Source of the DNA: Candidatus Bathyarchaeota archaeon
GTDB lineage: Archaea > Thermoproteota > Bathyarchaeia > Bathyarchaeales > Bathycorpusculaceae
DNA length: 64,000 bases
Assembly: GCA_026014705.1 (NCBI GenBank)
Contig: JAOZHU010000007.1
Span: 44,287 to 108,286, forward strand
Direction: 5' to 3'
The notes under the pieces were generated by a model, which saw only the letters and a list, made by a program, of their open reading frames with translations, made no database searches and was not told the origin of the DNA. Below, piece by piece: positions 1 to 64,000 of this stretch. Both the position numbers and the translations under genes were made by a program. Every line of letters begins with the position of its first letter. The first letter of the stretch is position 1.

Positions 1-213
1 ATCTCTGCGTCGCCATCTAAGCTGAACATGAACCCTCTGCACCAAGCCCTTACGCTCCAGAGACGCGATACTGCGGTGAATCGAGTTATACTCCTTCGTC
101 TTGTAATCCACAAGCTTGCCAAAAACAATCTCCGCAATTTCCTTAGTTGTCATCGCGGGCTGTATCTCCAAAATCTCCAGAATCTTTCGCTGGTTCTTGG
201 AAAGACGCGCCAT
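1..213 (-). CDS. Winged-helix DNA-binding protein, truncated at window edge
   Basis: Reverse strand from CAT at 211-213 reads MARLSKNQRKILEILEIQPAMTTKEIAEIVFGKLVDYKTKEYNSIHRSIASLERKGLVQRVHV... without a stop to base 1; wHTH-like pattern. The + strand ORFs in the track here are antisense. Confidence 0.75.
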   Translation of the reverse strand, partial: MARLSKNQRKILEILEIQPAMTTKEIAEIVFGKLVDYKTKEYNSIHRSIASLERKGLVQRVHVQLRWRRRD

Positions 214-438
214 CTCCTCCCATCTCCAAACAGAAGAAAACAGCACTCTTTTATATAAATCAACACTCAAAAAGTTCAGACTCACCATTGTGGTATAGCA
301 GATTATTGATTTCTAATTCATGAGAGTGAGGCTTTTTAATTGATACGTACAACTTTTAAAAACTCTTTTTACCGATTTGTTATTGGAGCTTTAGTTCCAA
401 AAAAATTTAGAAGAATGGACTGTATTATTTTATAGTGG

Positions 439-621
439 GTGAGAAAATATTTGACGAAAAAGGTTATTATTGAACTCTCTCTTGTCGATGAAAGCAGAAA
501 CAAAGTTAACCAACAGATTGTCGATGAAATATTTAGCGATATTTCGGAAGGGCGAATAATTATTCCATGGTGCAAAAAAGTGGAGAAAGTTGTAGTGATA
601 GAGGATTCAATTAACTGTTAA
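439..621 (+). CDS. Small hypothetical protein
   Basis: 60-aa ORF with GTG start; no recognised family. Confidence 0.25.
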   Translation: MRKYLTKKVIIELSLVDESRNKVNQQIVDEIFSDISEGRIIIPWCKKVEKVVVIEDSINC

Positions 622-695
622 ACATCTTTGAAGTGTACTTAGGAAGAATAATAAAGAAAAAAGCCTATGTAAAAAAGGTTTTCAGCTCTGGCGCT

Positions 696-1310
696 TCAGG
701 GCTGCTTAATGAATGCTATGAAGTCTGTTAGACTCCTCGGCTGCAAAACATAGTTCGTTCGTCGTTGCTCGGCTATTGTGGAGTAAGGCTTTGGACCATA
801 GTCGTGCCCCGGGTAAACTTCCACGGCGCCGTCCAGTTTCAGCAGTTTGTTGAAGAGGCTCTCGTAGAGACTGCGGGAGTTGCCGCCCGGCAAGTCTGTT
901 CTGCCGCATTCACCTATGAACAGTGTGTCGCCTGTTAATAGTTTCTTTTTGTCCACCAGCAAGCAGATGCTATCAGGAGTGTGCCCCGGTGTGTAAATTA
1001 CTTGGATAGCCACATTGCCTACGTACATGGTGTCACCGTCGTCTACTTTGATGTCCGCGTTGATCCTGGACAGCTTATGCGCAACGGTTTTGGCGTTGAA
1101 CGTTGCGAGCAGTTCTGTGTTGCCAGCAGTGTGGTCAGAGTGCCCATGAGTATTGATAACGTACTTGAGTGTTAACCGTTCAGTTCTGAGAACGCGAGTT
1201 ATTTCGCCTGCGTTGAAACTTGAATCCACAACAGCGGCTTCTCGTGTGGCTTCGTCTGCGACTATGTAGGAGAAGTTGTCGCTGTGCTTTTGTATCTGCC
1301 TGAAGAGCAT
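696..1310 (-). CDS. MBL-fold metallo-hydrolase (glyoxalase II-like)
   Basis: THGHSDHTAG metal-binding motif, TPGHTPDS, GDTLFIGECGRTDL, YPGHDYG. Confidence 0.9.
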   Translation of the reverse strand: MLFRQIQKHSDNFSYIVADEATREAAVVDSSFNAGEITRVLRTERLTLKYVINTHGHSDHTAGNTELLATFNAKTVAHKLSRINADIKVDDGDTMYVGNVAIQVIYTPGHTPDSICLLVDKKKLLTGDTLFIGECGRTDLPGGNSRSLYESLFNKLLKLDGAVEVYPGHDYGPKPYSTIAEQRRTNYVLQPRSLTDFIAFIKQP

Positions 1311-1440
1311 TAGACATCAACCACAAAGGATGCCCATTTCAACATTTAAAAACGTATCTCAGCCACACTTTGAGGAGCCATTTCAAAAGGTTTACTTATG
1401 TGCACGCAGAACTAAGGAAACTGAGAACCGCGCAAAACTG

Positions 1441-3030
1441 GTGTTGAAATTGAAAGTTTTGCTAGTAACCGGGTTGCTTGCAGAAGAAGACGTGAAATGT
1501 TACGCCCAAAACAGCATTGTTAAAACCGAAATTTTGGCGTTAAAAGTTCCTGTGGCGGCATTGTTGACGCCCACATATATTGCCAGCGCCCTCAAAGGCA
1601 TCAGTAGCAACGAGTTTGATGCAGTTTTGGTGCCGGGGCTTATTCGAGGCGATGCTTCTGTCATTGCAGAAGCCACGGGAATACCGACGTTTAAGGGTCC
1701 AAGATATGCCGCGGATTTACCCGCAGTTTTAGACGCTTTAGGGCAGGTTAAATTGTCAACCGTAACGCCTGCTTGTGACATGCTAAGCGAGGAACTCAAG
1801 CAAAGAGCCTTACAAGAATTGGCCGCGGTTGAGAAAAACCGTTATGCCCTGCTGAAAAAACGCTGCAACATGCTGATTGGAGGATTAGCGATAGGCAAAG
1901 ATTTTCCCATGCGAGTTATGGCTGAAATTGTTGATGCACCGTTGTTGCCGACGGATGAGATTCAGCGTTTAGCTGAGCGTTACGTTAAAGCGGGGGCAGA
2001 CATCATTGACGTGGGCATGGTTGCAGGGGAATCTAGACCTGCAGATGCCAGCCGCGCTGTTCAGGCTGTCAAGAGCGTTGTGAACGCGCCTGTTAGCATT
2101 GACACATTTGACCCACGCGAGATTGAGGAGGCAGTTTCCGCTGGCGCCGAGTTAGTTCTAAGCGTGGACGCGGGCAACATTGATGACATAGCGCCTTTCG
2201 TGTTTGATTCAGCAGCCGTGGTTGTTGTTCCCACTAATCAGCGCAAAGGATACTTTCCCAGCATAATTGAGGAACGCGCTAGTTTTCTTGAGGAAAACCT
2301 GAAGAGGGCTAGGGGGTTAGGAGTGACTAAAGTTATTGGAGACTTGATTCTTGAACCCACAGACGTTTTAGGGTCGCTGGTTGCCTTTCGCGAGTTTGCA
2401 GGCAGAAACCCGACTGTGCCGCTGCTTGTCGGTGTTGCCAACGTAACGGAGTTGATGGACGCTGACTCGGTGGGTGTGAACGCCTTGCTTGCGCGTTTAT
2501 CGTCTGAAGTGGGCGCCAGCATTTTGTTGACGACCGAGAAGAGCGACAAGACAAGAGGAAGCGTCAGGGAAGTGGCGATTGCTGCGAAAATGATGTTTCT
2601 GGCGAAAAATAGAAGCTCTGTTCCTCAAGATTTGCATTTGGACCTGCTCTTACTGAAAGACAAGAGCATACGTGAGGAACCTTACGTTAGAGTTTTAGAA
2701 GGCGAAACGCAAATAGTAACCGCCAATGAAGAAACCAATCCAGTTCTTTTTGACGAAAAGGGACTCTTCAAGATTGTGGTAGACCGCGTTGACGAAGCCA
2801 TTGTTGCCCTGCATTTTGCTGCTGCACAAGCAGAAAAGCCCACTGTGATAATTAAAGGTAGAACTGCTGAAGGAGTATACGCCAAGGTTGTGGAAATGGG
2901 TTTGATGACGAGATTGGAACATGCTGCTTACTTGGGAAATGAGTTGGCAAAGGCTGAGATTGCCCTGAGAACAGGAAAAGAGTACATTCAGGACACGCCA
3001 TTGTTCAAGAATGCGTTAGTTGGTTCTTAG
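1441..3030 (+). CDS. Archaeal dihydropteroate synthase-like protein
   Basis: ADIIDVGMVAGESRPADASR..., SIDTFDPREIEEAV TIM-barrel DHPS-like pattern. In-frame GTG at 1441 preferred because the 1276 ORF start overlaps the divergent MBL gene. Confidence 0.8.
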   Translation: MLKLKVLLVTGLLAEEDVKCYAQNSIVKTEILALKVPVAALLTPTYIASALKGISSNEFDAVLVPGLIRGDASVIAEATGIPTFKGPRYAADLPAVLDALGQVKLSTVTPACDMLSEELKQRALQELAAVEKNRYALLKKRCNMLIGGLAIGKDFPMRVMAEIVDAPLLPTDEIQRLAERYVKAGADIIDVGMVAGESRPADASRAVQAVKSVVNAPVSIDTFDPREIEEAVSAGAELVLSVDAGNIDDIAPFVFDSAAVVVVPTNQRKGYFPSIIEERASFLEENLKRARGLGVTKVIGDLILEPTDVLGSLVAFREFAGRNPTVPLLVGVANVTELMDADSVGVNALLARLSSEVGASILLTTEKSDKTRGSVREVAIAAKMMFLAKNRSSVPQDLHLDLLLLKDKSIREEPYVRVLEGETQIVTANEETNPVLFDEKGLFKIVVDRVDEAIVALHFAAAQAEKPTVIIKGRTAEGVYAKVVEMGLMTRLEHAAYLGNELAKAEIALRTGKEYIQDTPLFKNALVGS

Positions 3031-3098
3031 GGCTGACTCGTTAGTGAGGAAAAACTTTTAGGCTAAGACATAACCAAGGCAACACGGATGCTGAGCTA

Positions 3099-4622
3099 AT
3101 GTTGGGCGGTCTATTCGGAGTAGCTTCAAAAAACAATTGCGCACGAGACTTGTTTTTCGGAACCGACTACAACACTCATTTAGGAACCGAAGTCGGCGGC
3201 TTAGCTTTGCTGAACGGAGACATAGAAATCATTTCTCATGACATCAGCAACAGCCAATTTAAATCAAAGTTCGGCAAGCACTACGGAAGCTTAAAGGGCA
3301 GATTAGGCATAGGCGTCATCAGTGACACGAAAGAGGAGCAGCCAATAGTCTTTGAGACAAAAATCGGCAAGTTTGCCCTCTGCACGATTGGCTTGATAAA
3401 GAATGCTAAAGAGTTGTACTCTGAACTGATAAGCAACGGAGCAACCTTCAAAAGGTCAAGGCAGAAGAAAGGCATAACAATTCTCAACCAGACCGAAATA
3501 GTTGGCGAGCTAATCTGCACAGGAAGCAACATTGTTGACGGAATAGAAAAAATGTACAACAAGATTGATGGGTCAATTTCTTTGCTTCTGCTGTCCGAAA
3601 ATGACAACGCCATTTACGCTGCAGGCGACACTTTCCCGCTCGTGGTCGGCTCGAAAGAGAAAAGCTGGGCTGTTGCGTCGGAGACAACAGGGTTCCCCAA
3701 TTTGGGATATCAAGCTGTAAAGTTTCTTGATTACCGCGAAATAGTTTCATTTGGAGAAAACGGTTTGAAAACGAGAGCGGCTGCACAGGGCAAGAAGCGT
3801 TTCTGCCCGTTCTTGCATGTTTACTCAGGTTTTCCCGCATCGGACTTTTACGGCATAAACTCGGAGATAGTCAGAGAACGGTGTGGCGGGTTTTTAGCTG
3901 AAAACGATGAGGTAGAAGCCGATTTAGTGCTGGGCGTTGCTGATTCAGGGCTTCCCCACTCAGTTGGATACGTTAAAAGAAAAATTGAGTTGGCTAAAGA
4001 GAAAGTTCAAAAGCTACTTTCAGAATTTCGGGGAGGCAAGATTAACTCGACGGAACTTGAAGCAAGCATAAATCACGTCATGGCGTTGGTAGCACCGCTC
4101 AGGCGACCGCTGATAAAATATACGCCTGGTTGGGGAAGAAGTTATATTCCGCCTGTTCAACGCAAGCGGGAACTCATCGCGAAGTACAAGCAAGTGCCTA
4201 ATCCCCAGATAATTAAGGGCATGAGCATAATTCTGGTGGATGACTCGATTAGACGGGGAACACAGCTACAGGATTTGTTGAGAGAGAAGATTTGGCCGTT
4301 CGAGCCTAAGGAGATTCATGGCAGGATAGCGTCTCCTCCGCAGCTTCACCCGTGCATTTTCGATTTGTCAACCAAAAACAGTGACCTTGCTACTTACAAG
4401 AGCTTAGAAAGTGTTGGGCAAGAAGGCGATTTTGCGCAGTGCATGGATTCAACAACCGCGGATTACAAGAAGATGGTGGAGGAAATAAGACGCCGCATAG
4501 GATTCACGACGCTGCGTTTTATCACCTTAGATGAAATGGTGAAAGCAGTAATTGAAGCGCCGAATAATAAGAATTTGAAAAAAGAGGACCTGTGCATGTA
4601 CTGCTGGACAGGCAACTTTTAG
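3099..4622 (+). CDS. Amidophosphoribosyltransferase-like protein (divergent PurF paralog)
   Basis: N-terminal MLGGLFGVASKNNC...DLFFGTDYNTHLGTEVGGLAL class-II amidotransferase-like; PRTase motif IILVDDSIRRGTQLQDLL. Confidence 0.8.
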   Translation: MLGGLFGVASKNNCARDLFFGTDYNTHLGTEVGGLALLNGDIEIISHDISNSQFKSKFGKHYGSLKGRLGIGVISDTKEEQPIVFETKIGKFALCTIGLIKNAKELYSELISNGATFKRSRQKKGITILNQTEIVGELICTGSNIVDGIEKMYNKIDGSISLLLLSENDNAIYAAGDTFPLVVGSKEKSWAVASETTGFPNLGYQAVKFLDYREIVSFGENGLKTRAAAQGKKRFCPFLHVYSGFPASDFYGINSEIVRERCGGFLAENDEVEADLVLGVADSGLPHSVGYVKRKIELAKEKVQKLLSEFRGGKINSTELEASINHVMALVAPLRRPLIKYTPGWGRSYIPPVQRKRELIAKYKQVPNPQIIKGMSIILVDDSIRRGTQLQDLLREKIWPFEPKEIHGRIASPPQLHPCIFDLSTKNSDLATYKSLESVGQEGDFAQCMDSTTADYKKMVEEIRRRIGFTTLRFITLDEMVKAVIEAPNNKNLKKEDLCMYCWTGNF

Positions 4623-4672
4623 CGAGCATAAATCTCCACTTTCGCAGTGCCACAGCGCCGTTACTGAAGTTG

Positions 4673-5791
4673 TTACAACGTTATTATTGCCCTGTTTTCT
4701 ATGAGTTCTTTAACGGTTACGGCGTTTATTTCAAGGCGGTGATAGATTTTGGCTCTTGCAATTCCCTCGTATACTCCTGTTCCGAAGCCGAAGGCAACAA
4801 TCACGCCAGTTCTTGCTTTGCGCCGCAGCATGGTAGTTACAAAGCTGTCGATTATGTCTCTGCCGACATCGTCCGACTGCCTAATATAAATGGGGTGGCC
4901 TTCAGCCGTATAACCATTTATTCCAATGCGAGAGTCTTCTGTTGAAGAAATTCGGCCGGAAAGCCTTTGGACAACCCAGTTTTGAAACTCATAAAAAGGC
5001 ATCCGCTTGAGATGTTCCTCTGACACTTGCTTCTTCTTGACCACAAGAATCGCGGCAGCTACTGCGGCAACACTGCCCACGGCAACCACTGCGCCTTCAG
5101 CAAGCGGAAAACTAGCCGCAGTCTCGTTTTTTCCTTCGCCGTAAATCAAGGAGCCGCCGCATGCTGGACAAGTCACCAATCCCGTTCCATGACATTCGGG
5201 GCAATCAGAAAGCTGAGATGCGGTTCCGGTTCCGCCGCAATAAGGACAAGTAATCTCGTCGACTTCTGAAACGTAAATGCGTGCGCGTAGGTATCTTTGC
5301 TGGCTCAGGTATCTGTAGTCGCTGTACGAGATTTCTCCGATGGCTACGATTATTTCGATGGTTTCATGGGGCGGGAAGTAAATTCTCGACGAAGTGTTTG
5401 TGTACGTTCTCGTTGACGCGTAGACTTCGGCTACTGCCTTTCCGTAAACGCCAATGTCCTCTTCGTTCTGGAACAGACCCTTAATGTAGGCTGCCTCGTC
5501 GCTTACCCAAGCGTTTGTTCCCTTATTGGAGATTGTAGGCGTAACCACACCTGTGCCTTGGCATGTCTCGCATGCTTCTGCCGACTCGCTGGATGATATT
5601 TTGCCAGTACCGTTGCAGCGTGGGCAGTCTATTGTCCCTGTTCCGTGGCATGTCGGGCATTCAGTCGCTGCGAGCGCCGCCACGGGTAATGCTGAAAAAA
5701 GAAGAGTCAGCAGCAATAAGCCTGTTGCTAGTTTATTCTTCACCGTTGGCATCTCCTGTTTTCGGTAGGCAAAGGAGTTTTTACAGGTCAT
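4673..5791 (-). CDS. Membrane protein with DnaJ-type CxxCxGxG motifs and C-terminal Mrr-like restriction endonuclease-fold domain
   Basis: Signal peptide-like LATGLLLLTLLFSALPVAALA; CPTCHGTG, CPRCNGTG, CETCQGTG, CPYCGGTG, CPECHGTG, CPACGG; TM VVAVGSVAAVAAAILVV; C-terminal GYTAEGHPIYIRQSDDVGRDIIDSF...GVIVAFGFGTGVYEGIARAK. Alternative ATG at 5752. Confidence 0.75.
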   Translation of the reverse strand: MTCKNSFAYRKQEMPTVKNKLATGLLLLTLLFSALPVAALAATECPTCHGTGTIDCPRCNGTGKISSSESAEACETCQGTGVVTPTISNKGTNAWVSDEAAYIKGLFQNEEDIGVYGKAVAEVYASTRTYTNTSSRIYFPPHETIEIIVAIGEISYSDYRYLSQQRYLRARIYVSEVDEITCPYCGGTGTASQLSDCPECHGTGLVTCPACGGSLIYGEGKNETAASFPLAEGAVVAVGSVAAVAAAILVVKKKQVSEEHLKRMPFYEFQNWVVQRLSGRISSTEDSRIGINGYTAEGHPIYIRQSDDVGRDIIDSFVTTMLRRKARTGVIVAFGFGTGVYEGIARAKIYHRLEINAVTVKELIENRAIITL

Positions 5792-6165
5792 TGTGCTTAC
5801 CCTTTGTTGTTCTGCTGCTCGGTGAAAGGCGGCATTGCAGAAACCCTTCCTACAAGTCTTTAGAGGGGGTAAATTTCTTAAGCTTTGCGTTAATCGGTGC
5901 GTGTTTAATTTGACGTCGTCGGATTTTTTCCAGATTTGAATGGTGTAATAGGCAATTTGTTTTTTCCGCGTTACGATTGAAAATTTGTTTTTTGGTTTTG
6001 ATCGAGGCTCCCGCCAATCGTTTTATTTCTTTCTTGGTGCGGGCGAAATGAAAATCATGCTGGGAATAGAGGAATTGCGGTAACCGGCTGTGGAAGGTCT
6101 CTACTGGTTCCTGTCTTTGCCCGAAATATATTTTTCTTTGTTGCAAACTCTGTATAATTGGCTCT

Positions 6166-7317
6166 TTGGGAGAATCGAGGTTGCAGGAGAACCTCAAATT
6201 CACCTATCTCAAAGCAGTTGGAATTCTACTCGTGGTGCTTAACCATGCCCATGGCGGCGGTATACTGTTTGTTTTCTTTACTTACTGGTTCCCGCCTGCT
6301 TCTTTCTATATGCCATTGTTCGTCTTTGCAGCAGGATACTTCTACAGCGAAACCTTGTCTGCCTTCAGCTATATACGAAAACGGTTCTTCAGGCTTGTCG
6401 TTCCATACTATGTTTGGAATCTTTTCTACGGTTTGCTTGTCACAGTGTTGGTGTACGCAGGGTTTAGTAGCGTTGGAAACCCAATCACGCCATACAACTA
6501 CTTCATTGCTCCTTGGATTACTTCGAACAGCGGTTACGCCTTCAACGACGTGACGTGGTTTGCCCTTTGGCTCTTCGTTGTGCAAGCCACTTACTCAGTA
6601 GTTAGGAACGCGGTAAGACTTCGAAATGAGTATGCTCTTTTAGGCTTGTGCTTTGCGCTCGGTCTCGTTGGAACCTATCTTTCGACGGTTGACATTCTGC
6701 CTGAACCCTTATCCACTCAACTCGTTAAACTTTTGTTCGGGCTTCCGTTCGTTCAGCTGGGTTTCCTTTACCGAATTAAGCTTGAAGCACGTGACAAGCC
6801 AAGCATAAAGTCGCTTGTCTTGGTTTTTCTCATCCAAGGAGCACTAATTGGCATTTTCAACAGCGAATTCCCCTTCAAGTTTTATGTAGTGAAAGGCGGC
6901 TTTGATAACGTGTTCTTGCCGTTCTTGACATCGCTTACTGGCATATGGTTCTGGGTTCAGATCTGTGGCATTCTCTCCAGCAAGATAGGAAGCATTAGAG
7001 TACTGCGGTTTCTGGGCAACCACACTTGGGACATTATGGTTCACCACATGCTGGGTTTCTGGCTGCTAAACACCGTGTTCTTTTTAATCAATGCGCCAGA
7101 TTTTGATATAACGCAGTATACAACAAAAATAATGTACGTATATGAAATTGGCGGAGACAACCATTCATTGATCCTTTACGCCATCGCCGGCATAACTGTT
7201 TCTCTCTCAATGTTCAAGATTGTTGCCCTGCTTAGAGAGAGACTTTCGAAGCTTTTAATAACAAAAAACATCAGCCCAAAATTTTTCAGGAAAACCGAAA
7301 AGCTCAACGTCACATGA
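6166..7317 (+). CDS. Acyltransferase 3 family membrane protein
   Basis: LKAVGILLVVLNHAH...PLFVFAAGYFYS...RKRFFRLVVPYYVW; about 10 hydrophobic segments. Confidence 0.8.
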   Translation: MGESRLQENLKFTYLKAVGILLVVLNHAHGGGILFVFFTYWFPPASFYMPLFVFAAGYFYSETLSAFSYIRKRFFRLVVPYYVWNLFYGLLVTVLVYAGFSSVGNPITPYNYFIAPWITSNSGYAFNDVTWFALWLFVVQATYSVVRNAVRLRNEYALLGLCFALGLVGTYLSTVDILPEPLSTQLVKLLFGLPFVQLGFLYRIKLEARDKPSIKSLVLVFLIQGALIGIFNSEFPFKFYVVKGGFDNVFLPFLTSLTGIWFWVQICGILSSKIGSIRVLRFLGNHTWDIMVHHMLGFWLLNTVFFLINAPDFDITQYTTKIMYVYEIGGDNHSLILYAIAGITVSLSMFKIVALLRERLSKLLITKNISPKFFRKTEKLNVT

Positions 7318-7540
7318 ACCTCGTTCGCGCCACTGCCCAAGCCTATACCGCTGAGTAAAGGAAGACAGATATTGAAACAGAGATATGAAAACTGCTAAAC
7401 AGCGTGCTGTTTCCTTCTTCACCATAGCTCTAGCAGAGCCAGCGGAAATCAGGGCAGCAAACAGAAATCAGCGTCTTGGGAGAAAAGAAGATGAGACAAA
7501 CAGACATAGCCAAACGGGACTAACTCATATTTGCTTGTTT

Positions 7541-7628
7541 TGGTGCGGGGGGTGGGATTTGAACCCACGAACCTCTACAGGATAGGAGCCTCAGTCCTAC
7601 GCCTTTGGCCATGCTTGGCAACCCCCGC
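7541..7628 (-). tRNA. tRNA-Leu (anticodon GAG), 3' CCA encoded
   Basis: Reverse strand GCGGGGGTTGCCAAG...TAGGA-CTGAGGC-TCCTA...GGTTCGTGGGTTCAAATCCCACCCCCCGCACCA: acceptor, anticodon and T arms pair; long variable arm. Confidence 0.93.
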
Positions 7629-7865
7629 GTTTGCTGCGCCGTTTCGGGGCAGGTGCCGTTAAGTGGCAGATAATAGAAACAGGCAACATATTAAAAGGCT
7701 TTACTTTATTGTTTTGCTGTAAATGCGCTCTGATTGCGGTTTTAGTTTTAGACTGGTTGGAGGGGTGTTTATGAAGGGGTTGAGATTGTCTCTGCATGAG
7801 AGCAGTAGCTATTTATAGCTCATTGCGCAGTTATAACGACGTTATAAAGGTGACGGTGACCACAC

Positions 7866-8822
7866 GTGAAACAAATCTACAACAACATCCTCGAAACTAT
7901 CGGAAACACGCCGCTGATACGCTTAAACAAACTAACTGCAGGCTTAAAGTGCACGATTGCCGCGAAACTGGAATCCCGAAACCCCAGCGGCAGCGTCAAA
8001 GACCGCATATGCATAAGCATGATAACCGAAGCAGAAGAACAAGGGGCAATCAAATCCGGCACAACAATAATTGAACCCACAAGCGGCAATACAGGCATCG
8101 GTTTGGCAATGGTTGCTGCAGTGAAAGGCTACCGACTCATCCTTACCATGCCCGAAACAATGAGCACCGAACGCCGCGCCTTGCTGAAAGCCTACGGCGC
8201 AGAACTAGTTCTTACGCCAGCCGCAGAAGGCATGATAGGCGCAGTTAAAAAAGCCGAAGAACTTGCCGCAAAAACACCGCGCTCATTTATGCCGCAGCAG
8301 TTCAAGAATTGGGCAAACCCGAAGATCCACCGAGAAACCACCGGTCCAGAAATCTGGAGTGCCACAGATGGCAAAGTGGACACGTTAGTCGCAGGCGTAG
8401 GCACAGGCGGCACCATCACAGGTGTAACCGAGTACATCAAGCCCCTTAAGCCAACTTTCAAAACCATTGCGGTGGAACCTGCTGCCTCACCGGTTTTAAG
8501 CGGCGGCAAACCAAGCCCGCATAAGATTCAGGGCATCGGGGCAGGATTTATCCCCGATGTGTTGAAACGTGAATTGATAGACGAAATCATCCAAGTCAAA
8601 GATGAAGATGCACTGCAAACTGCTCGCTTGTTAGCTCGAAAAGAAGGCTTGCTTGTGGGAATTTCAGCGGGCGCAGCAACCTATGCGGCTTTAGAAGTTG
8701 CTAAGAGACTAGAAAATACAGGTAAGCTTCTGGTGGTTGTTCTCCCCGACACAGGCGAGCGTTATCTCAGCACGTCACTGTTCCAAGAAAGTGCAGGTTT
8801 AACCGCCACGACAGGTGCATAA
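7866..8822 (+). CDS. cysK: Cysteine synthase A (O-acetylserine sulfhydrylase)
   Basis: [51 protein letters not shown]. Confidence 0.95.
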
Positions 8823-8889
8823 CTCATTTATGCTAAAGGATAACTGCTTTATATTCAAGTTTTCCGCAATATGCAAGAGGCGAAGTTAA

Positions 8890-9936
8890 TTGAGCACAAG
8901 CTCGGATCAACCGCAAAGGGGAAATAAAGAAAACCGTGAAAACTACGGCGCCGAAGGGTATTGTTGGAACCCGAGAAAAATGCTTGAAACAATGATGAAA
9001 GATCAGAAAACGCTGAAGAACAATTGGAGCGAGAATGACTTACCGAAGCTTGTAGATGAAATCATTCGTAACTATGAGCAGTTCGGAAGCATGGATCACT
9101 TGGAAGGCAAGGATTTACCGTCAAAAAAAGTAGTCATCGAGGTTCTTGAAGATTTATTAACTGTTTTCTTTCCTGGTTACTTGGGTAAAACTGGCATCAC
9201 CAAATCCAACATCAAATATTTTCTGGGCAACACGTTAACTTCAATTTACACGCGGTTGACAGAGGAAGTAGAGAAAAGCTTCAAGTACATTTGCCGAATC
9301 ATCAAGCAATGCCCCGATGACGTATGCCGCAAAAGAGCACAAGTAGTCGTCAAAGAGTTGCTGGAGAAGATTCCTGAAATTCGGTCTCTCCTCAGCGGCG
9401 ACATAGAAGCAGCATACAACGGTGACCCCGCCGCTGTAAGCGCCGAAGAAGTAATCCTCAGCTACCCCTGCGTGCTGGCTGTGACAACTTACCGAATAGC
9501 GCATGAACTGTATCTCCGCGGGGTGCCGCTTATTCCCAGAATAATGAGTGAGCATGTGCACTCGCAAACGGGCATTGATATTCACCCAGGAGCGAAGATA
9601 GGTAAAAACTTCTTCATTGACCATGGAACGGGCGTGGTTATCGGTGAAACCGCGGAAATCGGGGATAACGTAAAGATTTACCAAGGGGTAACTTTGGGCG
9701 CGCTGAGTTTTCCGAAGGACGAGAAAGGGCGATTAATCCGAGGACGAAAGAGACATCCTACAATTGGCAACAACGTAGTGATATATTCAGGGGCAACACT
9801 TCTCGGCGCTGACGCGGTGGTAGGTGACGATGTGGTTATCGGTGGAAACGTCTGGATAACTTCACGTGTTGCCTCGGGCACAAAGATAACCATTGCACCA
9901 CCTGAGCTCAAGTACAAGAGAAAAAAGAAAACATGA
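8890..9936 (+). CDS. cysE: Serine O-acetyltransferase
   Basis: [50 protein letters not shown] left-handed beta-helix acetyltransferase; TTG start directly downstream of cysK. Confidence 0.93.
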
Positions 9937-9956
9937 AAACCGCGGAAACTTCGCTT

Positions 9957-10400
9957 TTAGAGTAGGCGGAAGTCTTCTTTCACTGTCGAGAGCACGACAT
10001 GCGTGTTTGTGCGTTCAATGTAAGGCAGAGCTAAGAGTCGTTTGGTGAACTGCCCGAGCTCTTCGCGTCCTTTGAATTTTGCGATTATCACAGCGTCTGT
10101 TAATCCAGTCACATCGTAGACGCTGCAGACATTGGGGATTTTGGCTATTTCCTTTTCTGTCTCCACGAGTCTGCCTTTCGCGACTGTGATTTCCGTGACC
10201 ACTGTTAACTGGTAGCCGAGTTTCTCGTGGTCCAATAGCGCCGAGTAGTTTTTGATTATGCCATCGCGTTCCATTTTTTTGATTCTCGCGAGCACGGTGC
10301 CGACGGAGACGCCGACTTTTTTGGCTATTTGTCTACTTGAGAACCGTGCGTCTTCTAGGAGAACTTGGAGGATTTTGTTGTCGGTTTCGTTTCTTTCCAT
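9957..10400 (-). CDS. Lrp/AsnC family transcriptional regulator
   Basis: MERNETDNKILQVLLEDARFSSRQIAKKVGVSVGTVLARIKKMERDGIIKNYSALLD plus RAM-like C-terminus. Confidence 0.9.
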   Translation of the reverse strand: MERNETDNKILQVLLEDARFSSRQIAKKVGVSVGTVLARIKKMERDGIIKNYSALLDHEKLGYQLTVVTEITVAKGRLVETEKEIAKIPNVCSVYDVTGLTDAVIIAKFKGREELGQFTKRLLALPYIERTNTHVVLSTVKEDFRLL

Positions 10401-10661
10401 TGTTGTTTGCTCCTTGTGCATTTTTTCAGTTGAATCGGTTTTTCCGAGACATACTTCTAATTAGCAGTTGTTTATGTTTATATAAGTTTAGTTTCTCTCG
10501 GTCAAATGGAACTATGTACGTTGCTGCAAAAAGGACCCTGAGTAGACGTAAGGCTATGGAAAGCGTGAACGCATTGGCGATAATTGACATGAACCAGACA
10601 GCAATGTTAAATTACTAGAGAGGGGAAAAAACCCATATTCGCAGGTCGTGGCTGGAAACGC

Positions 10662-12206
10662 ATGAAGTATGACACGGTATTAGTGTTGGATTTCGGTGGG
10701 CAATACTGCCACCTGATAGGGCGAAGAATCAGGGAGAACGGCGTTTATTCGGAGATTGTGCCGCACGATATAACGCCAGACGAAATTAAAGCCTTAAACG
10801 AGAAATTTAACGTTAAAGGTTTAGTCTTATCAGGTGGTCCTGCAAGCGTTTACGAGGCGGAGGCGCCGAAAATTGACCCAGGCGTTCTAGAGATGAACTT
10901 GCCCGTTTTAGGCTTATGCTACGGCCAACAACTCATAGCACAAATAGCCAACGGCAAAGTCGAACGTGCCGCCTGTAAAGAATTCGGAATTGCATACGTG
11001 GCAATCGATAAAAACGTGGGCGTACTCAAAGGCTTAAGCAAGAAAGAGAAAGTTTGGATGAGCCACGGCGACACGGTTTTCGCAATGACTCCTGAATACG
11101 AAGTTTTAGCGCACACGGAAAACTGTCCAGTCGCTGCTTTCAGGCATAAGCGTAAGCCAATTTATGGTTTGCAGTGGCACCCTGAAGTTGTACACACGGA
11201 ACACGGAGCCGAGATGCTGCGCAACTTCATTTTCGAAGTTTGCAGGTGCAAGGCTAATTGGCAGATGGAAGACTTAATCGGCAAGATGATAAAAGAGTTG
11301 AAGGCGGAAGTTGGCGATGCCAAAGCCATAATCGGTTTGAGTGGTGGTATTGATTCCAGTGTGGCGACAGCTGTTGCGGCTCAAGCACTAGGCGATATGC
11401 TCACGGCTGTTTTCGTGGACCATGGGTTCATGCGGGAAGGCGAACCCGAAGCTATTAAGGCTGCTTTTGGGAGTTACGGTATTAATTTTGTGATGGCGAA
11501 TGCGAAACAGAGGTTCATGGAAAAGCTAAAAGGCGTAGTTGACCCTGAAAGGAAACGAAAAATCATCGGAGAAGAATTCATAAGAGTCTTCGAGGAAATC
11601 GCAGAGAAATCTGGCGCCGAGTTTCTGATTCAAGGAACAATCTACCCCGACAGAATAGAGTCAGGCTTCAGGAAGCATTCGGATAAAATTAAGACTCATC
11701 ATAACGTGGCTGGACTACCCGCAAGAATTAAGTTCAGAAAGATTTTGGAGCCGCTGCGTGATTTGTACAAGGACGAAGTGCGCAAAGTCGCCAAGATGCT
11801 AGGTTTGCCGCAAGCCATAGTCAATAGACAACCGTTCCCAGGTCCAGGCTTAGCCGTTAGGATAATCGGCGAATTAACTGAAGACAAAGTTAAAGTCGCC
11901 AAAAAAGCTGACCGCATAGTGACCGAGGAGATTGAACGAAACGGGTTAGCTGAGAACCTCTGGCAGTATTTTGCTGTATTAACGGATACGAAAGCCACAG
12001 GCGTCAGAGGTGACGCTAGAGCTTACGGCTACGTTGTGGCTGTCAGAGCAGCGGAAAGCCGCGAAGCCATGACCGCCAGCTTTGCGCGAATTCCCTACGA
12101 GATTTTGGAGAAAATTTCTACGCGCATAACCAACGAAGTGCCCGAGGTTACTCGCGTGGTGTATGATGTGACGCATAAGCCGCCTGCCACGATAGAATGG
12201 GAATAA
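10662..12206 (+). CDS. guaA: GMP synthase (glutamine-hydrolysing)
   Basis: GATase LGLCYGQQL; ATP-PPase GLSGGIDSSVATA; C-terminal KPPATIEWE. Confidence 0.96.
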   Translation: MKYDTVLVLDFGGQYCHLIGRRIRENGVYSEIVPHDITPDEIKALNEKFNVKGLVLSGGPASVYEAEAPKIDPGVLEMNLPVLGLCYGQQLIAQIANGKVERAACKEFGIAYVAIDKNVGVLKGLSKKEKVWMSHGDTVFAMTPEYEVLAHTENCPVAAFRHKRKPIYGLQWHPEVVHTEHGAEMLRNFIFEVCRCKANWQMEDLIGKMIKELKAEVGDAKAIIGLSGGIDSSVATAVAAQALGDMLTAVFVDHGFMREGEPEAIKAAFGSYGINFVMANAKQRFMEKLKGVVDPERKRKIIGEEFIRVFEEIAEKSGAEFLIQGTIYPDRIESGFRKHSDKIKTHHNVAGLPARIKFRKILEPLRDLYKDEVRKVAKMLGLPQAIVNRQPFPGPGLAVRIIGELTEDKVKVAKKADRIVTEEIERNGLAENLWQYFAVLTDTKATGVRGDARAYGYVVAVRAAESREAMTASFARIPYEILEKISTRITNEVPEVTRVVYDVTHKPPATIEWE

Positions 12207-12337
12207 CAGATTCTTCAATGCTTTTCGCGTTCTATTAGATGGTTCACTCTCTATAGCGGTTGAGGATTTTCCTTGTTTTGTGCGATGTGTTTATGTTTCA
12301 CCGCACAACCTAAGTTTAAACTGAGGCAAGGGTAACA

Positions 12338-13405
12338 ATGAGCAGCAAGAAAGACACAGTCACCATGTTGCATGGCGCTGGCGGCACCGTAATGCACAGT
12401 TTGGTCACAGATTATGTTGTTAAATATCTTGGCGGCTACAGCAACGCCGAGGTCCCACTTGAGGCTTTGGATGATGCGGCTGTTGTAGGCGATGTGGTTT
12501 TCAAAAGCGATTCTCACGCGGTTAAACCCATTTTCTTCCCAGGCGGAGACATCGGACGGCTATCTGTTTCAGGCACAGTGAATGACATTGCAGCATTAGG
12601 CGCTGAGCCATACGCGTTAGCGTGCGGTTTGATTCTAGAAGAAGGCTTAGCCTTATCGGATTTGGAACGAATTTTAGCCAGCATGAGAAGCACATGTGCT
12701 GAGGCAGGCGTGGGCGTCGTGACAGGCGACACCAAAGTCGTGGAAAAGGGCAGTTTAGGCGGCTGCGTCATGAACGTTGCAGGCATAGGCAGGAGAACAG
12801 CGGCGTTAGAAAGCAACTTGAAAGTTGTCAAACAGCACCACAGCAACTTCACGGCGCGTTGGGTGCTAGACTCTAACTTGAGTGTAGGCGACAAAATAAT
12901 ATTGTCTGGCACAATAGGCGACCACGGCTTAGCAGTGCTCTCCGCTCAGCAGGGCCTGAAGTTTGGGAGCGAAATAAAATCCGATGTCAAACCGTTAAAC
13001 CGCATGATACAGCACTTGCTCGGCATAGTGGGCGGAGTAGTAACCATGAAGGACCCAACCCGAGGTGGGTTAGCTGACGCATTGAACGAGATAAGCGAAA
13101 AATCACAAGTAGGCATACTAGTTCACGAGGCAAAAGTGCCCATCAGACAAGATGTGCAAGCTGCATGCGAGATGCTGGGATTAGACCCGCTGGAAGTAGG
13201 CAACGAAGGAAAAATAATCATCGGTGCAGTACCCGCTAAAGCCGAGGAAATTCTGAATTTTCTGAGACATACCAGCGAGGGCGAGAACGCGGAGATTATC
13301 GGTGAAGCCACCTGTGAATTCAAAGGCGTAGCCATGCAAACGCTGGTAGGCGGCAAACGCATAATCGCTAGACCTGTAGGCGACCCCGTGCCAAGAATAT
13401 GCTAG
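12338..13405 (+). CDS. hypE: Hydrogenase maturation protein HypE
   Basis: MLHGAGGTVMHSLV, SDSHAVKPIFFPGGDIGRLSVSGTVNDIAALGAEP; ends ...DPVPRIC with the terminal Cys characteristic of HypE. Confidence 0.95.
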   Translation: MSSKKDTVTMLHGAGGTVMHSLVTDYVVKYLGGYSNAEVPLEALDDAAVVGDVVFKSDSHAVKPIFFPGGDIGRLSVSGTVNDIAALGAEPYALACGLILEEGLALSDLERILASMRSTCAEAGVGVVTGDTKVVEKGSLGGCVMNVAGIGRRTAALESNLKVVKQHHSNFTARWVLDSNLSVGDKIILSGTIGDHGLAVLSAQQGLKFGSEIKSDVKPLNRMIQHLLGIVGGVVTMKDPTRGGLADALNEISEKSQVGILVHEAKVPIRQDVQAACEMLGLDPLEVGNEGKIIIGAVPAKAEEILNFLRHTSEGENAEIIGEATCEFKGVAMQTLVGGKRIIARPVGDPVPRIC

Positions 13406-15402
13406 CAACAGTGCAAATCTTCGGTTTTGCGTCTATATCTCTTAAAGTATGCCAATAGACCGAAACCGAAAATAGCCGCGGAAACAGTGAAAGCCTCGAT
13501 TGTTGCGGTTGGGAATGGCTCAGTCGTTAGCTGTTCAGTTTCTGGGAACGGTGCTGAATTGGTTTCTTCAGAAGGTGCGAATGGAGAAGGTCCAATTGGA
13601 GAAGCGTTTTCGGAGTCTGAAGAGGGCAAAGTAGACGGCAAAGAGTAAGCCCATTCGGGCAGCTCCACAGTTGCGCTGGAAATATCAAAGGGCGCCATGA
13701 GCGGATAATTATCTTGCCCGCAGACAAATGCTACATCCGTGCAGGTGCTCAGGTCAAAGTAGGTGCTGGTAACTCTGTAAGGCGTGTCGCCTATACCGTC
13801 GAAATTTTGGTCTCTTCCAGTGTAGTCGCTCCAGTAGTTGCCTTCTTTACCGTTGTCCCATCGGTTAGCCGTGTTTTTCGCCCAGTTTTTTCCTACCTGT
13901 TGCTCATTGTTCACGAAGTTGTTGTGATAGAAGACATTGCCTGACATGCGCTCTGCTGCGGTTCCCACTTCAACGCCGACTCTGTTGTTCTCGATGTGGT
14001 TTCCGTAGCAAACGTTGTCGAAACCGAAGACCACCGTAATCCCCCGGTAGGATTCTGTGATTCTGTTTGCGCACATAATGTTGTTTGAACCTTCCTGTAT
14101 GACGATGCCGCTGCGCGTAATGGTGTTTGTGGCGATGATATTTCCATTGGACCAAACTCGCATGGCATCACAGTCAGTAATAGTGTTTTCGTAAACAAGG
14201 TTGTATGAGCCTGATAAATCAACGCCTGCGTACATCGTTCCAGTGAACCTGTTGCGCGTTATATTATTGTAAGAGCCTGCTACCTCGATTACATGATTGC
14301 CGCTCTCCCCAGTGCTCACCGTGTTCTCTGCGATAGTCTGGTAGAAACCGCCTGCAACTATTCCCCCACTTCCTGCTTGGATAATGTTGCTGATTATTCT
14401 GGTTCCGGTGCCATTCGCCGTGACACCTGTTACGCTGCTGCTGATGCTGTTTCCAACAACTTCGTCGCCGAAAGAGCCGTAAATGCCGATGCCGCCCGTG
14501 CACTCCGTTACGCTGTTACTTGATACCTTTGAACCGCGCGTGCTTACCAAGATTATGCCGTCCTGATTTTTTGAGAGGCTTAACCCTTGAGCGGTAACGC
14601 CGACGCAGTTCACTAGAACCACACAGCCTGCATCAGGAGGAACTGCTCGATTAGACACGCCTACCCAATAGTAAACGGGCTTGCCATCCACAGTGTTTGA
14701 CGCATCTACATCATTAACGTATGCGGAGGGCGATGGGCTGGAAACACCGAAGTGCTGAGCATTATTAATCATGCTGTTGCTTCTGAGAGTATTATTGACC
14801 GCGGAAATTAGCCGCATGCCGCCCCAGTTACCCGTTACCATGTTGCTTCCCACAAAGTTGTTGTCGGAAGCTTCAATCCTAATCCCGTAATCGTTACGCG
14901 CAACATAGTTGTCGGAAACGCTATTTTGTGAAGCACCGTAAAGCCAGATGCCGCAGCCGCAGTCCAGCACCCTATTGCCGAATATCTTGCAGTTCTTAGC
15001 ATTAAGCACGTGAATCCCGGCTAGCCGCGTGCTCCACATCCAAATGGACTGAGGGTTATTCGGGGTCGCATCGTAAACTATGGTGAATCCTGAAACTTCA
15101 ACGTTGTCGTGGCGTATCAAGATAACAGTGGCTGCTTTGCCGCCATTGATTATTGTGGCATCTTTGTCTTCGCCTCTAAGCGACAGAGTCTTGTCAATAA
15201 CTAGAACTTCAGTGTAGTTTCCCTTCTTAACGAATATGTTGTCGCCGTCTGCAGCGTTCGCTATGGCTAAGTTTATCGTTGAACATTCGTCGGGAACAAT
15301 GATCGTGCGTGGTCCAGCCTTAATGGGTTGAATTGCAAACACGGTTGAAAGGACAAGGCTAAACAGAACCAAGAAGACAACCGATTTCTTGCCAACAGTC
15401 AT
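13402..15402 (-). CDS. Secreted NosD-like right-handed beta-helix protein, membrane anchored
   Basis: N-terminal signal peptide; repeated N-x-[IV]-x-x-N-x-[IV] rungs; C-terminal FTVSAAIFGFGLLAYFKRYRRK. Confidence 0.88.
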   Translation of the reverse strand: MTVGKKSVVFLVLFSLVLSTVFAIQPIKAGPRTIIVPDECSTINLAIANAADGDNIFVKKGNYTEVLVIDKTLSLRGEDKDATIINGGKAATVILIRHDNVEVSGFTIVYDATPNNPQSIWMWSTRLAGIHVLNAKNCKIFGNRVLDCGCGIWLYGASQNSVSDNYVARNDYGIRIEASDNNFVGSNMVTGNWGGMRLISAVNNTLRSNSMINNAQHFGVSSPSPSAYVNDVDASNTVDGKPVYYWVGVSNRAVPPDAGCVVLVNCVGVTAQGLSLSKNQDGIILVSTRGSKVSSNSVTECTGGIGIYGSFGDEVVGNSISSSVTGVTANGTGTRIISNIIQAGSGGIVAGGFYQTIAENTVSTGESGNHVIEVAGSYNNITRNRFTGTMYAGVDLSGSYNLVYENTITDCDAMRVWSNGNIIATNTITRSGIVIQEGSNNIMCANRITESYRGITVVFGFDNVCYGNHIENNRVGVEVGTAAERMSGNVFYHNNFVNNEQQVGKNWAKNTANRWDNGKEGNYWSDYTGRDQNFDGIGDTPYRVTSTYFDLSTCTDVAFVCGQDNYPLMAPFDISSATVELPEWAYSLPSTLPSSDSENASPIGPSPFAPSEETNSAPFPETEQLTTEPFPTATIEAFTVSAAIFGFGLLAYFKRYRRKTEDLHCC

Positions 15403-15460
15403 CTCGCATCCCGCTCCTAAACAATACTATTTTGAGGTTTATTTTCTGATAAAAGGGTTT

Positions 15461-15557
15461 TTGTTAAGGTTTCTTGACTAAATAAGCCCGCAAGGCGCTT
15501 TTTTTAGTCAAGGTTTCTTGACTAACCTGCTTTTGCGTAGTCAAATTTCTTTGACAA
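15461..15557. promoter_or_regulatory. Three copies of a TTAGTCAAG-N4-CTTGACTAA-type operator
   Basis: 15461-15482 (partial), 15504-15525 (perfect 9+9 inverted repeat), 15538-15557 (TAGTCAAA-TTTC-TTTGACAA). Confidence 0.65.
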
Positions 15558-15613
15558 CGAGCAAAAGTTTTCTAAGCTACTCCGCAATAATAATAGCCAA
15601 GGTGCGTGGGGCG

Positions 15614-16912
15614 ATGTCTGACCCCGAAGAAGAAATTTACTCAACCATGTTCAGCTCGTTAAAGCATCCAGCGCGCCGAAAAATTCTCCGCATGCTCGCC
15701 GACAAGCCAATCACGTTTTCGCAGATGGTGGATGAACTTGGAATCTCCAGTTCCCACTTGACGTATCACTTGGAGAGCCTCGGCGCGCTCGTGTCCAAAA
15801 CAGAAGATGGCAAATACAAACTCTCGCGGTTCGGAGAAACCTGCGTGAGCACCATGCGTGGCGTGGAAGAGGTGCCAACCACTCAGCCGCAGCGTTTCCT
15901 GTCTTTAGCCTTCAAGTGGAAAGCAATTTTAGCTGCAGCCGTAATCGCCATCGTGCTTCTGGCAAGCCTCGCATACATTCAAACTTCTTCTATAAGCCAA
16001 TTAGCCCAAGAACAAGAGAACCTGAGAGCCGAGTTAGCCGAGGCGACCGCAAAGTACCAGCAACTGCTCTCATGGAGCAACAGCACCGATAAAGCGTTGT
16101 CTTTCCTCCAAAACGTCGCCCAAATAGACATCGCAAAGTATCAGGTAACGTTAATGAGCGACACGGTGGAATACCGTTCGGATATCGGCGGCGTTCTTGA
16201 AGAGATTGTCAAATACGCTTTGACAAGCAACGAAAGCAAAGTAGACGCTGTCTTACGGTTCAGAAACAAAAACCTGTCGCGGTACCAACTGTATTTGCTT
16301 GAAGGCTCACCCCTCTACGCTCAACCGCAACCAGTCGATATACTAGACGTGTCCAGAGGCTTTCTCGAGCGGTACGGAAAATACGCTGGCGCCGCCTACG
16401 TTGAAGAAATGAAGACGGTAGCCGCACAAATCAACGAAACAAGAAACACAGAACTAACGAAAGGCAACATTAAACTAAACATCTCAATAGCTGGAGACAA
16501 AACAGAAATCCTGTGGCTGCACACGGAAAACGGCGTTGACTTCTCGCCTAAAAGCTTAAGTTTAGTGTTTGAAGGCAACATGCTGAAAGAAGTCACCGAC
16601 GGCTGGTTCTTGTTCAAAATCGGAAGCACCCAAATCAACATCTCCGCCCAAGAAGCCGTGGGAATCGCCCGAAACGCCGCAAAAGACTTCACGTGGCGAG
16701 CCAACGGTGTCGAAGTGACAGATTTCACCGTGCTGGAAGAACCAGTCACGGTTCTGTTCCACCCAAGCCTCAGAGAAGACCTATCGCTGATTCCATACTG
16801 GCACGTTACGCTGTATCTGGACAAGGTCTACGCAGGCGGAGTCAACCGTATAACCGTGGGCATCTGGGCAGACAACGGAAAAATCGCCCAAATCAAAGCA
16901 GCAACTGGTTAA
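15614..16912 (+). CDS. ArsR-like wHTH regulator with TM segment and extracytoplasmic sensor-like domain
   Basis: MSDPEEEIYSTMFSSLKHPARRKILRMLADKPITFSQMVDELGISSSHLTYHLESL; TM AILAAAVIAIVLLASLAYI. Confidence 0.85.
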   Translation: MSDPEEEIYSTMFSSLKHPARRKILRMLADKPITFSQMVDELGISSSHLTYHLESLGALVSKTEDGKYKLSRFGETCVSTMRGVEEVPTTQPQRFLSLAFKWKAILAAAVIAIVLLASLAYIQTSSISQLAQEQENLRAELAEATAKYQQLLSWSNSTDKALSFLQNVAQIDIAKYQVTLMSDTVEYRSDIGGVLEEIVKYALTSNESKVDAVLRFRNKNLSRYQLYLLEGSPLYAQPQPVDILDVSRGFLERYGKYAGAAYVEEMKTVAAQINETRNTELTKGNIKLNISIAGDKTEILWLHTENGVDFSPKSLSLVFEGNMLKEVTDGWFLFKIGSTQINISAQEAVGIARNAAKDFTWRANGVEVTDFTVLEEPVTVLFHPSLREDLSLIPYWHVTLYLDKVYAGGVNRITVGIWADNGKIAQIKAATG

Positions 16913-16946
16913 ACGCAAATAACACACAAAACACAGAACGCTAAAG

Positions 16947-18029
16947 CTAAACTTGCGTTGCCTTCGCCCAAACCCTGCAAGTGCCCTCCATGCTGACCAT
17001 GCAGGCTCCCACGGGGTTCTGCGGGGTGCACGCATGCATGAACAATGGGCACTCGCTGGGCTTTATTTTGCCGATAACCACCAAGTGGCAGCGGCACCCC
17101 GGCTGTGAATCAATGCCCTCCGCAAACCTGAGGCGATACTTTTTTTCGGCGTCAAAGGCAGCGTACTCAGGTTTAAGCGCAAGCTTAGACGCGGGAATGG
17201 TGCCTAGTCCACGCCACTTGCCGTCTTGAACAGTAAAGACATCGCTTATTAGCCGTTGCGCTTTAACATTGCCTTCCCAGTTCACGGCGCGCACATACTC
17301 ATTCTCCAATGCGGGCTTGTTTTCGCTTAGCTGCTTTAGCACCATGTAGACAGCAAACAGCACATCCAGCGGTTCGAAACCTGCAACAACGGTTGGCAAA
17401 CCATATTTTGTGGGGAAAACCTCGTAGGGCTTAAGCCCGATTATTGTGCTAACGTGACCAGGCGCGATGAACCCCTTTAACTGCAAATCCTCCATACGCG
17501 CAAGTAGTTCCATGGCAGGCGGAACCACACGATGAGAAACCAGAAAGCTAAGGTTTCCACGCGGCTTTAGTGAGACTTCAACTGCAGTGGAAGGTGCGGT
17601 TGTTTCGAAACCCACGGCGAAAAAGACAAACTCCTTATTCGCTTCGTCCTGCGCCATTTGCACGACATCGCTTACACTGTAAACTATGCGCACGTCAGCA
17701 CCTTTAGCCTTGGCATCTAAAAGCGACATGCGCGAGCCGGGAACACGGAGCAAATCGCCGAAGCATGCAATCACCGTGCCTTTTGAGGCTAATTCGATGG
17801 CTGCGTCAACTTCTGAAGCGGGCACTATGCAGACTGGACAGCCTGGTCCAGCGATGACTTCCACGTTATCGGGTAAAAGACTCCGCAAGCCGTAATGTGT
17901 AATCGTCCATTCATGTGTGCCGCATACATGACAGATTTTAACGGGCTTGCCTTTCGGTGTTAACGCGTGAATTTTCTGCGCTATGCTCTTTGCTAGTTCG
18001 GGGTCTCGGAACTTGAGTTTCTCAGCCAT
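16947..18029 (-). CDS. hypD: Hydrogenase maturation protein HypD
   Basis: ICHVCGTHEWTITHYGLRSLLPDNVEVIAGPGCPVCIVP. Confidence 0.96.
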   Translation of the reverse strand: MAEKLKFRDPELAKSIAQKIHALTPKGKPVKICHVCGTHEWTITHYGLRSLLPDNVEVIAGPGCPVCIVPASEVDAAIELASKGTVIACFGDLLRVPGSRMSLLDAKAKGADVRIVYSVSDVVQMAQDEANKEFVFFAVGFETTAPSTAVEVSLKPRGNLSFLVSHRVVPPAMELLARMEDLQLKGFIAPGHVSTIIGLKPYEVFPTKYGLPTVVAGFEPLDVLFAVYMVLKQLSENKPALENEYVRAVNWEGNVKAQRLISDVFTVQDGKWRGLGTIPASKLALKPEYAAFDAEKKYRLRFAEGIDSQPGCRCHLVVIGKIKPSECPLFMHACTPQNPVGACMVSMEGTCRVWAKATQV

Positions 18030-18048
18030 AACTTATTCACTTACCCTG

Positions 18049-18273
18049 TTACTCTTCTTCAGCTGCCAGAATCTCGTTCCACAAGCTCAATGTTTCCAAC
18101 GCGTCCTTCTCATCCATCAACTGAATAGCGTAGCCAGCGTGAACTAAAACGTAATCGCCCACTTTCGCGTTTACCAGCGTCACGTTAACCTCGCGTAAGA
18201 CTCCCTCGCCGAAGTCTACCTGCGCTTTGTCACCGTCAACGCGCATCACACGCGCTGGAATAGCCAAACACAT
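18049..18273 (-). CDS. hypC: Hydrogenase maturation chaperone HypC
   Basis: MCLAIPARVMRVDGDKAQVDFGEGVLREVNVTLV. Confidence 0.95.
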   Translation of the reverse strand: MCLAIPARVMRVDGDKAQVDFGEGVLREVNVTLVNAKVGDYVLVHAGYAIQLMDEKDALETLSLWNEILAAEEE

Positions 18274-18322
18274 GTCTTATCAACCTTAAACCGAGCAGCA
18301 ACAACGATAAAATGGTTATGGT

Positions 18323-20608
18323 CTATAAACTCCAGAACCCCCCTACAACAGCTTGACCAAAGGAAACCCCACCGTCGCCGGCAGGCACTGCTTCGTGTAC
18401 GAGAAACCGCAAGCCAGCCGCTTCAATATTCCTGCGCATGAGCGAAGCCAGCAGCTCGTTGCAGGCAGCGCCGCCTGAAAAGCCAATCGTGCTTATTCCC
18501 TGTTCCAAAGCTTTTTCCACAGCTATTGCTGCCAGACCTGTGGCCAAATAAGCGTGCGCAGAATAAGCCAAATCCCTCTTGTGGAACTTGTCGCGGTTTT
18601 CAAAGATTTCTAGGAGCATCTGCGTCGTATCCAGCACATTGCCGTTGGTTATTGGCTTCAGTTTCAATGCATCCTCGCCTTTGACAGCCACTGATTCCAG
18701 TTTCATTGCTGGTTCACCCTCGTAAGTGCGCTCGTAGCACACGCCCAGCACGGCGGCAACAGCGTCTAGGATTCTGCCGCAGCTAGTGGTTTCAACATTA
18801 ACGGTGCCGTTGCCTTGCTTAAGCTGGTGAAGCAGCAGCGCTGCTTCGGTTTCGCCGTGGGGCAAACGCTCAGCATTCTCCAGTAGCCACGGCGTAACAT
18901 CAATCTTTTTGCTGAGTATTGCTGCGGCTATGCGCAGAGGAAAGCGAGTCGCTGTGTCGCCGCCTATCAACGATTGCGGCTCAAGATGAGCTAAGCGTTT
19001 GAAGCTTGCTGCGTCGCGGGTGCAGAGGAGGATTTCGCCGCCCCATGCTTCGCCGTTTGCGCCGTAGCCATAACCGTCGCATGCTATGCCCACAATCTCT
19101 CCCACGGCGTGCTCCATCATTAATGCTGCAATGTGCGCGTGGTGATGCTGCACTTGGATCAGTTGCCAACCGTGGGATTCGGCGAGTTCCTGCGCTAGAG
19201 TGGTTGTGGTGAATTTCGGATGCAGGTCGCAGGCTACAGCGTCTACTTTGCTGTTTGTTAAGCGGATGAGGTGGTTTGTGGCTTCTTGAAGGAAAGTTTT
19301 GGTTTCGAGGTTTTCCACGTCGCCGATGTGCTGGCTGATGAACGCCTTGTTACCAAGCAAGATGCAGGCGGTGTTGTTTAGTTCTCCGCCTAAGCCTACT
19401 ACGCAGCGCCGTGCTTTTTCCGTGAGCAGTATTGGGGCGGGCGCGTAGCCTCTGCTGCGGCGTATAAACACGTTGCGGTCTCCGTGAACGCGGGTTACGG
19501 AGTCGTCGCAGCGGTAGGCGATTTTGCGGTTGTGAAACAGGAAATAATCCACCGTGCCGCCCAGCGTCTTTAGCGCTTCGTCGTTGTCTTTCACGATGGG
19601 GTGGTCAGGCGGGTTTGCGCTGGTCATCACAAACGCTGCGTCATCTACGCCATCGAAGAGCATGTGGTGCAAACCCGTGTAGGGCAGCATGACGCCGATG
19701 TTGTGGAGGTCTGGAGCCACGAGCGGCGAAAGGTTGAAGTGGCTGTTTTTGTTGAGCAGCACGATTGGGCGCGCATGAGAAGTGAGCAACGTTTTTTCTG
19801 TTGCACTTATTTCTGCAAATGTTTCTGCTGCCTCCAAGCTTCGAACCATTACGGCGAAGGGCTTAGCTCGCCTGTACTTCGACTTTCGAAGTGTCAACAA
19901 AGGCGCATCTTTAACCGTGGAAGCGGCAATGTGGAAGCCTCCGTAGCCTTTAACTGCCAAAATGGCGCCTTCGGAAAGTAATCGTCCTGCTTCGCGCACT
20001 GGGTCGTTGCGGTGAAGTGGCTCGCCGTCTTTTGTTGTGAGGTAAACTTGTGGTCCGCATTTTGGGCACGCTACCGTTTCCGCGTGAAACCTTCTGTTAA
20101 GCGGGTCCGCGTATTCTTTTTGGCAGAAGCCGCACATGGGAAACTCGCGCATAGTGGTGTTCTCGCGGTCGTACGGTAAGCGCTCGATAATGGTGAATCG
20201 TGGACCACAGTTAGTGCAAGTGATGAAAAAATAGTCGTATCGCGGGTTTTTTGGGGCGCGTAGCTCGGCGAGGCACTCGTTGCATATGGCTACGTCTGGC
20301 GGTATGACTGAGCCTGAAAGCTCGGTTTCCTCGGAGCTTTTGCAGATGGTGAATTTGGCGTGTTCGTTTTCGCCAGTAAGCTCTGTGGTGATTATGTCGT
20401 GGATGTTGGCTAAGGGCGGCTTCTTCTCAGTTAGCTCTTTCAGGAAGCTTTGGATGCGCTGCTCAGTGCCTTCTGCGAGGATTTCTACGCCTGCGTCGCC
20501 CCTGTTGCGCACGTAACCTGTTAAGCCGTTGCTTACGGCTATTCGGTAGATGAAGGGGCGGAAGCCGACGCCTTGAACTATGCCTGTAACGTTGATTCTA
20601 ACACGCAA
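18323..20608 (-). CDS. hypF: Carbamoyltransferase HypF
   Basis: Acylphosphatase domain GIVQGVGFRPF; zinc fingers CNECLAEL...CTNCGPRFT, CGFCQKEY...CPKCGP; YrdC and Kae1-like domains. Confidence 0.96.
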   Translation of the reverse strand: MRVRINVTGIVQGVGFRPFIYRIAVSNGLTGYVRNRGDAGVEILAEGTEQRIQSFLKELTEKKPPLANIHDIITTELTGENEHAKFTICKSSEETELSGSVIPPDVAICNECLAELRAPKNPRYDYFFITCTNCGPRFTIIERLPYDRENTTMREFPMCGFCQKEYADPLNRRFHAETVACPKCGPQVYLTTKDGEPLHRNDPVREAGRLLSEGAILAVKGYGGFHIAASTVKDAPLLTLRKSKYRRAKPFAVMVRSLEAAETFAEISATEKTLLTSHARPIVLLNKNSHFNLSPLVAPDLHNIGVMLPYTGLHHMLFDGVDDAAFVMTSANPPDHPIVKDNDEALKTLGGTVDYFLFHNRKIAYRCDDSVTRVHGDRNVFIRRSRGYAPAPILLTEKARRCVVGLGGELNNTACILLGNKAFISQHIGDVENLETKTFLQEATNHLIRLTNSKVDAVACDLHPKFTTTTLAQELAESHGWQLIQVQHHHAHIAALMMEHAVGEIVGIACDGYGYGANGEAWGGEILLCTRDAASFKRLAHLEPQSLIGGDTATRFPLRIAAAILSKKIDVTPWLLENAERLPHGETEAALLLHQLKQGNGTVNVETTSCGRILDAVAAVLGVCYERTYEGEPAMKLESVAVKGEDALKLKPITNGNVLDTTQMLLEIFENRDKFHKRDLAYSAHAYLATGLAAIAVEKALEQGISTIGFSGGAACNELLASLMRRNIEAAGLRFLVHEAVPAGDGGVSFGQAVVGGFWSL

Positions 20609-20666
20609 GGATGAACCTTCACTACGAAAAGAACAAGTGGATTTCTCTTATACATTTCGACCGTGC

Positions 20667-22322
20667 TTACAAGCGCTTGTTTTTCTCTTCTTCGTGGAGC
20701 ACGCGCCTAAGCACTTTGCCCGCTGAGCTCAAGGGCAGCTCTTTTCTGAAATCAACTTCGCGTACAGCCTTGTACGGAGCAACTTTTTCGTTGACGAAGC
20801 CCATCAGCTCTGTTTCAGTGGTGTTTGTGCCTTCTTTCAGCACTACGAAGGCTTTAGGAAATTCACCGACCATCGGGTCTTGTTTACCAATGACAGCGCA
20901 CAGTTTCACGCTTGGATGCTCATAAAGCACATCCTCTAGTTCGCGCGGGTAAACGCTGTAGTCCTTGTATTTGATGAGGTCTTTTTTTCTGTCGGTGATG
21001 TAGAAGTAGCCTTGCGCATCCATTCGCGCGATGTCGCCCGTGAAAAGCCAGCCGTTGCGGAGAACGTGAGCGGTTTCTTCAGGTTTTCGCCAGTAACCCT
21101 TCATTACTTGGGGTCCTTTAACGGCTAACTCGCCTGTTTCACCAGCTTTAAGCGTTTTCGTGCCTGTTTCCAAGTCAAAGATTCGGGCGTCTGTGTCAGG
21201 CAGAGGCAAGCCAATGGAACCTATTCTAACCGTCTTCATGGTCCTGTCCACAGGATTGCAGTGCGTGACAGGCGACGCTTCACTTAAACCGTAGCCCTCA
21301 GCGAGGAACCCGCCAGTTATCTCCATAAATTGCTTTTGAACTTGCGGCGGAAGCGGCGAAGAACCTGAAATGCAAACGCGGATGCTTGTTAAATCAAACT
21401 TGCCCAAAGCTGGGTGCGATAGCAATACCGCGTACATGGTAGGCACGCCACAGAAAACTGTCACTCTGTTTTTCTCTATAGCCTCCAGAGCCTTTGGGGG
21501 GTCAAAACGCGGCAGCAGAACCATTTTCGCCGCTAAACTGATGGGCGCGTTCATGCTGGTGGTCATGCCGTAAATGTGGAACAGCGGCAGAGCAGTGAGG
21601 AAAGTTTCTTTCGCCTTAGTGCCTCTTATCCAAGCTGCGAAGGCTATGGCGTTTGAAACCAAGTTCATGTGCGTTAGCATTGCTGCTTTGGGTGTGCCTG
21701 TGGTGCCGCCCGTGTACTGCAAAGCAGCCAAATCCTCACGCGGGTTAATGCGTGCTTTCGTCGGTTTTGCATCCGCGTTTTCTTTTAGCAGTTCTTGAAG
21801 TGAATAAACGCCTGTCTTCTGTTCAGGCTTGCTTGCGGAAACAGCAGGCTTAGCCGCGTACTCTTCCAAGCTGGTTACTATCACGTGTTTCAGTTTGGTT
21901 TTCTGCCACACGTTCGCCACTATCGGGTAAAGCGAGTCTAATGTGACTATGGCTGTGGCTTCGGAATCGCACAGCAGGTACTCCACTTCACGTTCCCTGT
22001 GCAACGGGCTTATGGCGGTTAAAACGGCGCCAACCTTGAGAACGCCAAAGTAGGCAATTATGAACTGGGGGACATTAGGCAGGAAAAGTGCAACGCGGTC
22101 GCCGCGCTTCACGCCTGAGCGGGCAAGCGCCGCAGCAAACTGGTCTGAAAGACTGCTCAACTCTGCGTAAGTCAATTCTGTGCCTGAAAATACAATCGCG
22201 GTTTGCCTCGGATAAGCCCGTGCAGTTTCTGATAAGATTTCGTGCAGAGGCACCACTGGATAATTAATGCTGCGCGGTACACCATCATGTGAGGATGCTG
22301 AACTAGACTCCCCGCTGTCCAC
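20667..22322 (-). CDS. AMP-dependent acyl-CoA synthetase/ligase
   Basis: ALQYTGGTTGTPKAAMLTH, EGYGLSEASPVTH, LFTGDIARMDAQGYFYITDRKKDLIKYK. Confidence 0.93.
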   Translation of the reverse strand: MDSGESSSASSHDGVPRSINYPVVPLHEILSETARAYPRQTAIVFSGTELTYAELSSLSDQFAAALARSGVKRGDRVALFLPNVPQFIIAYFGVLKVGAVLTAISPLHREREVEYLLCDSEATAIVTLDSLYPIVANVWQKTKLKHVIVTSLEEYAAKPAVSASKPEQKTGVYSLQELLKENADAKPTKARINPREDLAALQYTGGTTGTPKAAMLTHMNLVSNAIAFAAWIRGTKAKETFLTALPLFHIYGMTTSMNAPISLAAKMVLLPRFDPPKALEAIEKNRVTVFCGVPTMYAVLLSHPALGKFDLTSIRVCISGSSPLPPQVQKQFMEITGGFLAEGYGLSEASPVTHCNPVDRTMKTVRIGSIGLPLPDTDARIFDLETGTKTLKAGETGELAVKGPQVMKGYWRKPEETAHVLRNGWLFTGDIARMDAQGYFYITDRKKDLIKYKDYSVYPRELEDVLYEHPSVKLCAVIGKQDPMVGEFPKAFVVLKEGTNTTETELMGFVNEKVAPYKAVREVDFRKELPLSSAGKVLRRVLHEEEKNKRL

Positions 22323-22446
22323 GGCAATTCAACCTGCATTAGTTAGGCGATAGAACAAAATAATAAAAACTTTCAGGAAAATGCCCAGTCAATATAAAAA
22401 CTAAAAAGGGAAGGATTGTGCTTTCTGAGCACAATTACCTTGCAGG

Positions 22447-23871
22447 CTACTTCTTGTTCATCAGGTACTCGTGCATAGCTTTGGCTGCTTTCTTGCCCAT
22501 ACCCATTGCGCTAATTACAGTAGCCGCGCCTGTGGCAACGTCTCCGCCAGCGTAAACGCCTTCTAAGCTGGTTTTGCCATTCTCATCGACGTTTATCGTT
22601 CCGTGCTTCGGGTTCGTCACTAAGCCTTCGGTGGTGCGCTGAATAATGGGGTTCGGTGTCTGCCCAATGGCGATGATTACGGTGTCAACGTCCATGGTGA
22701 ACTCTGAGCCCGGAATCGGTTTAACGCTGCGTCTGCCGCTTGCATCTGGCGCGCAAAGCTCCATGCAGATGCACTTCATGCTTTTTACCCAGCCCTTTTC
22801 ATCGCCATAAAACTCCACTGGTGCAGCAAGGAACTTGCAAACTAAGCCTTCTTCCTCAGCGTTCTCAATCTCTTCTTGCCGAGCGGGCAATTCATCGCGT
22901 GAACGCCTATATACCAAGCACACATCTGCACCCAACCGCATTGAGCAACGTGCACAGTCCATGGCTACGTTTCCGCCGCCAATGACGACCACGTGCTTGC
23001 CAATGCGCAACGGCGTGTCATACTCTGGAAACGCATAAGCCTTCATCAGGTTAACGCGTATAAGGAACTCGTTGGCTGAGTATATGCCGCCGAGGTTTTC
23101 GCCGGGGCAACCTGTGAACTGAGGTAAACCTGCTCCGCTGCCGATGAATACCGCGTCAGTGCCGCTCTTCATCAATTCGGGAATCGTGTGCGTTCTGCCC
23201 ACGAGGTTGCCTAAACGCAAGTCAACGCCAAGTTTCTGAATGTACTCAACTTCGTTGCGTACAATGGCTTTAGGCAAACGGAACTCTGGAATGCCGTAGA
23301 TTAACACGCCACCGCCGACGTGCAGTGCTTCGTAGATGGTTACGTCATGTCCAAGTTTCACCAAGTCAGCTGCTGCCGTTAGCCCCGCAGGACCTGCGCC
23401 GACAATGGCTACTTTTTTGCCTGTCGGCGGCGCTTTCTCTGGAATTTGGAATCCGTGGTCGCGCTCCCAATCGGCGAGGAAACGCTCTAAACGCCCGATG
23501 CTTACTGGCTGACCGACTTTGCCGACGACACATTTTGCTTGGCACTGCTCTTCTTGCGGGCAAACGCGTCCACACACTGCGGGCAAAGCGTTCTTGGTCT
23601 TTATTGTGGCTATGCCTTCAGCGTACTTCTTTTCCCTAATGCACTTGATAAACTGCGGGATAGGAACCTCCACGGGGCAGCCTGTCACGCATTGAGGTTT
23701 CGGGCATTGGAGACAGCGGCTTGCTTCTTCAAGAGCCATTTCTTCAGTGTAACCTAACGCGACTTCGTTGAAGTTTTTAGCGCGGACTTTCGGTTCCTGC
23801 TTCGGCATTTCCACTGCTTCTTTCTTAAGTTTCGGTTTAGGCTTTGTTTCTGCCACATTTACACTCTCCAT
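22447..23871 (-). CDS. NADPH-dependent glutamate synthase small chain-like / NfnB-like flavoprotein
   Basis: CLQCPKPQCVTGCPVEVPIPQFI, AIVGAGPAGLTAAADLVKLGHDVTIYEA, VVIGGGNVAMDCARCSMRLGAD. Confidence 0.9.
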   Translation of the reverse strand: MESVNVAETKPKPKLKKEAVEMPKQEPKVRAKNFNEVALGYTEEMALEEASRCLQCPKPQCVTGCPVEVPIPQFIKCIREKKYAEGIATIKTKNALPAVCGRVCPQEEQCQAKCVVGKVGQPVSIGRLERFLADWERDHGFQIPEKAPPTGKKVAIVGAGPAGLTAAADLVKLGHDVTIYEALHVGGGVLIYGIPEFRLPKAIVRNEVEYIQKLGVDLRLGNLVGRTHTIPELMKSGTDAVFIGSGAGLPQFTGCPGENLGGIYSANEFLIRVNLMKAYAFPEYDTPLRIGKHVVVIGGGNVAMDCARCSMRLGADVCLVYRRSRDELPARQEEIENAEEEGLVCKFLAAPVEFYGDEKGWVKSMKCICMELCAPDASGRRSVKPIPGSEFTMDVDTVIIAIGQTPNPIIQRTTEGLVTNPKHGTINVDENGKTSLEGVYAGGDVATGAATVISAMGMGKKAAKAMHEYLMNKK

Positions 23872-24715
23872 GCATTTCCCATAACATTGAACTTACACGT
23901 TCTTCAGGAAGCATCAAACGTTGACGCTGAATCAACCCGTCGAAATCAACTTTGTGCCCATCGAACTCTGGTCCGTCAACGCAGCCGAACTGCATTTTCC
24001 CGGCAACCGACACGCGGCAGACGCCGCACATGCCCATGCCGTCAATCATTATCGGCGTCAAAGTCACAATTGTTGGAATGCCGTAAGGCTTCGTAATCTC
24101 GCTGACTTCCCGCATCATAACCACGGGTCCCAACACGACGCAGCGGTCGAATTTTTCAGTTTTCAACAAGTCCTTCAAGAATTCTAAGCCCTTGTAGCCG
24201 ATTGTGCCGTCATCAGAAGCCACGTAAACTTTATCGCTTAACGCTTTAGCTTCCTTCTCCATGAACAAGAACTCTTTAGACCTGCAGCCCAGCACGGTAG
24301 TCACGTGGTTCCCCGCGGCTTTCATGGCTTTGACCTGCAGCAGCATTGGCGCAATCATTATGCTTCCGCCTACGCAGAGGACTTTGCCGAACTTTTTGAC
24401 TTCCGAAGGATTACCCAGTGGACCAGTAACGCTCAGTAAGCAGTCGCCTTCGTTCAGCAAACCCATCTCTTTCGTGGTTTTGCCGACCTCGTGGAAGGCA
24501 AATGCAACCGTGCCCTTCTTTGCGTCGTAACCGCAAATAGTCAGCGGCACTCGTTCGCCACGTTCATGAGGAATCACTATGACGAATTGACCCGGCTGCG
24601 CCTTTGCGGCGATATCTGGAGCATGAATTTCGAACAGGGTTTCCTTGTGAGCAAGTTTCTTTTTGCTTACTATTTTGTACGTTTCTGTTTCGCCTCCTTT
24701 TTCACTGCTACACAT
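23837..24715 (-). CDS. NfnA-like FAD/NAD(P)-binding subunit with [2Fe-2S] motif
   Basis: PGQFVIVIPHERGERVPLTICGYD, VLCVGGSIMIAPML, MCGVCRVSVAGKMQFGCVDGPEFDGHKVDF. Confidence 0.9.
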   Translation of the reverse strand: MCSSEKGGETETYKIVSKKKLAHKETLFEIHAPDIAAKAQPGQFVIVIPHERGERVPLTICGYDAKKGTVAFAFHEVGKTTKEMGLLNEGDCLLSVTGPLGNPSEVKKFGKVLCVGGSIMIAPMLLQVKAMKAAGNHVTTVLGCRSKEFLFMEKEAKALSDKVYVASDDGTIGYKGLEFLKDLLKTEKFDRCVVLGPVVMMREVSEITKPYGIPTIVTLTPIMIDGMGMCGVCRVSVAGKMQFGCVDGPEFDGHKVDFDGLIQRQRLMLPEERVSSMLWEMHGECKCGRNKA

Positions 24716-25896
24716 TGTGGTAACGCTGCTATTTTCTGGTAGAAACTGTTAAACTTTGACTGGAATTCGCCTTCGCACCGCGGCGACAACTCGAACAGTT
24801 CAAACCTCTCAAGCAGGTTCATCTTTTTCAATACATCCTTTAATACGCCGAGGTTTCGTTCAGCCGTGTCTCTGCCCTCGCTGAGTTTGCAGTCGTCAGC
24901 AGCGCACACGACGCCCATGACGCCGTCGAAACCGCACTGCAACGCGTTGACTACGTGAACCGGATCCATGCCTTTAAAGCAAGGAACCTCTAAAACCACG
25001 GCGTTCTTGCCTTTAAGCACGCTGTCAGGGTTGTCTAAAGCCGCGAATTCTGACCATTGGCAACTGAACACGAGAACAGCGGGAGCTTTGCCCTGTCCTT
25101 TCATTGCCGTTGCGGCTTGACCGTAACGTTGCAGAACATTATCAAATTCATAGCCTTTCACTTCGATGGCTTTGTGCGGGCAAACAAGTGCGCAAGCGCC
25201 GCATCCTACGCAGTCTTCGTAGACAATGCTTGGCGTGGAGAACGGTTCAGCTTTTATCGCGTTGTAAGGGCAAATGAAGACGCATTTGTCGCAGCCTACG
25301 CATTCTTCAGTGTGATATACTGCTTTTCTGGAAAATTTGACCAGTTTCAGGGCGTCTTTGTCGAAGCCTAGTTGTTCCAGAACGTTCTTGCTAAGTTGCA
25401 AACGGCGCGTATTGATTTTTGTGCCTTCTTTGTAGCGGCAGAACTTGTCTTCGCACTGGATGGAAACTATGTTTTTCACGCCTGAGTTTAAGGTTTTAAA
25501 AATGAAGTCTGAGGGGACTCTGCCAGAACAGGGCAAACGCAGCGGGATGTAATTTTCGATGTGTAAGCCTTGTTCCGCGAGGATTTCTTCAACTTCGCAC
25601 GTGGAAGGCGAGTTACCGCGGCACATCAAGACAAGCGTGTCGCTGCCAATTTTCTTGCGAGCGCGACCCACGTAGTCTGTAAGGTTTTCGTAGTCGTAGT
25701 AAGCCATTTTTATCGCAGCCGCAGGACATGCACTGTAGCATATGCCGCAAACTTGGCATTTTTGAATGTCTATTTCCACTTTGTCTGCTTGCGCGTCATA
25801 GTTGATGGCTTCGAAGGGGCAAATTGAGTGACAAACACAACATCGGCTACACAAGTCTTGATTGATTTCAACCACAGCGAGACATTTTTCACTCAT
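24670..25896 (-). CDS. Ferredoxin/MvhD-like iron-sulfur protein with duplicated modules
   Basis: CSRCCVCHSICP, CQVCGICYSACP, CVGCDKCVFICP, CVGCGACALVCP; two MvhD/FlpD-like segments. Confidence 0.85.
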   Translation of the reverse strand: MSEKCLAVVEINQDLCSRCCVCHSICPFEAINYDAQADKVEIDIQKCQVCGICYSACPAAAIKMAYYDYENLTDYVGRARKKIGSDTLVLMCRGNSPSTCEVEEILAEQGLHIENYIPLRLPCSGRVPSDFIFKTLNSGVKNIVSIQCEDKFCRYKEGTKINTRRLQLSKNVLEQLGFDKDALKLVKFSRKAVYHTEECVGCDKCVFICPYNAIKAEPFSTPSIVYEDCVGCGACALVCPHKAIEVKGYEFDNVLQRYGQAATAMKGQGKAPAVLVFSCQWSEFAALDNPDSVLKGKNAVVLEVPCFKGMDPVHVVNALQCGFDGVMGVVCAADDCKLSEGRDTAERNLGVLKDVLKKMNLLERFELFELSPRCEGEFQSKFNSFYQKIAALPQCVAVKKEAKQKRTK

Positions 25897-26006
25897 TACT
25901 GGAAACCTCTCTCTGTTGATTCGCTGAGACGCTCAGCCATTTAAGCACTTAGATTAATGCTTATGAAGTTTTGAAAAGGGGTTTTGGGCGATATAATGTT
26001 TTCCCT

Positions 26007-26945
26007 CTATTTGCGGTAATATGGTCGTCTAACGTAGCCGTAGGCTTCAAGCGCCGCGGTGATTCCCTGACCAACCGCCGTTCCAACCTGCTTCACAGGG
26101 TGATTTGTAACGTCGCCAGCCGCGTAAACGCCCGCAATGTTTGTGCGTTGGCATAAGTCAATTTTGATATAACCGTGTTCATCCACTTCTACGCCTGCTT
26201 CACGGGCTAACTGGCTATTAGGCGCCTCGCCGACCTGAACAAAAACGCCGTCAACCGCCAACTCCCTAACCTCCCCAGTTTTGCTGTCAAACAGCACCAC
26301 CTTAGTAACAGCCTTTTCGCCCAAAATTTCTTTAACTTCCGTATTCAATAAAACCTGCACGTTTCCTCTGGAAGCAATGTCCTTCACAAGAGCTTCCTCA
26401 GCGCGAAATGCATCTCTCCTATGGGTAACAATGACTTGCGCTACTATGCCTGAAAGGTACAAAGCGGTTGTCAACGCCGAGTTTCCTCCTCCGACCACAA
26501 GCACGCGTTTGCCCTTGAAAAATGGACCATCGCAGACGCCACAGTAGCTTACGCCTCTTCCGCGGAATTCTTTCTCGCCTTTAACACCGATTTCTCGGTA
26601 ATGCGCGCCAGAAGCAATAATGACGGTTGCTGCTTCATATGTTGAATTGGCGGTTATAACAGTCTTTTTTTCTTCTTTTAGGTCTAAGCTTACCACTGTT
26701 TCCAGTTCACGGATTGTTGCACCTGTTTTTCTGCAGTGTAACGCCATTTTTTCTGCAAGTTCCGCACCGCTTATTTGAGAGAAGCCTGGGTAATTCTCCA
26801 CACTTGGCGCGTCTGCAGCAGTGCCCCCCGCCATTTTCTCTTCTATAATCAAGGTTTTCAACCCGCTTCGTGCAGCGTAGATTCCAGCAGCTAATCCCGC
26901 TGCTCCGGCACCGATGATTATTATGTCCCATTGTTTCATATGCAA
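26007..26945 (-). CDS. Thioredoxin reductase-like FAD/NAD(P) oxidoreductase
   Basis: DIIIIGAGAAGLAAGIYAARSGL, SYCGVCDGPFFKGKRVLVVGGGNSALTTALYL, GVYAAGDVTNHPVKQVGTAVGQG. Confidence 0.92.
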   Translation of the reverse strand: MHMKQWDIIIIGAGAAGLAAGIYAARSGLKTLIIEEKMAGGTAADAPSVENYPGFSQISGAELAEKMALHCRKTGATIRELETVVSLDLKEEKKTVITANSTYEAATVIIASGAHYREIGVKGEKEFRGRGVSYCGVCDGPFFKGKRVLVVGGGNSALTTALYLSGIVAQVIVTHRRDAFRAEEALVKDIASRGNVQVLLNTEVKEILGEKAVTKVVLFDSKTGEVRELAVDGVFVQVGEAPNSQLAREAGVEVDEHGYIKIDLCQRTNIAGVYAAGDVTNHPVKQVGTAVGQGITAALEAYGYVRRPYYRK

Positions 26946-27225
26946 GCAACTCTTTCGGCAAATTAGCTTACCTGAGGCTGTTTATGAATTCTTCGGCTCT
27001 CCTCGGTAACTACTAGTTTCAGAAATTGTGAAATGAGCTTACCGACTGCGTTCGCCACAGCGCACATCGCTCAAACAGGAAGAATAGCAAAGCAAAAGCA
27101 GATGCGCTCTGTTCTACTGGGTATTTCGCAGCGAACCCCGCGAAAATTCAAAACTTATAAAAACAAGTGTCTCCTACTTTGATTTTGCGTAAACTTTACG
27201 CTAAAAAACACGGGAGAAAAAAAGA

Positions 27226-29856
27226 ATGCAGCTTTCAAGAAACAGAACAATAGCTACTGCAATCACATTATTCCTGACGTTAAGCATCGCTGCTTCATTA
27301 GCTTTACCAGTTGTTAACGCGCATACGCCGCCATGGACAGTTAAGACCTACGCTTACGTTACAGCTACGCCGAACCCTGCAGGCGTTAACCAGCCGGTAG
27401 CCATCGTTTTCTGGCTAAACTGGCCGCCGCCAACAGCGGCAGGAAACACAGGTGATAGGTGGCAAGGCTTCAAGATAGAGGTCACCAAGCCTGACGGAGC
27501 CGTTGACACCTTGGGTCCGTTTGTGTCTGACCCAGTAGGCTCAAGCTTTACTTCATATACACCTACTCAAGTAGGCGAATACAAAGTAAAGTTTACCTTC
27601 CCTGGGCAAGTCCTGCAAAGAGCGGGCTATACTGGATTGCCTGGCAGTAATAGTGATTACGTAAACGATACTTTTGCAGCCAGTACAGCGGAAACAACAT
27701 TCACTGTGCAGGAAACACCAGTGCCCTACTGGACGCAGCCTCCGCTTCCAACTAGTTACTGGGAGCGCCCAATAGATTCAATGAACACCAACTGGCACGT
27801 CATCGCATCGAACTGGCTTGGCCAAAGCGAGTTCGGGGTAAACTACCTGAGATACCAGAAGTACGGGAGAGCACCTGACAGCGCACACGTGCTGTGGACA
27901 AAGCCTATCTCGTTCGGCGGAGTTGTCGGCGGACCCAACGTTGGAACCCCTGACATGACCTTCTACTCAGGCACTGCATACCAATACAGGTTCCCTAACC
28001 CACTAATAATGTACGGAAGACTCTACTATCCTCTGCCACTTGCGAACAGCCCCACAGGCGGCGGCTACACCTGCGTGGACTTGCGCACTGGAGAGCGAAT
28101 ATGGACAACCGAATTATTCAACCAAGTCACATTCGGGCAGTTCTTGGACTTTGAATCACCAAACCAACACGGCGTCAACCCTAACGGCTACTTATGGCTA
28201 AGCACAACCATCAGAGGAACAGGAATTCTCAACCCTACTGGAACGTACCCCGTCACTGGAGGAACGACCAACTCTACGGCGGTCATTAACGAGTCTGGCT
28301 GGATGGCGATTGATGCTATGACAGGACGCCCTCTGTTCAATTACACTGGTGTTCCTTCTGGCACAAGATCATTTGGACCAAACGGTGAATGGCTAATAAA
28401 CAACATTGGTAGACAGAACACTTCGGCGCCTTACACCTATCTTTGGCAGTGGAACAGCACCAAGTACCCAGGACTTGAAACTCCAGGAACAATAGTTCAA
28501 TGGCTACCAGGACTACGCAACATCAACATGAGCATGGCATACGATTGGAACGTTACACTTTCACAGCCTTTGCCAGCTGGAACCCAAACTGCCATAGTTC
28601 AAGTGATACCCGGAGACCTCATATTTGGCAGAAGCTCAGCATTGCAGTTCACAAGCTCGACTGGCGGAGCGTTCGGAACACCAGACCCCTACACATTGTG
28701 GGTGGTAAACCTGAACAAGACTAGAGGACCAATCGGACAAGTGCTGTGGATTAAGAACTATACGGGATCAAATGACATGACTATACTGATTGGACAGCGT
28801 GACCAAGAAACCTACGTCTTCACCAAGTATTACAAAGAAACCATGCAGTGGAGCGGATACAGCTTGCTTACTGGCGAAAAACTATGGGGACCAACACCTT
28901 CTGAGAACGCATTTAACTTCTACGGCGGCACCACAGGTCTAACGGCGCCATACGCAATTGGCTACGGTCGCCTCTACTCAACTGGCTACGGCGGAACACT
29001 ATATTGCTATGATCTCAAAACAGGAAAAACAGTGTTCACCTATGGCAATGACCCTAACGACCCAAAGAACTGCACCATGACGCCTAATACTGTCTACGGT
29101 AACTATCCTTATCAAGTTGCTGCAGTCGGCGACGGCAAAGTCTACATGATCTCCAGCGAACACTCTCTTGGTGCTCCGCCATTCTTTGGCGCAGAAGTAC
29201 GCTGCGTTAACGCTACGACTGGCGAAGAGATTTGGAAGCTGGTTGGCATGTGCAACTGGCAAGAGGTTGCTTTGGCAGACGGATACTTCGTTTACCTCAA
29301 CTACAACGACATGCAGATATACTGTATTGGTCCAGGACCCAGCGCCACCACGGTAACGGCTTCGCCCTCAGTCACGGCGCAAGGCGGCAGCGTGCTTATC
29401 ACGGGCACAGTCACTGACCAATCTCCGAACAAGGCATTAAAAGGCACTGCAGCAATCGCTGACGAAGACCAAGGTGCATGGATGAACTACATGGTGATGA
29501 AGAATGTTGTTTGCCCCAATGTGAAAGGCGTTGAAGTGACCTTAGACACTCTTGATCCTAACGGCAACTTTATCCACATTGGCACCGTCACTACTGATTC
29601 AAGCGGCTTATTCAAGAAGTTGTGGACACCTGAAGTTCCAGGCGAATACACTATCATCGCTACGTTTGCTGGCTCTAAATCGTACGGTCCGTCATACGCT
29701 GAAACAGCCATAGGCATAACAGACGCGCCGCCATCACCGACGCCGATGCCAGAATACCCGCAGCCTATTGATCACACGATGACTATCATTGGTACTGGAA
29801 TAGCGATTATACTAGTGGTAGTCATAATTGGCTTGCTGATACTCAGGAAAAAGTAG
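27226..29856 (+). CDS. Secreted, membrane-anchored beta-propeller (PQQ-like repeat) surface protein, paralog 1
   Basis: Signal peptide; LRTGERIWTTEL, LLTGEKLWGPTP, LKTGKTVFTYG, ATTGEEIWKL; C-terminal EYPQPIDHTMTIIGTGIAIILVVVIIGLLILRKK. Confidence 0.88.
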   Translation: MQLSRNRTIATAITLFLTLSIAASLALPVVNAHTPPWTVKTYAYVTATPNPAGVNQPVAIVFWLNWPPPTAAGNTGDRWQGFKIEVTKPDGAVDTLGPFVSDPVGSSFTSYTPTQVGEYKVKFTFPGQVLQRAGYTGLPGSNSDYVNDTFAASTAETTFTVQETPVPYWTQPPLPTSYWERPIDSMNTNWHVIASNWLGQSEFGVNYLRYQKYGRAPDSAHVLWTKPISFGGVVGGPNVGTPDMTFYSGTAYQYRFPNPLIMYGRLYYPLPLANSPTGGGYTCVDLRTGERIWTTELFNQVTFGQFLDFESPNQHGVNPNGYLWLSTTIRGTGILNPTGTYPVTGGTTNSTAVINESGWMAIDAMTGRPLFNYTGVPSGTRSFGPNGEWLINNIGRQNTSAPYTYLWQWNSTKYPGLETPGTIVQWLPGLRNINMSMAYDWNVTLSQPLPAGTQTAIVQVIPGDLIFGRSSALQFTSSTGGAFGTPDPYTLWVVNLNKTRGPIGQVLWIKNYTGSNDMTILIGQRDQETYVFTKYYKETMQWSGYSLLTGEKLWGPTPSENAFNFYGGTTGLTAPYAIGYGRLYSTGYGGTLYCYDLKTGKTVFTYGNDPNDPKNCTMTPNTVYGNYPYQVAAVGDGKVYMISSEHSLGAPPFFGAEVRCVNATTGEEIWKLVGMCNWQEVALADGYFVYLNYNDMQIYCIGPGPSATTVTASPSVTAQGGSVLITGTVTDQSPNKALKGTAAIADEDQGAWMNYMVMKNVVCPNVKGVEVTLDTLDPNGNFIHIGTVTTDSSGLFKKLWTPEVPGEYTIIATFAGSKSYGPSYAETAIGITDAPPSPTPMPEYPQPIDHTMTIIGTGIAIILVVVIIGLLILRKK

Positions 29857-30037
29857 CTACGCAACAAACCTAACAACATTTCCCCTTTTCTTTTTTTGGT
29901 TTTCGCTTTCTGCTGTTTATTAGAAAATGCGAACTTGAGCATGCATAGTTTACTCAGGAGAATAGACAAAAGTGGTCCCGTTTGAAGGTTGGCTGCAAAA
30001 GGTTCATATGGTTTGCTTCTAGAAGTTAGGAGCAAAG

Positions 30038-30490
30038 GTGAGTTTTGTGCTGAAAATTCTTGTATTGTATTACAGCCGAACAGGGAACACTGAGAAGATG
30101 GCGAACGCTGTGGCTGAAGGCGCAAGGAGCGCTGGCAACGTAGAATTGGAATTGAGCTATCATGTGGATGCAGGAGAACTCGGCAGATTTGATGCCGTGC
30201 TCATAGGAGCGCCAACGTACCATCATGATATGCCCATGGATATAAAGAAACTTTTTGAAAACGCCGCGGAAGAAGGCATAAGCTTGAAAGGCAAAATTGG
30301 CGCAGTCTTCGGCTCTTACGGATGGAGCGGCGAAGCGCCGAAGCTTGTGCTTGAGATTATGAAATACAAGTTTGAAATGCAGACTGCTGAACAACCGTTG
30401 CTGGCAAGGTACACGCCAGACTCTAACATGCTGAACCTGTGCCGCGCTCTTGGGAAACGGGTTGCCGAAAGCCTTATGCACGCAGTTTAA
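30038..30490 (+). CDS. Flavodoxin-family protein
   Basis: ILVLYYSRTGNTEKMANAVAEG, VLIGAPTYHHDMP, GAVFGSYGWSGEA. Confidence 0.88.
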   Translation: MSFVLKILVLYYSRTGNTEKMANAVAEGARSAGNVELELSYHVDAGELGRFDAVLIGAPTYHHDMPMDIKKLFENAAEEGISLKGKIGAVFGSYGWSGEAPKLVLEIMKYKFEMQTAEQPLLARYTPDSNMLNLCRALGKRVAESLMHAV

Positions 30491-30516
30491 CATGGTTTAA
30501 AGTGGAGGAGAATGAA

Positions 30517-30996
30517 TTGAGCACAAACAAAGAATTAGTTGAATTCATGAAACGGCAAATATTAATCGAAAAGGAAATAGTTGAGTCACTGAACAAGGGC
30601 ATAGCAGACATCAAAAACCCTCCAGTTAAAGGCGTTCTCAAAGGCATATCTCTAGATTCAGTGAAGCACGCAGAGCTTTATGCTTCCGCTGTTACGCTCC
30701 TAACAAATGTTTCACCAGCGTTAAAACAGGAAAACCTTGACGCTCAAAAGGCGCTTGTGGAAAAGCATATTCAAATGGAAGCTGAACTCATCAAGAAACT
30801 GGAAAAAATGCTTCCTTCCATCGAAAACAAGAAAGTGACCTTCCTTTTGAACGCAATTTTGACCGATGAGAAAAGGCATCACGCCATGCTGAAGACGGTC
30901 CTGGAGATAATCGTGCACGGAGAAACCATAACCGAAGCAGACTGGTGGGAGCTACTATGGGAAAACGTACCGTTTCACGGCGCACCAGGCGGGTAA
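30517..30996 (+). CDS. Ferritin-like/rubrerythrin-like four-helix protein
   Basis: Four-helix pattern with DSVKHAELY and DEKRHHAML (E/DxxH-type metal ligands). TTG at 30517 preferred over the upstream ORF extension into the flavodoxin gene. Confidence 0.7.
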   Translation: MSTNKELVEFMKRQILIEKEIVESLNKGIADIKNPPVKGVLKGISLDSVKHAELYASAVTLLTNVSPALKQENLDAQKALVEKHIQMEAELIKKLEKMLPSIENKKVTFLLNAILTDEKRHHAMLKTVLEIIVHGETITEADWWELLWENVPFHGAPGG

Positions 30997-31042
30997 CCTG
31001 CTGAGGTTTCTTTTTCTCTGATTTCTCTTTTGATCTGTTAGA

Positions 31043-31978
31043 CTAAGAGTTATCGGTGATTGCGATTTGCTCAGAATAAGCCCATGTTTCTTCCACTAAA
31101 CTTTGGAGTTCACACAGAAGCGAAGCCAACTTTTTGCCTTTTTCAGTCAAAACGTAGACTTTTGGCGTTCTCCGAACAAATATGAGTTTTTTCCCTTTTA
31201 GTCTCCTTAAGCACTTGTAGGTTCTTCTCAGAGAGATGTCTGTTTTCTCGGCGAGTTTCTTAGCGGAGGCGCCTTCTTCTGGAATATTGCTGTAAATTTT
31301 CTTTTCAGTTGGAGCAAGAGTTTCCTTGGTGGGGTCGCGTTTTGACTTGAAGAAGAACACATAAGCTCGAGTTTCAGGATTTTCTATCAGTTCAGCTGTT
31401 TTCAACCGTTTCAAAATGCGGGAAGCCGCTTTAGGCGAGACTATGGCTTCAATTTCCTTGAGGGTTTTAGGTTTAGATAAAAGCACCTTGAGAAGAGTTT
31501 CTTCATAACATTCAGAATGCGCTGGCAGAATGGAAGTGAACTCGGAAAAGTCGCCTATTAACTCGTTGAGCTTGCCGCCGAATGCTGTTGCGTAGTATTG
31601 TTCCTGAGTTTCTGCCGCTAATCCAACCGCTAATAGTGGATGTAGATATTCTTGATGGATGGTTCCTTGGCTGTGCGAGTAACCTGCTCTTTTGAGTTCG
31701 TCTTGAAGTTCATCCATTGAATAGCGGCGTTTAACAATTGCTTTTAAAATATGTAGGCGAGCGCTGTTTTTGAGGGCGTTGAAGAGGTTTTTCATGAAAT
31801 TTGGGTTATTCATCATTTTTCGAAGCTGTCTAAGCTCGTTTTTCATTTTCCATACATTGCAGCTGTTTATGCATTCGAGAGGCGTCAGCGGGGCACAGTT
31901 TCTGCATTCAGCATCAAGGGTTTTCAGCATTGTTGCCACGGAGTTGCTTTTTTCCGCGTTTTCAGCGGCGCGGTCCAT
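31043..31978 (-). CDS. wHTH transcriptional regulator (multi-wHTH)
   Basis: MKNLFNALKNSARLHILKAIVKRRYSMDELQDELKRAGYSHSQGTIHQEYLHPLLAVGL; second wHTH at C-terminus. ATG at 31978 preferred over 32155. Confidence 0.75.
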   Translation of the reverse strand: MDRAAENAEKSNSVATMLKTLDAECRNCAPLTPLECINSCNVWKMKNELRQLRKMMNNPNFMKNLFNALKNSARLHILKAIVKRRYSMDELQDELKRAGYSHSQGTIHQEYLHPLLAVGLAAETQEQYYATAFGGKLNELIGDFSEFTSILPAHSECYEETLLKVLLSKPKTLKEIEAIVSPKAASRILKRLKTAELIENPETRAYVFFFKSKRDPTKETLAPTEKKIYSNIPEEGASAKKLAEKTDISLRRTYKCLRRLKGKKLIFVRRTPKVYVLTEKGKKLASLLCELQSLVEETWAYSEQIAITDNS

Positions 31979-32251
31979 TTTTGTTTGCACCTCGGTCTCT
32001 TGGGGCGTGTGTTTTTGGCGGGAAAAGGAGTGAGAGATTGGGCGTATAAGATGTTTGGAGCGACTTCCCGCCTTGGCACACGTCACACAATATATTACAT
32101 ATGTGATATTTATATACGTTTTCCACAAAAACAAATACAAAAAGCAATAAAACATTTAAAACGCTTCCACCAGCCAAACAACCCAACTTACAGCTGAAAA
32201 ATGGAAAAATTATTAAAACCGTTAACAAACTGATTCCAAGGCGAAAAAAGA

Positions 32252-33187
32252 GTGTCAACACACGACGAGAAAAACGTTCTCGACATCATAGAAAAGGTAA
32301 GCAAAAGCGTAGTCAACATAAGCACAATAAAGCTTGTGCACAACATGTTCTACCAAGCAGTCCCCGTCTCGGGGATGGGTTCAGGAACCATAATCGACGC
32401 AAAGGGCTTAATCCTCACCAACAACCACGTAGTCGGGGGCGCAGAGAAAATAAACATAACCCTCTGGAATAACGAAGTCATAGAAGGCACAATCGTGGGA
32501 TCATGCGCCGTACACGACATTGCAGTGGTGAAAGTTAACGGCAAAAACCTGCAAGCCGCAGAACTGGGAAACTCGGACAAGCTCAGAGTCGGGCAGAGAG
32601 TCTATGCCATCGGAAACCCCTTCGGGCTTGCTGGAGGACCAACGGTGACTTCAGGAGTAATCAGCGCCATAAACAGAACCATAGAGTCAGAACGCGGCTT
32701 AATAGAGAATCTTGTGCAAACAGACGCCGCGATTAACCCAGGCAACAGCGGCGGACCGCTCGTGGACTTGGAAGGCAAAGTCATCGCCATAAACACTGCC
32801 ATAATTCCTTTCGCGCAAGGCATAGGTTTTGCCATTCCGATAAACTCGGCGAAAGCGTGCACTAATGGCATGGTGACCGAGGGAATTGTTAAGAGACCGT
32901 GGCTGGGTGTAGTGGGTCTAAGCGTGACTAGCGAAGTAGCACGGTACTATGGTTTGCCAGTGGAGCAGGGAGTGCTTGTGACGAAAGTGGCTGAAGGAAG
33001 TCCTGCGGAAGACGCGGGCATGGCTAGCGGCGATATAATTCTGGAACTGGACAATGTGGAGACGCCTCGGATTGAAGAGTTGGTTAAGGAAATACACAGG
33101 CGGAAAAGCGGAGACAAAGTCAAAATATATGCATTGCGCAACGGAAGAGAACATTTCTTTGAGCTCAAACTGCGCGAGGCACGATAG
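32252..33187 (+). CDS. HtrA/DegP-like trypsin-fold serine protease with PDZ domain
   Basis: LTNNHVVGG (His), VHDIAVVKV (Asp), INPGNSGGPLVD (Ser); PDZ VTKVAEGSPAEDAGMASGDIIL. No obvious signal peptide. Confidence 0.92.
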   Translation: MSTHDEKNVLDIIEKVSKSVVNISTIKLVHNMFYQAVPVSGMGSGTIIDAKGLILTNNHVVGGAEKINITLWNNEVIEGTIVGSCAVHDIAVVKVNGKNLQAAELGNSDKLRVGQRVYAIGNPFGLAGGPTVTSGVISAINRTIESERGLIENLVQTDAAINPGNSGGPLVDLEGKVIAINTAIIPFAQGIGFAIPINSAKACTNGMVTEGIVKRPWLGVVGLSVTSEVARYYGLPVEQGVLVTKVAEGSPAEDAGMASGDIILELDNVETPRIEELVKEIHRRKSGDKVKIYALRNGREHFFELKLREAR

Positions 33188-33230
33188 AATCGCCTTTTTC
33201 ACAGCGCTTTATAAAAGGGAAAGATGAAAA

Positions 33231-33662
33231 ATGAGCCGAGAAGAAATTAAAGAAATCTTGACAAGAAGCAAAACCGTTGCCGTAGTGGGGCTGTCAAGAG
33301 ACCCGAACAAGGACAGTTACAGAATAAGCGAGTACCTGAAGGAACATGGGTTTCACATTGTTCCTGTGAACCCTTTTGCAGACGAGGTGCTTGGCAAAAA
33401 AAGCTACAAAAACCTTCTGGATATTCCAGTTGAGCTTCAGAAGACGATAGATGTCGTTGACATTTTCCGACCTGCGGAGGATGTGCCGCTGATAGTGGAG
33501 CAGGCTGCCACGCTGAAGGCGAGGCATGGGAAGCCATCGGTGATTTGGATGCAGCTAGGCATAGTAAACAAGCAAGCGGCGATGACGGCGAAAAAAGCAG
33601 GGTTCACAGTGGTAATGAACAGGTGCATGATGGTGGAGCACATGCGTCTGGCTTACGGTTAA
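33231..33662 (+). CDS. CoA-binding domain protein
   Basis: VAVVGLSRDPNKDSYRISEYLKEHGFHIVPVNP...MNRCMMVEH. Confidence 0.92.
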   Translation: MSREEIKEILTRSKTVAVVGLSRDPNKDSYRISEYLKEHGFHIVPVNPFADEVLGKKSYKNLLDIPVELQKTIDVVDIFRPAEDVPLIVEQAATLKARHGKPSVIWMQLGIVNKQAAMTAKKAGFTVVMNRCMMVEHMRLAYG

Positions 33663-33663
33663 G

Positions 33664-34527
33664 TTATGCTTCGCCAAGCAGTAGTGAAGCAAGAGTGGCT
33701 ATTATGACAATCACTAATGTTTCGGCTAAGGTGATTTTCCAGTTAACTCGGGTTTTCTTTGAGCGGTACCGAACAAGGAAAACGCCAACTATAGCTGCGA
33801 CCAAGATTAATGACGCTGTTATGTTGAAGTATGGTGGGAGAATCAAGTAGGTTGTTATCGGTATTATCCCAGCGAGGAAAGTTGTGGTTCCGCAGATTAT
33901 TGCCGCATAGAGATTCGACCTGTGAATTTCCTTGCCCAGCAAAGTGAACAGTTTTTTCACTAAGAGCAAGGATTTGTCGCGTTCTTTTTTATCTGGAATA
34001 TCGCTTAGGCTGTAATTCATCAAGTTCTGCAGCGTCGTAATGTCCGCTAGGTCCTCGGTGATTCCGCCCAGAAGGAAGCTGGAGAAATTGGTGATGGCAA
34101 CAGCGCTTAATGTTAGAAACGCAGCGAAAATCACTGCTGCACGAGTCCCTAGAAAAGTCGGGCTGGCTGTTAATGTTGCTATAAAAGCGGACAGTATGAC
34201 GACCAAGCTGGTTATTGAACCGTCAACCAGTCCAGCTACGACCTCCATGATTGGCTCTTTTTTCAGTAGGAGGCTTTCCCATTCTTTGCCCAGTTTTTGC
34301 CCTTGCTCAGTTAATTTAATGGTGTTGCCGTCATCTACGATAAGTTTTTCAGAAGCCATTTCTTTAAGAGCCTTCTCAAGCTCACCCATGTCTATGCAGG
34401 CATAGCCAACGCATACCTTGTCAAGTCTACTCTTAAGCGTGGATTTTTGCACCGAAGCGCCTTTGCTGAGGTTCAACAAAACAATTATTCTTATAACGTC
34501 AGGCAACTCTTGAATTTCAAAGGACAC
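33664..34527 (-). CDS. wHTH domain fused to VIT1/CCC1-like membrane domain
   Basis: N-terminal wHTH-like about 90 aa, then EVVAGLVDGSITSLVVILSAF and five hydrophobic segments. Confidence 0.6.
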   Translation of the reverse strand: MSFEIQELPDVIRIIVLLNLSKGASVQKSTLKSRLDKVCVGYACIDMGELEKALKEMASEKLIVDDGNTIKLTEQGQKLGKEWESLLLKKEPIMEVVAGLVDGSITSLVVILSAFIATLTASPTFLGTRAAVIFAAFLTLSAVAITNFSSFLLGGITEDLADITTLQNLMNYSLSDIPDKKERDKSLLLVKKLFTLLGKEIHRSNLYAAIICGTTTFLAGIIPITTYLILPPYFNITASLILVAAIVGVFLVRYRSKKTRVNWKITLAETLVIVIIATLASLLLGEA

Positions 34528-34676
34528 TCAATCAGTCACCGTTGTGCGCTTTTAAATGGCTTTTTCGATGCTAATAACTTTTGTGCGTCTCCCAAGCATG
34601 TTTCAGCGTTTGAAAACAGACGGAAACTGCAGAAAAAAACGCAGGACGCCGTTGGATGCGGATCCAGCAGAAATTC

Positions 34677-35159
34677 TTAGGGCTTGATTTTCTGCAGCGC
34701 TTCTTCGATTTCACTGTAGTTTGGCTCGGTATCAGGGTTATCTGAGACCCATGCGTAGCGCACTGTACCTTTTTCGTCCAAGATGAAGATGGAGCGTTTG
34801 GCAACCGTGTAGCCTTTGAGACCGCTGAAGTTTGATGCTTTGACGCCGTAGGCATTTATGACCTCGTGATTGTAGTCGCTCAATATTGTGAAAGGCAGTT
34901 TGTTCTTTTCAGCGAAAGCCTTGTTCGAGAAAGGGTCATTTACGCTTATGCCGACTACTTGGGCTTTCAAGTTGGTTAGCCTCGCCATGGAATCTCGGAA
35001 AGCACACATTTCTTTTGTGCATGTTGAGGTGAAGGCGTTAACGAAAAAGGCTAAGACTACTTTGCCCTTAAGAAATTCCTTTAAGCTTCTATTTTGCAGG
35101 TTTGTGTCCGGCAAGGTGAAGTCTGGTGCTTTGTCGCCTATTTTTACTGCAGTAACCAA
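34677..35159 (-). CDS. Peroxiredoxin (AhpC/TSA family)
   Basis: KIGDKAPDFTLPDTNLQNRSLKEFLKGKVVLAFFVNAFTSTCTKEMCAFRD. TTG at 35159 removes overlap with nth. Confidence 0.88.
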   Translation of the reverse strand: MVTAVKIGDKAPDFTLPDTNLQNRSLKEFLKGKVVLAFFVNAFTSTCTKEMCAFRDSMARLTNLKAQVVGISVNDPFSNKAFAEKNKLPFTILSDYNHEVINAYGVKASNFSGLKGYTVAKRSIFILDEKGTVRYAWVSDNPDTEPNYSEIEEALQKIKP

Positions 35160-35215
35160 TTTAAAATTCGCCTCAATTAGAGGAGCTGACTTCAGCCTTA
35201 TAAACTGTAGCGGTT

Positions 35216-35875
35216 TCAGGTGAACGTGAATGCCGACGGGCAAAGCGTGTTCAGCACACAAGCGGCGCAGTGGGGTTTCTTTGCGGCGCACACTCGCCTG
35301 CCGTGGAAAATGAGTAGATCAGTTATTCGCATCCACTTGTCCCGCGGCACTATGCGCATCAAGTCTGCTTCGATTTTGTCGGGGTCATCAGTTTTGGCAA
35401 GCCCGAGTCTTTGGGCAAGCCTGCGCACGTGGGTGTCCACGGCTACGCCTTCAATGACGCCGTATGCGTTTGTTAAAACGATGTTAGCGGTTTTTCTTGC
35501 TACGCCTGGAAGCTCAAGCAGTTCAGCCATTGTCCGCGGAACTTCCGAGTTGTGCTTTGCGACCAGCAGTTGGCAGCAGTTTTTTATGTGTTTAGCCTTG
35601 TTTCTGTAGAAGCCAGTGGACTTTATGTCTTGTTCAAGTTCCGCAGTATCGGCGTTAGCGTAGTCTTCAGTTTTAGTGTATTTTTTGAATAGGGATTTTG
35701 TTACGATGTTGACTCGTTCGTCGGTGCATTGAGCTGACAGAATAGTGGCTATTAGCAGTTCCAGTGGGGTTGTGTAGTTCAATGCGGTTTTGGCGTCTGG
35801 GTATTCTTTTTCAAGCAGCTGAATTATGCGTAGTGCACGTGTTCTTAAGTCAAGCGTTTCTTCAACGTGTTCCAT
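35216..35875 (-). CDS. nth: Endonuclease III
   Basis: LLIATILSAQCTDERVN, ELLELPGVARKTANIVLTNAYGVIEGVAVDTHVRRLAQRLGL; Fe-S loop CAAKKPHCAACVLNTLC. Confidence 0.95.
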   Translation of the reverse strand: MEHVEETLDLRTRALRIIQLLEKEYPDAKTALNYTTPLELLIATILSAQCTDERVNIVTKSLFKKYTKTEDYANADTAELEQDIKSTGFYRNKAKHIKNCCQLLVAKHNSEVPRTMAELLELPGVARKTANIVLTNAYGVIEGVAVDTHVRRLAQRLGLAKTDDPDKIEADLMRIVPRDKWMRITDLLIFHGRRVCAAKKPHCAACVLNTLCPSAFTFT

Positions 35876-35962
35876 GGCTGTTGCCTCGCAATGCTATACT
35901 GTTGTTGCCTTAGGGAAAAAACTTTTACTATCCAGCGTGAACATTTATGCGAGGTGAACTTT

Positions 35963-36112
35963 ATGGGGTTGAAACTTAAGGTTGACGGCAAAGAGATTCC
36001 GTTGAACAAGTTTGTGGAGAAAATCTTAAACAGCACAATAGTTGGCGCCGTGTCCTCGCTGAAAGGAATAAAAGAAGACTGGAAAAAAATCGAAATTGAC
36101 CTTTCACGATGA
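35963..36112 (+). CDS. Small conserved-looking protein (49 aa)
   Basis: MGLKLKVDGKEIPLNKFVEKILNSTIVGAVSSLKGIKEDWKKIEIDLSR; GAGGTGA upstream of ATG. Confidence 0.6.
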   Translation: MGLKLKVDGKEIPLNKFVEKILNSTIVGAVSSLKGIKEDWKKIEIDLSR

Positions 36113-36121
36113 ACCAGCAAG

Positions 36122-36643
36122 CTATCCTGAAAAGTCGATGCGGGTATTTATTTCCCCGAACAGTTCCCTTTTTGCCTTGCATATGGGGCAAACGTAAGGC
36201 GGCTCATCCCTGTAGACAACGTACCCGCATTGTTTGCAGTACCACAACTTCTTTTTCGCTTCAGGAACTGCTTGTGCTTCAGTTTTCGTTGCCGCTGGTG
36301 CGCTGTAGGCTTTTGCTTGTTTCTCCACTGGCCTGCGTTCAGGAACAGGCTGCAAAACAGTTTTGCCTTCGTAGACATCTTTCCTAACGTAAAGCCCACA
36401 GTAGCATGCACCGTATTGTTGGACATCTAAGTCTCGGTAGTCGCAGGGGCAGATGACGTCGCGGTCTATTTCGAACTTTCCGGATGAGAGCCTGCATGGG
36501 CAGGAGGGGTAACTGTAGCGCTCTTCGTTTTGTTTTAAGCCTTCCAGCAAGCTTTGTAGAAATTGCGGGTCAGGGTTCAGGTAGTACCCGTAAGTTCTCG
36601 CATCTGCTTCTGCCCTTTGACGCACCGCGTCTATGGTGGTCAT
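36122..36643 (-). CDS. Ferredoxin:thioredoxin reductase catalytic-like chain fused to rubredoxin-like domain
   Basis: CPC-X14-CPC-X13-CYC pattern (PSCPCRL...ICPCDYR...ACYCGLY); C-terminal WYCKQCGYVVYRDEPPYVCPICKAKRELF. Confidence 0.85.
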   Translation of the reverse strand: MTTIDAVRQRAEADARTYGYYLNPDPQFLQSLLEGLKQNEERYSYPSCPCRLSSGKFEIDRDVICPCDYRDLDVQQYGACYCGLYVRKDVYEGKTVLQPVPERRPVEKQAKAYSAPAATKTEAQAVPEAKKKLWYCKQCGYVVYRDEPPYVCPICKAKRELFGEINTRIDFSG

Positions 36644-36933
36644 ACGCCGAGTATCTCCTTGAATTTGTCTTTGCGGAAGCCCGTGATTAGGATGTTGTCG
36701 TCTATGATTATGGTTGGGTAGCTTAGGGCTCCGCCTTTGCTGAGGATGTGCTCTCGGATTTTTTCCTTGTCTTTTTCGTCGCAGAGGTCAACATCTACGT
36801 ACTCGTATTCTATGTCGTTGTCTTTCAAGTACTGTTTTGTCATTTTGCACCAGACGCATGTGCTGAGGGCGTAGACAGTGACTTTGTGCTGGTTGTTTTT
36901 ACCTGCTACTTTGGAGAAGTTCATCTTTTTCAC
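36640..36933 (-). CDS. Glutaredoxin-like protein
   Basis: VTVYALSTCVWCKMTKQYLKDNDIEYEYVDVD...SYPTIIIDDNILITGF; overlaps start of the FTR-like gene. Confidence 0.9.
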   Translation of the reverse strand: MKKMNFSKVAGKNNQHKVTVYALSTCVWCKMTKQYLKDNDIEYEYVDVDLCDEKDKEKIREHILSKGGALSYPTIIIDDNILITGFRKDKFKEILGV

Positions 36934-37187
36934 TGGTTAGTGTTTGTTGTTCACATGATATAACTGTTTAGCTTAAAAGTGGCGTCGTTTCAACGGTTTT
37001 TGAATTTGCAGATGCTGGCACTTTTTTTCAGCTACTTCGTAATAGGCAGGTTTTTCCTCAACAAAATAGTGTTTGATGGCGTCTGTTATCATTTTGCAGG
37101 AAAAATTTTGCTAGTTAACCAGGTTCCCAGCACACTTCTTGGTTTGGCAAAGCTTATTAGTAGCATCAGTAGAAAACTGGAAAACAC

Positions 37188-37221
37188 ATTCTTACGTGAA
37201 TCAAACCGAGCACGTGAGAAT
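37188..37221 (+). promoter_or_regulatory. 5' leader inverted repeat ATTCTTACGTG-N12-CACGTGAGAAT
   Basis: Also present at 40368-40401 upstream of the next paralog with the same spacing. Confidence 0.55.
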
Positions 37222-37242
37222 AGAAAAATAGGAGAAAGAAAG

Positions 37243-40035
37243 TTGAACATTGAAAAAAGCAAAACAACCTCTGCTGCTATCGCCTTGATTCTGACGCTCT
37301 CGCTAGCTATATCGTTCATTGCTATACCCGTTGTTAAAGCATATGATCCCCCATGGACTATTCCAACCAGCGCCTATGTTACTTGCGCGCCAAGCACAAT
37401 CGGTCTTGGGCAATCAACCACCATTGTCGTGTTTGTTGACAGGTATCCGCCGACAGCAGGCGGCGCCGTTGGTCAACGATGGGACGGATTCAAGATAGAC
37501 ATCACAAAGCCAGACGGCACCAAGGAAACTATAGGACCATGGAAATGTGGAAGTGCCGTGGCTAGTGATTTCAAGGTATACACCCCCGACCAGATTGGTA
37601 CATACACAATTGTGTTCAGCTGGCCCGGAGGAAAAGTTGAATCCAGCCCAGCCCAATACACACACGCAGGCATCGGTGACATTTTCTTAGGCTCCACAAG
37701 CCAACCGACGACACTCGTTGTAACAGCAGATAAAGTGCCTATTTATCCGGAGACCCCGCTTCCGACTGACTATTGGACGCGCCCATTAAACGCCATGAAC
37801 AGAGATTGGACAAAGATTGCAAGCAACTGGCTAGGAGGAACATGGCTGAAGAACAACTACCAACGATACGGTACAGGACCGACTACAGCCCACATATTGT
37901 GGACTGCGCCTATTCTGGCGGATTCACCTTCCAGCATGGGCTATCCAGGTGGTCTAGTTGACGGAAGCTGGCCTGGTATCTCCACCAACATCAACGACTA
38001 CCAGTCTCCGTGGCGAAACCCGATAATCATGAATGGCATACTCTATTACAGCGCACCGACGACCGCGCAAACTGCAAAGTATGGGTACTATGCAGTTGAT
38101 TTGCATACTGGAGAGCGGCTATGGTATAAGAATGGAACCGACAACGGTATCAACAATCCTTTTTCAATGACTACACCTAGCATTGTCAGCACGGCTCCTT
38201 CATACGCGCAACAGTATTATATTCTGTCATTCGGGCAGCTCTACTACTACTATTCGGTCAACGGACAGGGAGTGGCTTCTTTCTTGTGGATGACACAGCA
38301 GGCCGCGACAACCTTCGTCACTTCGACTACGACTTGGTACATGCTCGACTCTTCAACTGGAAACGTAATATTGACTCTGAAAAACGTGCCAAGCGGTACC
38401 GCCGCAACGGGCCAAGATGGGTCTCTTCTGATATACCGATACATTCCTTCTACAGGCAACTTCCTTTGCTGGAACTCAAGCCAAGCCATTTATCCAGGCG
38501 GTCCTACATCCAGTGGCGGTCAGGTTTTCCGACCTCCATTAGGAGCAGTAATTGACGCTGTTAACGACGATAAATGGGTTAACGCCAGCACAACTTGGGG
38601 CACAGCTCTTAGTCCGCAGCTTAAAGAGGCATTGAAGACTCCGCATTCGGGATACACGATGAACGTGACAAGCGATTCTTTCAAGAATCTACCAGGAAGC
38701 ATGACTATAATACAAGATAAGAACCGCGTGACAAAGAAGATATTTGGCTCGTCAATTACAACCACATACGGCAGTATAGGCGGTTCCTGCACTGGGGACA
38801 CAATTGCGATATGGTGTGCAACCGTAAAGGAAGGCGCAGCGCCTTATAGTCCTTGGCCAACACTGGACGCTGCTGTGAACACCAACCTTGGCTTCGCCGT
38901 TACACTGGACTATTACAAAAACATAACGGTTCCAATACCAGGCAAGAACCACACTTGGTCCATTGGCGGAAACGACTACGAGAGTGACACCTTTATGCTG
39001 AGATGTGCGCAAACGGGTCAGCTTTGGGCTTACAAGTTAAGCACTGGGGAATTAAAGTGGGGACCGACCCCAGCGTTGTCAGGACAAGAACAGTTTGAGT
39101 ACTATGGCCAATCCAGCAATATCTACGACGATAAGGTTCTCGTTGGCTCTCAGTATACGGGAACTCTAAAAGCCTATGACGTAGCCACTGGAAAGCTCTT
39201 GTGGACTTATGAAGCTGACGCTGCACCATACCGTTTTGAAAGCGCATACGGACGCAACATGCCATTAACCATAAGCGCTGTTTGCGATGGAATGGTCTAT
39301 GTGCACTCTACTGAGCACTCGCCTACTAATCCGCTCTGGCGACAATCCTATGTTCGCTGTATCAACATGACAGACGGAACGCTAATTTGGAAGCTGCCTA
39401 TTTTCAACATGGCTTTAGCCATTGCAGACGGTAAACTCGTTGCTGCAAGTCAGTATGACAATCTTATATACACTGTTGGGAAGGGACCAAGCGCTGTAAC
39501 AGTTTCTGCTCCGCAGAGCGGCGTAACCATGGGCTCCAGCTTTGTCATCACAGGCACGGTCACTGATCAATCTCCCGGCGCTAAGGCGGTCGCTAAGAAG
39601 ATGGGCTACACTAACGGCGTTGCCTGCGTTTCTGACGCAAGCCAGGAAGGATGGATGAGCTATTTGTACATGCAGCAGCCTTGCCCCGCGGACGTTACTG
39701 GTGTTCCAGTGAGAATTGACGTTTTAGACCCTAACGGCAACTACGTTAACCTTGGCACTGCTACGAACAACTTGAACGGCGTCTACGGTCTCGCAGTGGA
39801 CACAAACGACCTTGATGCTGGTCCAGGCTTGTACGAGGTCATCGCTACGTTTGAAGGCTCTGGCTCTTACGGCTCCTCATTCGCTACGACTTACTTTACG
39901 CTTGACGCGGCGCCTGAAACGTCGCCTCCACCAGAGTATCCACAGCCTGTTGACCCGACATGGACTATTGTGGGCGTCGGCATCGCGATGATAATTGCCG
40001 TGGCGCTCGCTGCAGTCTGGATAAAGAAGAAATAG
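37243..40035 (+). CDS. Secreted, membrane-anchored beta-propeller surface protein, paralog 2
   Basis: TTG start after GGAGAAAG; signal peptide; LHTGERLWYKN, LSTGELKWGPTP, VATGKLLWTYE; C-terminal EYPQPVDPTWTIVGVGIAMIIAVALAAVWIKKK. The N-terminal extension to 36979 is not supported. Confidence 0.88.
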   Translation: MNIEKSKTTSAAIALILTLSLAISFIAIPVVKAYDPPWTIPTSAYVTCAPSTIGLGQSTTIVVFVDRYPPTAGGAVGQRWDGFKIDITKPDGTKETIGPWKCGSAVASDFKVYTPDQIGTYTIVFSWPGGKVESSPAQYTHAGIGDIFLGSTSQPTTLVVTADKVPIYPETPLPTDYWTRPLNAMNRDWTKIASNWLGGTWLKNNYQRYGTGPTTAHILWTAPILADSPSSMGYPGGLVDGSWPGISTNINDYQSPWRNPIIMNGILYYSAPTTAQTAKYGYYAVDLHTGERLWYKNGTDNGINNPFSMTTPSIVSTAPSYAQQYYILSFGQLYYYYSVNGQGVASFLWMTQQAATTFVTSTTTWYMLDSSTGNVILTLKNVPSGTAATGQDGSLLIYRYIPSTGNFLCWNSSQAIYPGGPTSSGGQVFRPPLGAVIDAVNDDKWVNASTTWGTALSPQLKEALKTPHSGYTMNVTSDSFKNLPGSMTIIQDKNRVTKKIFGSSITTTYGSIGGSCTGDTIAIWCATVKEGAAPYSPWPTLDAAVNTNLGFAVTLDYYKNITVPIPGKNHTWSIGGNDYESDTFMLRCAQTGQLWAYKLSTGELKWGPTPALSGQEQFEYYGQSSNIYDDKVLVGSQYTGTLKAYDVATGKLLWTYEADAAPYRFESAYGRNMPLTISAVCDGMVYVHSTEHSPTNPLWRQSYVRCINMTDGTLIWKLPIFNMALAIADGKLVAASQYDNLIYTVGKGPSAVTVSAPQSGVTMGSSFVITGTVTDQSPGAKAVAKKMGYTNGVACVSDASQEGWMSYLYMQQPCPADVTGVPVRIDVLDPNGNYVNLGTATNNLNGVYGLAVDTNDLDAGPGLYEVIATFEGSGSYGSSFATTYFTLDAAPETSPPPEYPQPVDPTWTIVGVGIAMIIAVALAAVWIKKK

Positions 40036-40367
40036 CCATCCGCAAATTGCAAAATCCTCTTCCCCCTTTTTTAGTCATGTTAAAGCAAGGATTATCGCGA
40101 TGGAAAAAATTGGTCTGAGACGACTTTGAGCGGAATGCGACTACAGAAACAGACGATGCGACTGCTGTCTAAAGAAGTTCATTTTCACTCTTTCCCTATT
40201 GCGTTGCTCGGAGCATCAGCAAACCCTTCTATGGGGGTTGTTTACAGGTTTTGTTTAATGTTTGGAGCGGTATTGTTTGGTTTTTTCGGGTCGCAGTTGG
40301 CGTAGAATTCGTGATTGCCTGTTTTTCTAAAGTCTTAAATATTGATCGGTCATATAGCAACAATCGC

Positions 40368-40401
40368 ATTCTTGCGTGAGACAAAATAATCACGTGAGAA
40401 T
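40368..40401 (+). promoter_or_regulatory. 5' leader inverted repeat ATTCTTGCGTG-N12-CACGTGAGAAT
   Basis: Homologous to 37188-37221. Confidence 0.55.
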
Positions 40402-40426
40402 AAAAGAAAAGGAAGAGAGAAAACAA

Positions 40427-43021
40427 ATGCAATTGAGAAGAAATAAGACATTCGCTGCTGCTGTTGTTGCTCTCTTGGTATTGACTATTGGTGCTTCGGT
40501 AGCTTTGCCAATCACTGAGGCGCATACTCCGCCATGGACAATTGAAGCTTGGTGCTATGCTGGTGTCACACCGCGAACGATAGGAGTCAACCAAGACGCG
40601 TTAATTGTCTTCTGGATTAACTGGGTTCCGCCGACAGTAGGCACCGACAGTCGATTTGGAGACAGGTGGATTTTCTACGTTAACATCACAGCCCCAGATG
40701 GCTCTAAAGAAACGCTGGGACCATACAAATCCGACCCCGTGGGCGGAAGTTGGACAACCTACACGCCTACTCAAGTCGGCACCTACACCATAGTAGCTTA
40801 TATGCCTGCATACAAGATAACAGGTCTTCCTAGCGCAACTGGAGTTCCCATCACCAGCGATTACATCAATGATACTTATGGTCCAGCCACAAGTGAAGCT
40901 GTGTATTTGACGGTGCAGGAGGAGCCAATACAGGCATGGCAAGAAACGCCTCTCCCGACGCAGTATTGGACTCGCCCGATAAACGCAGCTAACAGAAACT
41001 GGGATGTTCTTGCAGGGAATTGGCTGGGTGGCGCTGCTCAAAGCGTCGCTCCGGGTGCCAGTAACTATGGTGTCTCGCTTGGTTTTGCACCAAATGACCT
41101 TTACGCCTACGGTCCTGGTCCGGAAAGTGCTCACGTCATGTGGACAAAGCCTTACTACGCTGGAGGCATAATGGATGTGCGTTTCGGTAACACAGGCTAC
41201 GAGACTGCGCATTATCAGGGCATCAATTTGGGGAATCCGATAATTATTCAGGGAAAACTCATTGTTCCGTACCGAAATACGGCGCATACGACGACTGGTT
41301 GGTGGGTTCTCGATTTGTATACGGGTGAGACGTTGTCTTTCCAAAACACAAGCACGATTCCTGCGTTTGGTCAGATATACAACTATGAGTCGCCTAATCA
41401 GCATGGTGGCTTCCCTTACTTATGGAGGACTTCTGGCGTAACATTGCCGAGCGGGTACACAAGCGCTAGTGGCACTCAGACTTGGGAGATGCTTGATGGG
41501 TTCACTTTGGAAACCGTTACGAAGATAGCTAACGTGTCTGCTACTGGAACAAACGTCTACGGCAAAGACGGAAGCATACTCTATTACAACATTGTTAACC
41601 TCGGAACCACGGCGTCGCCGAAACGTTATTTGCAAGTGTGGAATTCATCGGCAACGCCTACGCTGCTTCAAGGAACAACGGGCACGAATTTCTGGCAGTG
41701 GAGACCTGCGAGGCTAGCGGTGCATGATGGTTCAAAAGGCTTCTCGTTGAATGTGTCTGTGCCTGATGTGCAGGGCAGCATACTTTCGGTTCGTGAAGAC
41801 GAATACGTCATAGGTGGGACATCGGGAAAGAATAACGGCACTTACGTGTTGCAGGGGCACTTGTGGGCTTTAAGCTTGAAGAGAGGACAGGAAGGGACCC
41901 TGTTGTGGAACGTTACTTTTACGCCGCCTTTGTCCACGTCGGATATTGTGGCGGGCAGTGGTTTAACTAGTTACGGTGTTGCTATGGGTGCTGTTGATCC
42001 GGAGGATGGCGTTTTCCTCTTTGAGCACAGGTTGACTTTGAAGCGTTGGGGTTACAGTCTCGCAACAGGGCAGATGCTGTGGGGTCCAACGCCGCCAGAA
42101 GAGCCGTTCCACTTCTATGGCATGAGCGAAGCTATCTACAAAGGCAAACTGTACAGTTACGGCTATGGTGGAGCAATAAGAGCTTACAACATAACAACTG
42201 GCGAAATCCTTTGGACGTATAATGCTACGACGGTTGGGTTTGAATCGCCCTATGGTGGTTTGTACCCGATTGGCATAGCTTGCATTGCTGACGGAAAGCT
42301 TTACACGGTGTCGAGTGAGCATTCGCCGACTCAACCGTTGTGGCGCGGTCCGAACTTGCGTTGCCTCGACGCGGACACGGGAGAGGAACTGTGGAAGATA
42401 CTGTTCTGGGGCGCCAGAATGTCTCCTGTTGAACCTAACGTGTACATTGCAGACGGTCGCTTGGTAGGTCTTAACTACTATGACATGCAGTTGTATTGCT
42501 TCGGCAAGGGTCCCAGTGCTACGACGGTTGCGGCTTCGCCTGAAGTGTCGGTGCATGGCAACAGCGTGCTGGTGAAGGGCACGGTTACGGATCAGACTCC
42601 TGCGGCGAAGGGTACTCCTGCGATTTCTGATGAGGACATGAGCGCGTGGATGGAATACCTGTACATGCAACAAGCGATGCCCCAGAACGCGAAGGGCGTT
42701 GAAGTGACGTTGGATGCGCTTGACCCGAACGGCAACTTTGTGAACATTGGCACTGTAACTAGCGATTTGAGCGGTAACTTTGCTAAGGCTTTTGTCCCTG
42801 AGGTTCCTGGCTTGTACACTATCATCGCTACGTTTGCTGGCTCCAAGTCTTATTATGGTTCGTACGCTGAGACTTTTGTGCAGGTGGATGAGGCGCCGCC
42901 TGCGACTGCGCCTCCGGAGTATCCGCAACCGTTTGATTACACGTGGACTATTGTGGGCATGGGTTTGGTGCTGTTGGTTGCGATAGTCGTCGTTGGCATA
43001 CTGTTGCTGAGGAAGAAGTAG
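40427..43021 (+). CDS. Secreted, membrane-anchored beta-propeller surface protein, paralog 3
   Basis: MQLRRNKTFAAAVVALLVLTIGASVALPITEA signal peptide; LATGQMLWGPTP, ITTGEILWTYN, ADTGEELWKI; C-terminal EYPQPFDYTWTIVGMGLVLLVAIVVVGILLLRKK. Confidence 0.88.
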   Translation: MQLRRNKTFAAAVVALLVLTIGASVALPITEAHTPPWTIEAWCYAGVTPRTIGVNQDALIVFWINWVPPTVGTDSRFGDRWIFYVNITAPDGSKETLGPYKSDPVGGSWTTYTPTQVGTYTIVAYMPAYKITGLPSATGVPITSDYINDTYGPATSEAVYLTVQEEPIQAWQETPLPTQYWTRPINAANRNWDVLAGNWLGGAAQSVAPGASNYGVSLGFAPNDLYAYGPGPESAHVMWTKPYYAGGIMDVRFGNTGYETAHYQGINLGNPIIIQGKLIVPYRNTAHTTTGWWVLDLYTGETLSFQNTSTIPAFGQIYNYESPNQHGGFPYLWRTSGVTLPSGYTSASGTQTWEMLDGFTLETVTKIANVSATGTNVYGKDGSILYYNIVNLGTTASPKRYLQVWNSSATPTLLQGTTGTNFWQWRPARLAVHDGSKGFSLNVSVPDVQGSILSVREDEYVIGGTSGKNNGTYVLQGHLWALSLKRGQEGTLLWNVTFTPPLSTSDIVAGSGLTSYGVAMGAVDPEDGVFLFEHRLTLKRWGYSLATGQMLWGPTPPEEPFHFYGMSEAIYKGKLYSYGYGGAIRAYNITTGEILWTYNATTVGFESPYGGLYPIGIACIADGKLYTVSSEHSPTQPLWRGPNLRCLDADTGEELWKILFWGARMSPVEPNVYIADGRLVGLNYYDMQLYCFGKGPSATTVAASPEVSVHGNSVLVKGTVTDQTPAAKGTPAISDEDMSAWMEYLYMQQAMPQNAKGVEVTLDALDPNGNFVNIGTVTSDLSGNFAKAFVPEVPGLYTIIATFAGSKSYYGSYAETFVQVDEAPPATAPPEYPQPFDYTWTIVGMGLVLLVAIVVVGILLLRKK

Positions 43022-43315
43022 CTGCACGGTGAAGCGCGCTTCACTTTCCTTCTTTTTTTTTTGGTTAATTATTTGGGTGTGATGTGGCGAGAAAAGTTTA
43101 TGCGTGTGGAGTTGGGTGCTGCTGGGTGTTTTTTTGGCGGCGATGTTTGTGAGCGGTTTTTTTCCGCGAAATCTTTTCTGTTTGTGAATTATGAGTCTTG
43201 CCTAATCATTTTTCCCATGGTAGCAAGAAATTACCTTGTAGTGAGTTCTCTTGACCGAAGCGAGCGCTGCTCAAGGTTGAGATAACGCACTATTTGGGGT
43301 GGTTTCGAGCGAATC

Positions 43316-43810
43316 TCAATCGTGCATGGGGAACTCTTCCAGTTTCCCAGGGTGACTGTAATTGTGTAGTTTCCAGGGGCTTAGCTCGTAAAGAGCATAG
43401 CCTCCAAAGTAGCCTTTTTGGTCCCAGATGAAAGTGGCGTTGTCTAGGTCGCTGTGAAACAGCGTTTTGGAGTGAGCGGCAAGTGTTGGAGTGGGAGATG
43501 CCCACTGAATTCTCGTCTCTAGGTTGTAGACTTGGTGTCCGTTCGGCTCCTCCACAGCGAAGCCCATCCTGTCGGGATAGATGAAGGCTTCACTCTTTCC
43601 ATTTACCAAAATTGCCTGGATCGTGATATTTTCGCCCTGTAAATAGGCGTATTTGTCGGTTGACGCTTGAACGGAAACGGTGCCGCTGAACAGAGAATTG
43701 TGAGGTCTGAAGAAAGTTAGTGCAAATGCTAAGATTAAAAAGACGGTTGCGTAGGCTAAGAGAGAGCGTGTCACTGGCGTCTTTTTTGGTTTGAACATAA
43801 TGCGATTCAC
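43316..43810 (-). CDS. Membrane-anchored hypothetical protein with beta-rich domain
   Basis: N-terminal hydrophobic helix LLAYATVFLILAFALTFF followed by an Ig-like/BsuPI-like beta pattern. Confidence 0.55.
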   Translation of the reverse strand: MNRIMFKPKKTPVTRSLLAYATVFLILAFALTFFRPHNSLFSGTVSVQASTDKYAYLQGENITIQAILVNGKSEAFIYPDRMGFAVEEPNGHQVYNLETRIQWASPTPTLAAHSKTLFHSDLDNATFIWDQKGYFGGYALYELSPWKLHNYSHPGKLEEFPMHD

Positions 43811-44143
43811 TTTCCGTTATTTAGCCAAAGGTATTCATCTTTTCCGACGAATCCTGTTGCGCGTTTTGGCATTTGGTTGCACTTTCAATCAGAAACTAAG
43901 TGCGATTGCCTTTTAGTTCTTTTTGGGGGAGCAAATTGTTCCAAAATTGTAACAGATGAGACTCTGACGCGTCGACGTTAATGCGGCGTCTAAACGAAAT
44001 GTGGGTTGCTTTTCTCCGCAACATTAACGTGTGTGTTTTCGGTTGGCTTTTTTGTTCAGTAATAAGTCATGTTTCGTAATATAGGTTAAATCTTTTAAGC
44101 GTATTCTGCGTATATTCAGAGCAAAAAGCGTGTGAGTTGGTGA

Positions 44144-44482
44144 ATGTTGACGAAGAGTAGAGGAGAGGAGAAGGCAAAGCACATTCTCACCGACCCGAAA
44201 CTTTCAGCGATCAAAGCTATGCTGGAGAAGGACCATGCGATTGACTGCATGCTGCTGCTGTACATGAACCGTGGCAAGTGGAAGGAAGCGAAGGATTTCA
44301 TGCGTGAGAACAATTTGACTTTGAGCGATGGCACGTTCAGGGCGCGGATGATTGAGATTGAGGACATGGGTTTGGCTAAGAGCGAGCGGATTGACCCGTT
44401 GAAGCGGTATTATTTGATTACTGAGTTGGGTGAGAAAGTGGCGAAGCTTCTTCTCGAGTTCTTTGATGCTTTGGATGCTTAG
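44144..44482 (+). CDS. wHTH-like protein
   Basis: DCMLLLYMNRGKWKEAKDFMRENNLTLSDGTFRARMIEIEDMGLAKSERIDPLKRYYLITELGEKVAKLL. Confidence 0.65.
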   Translation: MLTKSRGEEKAKHILTDPKLSAIKAMLEKDHAIDCMLLLYMNRGKWKEAKDFMRENNLTLSDGTFRARMIEIEDMGLAKSERIDPLKRYYLITELGEKVAKLLLEFFDALDA

Positions 44483-44685
44483 GTGGCAGTTTCAGGCGTA
44501 TTTGCGCTGAACTGTTCTACACTTTCTTTTTTGACGTTTTTTTAGATGTTGTTTTGCTTGGTTTTGTTGGTGTTGTTGTAGTTGTGTTATACATATAGCC
44601 AATATTGTGTAGTAAGTCATAATATTTAAATGAGTCTTTCCGCTTGACATAACCTTAATTCGAACAGGAGGGAAGAAAAACAAAA

Positions 44686-45120
44686 ATGAACACGCTAAGG
44701 AAAATCAGGAAAAACGCGAAAGCCCTCAGCCCCGTCGTCGCATCAATCATACTCATAGCCGTCACAGTCGCCGTCAGCATCGCCGTAGCAGTATGGATGG
44801 GCGCACTCAGCACAGGATTCATGCAAACAGAACAAATCACATTCGGAACAATAACTTTCACAACAGGCACTACAGGCAACGTTTCAGTTTATGTAAAGAA
44901 CACAGGAACATCTGCAGTAACTATTAGCGAAGTGTACTTGAACGGTGCAGCAGTTGCGGATACCGCTATAAGTGCCCCCGACGAAGTGCCATTCATAATC
45001 CACCCAAACAAGCAAGAACTCTTAACTTTCACAGCAAATATAGCCGCTGGTGGCAACTACGAAGTCAAAGTTATCACTGCAAAGGGCAACCCGTTCGCGA
45101 AAAGCGCTATTGCCCAATAA
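44686..45120 (+). CDS. Archaeal type IV pilin/archaellin-like protein
   Basis: Class III signal peptide-like MNTLRKIRKNAKALSPVVASIILIAVTVAVSIAVAVWMG; about 105-aa beta-rich remainder. Confidence 0.85.
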   Translation: MNTLRKIRKNAKALSPVVASIILIAVTVAVSIAVAVWMGALSTGFMQTEQITFGTITFTTGTTGNVSVYVKNTGTSAVTISEVYLNGAAVADTAISAPDEVPFIIHPNKQELLTFTANIAAGGNYEVKVITAKGNPFAKSAIAQ

Positions 45121-45217
45121 ATTTCCCTTTTTATTTTGCTTCTAAACACACAGAGCGAGGGCAAACAATCTCCTCTTTCCCTTTCTTAATTACCCACACA
45201 GAGGTGCATGACAAGAC

Positions 45218-45643
45218 ATGGTCACAAAAATACGAGAATACAGTTCAGCCCGAGAAATAGCTGAAACCTTGGACAAGGAAATAGCCGACTCCAAAAGCGC
45301 ACTCGGCGAATACCTACGCCGCCTAGACGACATACGCAAATTGGCAGAGAAATCAAAGAAAGTCCGCGATGTTGTCATGAAACTCGCAGGCAAAAAAAAC
45401 CACAACGAAACCCCAAACGAAGTAACCGTAGGCAACCTAAACATAATCCTAGACGCCAACCCATTCCACGAACTAACCGCCTTAGAAAACGCTGTGCGCA
45501 GCCACCAAGACCGCCTCATAACGCTGCAGAAAGTCCGCGAAGCACTCAAGTGGCTGGACCAGCTCGGCGACGCCGAAGGCATGAAATACATAGTTCTAGA
45601 AAACGACGGCGTCCCAGAACGCATACTATTCAAAACCGCTTAA
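45218..45643 (+). CDS. Coiled-coil hypothetical protein
   Basis: Heptad-rich N-terminal helix (IAETLDKEIADSKSALGEYLRRLDDIRKLAEKSKKVRDVV); no known family recognised. Confidence 0.65.
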   Translation: MVTKIREYSSAREIAETLDKEIADSKSALGEYLRRLDDIRKLAEKSKKVRDVVMKLAGKKNHNETPNEVTVGNLNIILDANPFHELTALENAVRSHQDRLITLQKVREALKWLDQLGDAEGMKYIVLENDGVPERILFKTA

Positions 45644-45674
45644 ACACGCGCATAAAACTGCAGGAGCACGAAAC

Positions 45675-46433
45675 ATGGGCGACGAACTAGTCACTTTCGC
45701 CCTCAAAAACACGCTCAACGAAATACGCGGCGCCTACCCAGCCGTAACCAGCGCCTTCATCTTCAAAAACGCCAAAACACTAGTCACAGACGAAAACACA
45801 GACGCAACCACTGCACGAAACGCCGCGAACGCGCTCAAAGCCATAGTGAAACGCGCAAACGCGCTGGGCAACGTGGAAACCGTAGCATTGCACGCTGCAA
45901 ACAGCACCGTAAACGTCGCCCACATAGAAAACGCTTACCTAACCACCGTCACCACCGAAGACGCAGACCAACAGCAAATCAACACGCTTGCCCGCGTTCT
46001 GATACCCATAGTCCTCAGGCTCGTGGCCAAAATCCACCCTGCTTCAATAGCCACTGATTTTTACACGCTGGAAGAAACCGAACCCGCTGAACTGCCCATG
46101 GAGGAAACGCCAACGGCGCCGCTTGAACCGACACTGCCGCAGCCGCCAGTAACCCAACTCATAGTCGACAACCTAAACGGCTTACTAGCACCTCAAGACA
46201 CGGTGCGCATCGACCACGCAATAATCGCACAGTGGCAAAAACTCTACCCAAACAAGAAAATCGAGAAAGCCGAAGTAGCAGCGCTAAACGGAAGAAACAC
46301 AAACTGCAAAATCAAACCCATAAAAGACTCAAAACAAGAAGAACAAGGCAAAATCCAAATGCCCGAAAAAACCCAGCAAATCCTCCAAACCAAAAAAGGC
46401 GAACTCGTCCTAATCAAGCCCATAATCAACTAG
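45675..46433 (+). CDS. Roadblock/LC7-like domain protein with C-terminal beta domain
   Basis: VTSAFIFKNAKTLVTDENTDATTARNAANALKAIVKRANALGNVETVALHAANSTVNVAHIENAYLTTVTTEDAD... Roadblock-like alternation; Pro-rich linker; KIQMPEKTQQILQTKKGELVLIKP. Confidence 0.6.
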   Translation: MGDELVTFALKNTLNEIRGAYPAVTSAFIFKNAKTLVTDENTDATTARNAANALKAIVKRANALGNVETVALHAANSTVNVAHIENAYLTTVTTEDADQQQINTLARVLIPIVLRLVAKIHPASIATDFYTLEETEPAELPMEETPTAPLEPTLPQPPVTQLIVDNLNGLLAPQDTVRIDHAIIAQWQKLYPNKKIEKAEVAALNGRNTNCKIKPIKDSKQEEQGKIQMPEKTQQILQTKKGELVLIKPIIN

Positions 46434-46458
46434 CCACAGAAAAAGAAGGGCAACCCCA

Positions 46459-46854
46459 ATGGTGAAAAAAGCACAAACCACACAAGAACCCGCCACGATA
46501 ACCACAACCGTAGAAGACGACACCTTCGATAGATTAAGCCGAAAACTCGCGGAAATCAACAAACACCCACAAGTCACAGGCTACATCATGCGCAACGCAA
46601 CCTCAGCCATAATAAACCTCAAAAACAACCAGCACCTAACAGAAACCGCGCTCTTAGCCGCCCAAACAGCAGAATCAGCCACAGAAATAGCCCGCTTGTT
46701 CAACATGGGCGCCATCGACAGCGTCGTCATCACAGGCAAAGACGCCAAAACACTTTGCACAGTCATAGGAGAAAACAACATCTCCGTAACAATGGAAAAA
46801 AACGCCGACCACGACAACATCCTACAACAAATCAAACACAGTATTACAGCTTAA
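46459..46854 (+). CDS. Roadblock/LC7-like domain protein
   Basis: VTGYIMRNATSAIINLKNNQHLTETALLAAQTAESATEIARLFNMGAIDSVVITGKDAKTLCTVIGENNISVTMEKNAD. Confidence 0.6.
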   Translation: MVKKAQTTQEPATITTTVEDDTFDRLSRKLAEINKHPQVTGYIMRNATSAIINLKNNQHLTETALLAAQTAESATEIARLFNMGAIDSVVITGKDAKTLCTVIGENNISVTMEKNADHDNILQQIKHSITA

Positions 46855-46855
46855 G

Positions 46856-47092
46856 TCACGTTCGCGCCAAAAACCTCTGAAACCCTCGGCTAACCCGCAC
46901 CTTACGCTCCTCTTCATCAAAAAACGCGAAACCAAACCTGCACAAAAACTCTGCAACCGCCCGCAACTCATACTCAACTAAACCCGCCTGCTGCTGCAAC
47001 TCAGCCAATGCATGCCACTGACCATCGCCGAGAACCTCTAACAACAAGGCAACCTCTAAGCCCAACAGCAAGCACCTCACCTTGGCAAGCAA
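46856..47092 (-). CDS. Small wHTH-like protein, convergent with the Roadblock cluster
   Basis: LLEVLGDGQWHALAELQQQAGLVEYELRAVAEFLCRFGFAFFDEEERKVRVSRGFQRFL. Confidence 0.55.
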   Translation of the reverse strand: MLAKVRCLLLGLEVALLLEVLGDGQWHALAELQQQAGLVEYELRAVAEFLCRFGFAFFDEEERKVRVSRGFQRFLART

Positions 47093-47200
47093 TCAGCGCT
47101 CGGCATTTAAATCCTTTATGAGTCACTCTTCCAGAACATTCCTATAGAAAAAACCACGCAATTATCAACACCCATACGCGACGCTGCCAACAATGCGACC

Positions 47201-47413
47201 ATATTTGGAGCCTAATAGCCAATCAATGCAGAAAAATGAGAGAAGAGTCTACATCGGCACGAACCTATTTGCAGCCTATTAGAAATTCGTTGCAGAAACT
47301 ATAGAGAGGTAGGTCACTATTGACCCAAAAAAACCAGCCTAATAGCCTGTTGAAGCCACCAACCTATTTGAAGCCTATTAGAGGTTCTATGCAGAAACCA
47401 GTAGAGGGTCTAC
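47201..47413. repeat. Degenerate intergenic repeats, core TATTTGnAGCCTAwTAG...TGCAGAAA
   Basis: 47201-47218 ATATTTGGAGCCTAATAG, 47265-47282 CTATTTGCAGCCTATTAG, 47364-47381 CTATTTGAAGCCTATTAG; each followed by (a)TGCAGAAA and a TAGAG/GAGAG tract. Confidence 0.65.
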
Positions 47414-47735
47414 CCGCAAAACCACCTTTCAACCTAATACAAGGCAACACTCAGCATAAACCTTATATCCCAATGATGAAACAAACTTGAAATCGTGGTT
47501 AACAATGATGACTCCCCACCCTGACAAACACTTCTGGTCCGGACACAGTTCCGGAAACGGACAAAACTAAACAACAGTTAACCACACGTGTAACAAACCG
47601 CTTTTAGTTCTCAGTTGCTGTTTGAACTCGGGTGAAAAACATGGAACAAAAAAAGTGCGCAAATAAAGCGCAAAAAACCAGCGCGTCGCCACGCGCACCC
47701 ACGGGAAAACCCACTCACATGAGAGGCTGAAAAAA

Positions 47736-48809
47736 ATGCACAAGAAACTACTAATCCCTGGACCCACAGAAGTAAGCCAAGAAATACTCCAAGAACAAAC
47801 CCACCCGCTGATAGGGCACAGAAGCAAAGAATTCTCCCAACTCTACGAAGGCATAACAAACAAACTAGCCAAATTCTTTGAGCTACCCGCAGACTGCAGA
47901 CCCACCGTAACCACCGCTTCAGGCGCACTGTGGTTCGACATCGTGGGCAGAAGCATCGTAAAAGACAAGGCACTCTGCTGCGTCAACGGCGCATTCTCTG
48001 AACGCTTCGCCGAAGCCATCCGCGCCTGCGGCAAACAAGCCGACTGCCTCGAAGTAGAATGGGGCAAAGTACCCAAACCCGACGCCATCGCAGAAAAACT
48101 AGAAACAGGCAAATACGACACAGTCACAGTCTGCCACAACGAATCCTCAACAGGCGCACGCAGCCCCATCCGCGAAATAGGCAAACTAATCCGCCGAGAC
48201 TACCCAGAAGTCATGCTCACAATAGACAGCGTCTCAGCCATGGCAGGCGACAAGACGCTACCAACGGAAATAGGCTGTGATATAATCTTTGCCTCAACCC
48301 AAAAATGCTTCGCGCTGCCGCCAGGCTTAGCCGTTGCGCTTGTAAACGACCGCGCCTTAGAACGCGCACAGCAAGTACCAAACCGCGGCGCATACACCGA
48401 TTTGGTTGAAATCTTCGAGTTCGAAAAGAAGCACCAAACACCCTCTACCCCGAACATCCCGCTTCTCTACGCGCTCAACAAGCGACTGGACTTGATGCTG
48501 GAGGAAACCTACGACAAAATCTACCAACGCCACGAAGACATGGCAGAATACACCCGGAAATGGGCAAAGAAACACTTCGAAATGTTCCCCGAGGCAGGCT
48601 ACGAATCCATCACCGTAAGCTGCATCAAGAACACGCTTAGCAAAAACGTGAAAGAACTAAACGAAAAACTCGCAGAAAAAGGCTTCACAATCGGCAACGG
48701 CTATGGCAAACTGGCTGACAAAACCTTCCGCATCGGCCACATGGGCGAATGGAACCTAGAAGGCATAAAAATAGTTCTCGCCGCCATAGACGAAATCTGG
48801 AAGCTATAA
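47736..48809 (+). CDS. Class V aminotransferase (SerC/AGXT-like)
   Basis: LLIPGPTEVSQEILQEQTHPLIGHRSKEF, VCHNESSTGARSPI, DSVSAMAGDKTLPTEIGCDIIFASTQKCFALPPGLA. Confidence 0.92.
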   Translation: MHKKLLIPGPTEVSQEILQEQTHPLIGHRSKEFSQLYEGITNKLAKFFELPADCRPTVTTASGALWFDIVGRSIVKDKALCCVNGAFSERFAEAIRACGKQADCLEVEWGKVPKPDAIAEKLETGKYDTVTVCHNESSTGARSPIREIGKLIRRDYPEVMLTIDSVSAMAGDKTLPTEIGCDIIFASTQKCFALPPGLAVALVNDRALERAQQVPNRGAYTDLVEIFEFEKKHQTPSTPNIPLLYALNKRLDLMLEETYDKIYQRHEDMAEYTRKWAKKHFEMFPEAGYESITVSCIKNTLSKNVKELNEKLAEKGFTIGNGYGKLADKTFRIGHMGEWNLEGIKIVLAAIDEIWKL

Positions 48810-48811
48810 GC

Positions 48812-49714
48812 ATGGCGTACAGAATCCTCATCTGCGACAAAATCACCGAAGAAGGCATAAAACTACTCGAGCAAAAAGGCTACGAAATCACAAAAGCATG
48901 GGACCAGCCCAAAAACGCTTTGCAGCAGATTATAGGCGGCTACGACGCCGTCATCGTGCGCTCCGCCACCAAAATCACCGCCAACCTAATCGCCGCAGCC
49001 AAACAGCTCAAGGTAATCGGAAGAGCAGGCGAAGGCACAGACAACATCGACACACAAGAAGCAACCGAAAAAGGCATCACAGTCGTGAACACGCCCCATG
49101 TATCCGCCACAAGCGTAGCCGAACTCACAATAGCCCACCTGCTGGCGCTCGCAAGAAACCTAGTCGAAGGAACAGTAACGCTGCGCGAGGGCAAATGGGC
49201 AAAAGAAGAACTCATGGGCACAGAAGTCAACGGAAAAACCCTCGGCGTCATCGGCTGCGGCAGCATAGGCAAAGAAGTGGAAAAACTCGCCGCCGCCCTA
49301 GGCATGAAAACCCTCGGCGTAGACGTCTGCGTCGGACGCGGCTCGGTGCCTCTTGAGCAAATGCTGCCTAACGCTGACTTCATAACCATCCACGTGCCCT
49401 TGGCGCCTCACACGAGGCACATGCTGTCAACCAAGCAGTTCAACATGATGAAAAACGGCGTGATGCTCATAGACTGCTCACGCGGCGGCGTAGTAGACCA
49501 AGAAGCACTCTACGAAGCACTCAAAGCAGGCAAAGTGAAAGCCGCAGCAGTCGATGTCTTCGAACAGGAACCGCCAGGAAACTGCAAGCTATTAACGCTC
49601 AAAAACGTTTATGCAACTCCGCACATCGGCGCCCAAACCCGCGAAGCCCAATCACGCGCAAGCATACAAATAGCCCAAAAAATAATCGAAGTACTAGAAC
49701 AAACCGCGAGTTGA
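48812..49714 (+). CDS. serA: D-3-phosphoglycerate dehydrogenase-like
   Basis: YRILICDKITEEGIKLLEQKGYEI, VIGRAGEGTDNIDTQEATEKGITVVNTP, GVIGCGSIGKEVEKLA; starts 3 nt after upstream stop. Confidence 0.9.
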   Translation: MAYRILICDKITEEGIKLLEQKGYEITKAWDQPKNALQQIIGGYDAVIVRSATKITANLIAAAKQLKVIGRAGEGTDNIDTQEATEKGITVVNTPHVSATSVAELTIAHLLALARNLVEGTVTLREGKWAKEELMGTEVNGKTLGVIGCGSIGKEVEKLAAALGMKTLGVDVCVGRGSVPLEQMLPNADFITIHVPLAPHTRHMLSTKQFNMMKNGVMLIDCSRGGVVDQEALYEALKAGKVKAAAVDVFEQEPPGNCKLLTLKNVYATPHIGAQTREAQSRASIQIAQKIIEVLEQTAS

Positions 49715-50997
49715 CCAGCATGGTAGACATAAAACCTTTCAAAGCGATACGGTACACAGAGAAAGCAGGTGACCCCGCGGACCTGATAACGCCACCCTAC
49801 GACAAAATCGACCACAACCAGCAGAAAAAATACTACGCGAAATCGCCCTACAACTACTGCCGCCTCATACTGCCCATGGAAGAAAACAAGTACGAAAAAG
49901 CAAAACAGCGAATCCAAACGTGGCTAAGCGACGGCGTACTCGCAAAAGACGATGCACCAGCACTTTTCGTTTACAAACAAGAATTCACGCTGTCAGGAGA
50001 AAACCGCACGCGGACGGGACTAATCGCTGCTATGCGCTTGTACGGCTACGACGAAAACATAGTGTTTCCCCACGAAGTCACGCATGGCGCGCCGAAAGCA
50101 GACCGCCTGAACATGCTGCAAACAGTCCAAAAAAACTTGGAACCTGTTTTCCTGATATTCTCAGACACTGAAAACCAAATCATCGACCTTTTCGCTGAAA
50201 CCACAAAAACCTCGCCCACCATAAAAATTGAAGACGAACATAGAATTACGCATACGGTCTGGCGCGTAACCGACCTAGAAAAAATCAAATCCGTACAAAC
50301 TGCAATGCGAGACAAACTGCTCGTCATCACCGACGGACACCACAGGTACGAAAGCGCAATTGCCCACAGAGATGCACAGCGTGCACGGCAGGCGTGGACT
50401 GAGAATTCAGCCTTCAACTTTCACATGAGCTACATGGTTCCAGTTCAAGATGAAGGACTCGTCATTTTGCCCACGCACAGACTCCTGAAAAAATTCACCC
50501 TAACCAACGACACGATGCAGCAGCTCAAAAAATTCTTCACCGTCACAGAAATAGCTGCAACAGTTGAATCAATAGAAGATTTCCTTGAAAATCACAGACA
50601 AAAGCGGGCGTTCTGCATTTACGACGGCTCAATAGCCTACGGCGTGCTCTTGAAAGACGAAGAAGCCGTTTCGCAACTTGTTAACAACTGCAACTCTAAA
50701 CAAGTGCAGCTGCTGGATGTGGTAATACTGCGAGACGTTGTCTTTAAAAGCATATTGAAAACTGGCGAGCTAAAGATTGATGAAGATATACTCTACGTTG
50801 GCTCAATCCGAAGCGCCTTCGAGAAAGTCAACAACGGCGAAGCTAAACTGGCTTTTCTGGTTAACTGCATAAACCCCGAGACGGTTTGGCAAATAGCGCA
50901 GAAGCATGAAAGGCTGCCTGAGAAATCCACGGATTTTTACCCGAAACCTGCTTCAGGCTTAATGATGATGGATATTTCACCTGAAGAAAAACTGTAG
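49711..50997 (+). CDS. DUF1015 family protein
   Basis: FKAIRYTEKAGDPADLITPPYDKI...YNYCRLILPMEE...LVITDGHHRYESAIAHRD...ASGLMMMDI; likely start at 49720. Confidence 0.88.
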   Translation: MTSMVDIKPFKAIRYTEKAGDPADLITPPYDKIDHNQQKKYYAKSPYNYCRLILPMEENKYEKAKQRIQTWLSDGVLAKDDAPALFVYKQEFTLSGENRTRTGLIAAMRLYGYDENIVFPHEVTHGAPKADRLNMLQTVQKNLEPVFLIFSDTENQIIDLFAETTKTSPTIKIEDEHRITHTVWRVTDLEKIKSVQTAMRDKLLVITDGHHRYESAIAHRDAQRARQAWTENSAFNFHMSYMVPVQDEGLVILPTHRLLKKFTLTNDTMQQLKKFFTVTEIAATVESIEDFLENHRQKRAFCIYDGSIAYGVLLKDEEAVSQLVNNCNSKQVQLLDVVILRDVVFKSILKTGELKIDEDILYVGSIRSAFEKVNNGEAKLAFLVNCINPETVWQIAQKHERLPEKSTDFYPKPASGLMMMDISPEEKL

Positions 50998-51106
50998 CAT
51001 GCCCCTTCCTGTTTTTTCACTTTATGAGCCGTAAATTCTGGCAAATTGTTATAAGGCTTAACGTAGAAAACAGAAGCCCATACGCAAGTACATGTGAGGT
51101 TACAGC

Positions 51107-51853
51107 ATGACTGAAAATGATGAATTCGAACAGATCGCAGAGATGCGTGGCATAAAAATTAGCGACACCGCGAAAAAATGCATTGCTGAATTGCTCGGCA
51201 CCTTCGTGCTGGTGCTGGTTGGCTGCGGAACGGTTGTGCTTTCGGGCTACTCAACCGCGGGAACGGTAGGCGTAGCTTTCGCCTTCGGGTTAGCCTATCT
51301 CGCTATGGTTTACGCTATAGGCGGCGTTTCTGGGTGCCACATAAATCCCGCTGTGTCAATATCCATGTTGGTCGCGGGCAAAATCACCGTGAAAGACACT
51401 GCTTTCTACATAGTGTCCCAATGCATAGGCGGCATAGCCGGCGCAGCGGCGCTTTACGCGATTGCCGTTGGAAATCCGCAGTATGCTTTGGCTTTTACTG
51501 GTTTAGGTCAAAACGGGTTTGACATTGCTTCGCCTGCCAGGTTCTCGATGGTTTCAGCCTTCATAGCTGAGTTGCTGTTGACATTCGTTTTCCTGCTCGT
51601 TATTCACGGCGCAACCAGCAGAAAAGCGCCTCGGGGCTTCGCGGGGATACCTATCGGCTTAAGCTTGGCTTTCATTCATCTCGTCGGCATACCCGTAACT
51701 GGCACTTCGGTGAATCCAGCGAGAAGTCTAGGTCCAGCCGTGATAGTCGGCATCTTCGGCAACACAACTGCGTTGACTCAGCTTTGGCTCTTCTGGGTGG
51801 CACCCATCATCGGAGCCGTGTTGGCTGCGGCGGTATGGAAGCTTCTGCAGTAG
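51107..51853 (+). CDS. MIP family aquaporin/glycerol channel
   Basis: Two NPA boxes: GCHINPAVSISML and GTSVNPARSLGPA; six TM segments. Confidence 0.93.
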   Translation: MTENDEFEQIAEMRGIKISDTAKKCIAELLGTFVLVLVGCGTVVLSGYSTAGTVGVAFAFGLAYLAMVYAIGGVSGCHINPAVSISMLVAGKITVKDTAFYIVSQCIGGIAGAAALYAIAVGNPQYALAFTGLGQNGFDIASPARFSMVSAFIAELLLTFVFLLVIHGATSRKAPRGFAGIPIGLSLAFIHLVGIPVTGTSVNPARSLGPAVIVGIFGNTTALTQLWLFWVAPIIGAVLAAAVWKLLQ

Positions 51854-51911
51854 CAAATCGCAAAAGCAACTGTTTCACGCTTCCCAATTTTTTTGTTTTC
51901 CCAGTTTAATG

Positions 51912-52055
51912 TCACTTCACGAATTTTGCAGGATGCCGCTTAAAGCGTTTCTTGCAGACTAGGCTGCAGAAATGGTAGGTTTCGCCTTCATAGGTGATTT
52001 TGAATTTGGCTGTGTTTTCATCAAGAACCATGCCGCAGACGGGGTCTCTGAACAT
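51912..52055 (-). CDS. YHS-domain small protein (47 aa), absent from the ORF track
   Basis: Reverse strand reads MFRDPVCGMVLDENTAKFKITYEGETYHFCSLVCKKRFKRHPAKFVK*; DPVCGM...YHFCSLVCKKRF signature. Confidence 0.88.
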   Translation of the reverse strand: MFRDPVCGMVLDENTAKFKITYEGETYHFCSLVCKKRFKRHPAKFVK

Positions 52056-52249
52056 TATTTTAGCCTTAACCTCACTGAACAGTTTACTTTCACCCTATTA
52101 TGGTTAGTGGTTAAAAAACAGCTTAAGAGCGCTGGTTACACGCGCCTTTTCTCCGTTGTCGGTCAAACGCATTGTTATTTTTCGGTTGCAGGTTAATTTT
52201 TATATTTGTCACATGTTATTAACATAACATATCTGGGGGAAAAAGCAGA

Positions 52250-52402
52250 GTGAAACTTGTAACCGTCCTGTTGCCTGAGGCTTATCTGGAAGGTTTAGAC
52301 GAGCTCGTGAGAGCTAACATGTACCCGAGCAGAAGCTCCGTAATAAGGTCAGCAGTCCGTGACTTGCTGAAGAAAGAGCTATGGGAAAAACGCGGAAAAT
52401 AA
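52250..52402 (+). CDS. Ribbon-helix-helix (CopG-like) small DNA-binding protein (50 aa), absent from the ORF track
   Basis: GTG start: VKLVTVLLPEAYLEGLDELVRANMYPSRSSVIRSAVRDLLKKELWEKRGK*; typical RHH pattern. Confidence 0.85.
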   Translation: MKLVTVLLPEAYLEGLDELVRANMYPSRSSVIRSAVRDLLKKELWEKRGK

Positions 52403-52545
52403 TCCGCACCCTCCCTAATTTTTGCACAATTGATTTAAAGACTTGGCCTCGCGATAATCAACTGCATTTAACGCGGTTTGCCCATAGACAACCATTTAAA
52501 CAGAAAAGGCTATTCTAATGAAACTGAAGGAAAGCATAGACGGGT

Positions 52546-52992
52546 TTGAGCCGCACAGAAGACTCAGCTTCCGGCGTGGAAGAGCTAAGCAAGAAACTTG
52601 ACCAAATAATCCGCAGGCTTGACCTTCTTGAAAAACTGATTGCCGAGAAACCTGAATACGAAGGAGTAGCTGCTGCGTTGGGACTAACGCGGCTCGGCAT
52701 AGGCATGTACGGCGAACCTTTGAAGATTGCGGCACGTTTGAAGAACGCTGAAGCCTACCTGCGGCAAAAAACAATTTCGCAAGATGACATTTTAAGAGCT
52801 ATCATTCAGGCTTTAGCTATCAAAGGGCCACTGAACATCTCGGCAATAACGCGGCAGGTCGTAGCTATACGCGGAAAAGCAAGCAGACGCATAATACGCG
52901 AAAGAGTGAAAAAACTGCAGCAGCTAGGTGTCCTGCTGAGAAGAGAGGGGAAAGCCCCAACTTACGACTTGATTGAAAAGGCTGACCAGTAA
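52546..52992 (+). CDS. wHTH-like regulator with N-terminal coiled coil
   Basis: VEELSKKLDQIIRRLDLLEKLIAEKPE; ILRAIIQALAIKGPLNISAITRQVVAIRGKASRRIIRERVKKLQQLGVLLRREGKAPTYDL. Confidence 0.75.
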   Translation: MSRTEDSASGVEELSKKLDQIIRRLDLLEKLIAEKPEYEGVAAALGLTRLGIGMYGEPLKIAARLKNAEAYLRQKTISQDDILRAIIQALAIKGPLNISAITRQVVAIRGKASRRIIRERVKKLQQLGVLLRREGKAPTYDLIEKADQ

Positions 52993-53041
52993 CGTGGTCA
53001 CTTTTATACAGAAAACCCAAATTCCGTGACCAACCTATATT
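52983..53041 (+). promoter_or_regulatory. Promoter module A: TGACCA-N6-TGGTCA palindrome, CGTGACCA half-site, CCTATATT TATA-like box
   Basis: 52983-53000 palindrome; 53026-53032 half-site; 53034-53041 TATA-like. Confidence 0.65.
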
Positions 53042-53094
53042 AGTCTTGAAATAAAACATGGTATCTTTGAAAGAAAAATGTGGAAGTGCGATGA

Positions 53095-53640
53095 GTGACG
53101 TCAAATATTGGTTTCAGAATGATGGCTTTCGGGTTCAAGATTCGAGATTTTCTCAATCCCCGCCAAAACAGCGTGAAAGAAGTGGGACTGAAACCGGGAT
53201 TTCACGTAATAGACTATGGCTGTGGACCAGGCAGTTATGTGCTTCCCGTCTCGGAAGCTATAGGGTCGTCAGGCAGACTGTACGCGTTAGATATTAATCA
53301 TCTTGCCCTCGAGATGGTTGAGAAAATTGCAGCGAAAAAGAAACTGAAGAATGTGATAACAATTCAGTCCGATTGCGGCACGGGTCTCCACGATGAAGAA
53401 TTGGATGTTGCCTTGCTTTACGATGTCTTCCATGACATAGCTGATCAGAACGCGGTGCTGAATGAACTGCAAAGGGTACTGAAGCCTAATGGTGTGCTTT
53501 CCTTCAGTGACCATCACCTGAAAGAGAACGAGATAATTTCTAAAGTAACGTCAACGGGCTTGTTCAAGCTTCAGAAGATTAATAAATACACTTACACTTT
53601 CAGCAAGCAAACTGCTAAGTCCTCAAACTGGATGCTTTAA
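53095..53640 (+). CDS. Class I SAM-dependent methyltransferase
   Basis: VIDYGCGPGSYVLPVSEAIGSSGRLYALDINHLALEMV...ALLYDVFHDI...LNELQRVLKPNGVLSFSDHH. Confidence 0.88.
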   Translation: MTSNIGFRMMAFGFKIRDFLNPRQNSVKEVGLKPGFHVIDYGCGPGSYVLPVSEAIGSSGRLYALDINHLALEMVEKIAAKKKLKNVITIQSDCGTGLHDEELDVALLYDVFHDIADQNAVLNELQRVLKPNGVLSFSDHHLKENEIISKVTSTGLFKLQKINKYTYTFSKQTAKSSNWML

Positions 53641-53866
53641 AAATGAGCTGTTGTCGGGTAATGCAGACGCCGCGAAGCCATGTGTGGTTGGCGTAGAGCA
53701 AATTTTAGCGAGTAAATCATGATTGGGGCGCAAATTCAGTGATCAAGCAAACACAATGCAATGAAGCCAGGGGAGACTAAGCAAGAAATAAACGAAAACT
53801 AGACAAATTCAAGTCTTGATCAGAATGGAACTGAAAATGTCAGCTGTCGTTGGCGTCTTAATGATG

Positions 53867-53927
53867 GTGACCAATGGCTTGATCACTTTTGCACAGAATA
53901 CCTAACTACAGTGACCACTCCTATATT
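53867..53927 (+). promoter_or_regulatory. Promoter module B: GTGACCA-N6-TGATCAC palindrome, GTGACCA half-site, CCTATATT TATA-like box
   Basis: Same layout as module A, 44 bp from palindrome TGACCA to half-site TGACCA in both. Confidence 0.65.
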
Positions 53928-53945
53928 GTTCTTGAGGTGAAAAAT

Positions 53946-54329
53946 ATGACACATGAAGAAAGAAAAGACAAACAAATGGAGCCAGAAAACATCAAGGAAA
54001 TACTCAAAGTCGTCTCCACAGAAATACCCACAATGATCAAAAGCATTCTAACTTCAGTTTTCTCTGAAGAAGCGGGAAGAAACATGGGCAAGGCTGCAGC
54101 TGCATACTACAAAGAACTGAAAGACGGCGGGTTGCCTGACCAAGTAGCCGTGAAACTGACGGAGGAGTACATGCGCACTTTCACAAGCATCGGCGACATG
54201 CTCAAGAGTGCTGGAAGAGGCGGTTGGGGGCGTGGTCACGGCGAAGACGATGAAATAGGCAGAGAAATCGAGAAGAGAATCCACAATAAGCTCAGGAAAG
54301 GCGCAGACGACGAAGAGGAAGATGAATAG
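53946..54329 (+). CDS. Hypothetical charged helical protein
   Basis: MTHEERKDKQMEPENIKEILKVVSTEIPTMIKSILTSVFSEEAGRNMGKAAAAYYKELKDGGLPDQVAVKLTEEYMRTF...; ATG at 53946 sits just downstream of promoter module B. Confidence 0.7.
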   Translation: MTHEERKDKQMEPENIKEILKVVSTEIPTMIKSILTSVFSEEAGRNMGKAAAAYYKELKDGGLPDQVAVKLTEEYMRTFTSIGDMLKSAGRGGWGRGHGEDDEIGREIEKRIHNKLRKGADDEEEDE

Positions 54330-54624
54330 CCTTCCTCTTCTGATTGAAGCAAAGGGAGTGCTTGTATTGAACGCGGTTTCAGTTTTGACAGCAGTGATAA
54401 AGTCCTCTCCGCAGTTGGCGTTTATGGTCTTCAGCTTGTTCTGGATGTACCTTACTCTGGGTAGCCGAGTGCGCAAGACAAGGAAAGCAATCGAGAAACA
54501 ACTCATGCAGCAAGGCATGTCGAAAGAGGACGCGAAGCGTCTTAGCGCTTGCTTTGAGGAGCTCAAAGACAACATTACGCAAACGCTTAAAGAAGGGGTC
54601 ATAGGCGGTTTAAGACAGCGATAG
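54322..54624 (+). CDS. Small single-TM hypothetical protein, overlapping previous gene
   Basis: MNSLPLLIEAKGVLVLNAVSVLTAVIKSSPQLAFMVFSLFWMYLTLGSRVRKTRKAIEKQLMQQGMSKEDAKRLSACFEELK...; 8-bp overlap suggests coupling. Confidence 0.65.
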   Translation: MNSLPLLIEAKGVLVLNAVSVLTAVIKSSPQLAFMVFSLFWMYLTLGSRVRKTRKAIEKQLMQQGMSKEDAKRLSACFEELKDNITQTLKEGVIGGLRQR

Positions 54625-54646
54625 ACCCAGATTTCTTTGTTTTCAT

Positions 54647-55411
54647 TTATGCGGTTTGCAGTGAACTGAGTTTGACTGCTATCTCGGTTGGATTTTGGGC
54701 GAGCGTTATTTCGCGTCCAACGATGAGGTATCGCGCGCCCGCTTTCACCGCTGTTTCCGCTGCGCCGCCTTGAGCGCCGATGCCGGGCGAGTATATGGGC
54801 ACTTTTTCGCCCAAAATTTCGTGGATTTCCGCTATTTTTTCGGGAACTGTGGCGCCCACTACCACGCCATCTGCATTCCATTTTAAGGCTTTTTTTGCGA
54901 AGGACACATACTGCGGCGTTTTTCTGCCTGTTTCCGAGTTGTATATGGTTTGTCCGTAGCCTTCAGCGGCGCCTTTGTGGCTCATGTACGCTAGGAGGAT
55001 TACGCCGCGTTGCTGTTTGTGTGCGACGTCGAAGATTGGTTGTAAGCCTTCTTCCCAGCCTACGAACGGATTCGCAATTAAAGCGTCGAAGCCTGCTGCG
55101 TAGTAGTATTCGGCGATGGTTTGGTTGGTTGAGCCGATGTCGTTGGCTTTGCAGTCCATTATGGCTGGAAGCCCTCTAGCGTGGATGTTGTTTATTAGTT
55201 GCTGGGTGCCATTGAAGGTGCCGAGCGGGAGCGTGAGGTGGTGGTTGATTTTGACGGCGCATATGTAGGGGTGAACTGCTTCTAGGACTTGTTGGGCTTT
55301 GGTGAGGAGGGTTGGGCGGTTTTCTGGGTTTTGGTATGGGAAGTCTAAGGCTAACACGATGCGTGTTTTCTTTTTTTTGGCTGTTTCCGCTATTTTTGTT
55401 CTGAAGGACAC
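54647..55411 (-). CDS. pyrF: Orotidine 5'-phosphate decarboxylase
   Basis: RIVLALDFPYQNP, AVKINHHLTLPLG, IMDCKANDIGSTNQTIAEYYY, SPGIGAQGG; GTG at 55411 likely start. Confidence 0.9.
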   Translation of the reverse strand: MSFRTKIAETAKKKKTRIVLALDFPYQNPENRPTLLTKAQQVLEAVHPYICAVKINHHLTLPLGTFNGTQQLINNIHARGLPAIMDCKANDIGSTNQTIAEYYYAAGFDALIANPFVGWEEGLQPIFDVAHKQQRGVILLAYMSHKGAAEGYGQTIYNSETGRKTPQYVSFAKKALKWNADGVVVGATVPEKIAEIHEILGEKVPIYSPGIGAQGGAAETAVKAGARYLIVGREITLAQNPTEIAVKLSSLQTA

Positions 55412-55518
55412 TGTGCCACCTGTGTCAGTATTTAGCTGTGTAAGCGAATAACTTTTACTGTTTTCGTGTGGCAAATTTATTTATGCTACTTGTGAAAGCT
55501 TGAAGTCTGAGTGAAAGG

Positions 55519-56418
55519 ATGCTTGGTGAGCTCGCGGCTTTAGGCGCAGCGGTTAGTTGGGCTGTGGCGCCGATACTTTACCGAAAAGCCCTGTTTAAAA
55601 CTAAGCCTGTCTCGGCGAATATTGTGCGGTGCGTGAGCAACGCGGCGGTTCTGCTGGTTGTGCTGTTGGTAACGGGCAACGGCGCCGTTTTAGCGAGTTT
55701 GCCCTTGGAAGCCATAGCGATGGTGGTTGCCAGCGGTTTGATTGGGTTAGGGTTGGGCGACACGTTGTACATGGTGGGTTTGAAGTCGGTGGGTGTTTCT
55801 AGGGCGGTTCCGTTGGCGTCGACGTACCCGCTGTTTAGTCTTTTGTGGGCGATTTTGCTGCTTGGTGAGCCTGTGGCGTTGCCAGCGGTGGTCGGAGCCG
55901 TGGTGATACTGTTGGGGATATGGTTGTTAAGTCATGAAAAAGAAAACGGCGGTAAGGGACTTCAAAGGGGGGTTTTGGTTAGGGGTGTGGCTGCGAGTTT
56001 GGTGACGGCTGTAGTGTGGTCTATAAGTATAACGTTGATTGATGCTGCGCTGAAGATTCCGAGCTCGAGCGGTTTGGATGTTAATTTCGCTATTTTGACG
56101 CTGAGGTTGGCGCCGCTTTCCGTTGTTCTCTTGGCTTTTGCGCCTGTTCTGGATAAGAAGCGCGGTTTTCTCAAGATGAAACGGCGAACCGCGGTTGAGC
56201 TTTGCGTGGGCGGGTTGGTTGCCAACGGCGTCGGCTGGTTGCTCATGAACGTCAGCCTCCTGAACATTTTGGAGTCTCAGGCGATTCCGATTTCTTCTAC
56301 CAGCCCGTTGTTTTCTGCAGTGGCGGGGTTTGCCTTGTTCCATGAGAAAATGACTGTTAATAATTTGTTGGGTGCGGTGCTGGTTGTTGTTGGGATATTC
56401 ATGATTTTTGTGGTTTGA
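55519..56418 (+). CDS. EamA/DMT family transporter
   Basis: Ten hydrophobic segments; STYPLFSLLWAILLLGEPV and SSTSPLFSAVAGFALFHEKM repeats. Confidence 0.9.
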   Translation: MLGELAALGAAVSWAVAPILYRKALFKTKPVSANIVRCVSNAAVLLVVLLVTGNGAVLASLPLEAIAMVVASGLIGLGLGDTLYMVGLKSVGVSRAVPLASTYPLFSLLWAILLLGEPVALPAVVGAVVILLGIWLLSHEKENGGKGLQRGVLVRGVAASLVTAVVWSISITLIDAALKIPSSSGLDVNFAILTLRLAPLSVVLLAFAPVLDKKRGFLKMKRRTAVELCVGGLVANGVGWLLMNVSLLNILESQAIPISSTSPLFSAVAGFALFHEKMTVNNLLGAVLVVVGIFMIFVV

Positions 56419-56431
56419 TACTTGACCCTTT

Positions 56432-57244
56432 TCATCGTCTCCGTGCTTTTGAAAGGGCAGACAAGATTGAAAGTACAACGATGACTATGATGAATAGAGC
56501 TTCCGTGTCGATGGAGATGGATAATGGCTGAGTTGGTTCGGGTTCCGCTGTGAAGTCCAAATTGCCGATGGCGTAGGCGGTCCATTCGCCGTCTTCGAAG
56601 TCTGGCGGAGTCCAGCCCAGCGGGTTAGAGCTGCCAGTGGCTTCTACCCATATCCAGCCTGCGTCTCTGTCGTCACCCGCGAGGTCCCAGTAGTTGTTTG
56701 CGTTTGGGAACTCGGGAAGCCAAATCAACACGGCAACGTGTTCGGGGGCGTCTACGAGGGCTACGTCGAAGCCGGCGGCAAAGTAGATTGTGCCGCATAG
56801 GAATGACATGTCTTCGCAGTCTCCGATGGCTTTGACGCCTGTGTTTTCGTTGAAGGCGTGTGCCATTTCATCTGCGTTCCATGCCCATTCTTCTTGGGAG
56901 ACGCCGTCTCTGAAGACGTTGTCGCTGTCGTATCCGTATTCTGTCCATGTTTGAACGTATTTTAGTATGGCGGCTGCCCTTTCTGTTTTGCTTGGGTAGT
57001 TGGTTTGGAACCTTTCGCCGATGCTGTATGCTAGTTCTTTGTTTTCGTCAAGTGTTTCGGTGGCTAGATTTGGCAGGTAGCCGTTTGGTCCGCCGTAGTA
57101 GTTTCTGTTTATTCCCCAGTTGTCGTGCCAGTCGCCGTCTTCGAGGGTGAAGCTTGAGGCTGGAAGCGCGTTGACTGTTGGGCTTTGTGCAGCAGCTATT
57201 GTGCAGAGAATGAGCATGAGGAGTATGGTGTGCTTGGGTTTCAT
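56432..57244 (-). CDS. Secreted, membrane-anchored transglutaminase-like protein
   Basis: Signal peptide; GDCEDMSFLCGTIYFAAGFDVALVDAPEHVAVLIWLPE; C-terminal TM plus KARRR. Confidence 0.8.
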   Translation of the reverse strand: MKPKHTILLMLILCTIAAAQSPTVNALPASSFTLEDGDWHDNWGINRNYYGGPNGYLPNLATETLDENKELAYSIGERFQTNYPSKTERAAAILKYVQTWTEYGYDSDNVFRDGVSQEEWAWNADEMAHAFNENTGVKAIGDCEDMSFLCGTIYFAAGFDVALVDAPEHVAVLIWLPEFPNANNYWDLAGDDRDAGWIWVEATGSSNPLGWTPPDFEDGEWTAYAIGNLDFTAEPEPTQPLSISIDTEALFIIVIVVLSILSALSKARRR

Positions 57245-57257
57245 TTGTTGTCCTCGG

Positions 57258-57740
57258 TTAGCCCATTGGAAGTGTTAAGCTTGCGAGCATGATGAGTCCG
57301 AGGAATACTTCGTAGCAGAAGAGGAAGACTCCGATGGCGGTTGGGTGCTTGTTGATGTCGTCTAGGTCAACTCCGAAGGGGCTGAGTTTGGCGAAAACTA
57401 GATAGAACAGTGCGCCGAGTAACAGGCTTACGAAGAAGCTGATGATTACGATGAGGAGTCGCTGGAGGTTGAAGTAGGCGCCGACGACTACCGACTGCGA
57501 AAGGAAGAAGGGGTTGACCATTGAGCCGTAAACAACCAGTCCAGCGTATACAAAAAAGCCGCCGACGAAAAGTCCAGTTGCCAGCGGATTGCCCTTGACG
57601 CTTTCTAGTTCTTTGATTTTCGTCGTAATGAGCGTGATGACTCTGATTCCAATATATCCGATCAGTAGGCAAATGAGGCTTGAAACGAAGGCTCGAACGA
57701 ACCATAAACCCAAGGACGCTAAGAGTTCTGAACCAGCCAA
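57258..57740 (-). CDS. Four-TM membrane protein (possibly DUF350-like)
   Basis: Two similar halves with KGNPLATGLFVGGFFVYAGLVVYG and NKHPTAIGVFLFCYEVFLGLIML. Confidence 0.5.
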   Translation of the reverse strand: MAGSELLASLGLWFVRAFVSSLICLLIGYIGIRVITLITTKIKELESVKGNPLATGLFVGGFFVYAGLVVYGSMVNPFFLSQSVVVGAYFNLQRLLIVIISFFVSLLLGALFYLVFAKLSPFGVDLDDINKHPTAIGVFLFCYEVFLGLIMLASLTLPMG

Positions 57741-57798
57741 CTTTGTTTTCCTCCGCAGAAGAGTGTATTTTATGAAAATAGATATAACGTTTTAGTCT

Positions 57799-58677
57799 AT
57801 GCACCCGCTGGGGCAATGGGCGTCGTCAGTGTTGCCTACCGCGGCACAGATTCAAGGTTTAGATAAAGTTTTATACCGCGTTCTTAAAGTGGATGCACGA
57901 GGACCAAGCGTGTCTGTGTCGCCTAGTATCCGCGAGATTCTGGCAAGGAGAATCGCAGGCGAAATCATACTCTCCAGCAAGCCTGGCGCTACGATGCGCA
58001 AGTGGCGCGAGCTCTTCGCGGTTTCACAGATAATTCTCTCGGAGAAAATGGCGCTTTCGCCCTCGGTCATAAGCGATTACGAGAGCGGCAGACGGAAAAG
58101 CCCAGGCGCCAAGTTCACGCGGCGGCTTGTGCTGGCGCTTTTGCAGATTGACGAGGAAAAGGGCAGCCGCTTCACCCGGGAATTCGCCAAGCTTACCAGT
58201 TCGCCTAGCATGGCAATCATCGACCTCAGAGAGTTCCCGATTCCCGTGCGCGTGGAGTATCTCTGCAAGGCTATCAACGGCGAAGTCGTGGCTTGCCAAA
58301 ACAAATACGTGAAAGAAGTCAACGGCTACACTGTCATCGACAGCAAGAAAGCAGTTGAAGCGCTTTCAGGCTTAGAGTACGCGCAGTTGTTCGGTGCGTC
58401 AACTGAACGCGCGTTGATATTCACGAACGTGGACGCAGGCAGTTTGCCCATGATGATTGTGCGCGTCAGCAACCTGAAACCGCGCGCCGTGGTGTTTCAC
58501 CGCACGAAACCAGACGAAGAAGCGGTGCGGCTGGCTGAGTACGAGCAGGTGCCGCTGATTTACTCTTCGGTGCCCACGGTTGAGCAGTTGGTGAAGTCGC
58601 TGCGGAAACTGTACCGCATAGCCCTGCGCATAAAACTTGGCAGGCGAGTTAAACCACCACCAAAAATAAGCGCCTAG
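57799..58677 (+). CDS. XRE-type HTH archaeal transcriptional regulator
   Basis: MRKWRELFAVSQIILSEKMALSPSVISDYESGRRKSPGAKFTRRLVLALLQID. Confidence 0.85.
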   Translation: MHPLGQWASSVLPTAAQIQGLDKVLYRVLKVDARGPSVSVSPSIREILARRIAGEIILSSKPGATMRKWRELFAVSQIILSEKMALSPSVISDYESGRRKSPGAKFTRRLVLALLQIDEEKGSRFTREFAKLTSSPSMAIIDLREFPIPVRVEYLCKAINGEVVACQNKYVKEVNGYTVIDSKKAVEALSGLEYAQLFGASTERALIFTNVDAGSLPMMIVRVSNLKPRAVVFHRTKPDEEAVRLAEYEQVPLIYSSVPTVEQLVKSLRKLYRIALRIKLGRRVKPPPKISA

Positions 58678-58702
58678 GTCAAGCTAACTGACGTGAAGGA
58701 AA

Positions 58703-59833
58703 ATGGTCAGAAAGACTTTAAGAAAAATGGAGTGCACATTAGGGTTTGTTCAGATTCCTGCCAGTGATAGGTCTGAACTGATCGGCAATGCTCAGTTGCC
58801 CTGTTCCACAAAAGTAAATGGTTGTGAAGCCAAGATTGACAAGTTTGGTAGGCTTTGGTGCTCAGTTCTCAAGAATAATTTCTCTTCTGGGTCAATAGTT
58901 GAATTGACAAAAACTGATACGGGATATGTTGTCTTTCCTGTTAAAACTGACAGTGGTATGGTCCCACAATGTCTGGATGCTCGTGTTGAAAACCAAAAAG
59001 ATAAAACGATGGTTATGCCTTCTAGTTTGGGTGAAGACTTGATAACAAGTACTCTCAAGCCATATTTTCACTTTAATTCAATTTACATTTTTAATGATAA
59101 CATCCTGAAAACTGAGGCCATAGAAGAAAGCAGCATCGACTTAACAGTTACATCACCTCCCTATGGGGTAGACATAAAGTATGAGAACTATGATGACGGA
59201 ATACCTTACGACCGTTATTTGAACTTCACCAAAGAGTGGCTTCAAAAATGTTTTGATTTCACAAAAAATGACGGCAGACTTTGTTTGAATGTACCTCTTG
59301 ACAAAAATAAAGGTGGGCAACAGAGTGTTGCAGCGGACGTTACCCACATTGCGAAGGAAATAGGCTGGAAATATCATTCTACAATCATCTGGAATGAACA
59401 GAATATTTCAAGGCGTACCGCTTGGGGTTCGTGGCTTAGTGCATCAGCGCCCTTTGTAATAGCCCCTGTTGAAGTAATATTAGTTCTTTACAAGAGAACA
59501 TGGAAGAAAGCTCACAAGGGAAAATCAGACTTGATTCGCAAAGACTTCATTGAATGGACCAATGGCGTATGGAATTTTAGCGGCGAAAGCAAAAATCGTA
59601 TTGGACACCCTGCTCCATTTCCGCTTGAACTTCCAAGGCGCTGCATAAAACTTTTCAGTTATGTTGGCGATACTGTTCTAGATCCATTCCTTGGAAGTGG
59701 CACAACATTACTTGCTTGTTTGGAAACCAAACGTACAGGGATTGGTGTGGAAATCAACAAAAACTATTGTGATATAGCAATTAGAAGACTAAAAGAAATG
59801 GGCATTTTCCAAACGAAATTGGCTACTTTATGA
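58703..59833 (+). CDS. Beta-class DNA methyltransferase (N4-cytosine/N6-adenine type) of a type II RM system
   Basis: TSPPYGVDIKYENYDDG (motif IV) precedes DTVLDPFLGSGTTLLACLETKRTGIGVEINKNYCDIA (motif I region). Confidence 0.92.
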   Translation: MVRKTLRKMECTLGFVQIPASDRSELIGNAQLPCSTKVNGCEAKIDKFGRLWCSVLKNNFSSGSIVELTKTDTGYVVFPVKTDSGMVPQCLDARVENQKDKTMVMPSSLGEDLITSTLKPYFHFNSIYIFNDNILKTEAIEESSIDLTVTSPPYGVDIKYENYDDGIPYDRYLNFTKEWLQKCFDFTKNDGRLCLNVPLDKNKGGQQSVAADVTHIAKEIGWKYHSTIIWNEQNISRRTAWGSWLSASAPFVIAPVEVILVLYKRTWKKAHKGKSDLIRKDFIEWTNGVWNFSGESKNRIGHPAPFPLELPRRCIKLFSYVGDTVLDPFLGSGTTLLACLETKRTGIGVEINKNYCDIAIRRLKEMGIFQTKLATL

Positions 59834-60442
59834 ACCTCTTCGTATGTACACGAATTTTGAGTTCTCTTCACCCCATCTAATTAAGTCTTCAGGCAATTCA
59901 TTCAAACCTCGAATTATCCCACCAATATTTGTATGTTCGTCAGGCTTTTTTCTTGGGCAAAATTCAGCAACGTTCTCCACGTATACACCATCTATATAGG
60001 ATTCCGCGAGCATTCTGTCCTTTGTTGGTTCTTCAGGTTTTCCCCATTCCGATGACCATTTTGCAGTTTGCCCTCGACCAGCGTCTGGTGTCACCAGTAC
60101 AAATTTGGTTCGTGATGTCATCCTAAAAAGGAGACTGTAAAACAGACTTTCGGTAAATCGCCCATGTAAACTTAGTTTGCAGCTGATAACAGCGATTATT
60201 ATCTTGCCCTTGACGGCTACAAGATCTATGTCGCCCCAAACAGATTCCTCAACCGTAGAGACTTTCGTTGGAATCGAGAGTTTTCTCCATAAGTACGAAT
60301 TCTTGGGTATCTCATTTCCTTTCAAAATGGTTATATCTGTTCCTCGCAATCTCTTAGAAAGATATTGTTGAACGTAGTCTTCCCAGCCTCTACCCGTCTT
60401 TGCAACTCTTGATTGACGTTCTACCGCCGTTTCATCTTTCAA
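59828..60442 (-). CDS. Type II restriction endonuclease, PD-(D/E)xK-like
   Basis: GDIDLVAVKGKIIIAVISCKLSLHGRFTESLFYSLLFRMTSRTKFVLVTPDAGRG; convergent and overlapping with the methyltransferase. Confidence 0.82.
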   Translation of the reverse strand: MKDETAVERQSRVAKTGRGWEDYVQQYLSKRLRGTDITILKGNEIPKNSYLWRKLSIPTKVSTVEESVWGDIDLVAVKGKIIIAVISCKLSLHGRFTESLFYSLLFRMTSRTKFVLVTPDAGRGQTAKWSSEWGKPEEPTKDRMLAESYIDGVYVENVAEFCPRKKPDEHTNIGGIIRGLNELPEDLIRWGEENSKFVYIRRGS

Positions 60443-60590
60443 GCCAATCTCCCGTCTATTGAGACGCAGATATTGTCATTTAAGATTATCGCAATTTACT
60501 CCTTTTTGATTTCGAATTTATTTTGAAAATCTAAAGCCACTGCAATCTTTTAAAACATCTACCCTGAGAATTGAAACCTATTCGCTGATG

Positions 60591-60845
60591 TCATTGAGTT
60601 GAGATTCTCTTAATCTTTCTTTTTGATGAATAGTTGCATGCGCCGTCGGGAAAGACATCGTACAAGTCAGCGCCGCAGTTGGGGCAGAACATTTCCAAAT
60701 AGCCTTTAAACTCATCGCATTTGTACGTTCCTGAAACCGAATCAAAGACGTAAGTCGTGTAATCATTCTCAAGCACTTCAACAAGCGGCTGCCTGCAGCA
60801 AAGACAAATAGGCGGAACCCGCTTCACCACCCCAAAGCACCTCAA
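60591..60845 (-). CDS. Small zinc-ribbon protein
   Basis: CLCCRQPL...CPNCGADLYDVFP; two CxxC knuckles. Confidence 0.6.
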   Translation of the reverse strand: MRCFGVVKRVPPICLCCRQPLVEVLENDYTTYVFDSVSGTYKCDEFKGYLEMFCPNCGADLYDVFPDGACNYSSKRKIKRISTQ

Positions 60846-60965
60846 CCAAACCCCCGGTGCATGCCCGCCTTTTTAAGCCTTAATCTCGCAAGGGGCAGGG
60901 TTTAACTCGGAATCACCAATAAATAGTTTATATAAGGGGGTATAATTTTCCGCCAGCACCAGCGC

Positions 60966-62516
60966 CTAGTGCGCTTTGTTGTTGTAGTCTGTTGTCAGCA
61001 CGTTCATGCAGCCCAGCACCGCATCCATACTTGCCATCACGATGTCCTCGCGCACACCCATCGCCGTTGCCGTTCTATCGCCTTTGCGCATGCGCACCAT
61101 CACTTCCACCATGGCATCGGTTCCGCCAGTAATCGCCTTCACCGCGTACTGCTCCAAATGAATAGGCTCAACCTCAGCTATAGCCTTCTTAACAGCGTTA
61201 ATCGCAGCGTCCACAGGACCCACACCCACCGCAGCACCGCTGACTTCTTTCCCGTTAAGCGTAAGCCTCACAGACGCAGTCGGCGTAACCGTGTTGCCGC
61301 TGACCACCGTGATCTCCCGAAGCAGAATAGGCTTTGCCATGCTTAAACCCATCACGCCCTCAGCAATCGCCAGCAAATCCGCATCCGTCACCGTCTTGCC
61401 TTTATCACCAACCGTTTTCACACGGTTTTGGATCTCCTTCAACTGCTCCTCGCTTGGCGCTAAACCCATCACAGCCAACGCAGCCTTCAACCCAGCTGAA
61501 CCAGCATGTTTCCCAGGAGCTAAGCGCCTTGTGCCGCCAACCAGTTCAGGCTCTATTGGCTCGTAAGTGGAAGGATGCGCCAGCATGCCCTGCGTGTGAA
61601 TTCCCGACTCGTGCGTAAACGCGTTCTCGCCTACAATCGCCTTGTTCGGCTGCACGTAAACGCCAGTCAAACGCTGAACCAACTGCGAAGTGTTATACAG
61701 CAACTCCGTCTTAATTGCCAGCTTACGCTTGTACAGAGCCATCAACGAAACCACAATCTCCTCCAACGAAGCGTTACCAGCACGTTCGCCTAAACCGTTA
61801 ATCGTAGCGTGAAACTGATTCGCCCCACCACGCAACGCAGCAATCGTGTTCGCCACAGCCATACCGAAATCATTATGACAATGCACGCTGACCACTGGCA
61901 CGCTAAGCGACTTCCTCAAATCCGAGAAAAGCTCAAACGCTCTTTCAGGAGTCAAAACGCCAACCGTATCGCAAGCCACAACGCGGTCAGCACCAGCATC
62001 AACGCCCTCAGCAAACACCCGCTTCAGAAAACCAACATCCGCACGCGTAGCATCCTCAGCCGACAACTCCACAATTAAACCGCAATCCTTAGCGTAACGC
62101 ACCATATCCCGAGTAATCCCAAGCACCTGCTCCCGAGTTTTGCGCAATTTAGCTTCAATATGCAAGTCTGAAACAGGAATAATCAGGTGAATGCTGTCTG
62201 CACCAGCCTTCGCAACCGCGTCAATGTCACCTTTCGTGCCACGCGAAGCACTGCAAACCTCAGCCCTCAAGCCAGCCTCAGCAATAAGCTTCACCGATTC
62301 AAACTCGCCTTCAGAAACCGCCGCGAAACCCGCCTCAATCACGTCCACGCCCAACTCGTCCAAACGCTGTGCTATACGCAGTTTGTTTTCAGGAACTAAA
62401 GATACTCCAGGGGTTTGTTCACCATCACGTAGAGTGGTGTCAAAAACTCTTATTTTCTCAGGTAAGCTACTGAATAAAGCAATACCCCATTTTACATCAC
62501 ACGCAACTTCAAACAC
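60966..62516 (-). CDS. 2-isopropylmalate/(R)-citramalate synthase family
   Basis: KIRVFDTTLRDGEQTPGVSL, VIEAGFAAVSEGEF, HCHNDFGMAVANTIAALRGGANQFHATINGLGERAGNASLEE, HESGIHTQG; C-terminal regulatory domain. Start codon uncertain (GTG about 62516). Confidence 0.92.
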   Translation of the reverse strand: MFEVACDVKWGIALFSSLPEKIRVFDTTLRDGEQTPGVSLVPENKLRIAQRLDELGVDVIEAGFAAVSEGEFESVKLIAEAGLRAEVCSASRGTKGDIDAVAKAGADSIHLIIPVSDLHIEAKLRKTREQVLGITRDMVRYAKDCGLIVELSAEDATRADVGFLKRVFAEGVDAGADRVVACDTVGVLTPERAFELFSDLRKSLSVPVVSVHCHNDFGMAVANTIAALRGGANQFHATINGLGERAGNASLEEIVVSLMALYKRKLAIKTELLYNTSQLVQRLTGVYVQPNKAIVGENAFTHESGIHTQGMLAHPSTYEPIEPELVGGTRRLAPGKHAGSAGLKAALAVMGLAPSEEQLKEIQNRVKTVGDKGKTVTDADLLAIAEGVMGLSMAKPILLREITVVSGNTVTPTASVRLTLNGKEVSGAAVGVGPVDAAINAVKKAIAEVEPIHLEQYAVKAITGGTDAMVEVMVRMRKGDRTATAMGVREDIVMASMDAVLGCMNVLTTDYNNKAH

Positions 62517-62571
62517 TGCAACACACCAACATATAAAACTATCGGCATCCAAACCCTGCACAAACAGTAGT

Positions 62572-63990
62572 CTACCTTTTATGTTTCCTGAAGTATATCA
62601 GCAGTCCTATGCCCGCAACAGCCGCAAAAGCTGCTGTGGCTGCGGCTACTGTTGCTGGTGAAGGCTGGGTTTCTGGCTCCTTTTCCGTGGTTGCGGTGAA
62701 GAGTATTGTTTCTGAGGCGCCTGTGTTTTCGAATTCGTCTTTTGCGTAGACTGTGACGTTGTGCAAGCCCGCGGTTAATCCTGCCAGTGTGGTGTTGCCT
62801 GCGACTGTGACGTTGTCTTGCCCGTCGAGGCTGTAGCCCATCCACGAAACGGGCTTATTCACCGTGAAAACCAAGGAGACACCGCCTGAAGCATAATTCT
62901 TGGTTTCAGGCGACAAAACCGCCACAACAGGCGGAACAGCCCCGAACCCAAAAGGCGTATACTGCTCATTTGACGCATACGGCGTAACAGATGGACCATA
63001 AGGAATTGAGTACGGAAAATCAAGATAAGTTTGAGTAAAACCCCCAATGACGTATAATATGTCATTCGCGACAGCAATAGCTATACCGTGGCGGCTTATA
63101 GGCATGATGGCGCCGAACGCCCAGCTGTCATTTAGCGGATCATAAACTTGGGTACAGCTTTCACTAACAAAGTAAATTCGCGCTGGCGCGTTCACACCTG
63201 TGGTTGCGCCTGCCGCGCCATACCTTATGCCTGCGGGCATAAGTGTGCCTCGGCTCCACCTGTCAGTTTCTGGGTCATATATCTGGTTCAGGTCAGGCTG
63301 CGGGCGCGATGAAAGCCCGCCCATAACATAAATTTTGTTGCCAACCACGGCTGAGGGATAATCAGCAATGGCTGCAGGAATTGGTGCTTTTGTAGCCCAG
63401 GAATCAGTTTCTGGGTCATAGACCTCATTAAGGGCTGAAATGGCGAAGCCAAAGTCTGAATCGTCGGGAACATACCCGCCAATAAGGTATATCTTGGCAC
63501 TCGCAACATTTGCCGTTAGCCAACCTCTAGGTGTGGGCATAGATGTTCCAGTTTCCCAAGTGTTTGTTTCTGGGTGATAGACTTCGGTTATTCCTGTGAC
63601 GGTTCCGTTGCTGGTGTATCCGCCTATGCAATAAATTCTATTTTGGTAGACGGCTATAGCGAAAACGGCTCTCGGAGTCGGCATTGGCGTTTTGAAGGCC
63701 CATGTGTCTGTTGCTGGATCATATTCTTCGTTTATGCCTACAACTCCGCCGGTGATTGGTGATGGTCCGTTGCTAGTGCCGCCTCCTCCGCTCGCGGTAG
63801 AGCCGCCGATGGCGTAGATTTTTCCGTTTACAACGGCAACGCCTAAATTGCCTCTCGCGACTTGCATCGGCGCTTTAGAGACCCAGGTGTCTTCAGCCAC
63901 GGTAACGGAAGACAACGCAGGCTTCGCTGCCGTAATGCATGACGCTGTCAGGAAAACGAGAACAAGCAGCAGAGCTACTTTTTTGCTCAT
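62572..63990 (-). CDS. Secreted Kelch-repeat protein with C-terminal anchor
   Basis: Repeated YDPETDSWATKAPIP / GNKIYVMGG units; signal peptide; C-terminal ATAAFAAVAGIGLLIYFRKHKR. Confidence 0.92.
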   Translation of the reverse strand: MSKKVALLLVLVFLTASCITAAKPALSSVTVAEDTWVSKAPMQVARGNLGVAVVNGKIYAIGGSTASGGGGTSNGPSPITGGVVGINEEYDPATDTWAFKTPMPTPRAVFAIAVYQNRIYCIGGYTSNGTVTGITEVYHPETNTWETGTSMPTPRGWLTANVASAKIYLIGGYVPDDSDFGFAISALNEVYDPETDSWATKAPIPAAIADYPSAVVGNKIYVMGGLSSRPQPDLNQIYDPETDRWSRGTLMPAGIRYGAAGATTGVNAPARIYFVSESCTQVYDPLNDSWAFGAIMPISRHGIAIAVANDILYVIGGFTQTYLDFPYSIPYGPSVTPYASNEQYTPFGFGAVPPVVAVLSPETKNYASGGVSLVFTVNKPVSWMGYSLDGQDNVTVAGNTTLAGLTAGLHNVTVYAKDEFENTGASETILFTATTEKEPETQPSPATVAAATAAFAAVAGIGLLIYFRKHKR

Positions 63991-64000
63991 GCTTATCTCC

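Follow-up and report, generated by a model that had tools for sequence, protein, structure and literature searches.

A conserved pilin cassette of Bathyarchaeia with two divergent Roadblock proteins and a proposed role in type IV pilus control

A six-gene cassette of Bathyarchaeia, conserved in order and spacing among relatives, encodes a type IV pilin, a coiled-coil protein (CC) and two Roadblock/LC7 proteins (RB1 and RB2), flanked by genes for predicted winged-helix proteins (wHTH1 and wHTH2). Our preferred reading, to which we give a probability of about 0.5, is that the cassette is an accessory or regulatory module for a dedicated type IV pilus (T4P) in Bathyarchaeia, with the Roadblock pair as a GTPase-independent scaffold. 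As the usual switch partner is missing, the way in which the cassette governs pilus building is probably one not yet described. The original prediction, made from the window (the whole 64,000-nucleotide stretch of DNA analyzed here), was of an archaeal Roadblock module tied to a pilus; the archaeal genome and the pilus link both held, whereas the proposed role in controlling a GTPase was not supported.

Gene order and spacing of the cassette

A check of the open reading frames in the window recovered all six genes at the coordinates and on the strands listed in Table 1, in the order first proposed and with central gaps within the 25–97 nt then given: 97, 31 and 25 nt between pilin, CC, RB1 and RB2. 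The host genome is 1.99 Mb and 96% complete. Using tblastn and profile searches, we found the same order (regulator, pilin, CC, Roadblock-1, Roadblock-2, convergent wHTH) across one order of Bathyarchaeia, as expected if the arrangement is conserved in related archaea. Among the 39 Bathyarchaeia loci with sufficient flank around CC, RB1 is kept in 38, RB2 in 37, the pilin in 36, wHTH1 in 32 and wHTH2 in 16. The pilin–CC spacing is 75–120 nt in 43/43 loci, and the median spacings in the relatives' loci are 24 nt for CC–RB1 and 13 nt for RB1–RB2. Because both order and near-fixed spacing are conserved across relatives, the cassette is not a chance arrangement; chance open reading frames are likewise ruled out by conservation in dozens of genomes. 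The named relatives are Bathyarchaeota or Bathyarchaeia metagenome-assembled genomes, apart from one 'uncultured archaeon' and one 'miscellaneous Crenarchaeota group-1', as this lineage was formerly called.

Table 1. Features of the cassette in the window (positions numbered from the first nucleotide of the window).
Feature	Coordinates	Strand	Description
wHTH1 promoter motif TCGTAATATAGGTTAAAT	44074..44091	+	Perfect match upstream of wHTH1
wHTH1	44144..44482	+	112 aa; predicted winged-helix regulator that diverges from the known Pfam models
Pilin promoter motif	44613..44634	+	Consensus TAAGTCGTAAGATTTAAAT, window copy TAAGTCATAATATTTAAAT; TATA-like element and possible operator
Type IV pilin	44686..45120	+	Class III signal peptide and variable C-terminal domain
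CC (coiled-coil protein)	45218..45643	+	141 aa, cytoplasmic; two long helices and strand pairs
RB1	45675..46433	+	Roadblock/LC7 domain, disordered linker, CDC48/VCP-N-like double-psi beta-barrel
RB2	46459..46854	+	One Roadblock/LC7 domain, N-terminal tail variable
wHTH2	46856..47092	-	Small convergent winged-helix protein (predicted), weakly conserved

CC is the best-conserved member, with a mean column identity of 83% over 60 sequences, followed by wHTH1 (73%), then RB1, RB2 and the pilin (each near 40%) and wHTH2, the least conserved (30%). The flanks of the cassette vary, with flanking families common to at most ~7 of 29 loci (five loci were looked at in detail); only antisense shadow ORFs and the gene for a third wHTH depart from this. 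Elsewhere in the window, at 27205-29778, 37192-40032 and 40376-43021, lie genes for three paralogous, large, secreted-looking proteins that are 34–42% identical and have PQQ-like repeats by appearance.

Pilin, regulators and promoters

The first gene of the central four had been read as coding for a pilin-like protein with a class III signal peptide, and its product indeed scores 27.3 bits against TIGR02537 (cut-off 20). Pilin_N matches 17 of 39 relatives (best 6.9e-7), and the N-terminus, KALSPVVA.IILIAVTVAVSIAVAAWMG, hardly varies among 39 sequences. The class III signal peptide is followed by a hydrophobic helix, with LSPV.A.IILIAVTVAVS nearly invariant, as in an archaeal type IV pilin, and cleavage would fall between NAKA and LSPVVASIILIAVTVAVSIAVAVWM. 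The variable C-terminal domain gives weak CARDB/Ig-like matches.

Relatives of wHTH1 are 63–83% identical to it. The appearance of the sequence and weak Pfam matches to HxlR/HTH_45, in a few relatives only, are the basis for predicting a winged-helix regulator. Its gene lies ~200 nt from the pilin gene in the window and up to 2.1 kb away in relatives. Given this distance and its own conserved promoter motif, we treat wHTH1 as a linked regulator outside the four-gene operon. That motif, TCGTAATATAGGTTAAAT, occurs only once in the window (0 expected), and TCGTAATAT was found in 37 of 41 wHTH1 upstream regions. Most loci have GTAAGATTTAAAT upstream of the pilin, and none has it more than once. 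The position weight matrix for the pilin motif scores 21.6 at its site in the window, the only match there, and gives 46 matches in 0.93 Mb of cassette loci. The pilin promoter also has a conserved GTCGTAAGATTTAAAT element, and its leader a Shine-Dalgarno-like AAGGAGGGAT. TCGTAA-AT is common to the wHTH1 and pilin promoters, which suggests, from sequence likeness, a common regulator for the two.

The convergent wHTH2 has a weak MksE match. Between RB2 and wHTH2 many relatives encode a third small wHTH (HRGRLDIIADILEAS..KKTYLMYRCNLSFKQL; for example L054:11690-12109, L058:10025-10312 and L060:11802-12080, among others), which was not found in the window. Three degenerate direct repeats of ~42 nt (AACCTATTTGNAGCCTATTAG...TGCAGAAAC) lie between wHTH2 and an aminotransferase gene at 47194-47398 of the window; their core motif has no other occurrence in the window (0.02 expected).

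The two Roadblock proteins

Both proteins had been predicted to be Roadblock-like, the first with an extra C-terminal domain. For RB1, an AlphaFold (AF2) model with a pLDDT of 88 shows a Roadblock/LC7 domain at residues ~2–120, a disordered linker at 130–146 and a barrel at ~158–250. The N-terminal domain runs helix, strand, strand, helix, three strands, helix, which is the Roadblock fold, and Foldseek matched it at a probability of 1.00 to LAMTOR2 (6b9x, the best structural match), a Thorarchaeota Roadblock and MglB (6hjm, 6izw). The Foldseek matches for both domains have E-values of about 4e-6 to 1e-5. The extra domain proved real and could be named: its match to the double-psi beta-barrel (DPBB) of VCP (7dg9, E 4e-6, TM by target 0.82), together with the model and with Pfam, identifies it as a CDC48/VCP-N-like DPBB. 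Among the relatives of RB1, 30 of 54 match CDC48_N and 14 of 54 match Robl_LC7.

Profile statistics carry the assignment of RB2 and agree with that of RB1. Robl_LC7 (PF03259) matches 47 of 57 RB2 relatives (best E 3.6e-6), and profile matches in the PDB include 3l7h (7.5e-4) and 7yh1 (2e-3). The RB2 protein of the window alone scores 13.2 bits against Robl_LC7 vs a cut-off of 23; the window proteins of both RB1 and RB2 fall below the Pfam cut-offs when searched alone, and the calls came via family alignments. A direct Robl_LC7 search of the host genome gave no match at E<=0.001, so RB1 and RB2 are divergent Roadblocks. Since the profile-profile match between the two is weak (16% probability), we do not claim a recent duplication.

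Two loci encode stand-alone DPBB proteins of the RB1 type, with an N-terminal Cys-rich segment and without a Roadblock domain (L051:9404-9943 and L052:9488-10108); the former matches CDC48_N at 2.8e-5. RB2 itself was also detected outside the class, at E 3.8e-45 (G482, C28:891-1280), by horizontal transfer or on a misbinned contig.

The coiled-coil family, the pilus machinery and a possible mechanism

The AF2 model of CC has modest confidence (pLDDT 72) and weakly resembles prefoldin (Foldseek E about 0.4–0.8, TM by target up to 0.61). Its top PDB matches, FliA, occludin and MORC2, are weak coiled-coil matches, and we rejected them as identifications. A profile search found CC relatives in 99 of 400 Thermoproteota genomes; ~60 of the 99 lie outside the class, mostly with a single CC relative each, and the homologues are spread over many Thermoproteota families. 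In 8 of 20 sampled distant CC loci (L156, L161, L165, L166, L167, L170, L172 and L173) a T2SSE ATPase gene lies within about 7 kb, with Pfam confirming 8/8; the other 12 have none nearby. If 2–5% is taken as the background, by our own estimate, this proximity has a binomial probability between 3e-9 and 3e-6. L156 also has TadC, and in L172 a pilin gene adjoins CC. These Thermoproteota neighborhoods associate CC with T4P, and we infer that it may serve T4P as a conserved accessory protein in the cytoplasm. CC is more widely spread than RB2, which hardly occurs outside the order; the Roadblocks therefore look like an addition to a T4P-associated CC protein.

A CC paralogue of ~180 aa, whose profile aligns with that of CC at E 4.6e-33, occurs in the order and was not found in the host genome. 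Its gene adjoins genes for CbbQ-type AAA+ and VWA proteins, and the locus in some genomes also has pilin, T2SSE and T2SSF genes. We do not claim a common regulon with the AAA+ gene of this locus, the pilin motif upstream of that gene being clear in G005 and G035 and weaker or absent elsewhere. Among other forms of CC, a longer one of 230 aa (L140:8928-9850; similar in L138 and L139) has a charged N-terminal extension and adjoins a small Cys-rich protein. One genome (G002, C3:41270-41597) has a fragmented CC with an in-frame TAG and no TadC detected, as if both were decaying together. At L170:7622-10684 an intein that carries a LAGLIDADG domain splits the pilus ATPase gene.

Partners of the cassette had been expected elsewhere in the genome, and candidates were found there: the host encodes two Pfam-confirmed T2SSE ATPases, whose loci both include TadC-type genes and lie away from the cassette, and has four T2SSF matches, so that a T2SSE ATPase and a TadC platform are both present. 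In the genomes examined, the conserved part of the cassette's flanks contains no T4P engine genes, and because no engine adjoins it, its physical T4P partner is an inferred one. We compared the distribution of cassette and TadC by a hand tally in which CC stood for the former and T2SSF for the latter. In one genus (g11), TadC is found in 13/13 cassette-positive vs. 2/19 cassette-negative genomes (Fisher 3.0e-7), and in one family (f1), leaving out four genomes with fragmentary or ambiguous CC, in 54/57 vs. 14/31 (Fisher 2.6e-7); as members of a single genus do not count as independent cases, this co-occurrence may reflect few loss events. The three cassette-positive family members in which TadC was undetected are G008, G161 and G170, of which G008 and G170 are incomplete. 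Taken with the pilin signal peptide and the T2SSE genes near CC homologues, the co-occurrence supports the pilus link.

In the mechanism we favor, wHTH1 would control the conserved pilin promoter. The pilin, judging by its signal peptide and by gene content, would be processed by prepilin peptidase and assembled by an unlinked T4P ATPase/TadC machine, with CC acting as a putative cytoplasmic accessory protein. RB1 and RB2 would pair as a Roadblock heterodimer, a scaffold without a Ras-like GTPase, and the VCP-N-like barrel of RB1 would dock a partner, for which CC, the pilus ATPase and some other AAA+ protein are the likeliest candidates. Such docking might let assembly of the cassette pilin be switched or positioned.

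A reading on the pattern of MglB, in which the two Roadblocks provide the GAP/GEF platform of an unlinked Ras-like GTPase that sets pilus polarity, gains from the match of RB1 to the MglB structures and from the bacterial precedent, which likewise acts on T4P (PMC9481161). The search for an MglA/Ras-like GTPase went against it. The Roc profile at E<=0.001 gave only IF-2 (597 aa) in the host genome. Nearly the same was seen in 40 relatives: 39 of the 41 genomes had matches, almost always just one, in a frame of ~600 aa like that of IF-2, with matches in other frames in a few relatives (G014, G040, G043 and G047), and the control genomes were positive. Neither the cassette nor the conserved part of its flanks contains a GTPase gene. 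A divergent Rup/Arf-like GTPase could escape the Roc profile, or sit in the missing ~4% of the genome. With no Ras-like GTPase detected, an MglA/MglB module is disfavored, and we consider it very unlikely.

The Roadblock proteins and CC might instead form a cytoplasmic complex independent of T4P, for example a chaperone, or an adaptor for an AAA+ ATPase, acting via the CDC48_N-like barrel, with the pilin merely co-transcribed. The resemblance of CC to prefoldin, the barrel on RB1 and the AAA+ and VWA neighbors of the CC paralogue fit such a complex; the adjacent pilin in 36/39 loci, the pilus ATPases near distant CC homologues and the co-occurrence with TadC do not, and we regard it as rather unlikely. 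The module could also be mainly a transcriptional switch for the pilin, with the Roadblocks joining the wHTH proteins in a sensory or regulatory role, as the TCGTAA-AT shared by both promoters and the third wHTH of many relatives might indicate. Yet the wHTH proteins have no detectable Roadblock-binding domain, wHTH2 and the third wHTH are not universal (the window lacks the latter), and in other orders CC is still T4P-associated without Roadblock or wHTH1. This makes a switch of that kind quite improbable in our judgment.

That Roadblock genes occur near archaeal T4P genes is already known: in a one-line census note, Makarova, Koonin and Albers (2016, PMC4858521) list Roadblock proteins of arCOG02603 from various archaeal T4P loci. 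Compared by description, these resemble the cassette in being encoded with archaeal type IV pilus genes, but they lie inside T4P loci, whereas here two Roadblocks, one of them DPBB-fused, belong to a pilin cassette that stands by itself, apart from the engine genes. We found no description of this architecture in the literature searched on Roadblock proteins with Bathyarchaeia, pilin or double-psi barrels. Roadblock proteins have been described as GTPase platforms (PMC10933270, PMC4316618). The MglA/MglB system of Myxococcus and Thermus shares the Roadblock fold and the link to type IV pili, but MglB is a homodimer, and the cassette has two different Roadblocks, an extra CDC48_N-like barrel and no Ras-like GTPase found. 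Ragulator offers, in LAMTOR2/LAMTOR3, a Roadblock pair as scaffold and the best match of the RB1 N-terminal domain; at 16% sequence identity the likeness goes little beyond the fold, no Rag GTPase was found for the cassette, and the DPBB fusion is additional. Unlike the CDC48/VCP N-domain, whose DPBB subdomain has the same fold, the barrel of RB1 has no attached AAA+ motor and is fused to a Roadblock instead. MoxR/GvpN-vWA gene pairs are also found near archaeal T4P (PMC4858521). The surroundings of the CC paralogue are like them, near T4P in some genomes; the window cassette has Roadblocks where AAA+ and VWA stand.

CC represents a coiled-coil family, unnamed in Pfam and NCBIfam, whose members turn up repeatedly in Thermoproteota and often lie close to pilus ATPases. 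As the cassette is compact, order-wide and tied to T4P, it offers four named proteins as a test case. More specifically, and only tentatively, we propose that a GTPase-independent Roadblock heterodimer, one subunit of which carries a VCP-N-like barrel, might directly regulate an archaeal type IV pilus motor. If true, docking to a motor or NTPase without a small GTPase would be a separate, and possibly older, use of the Roadblock fold.
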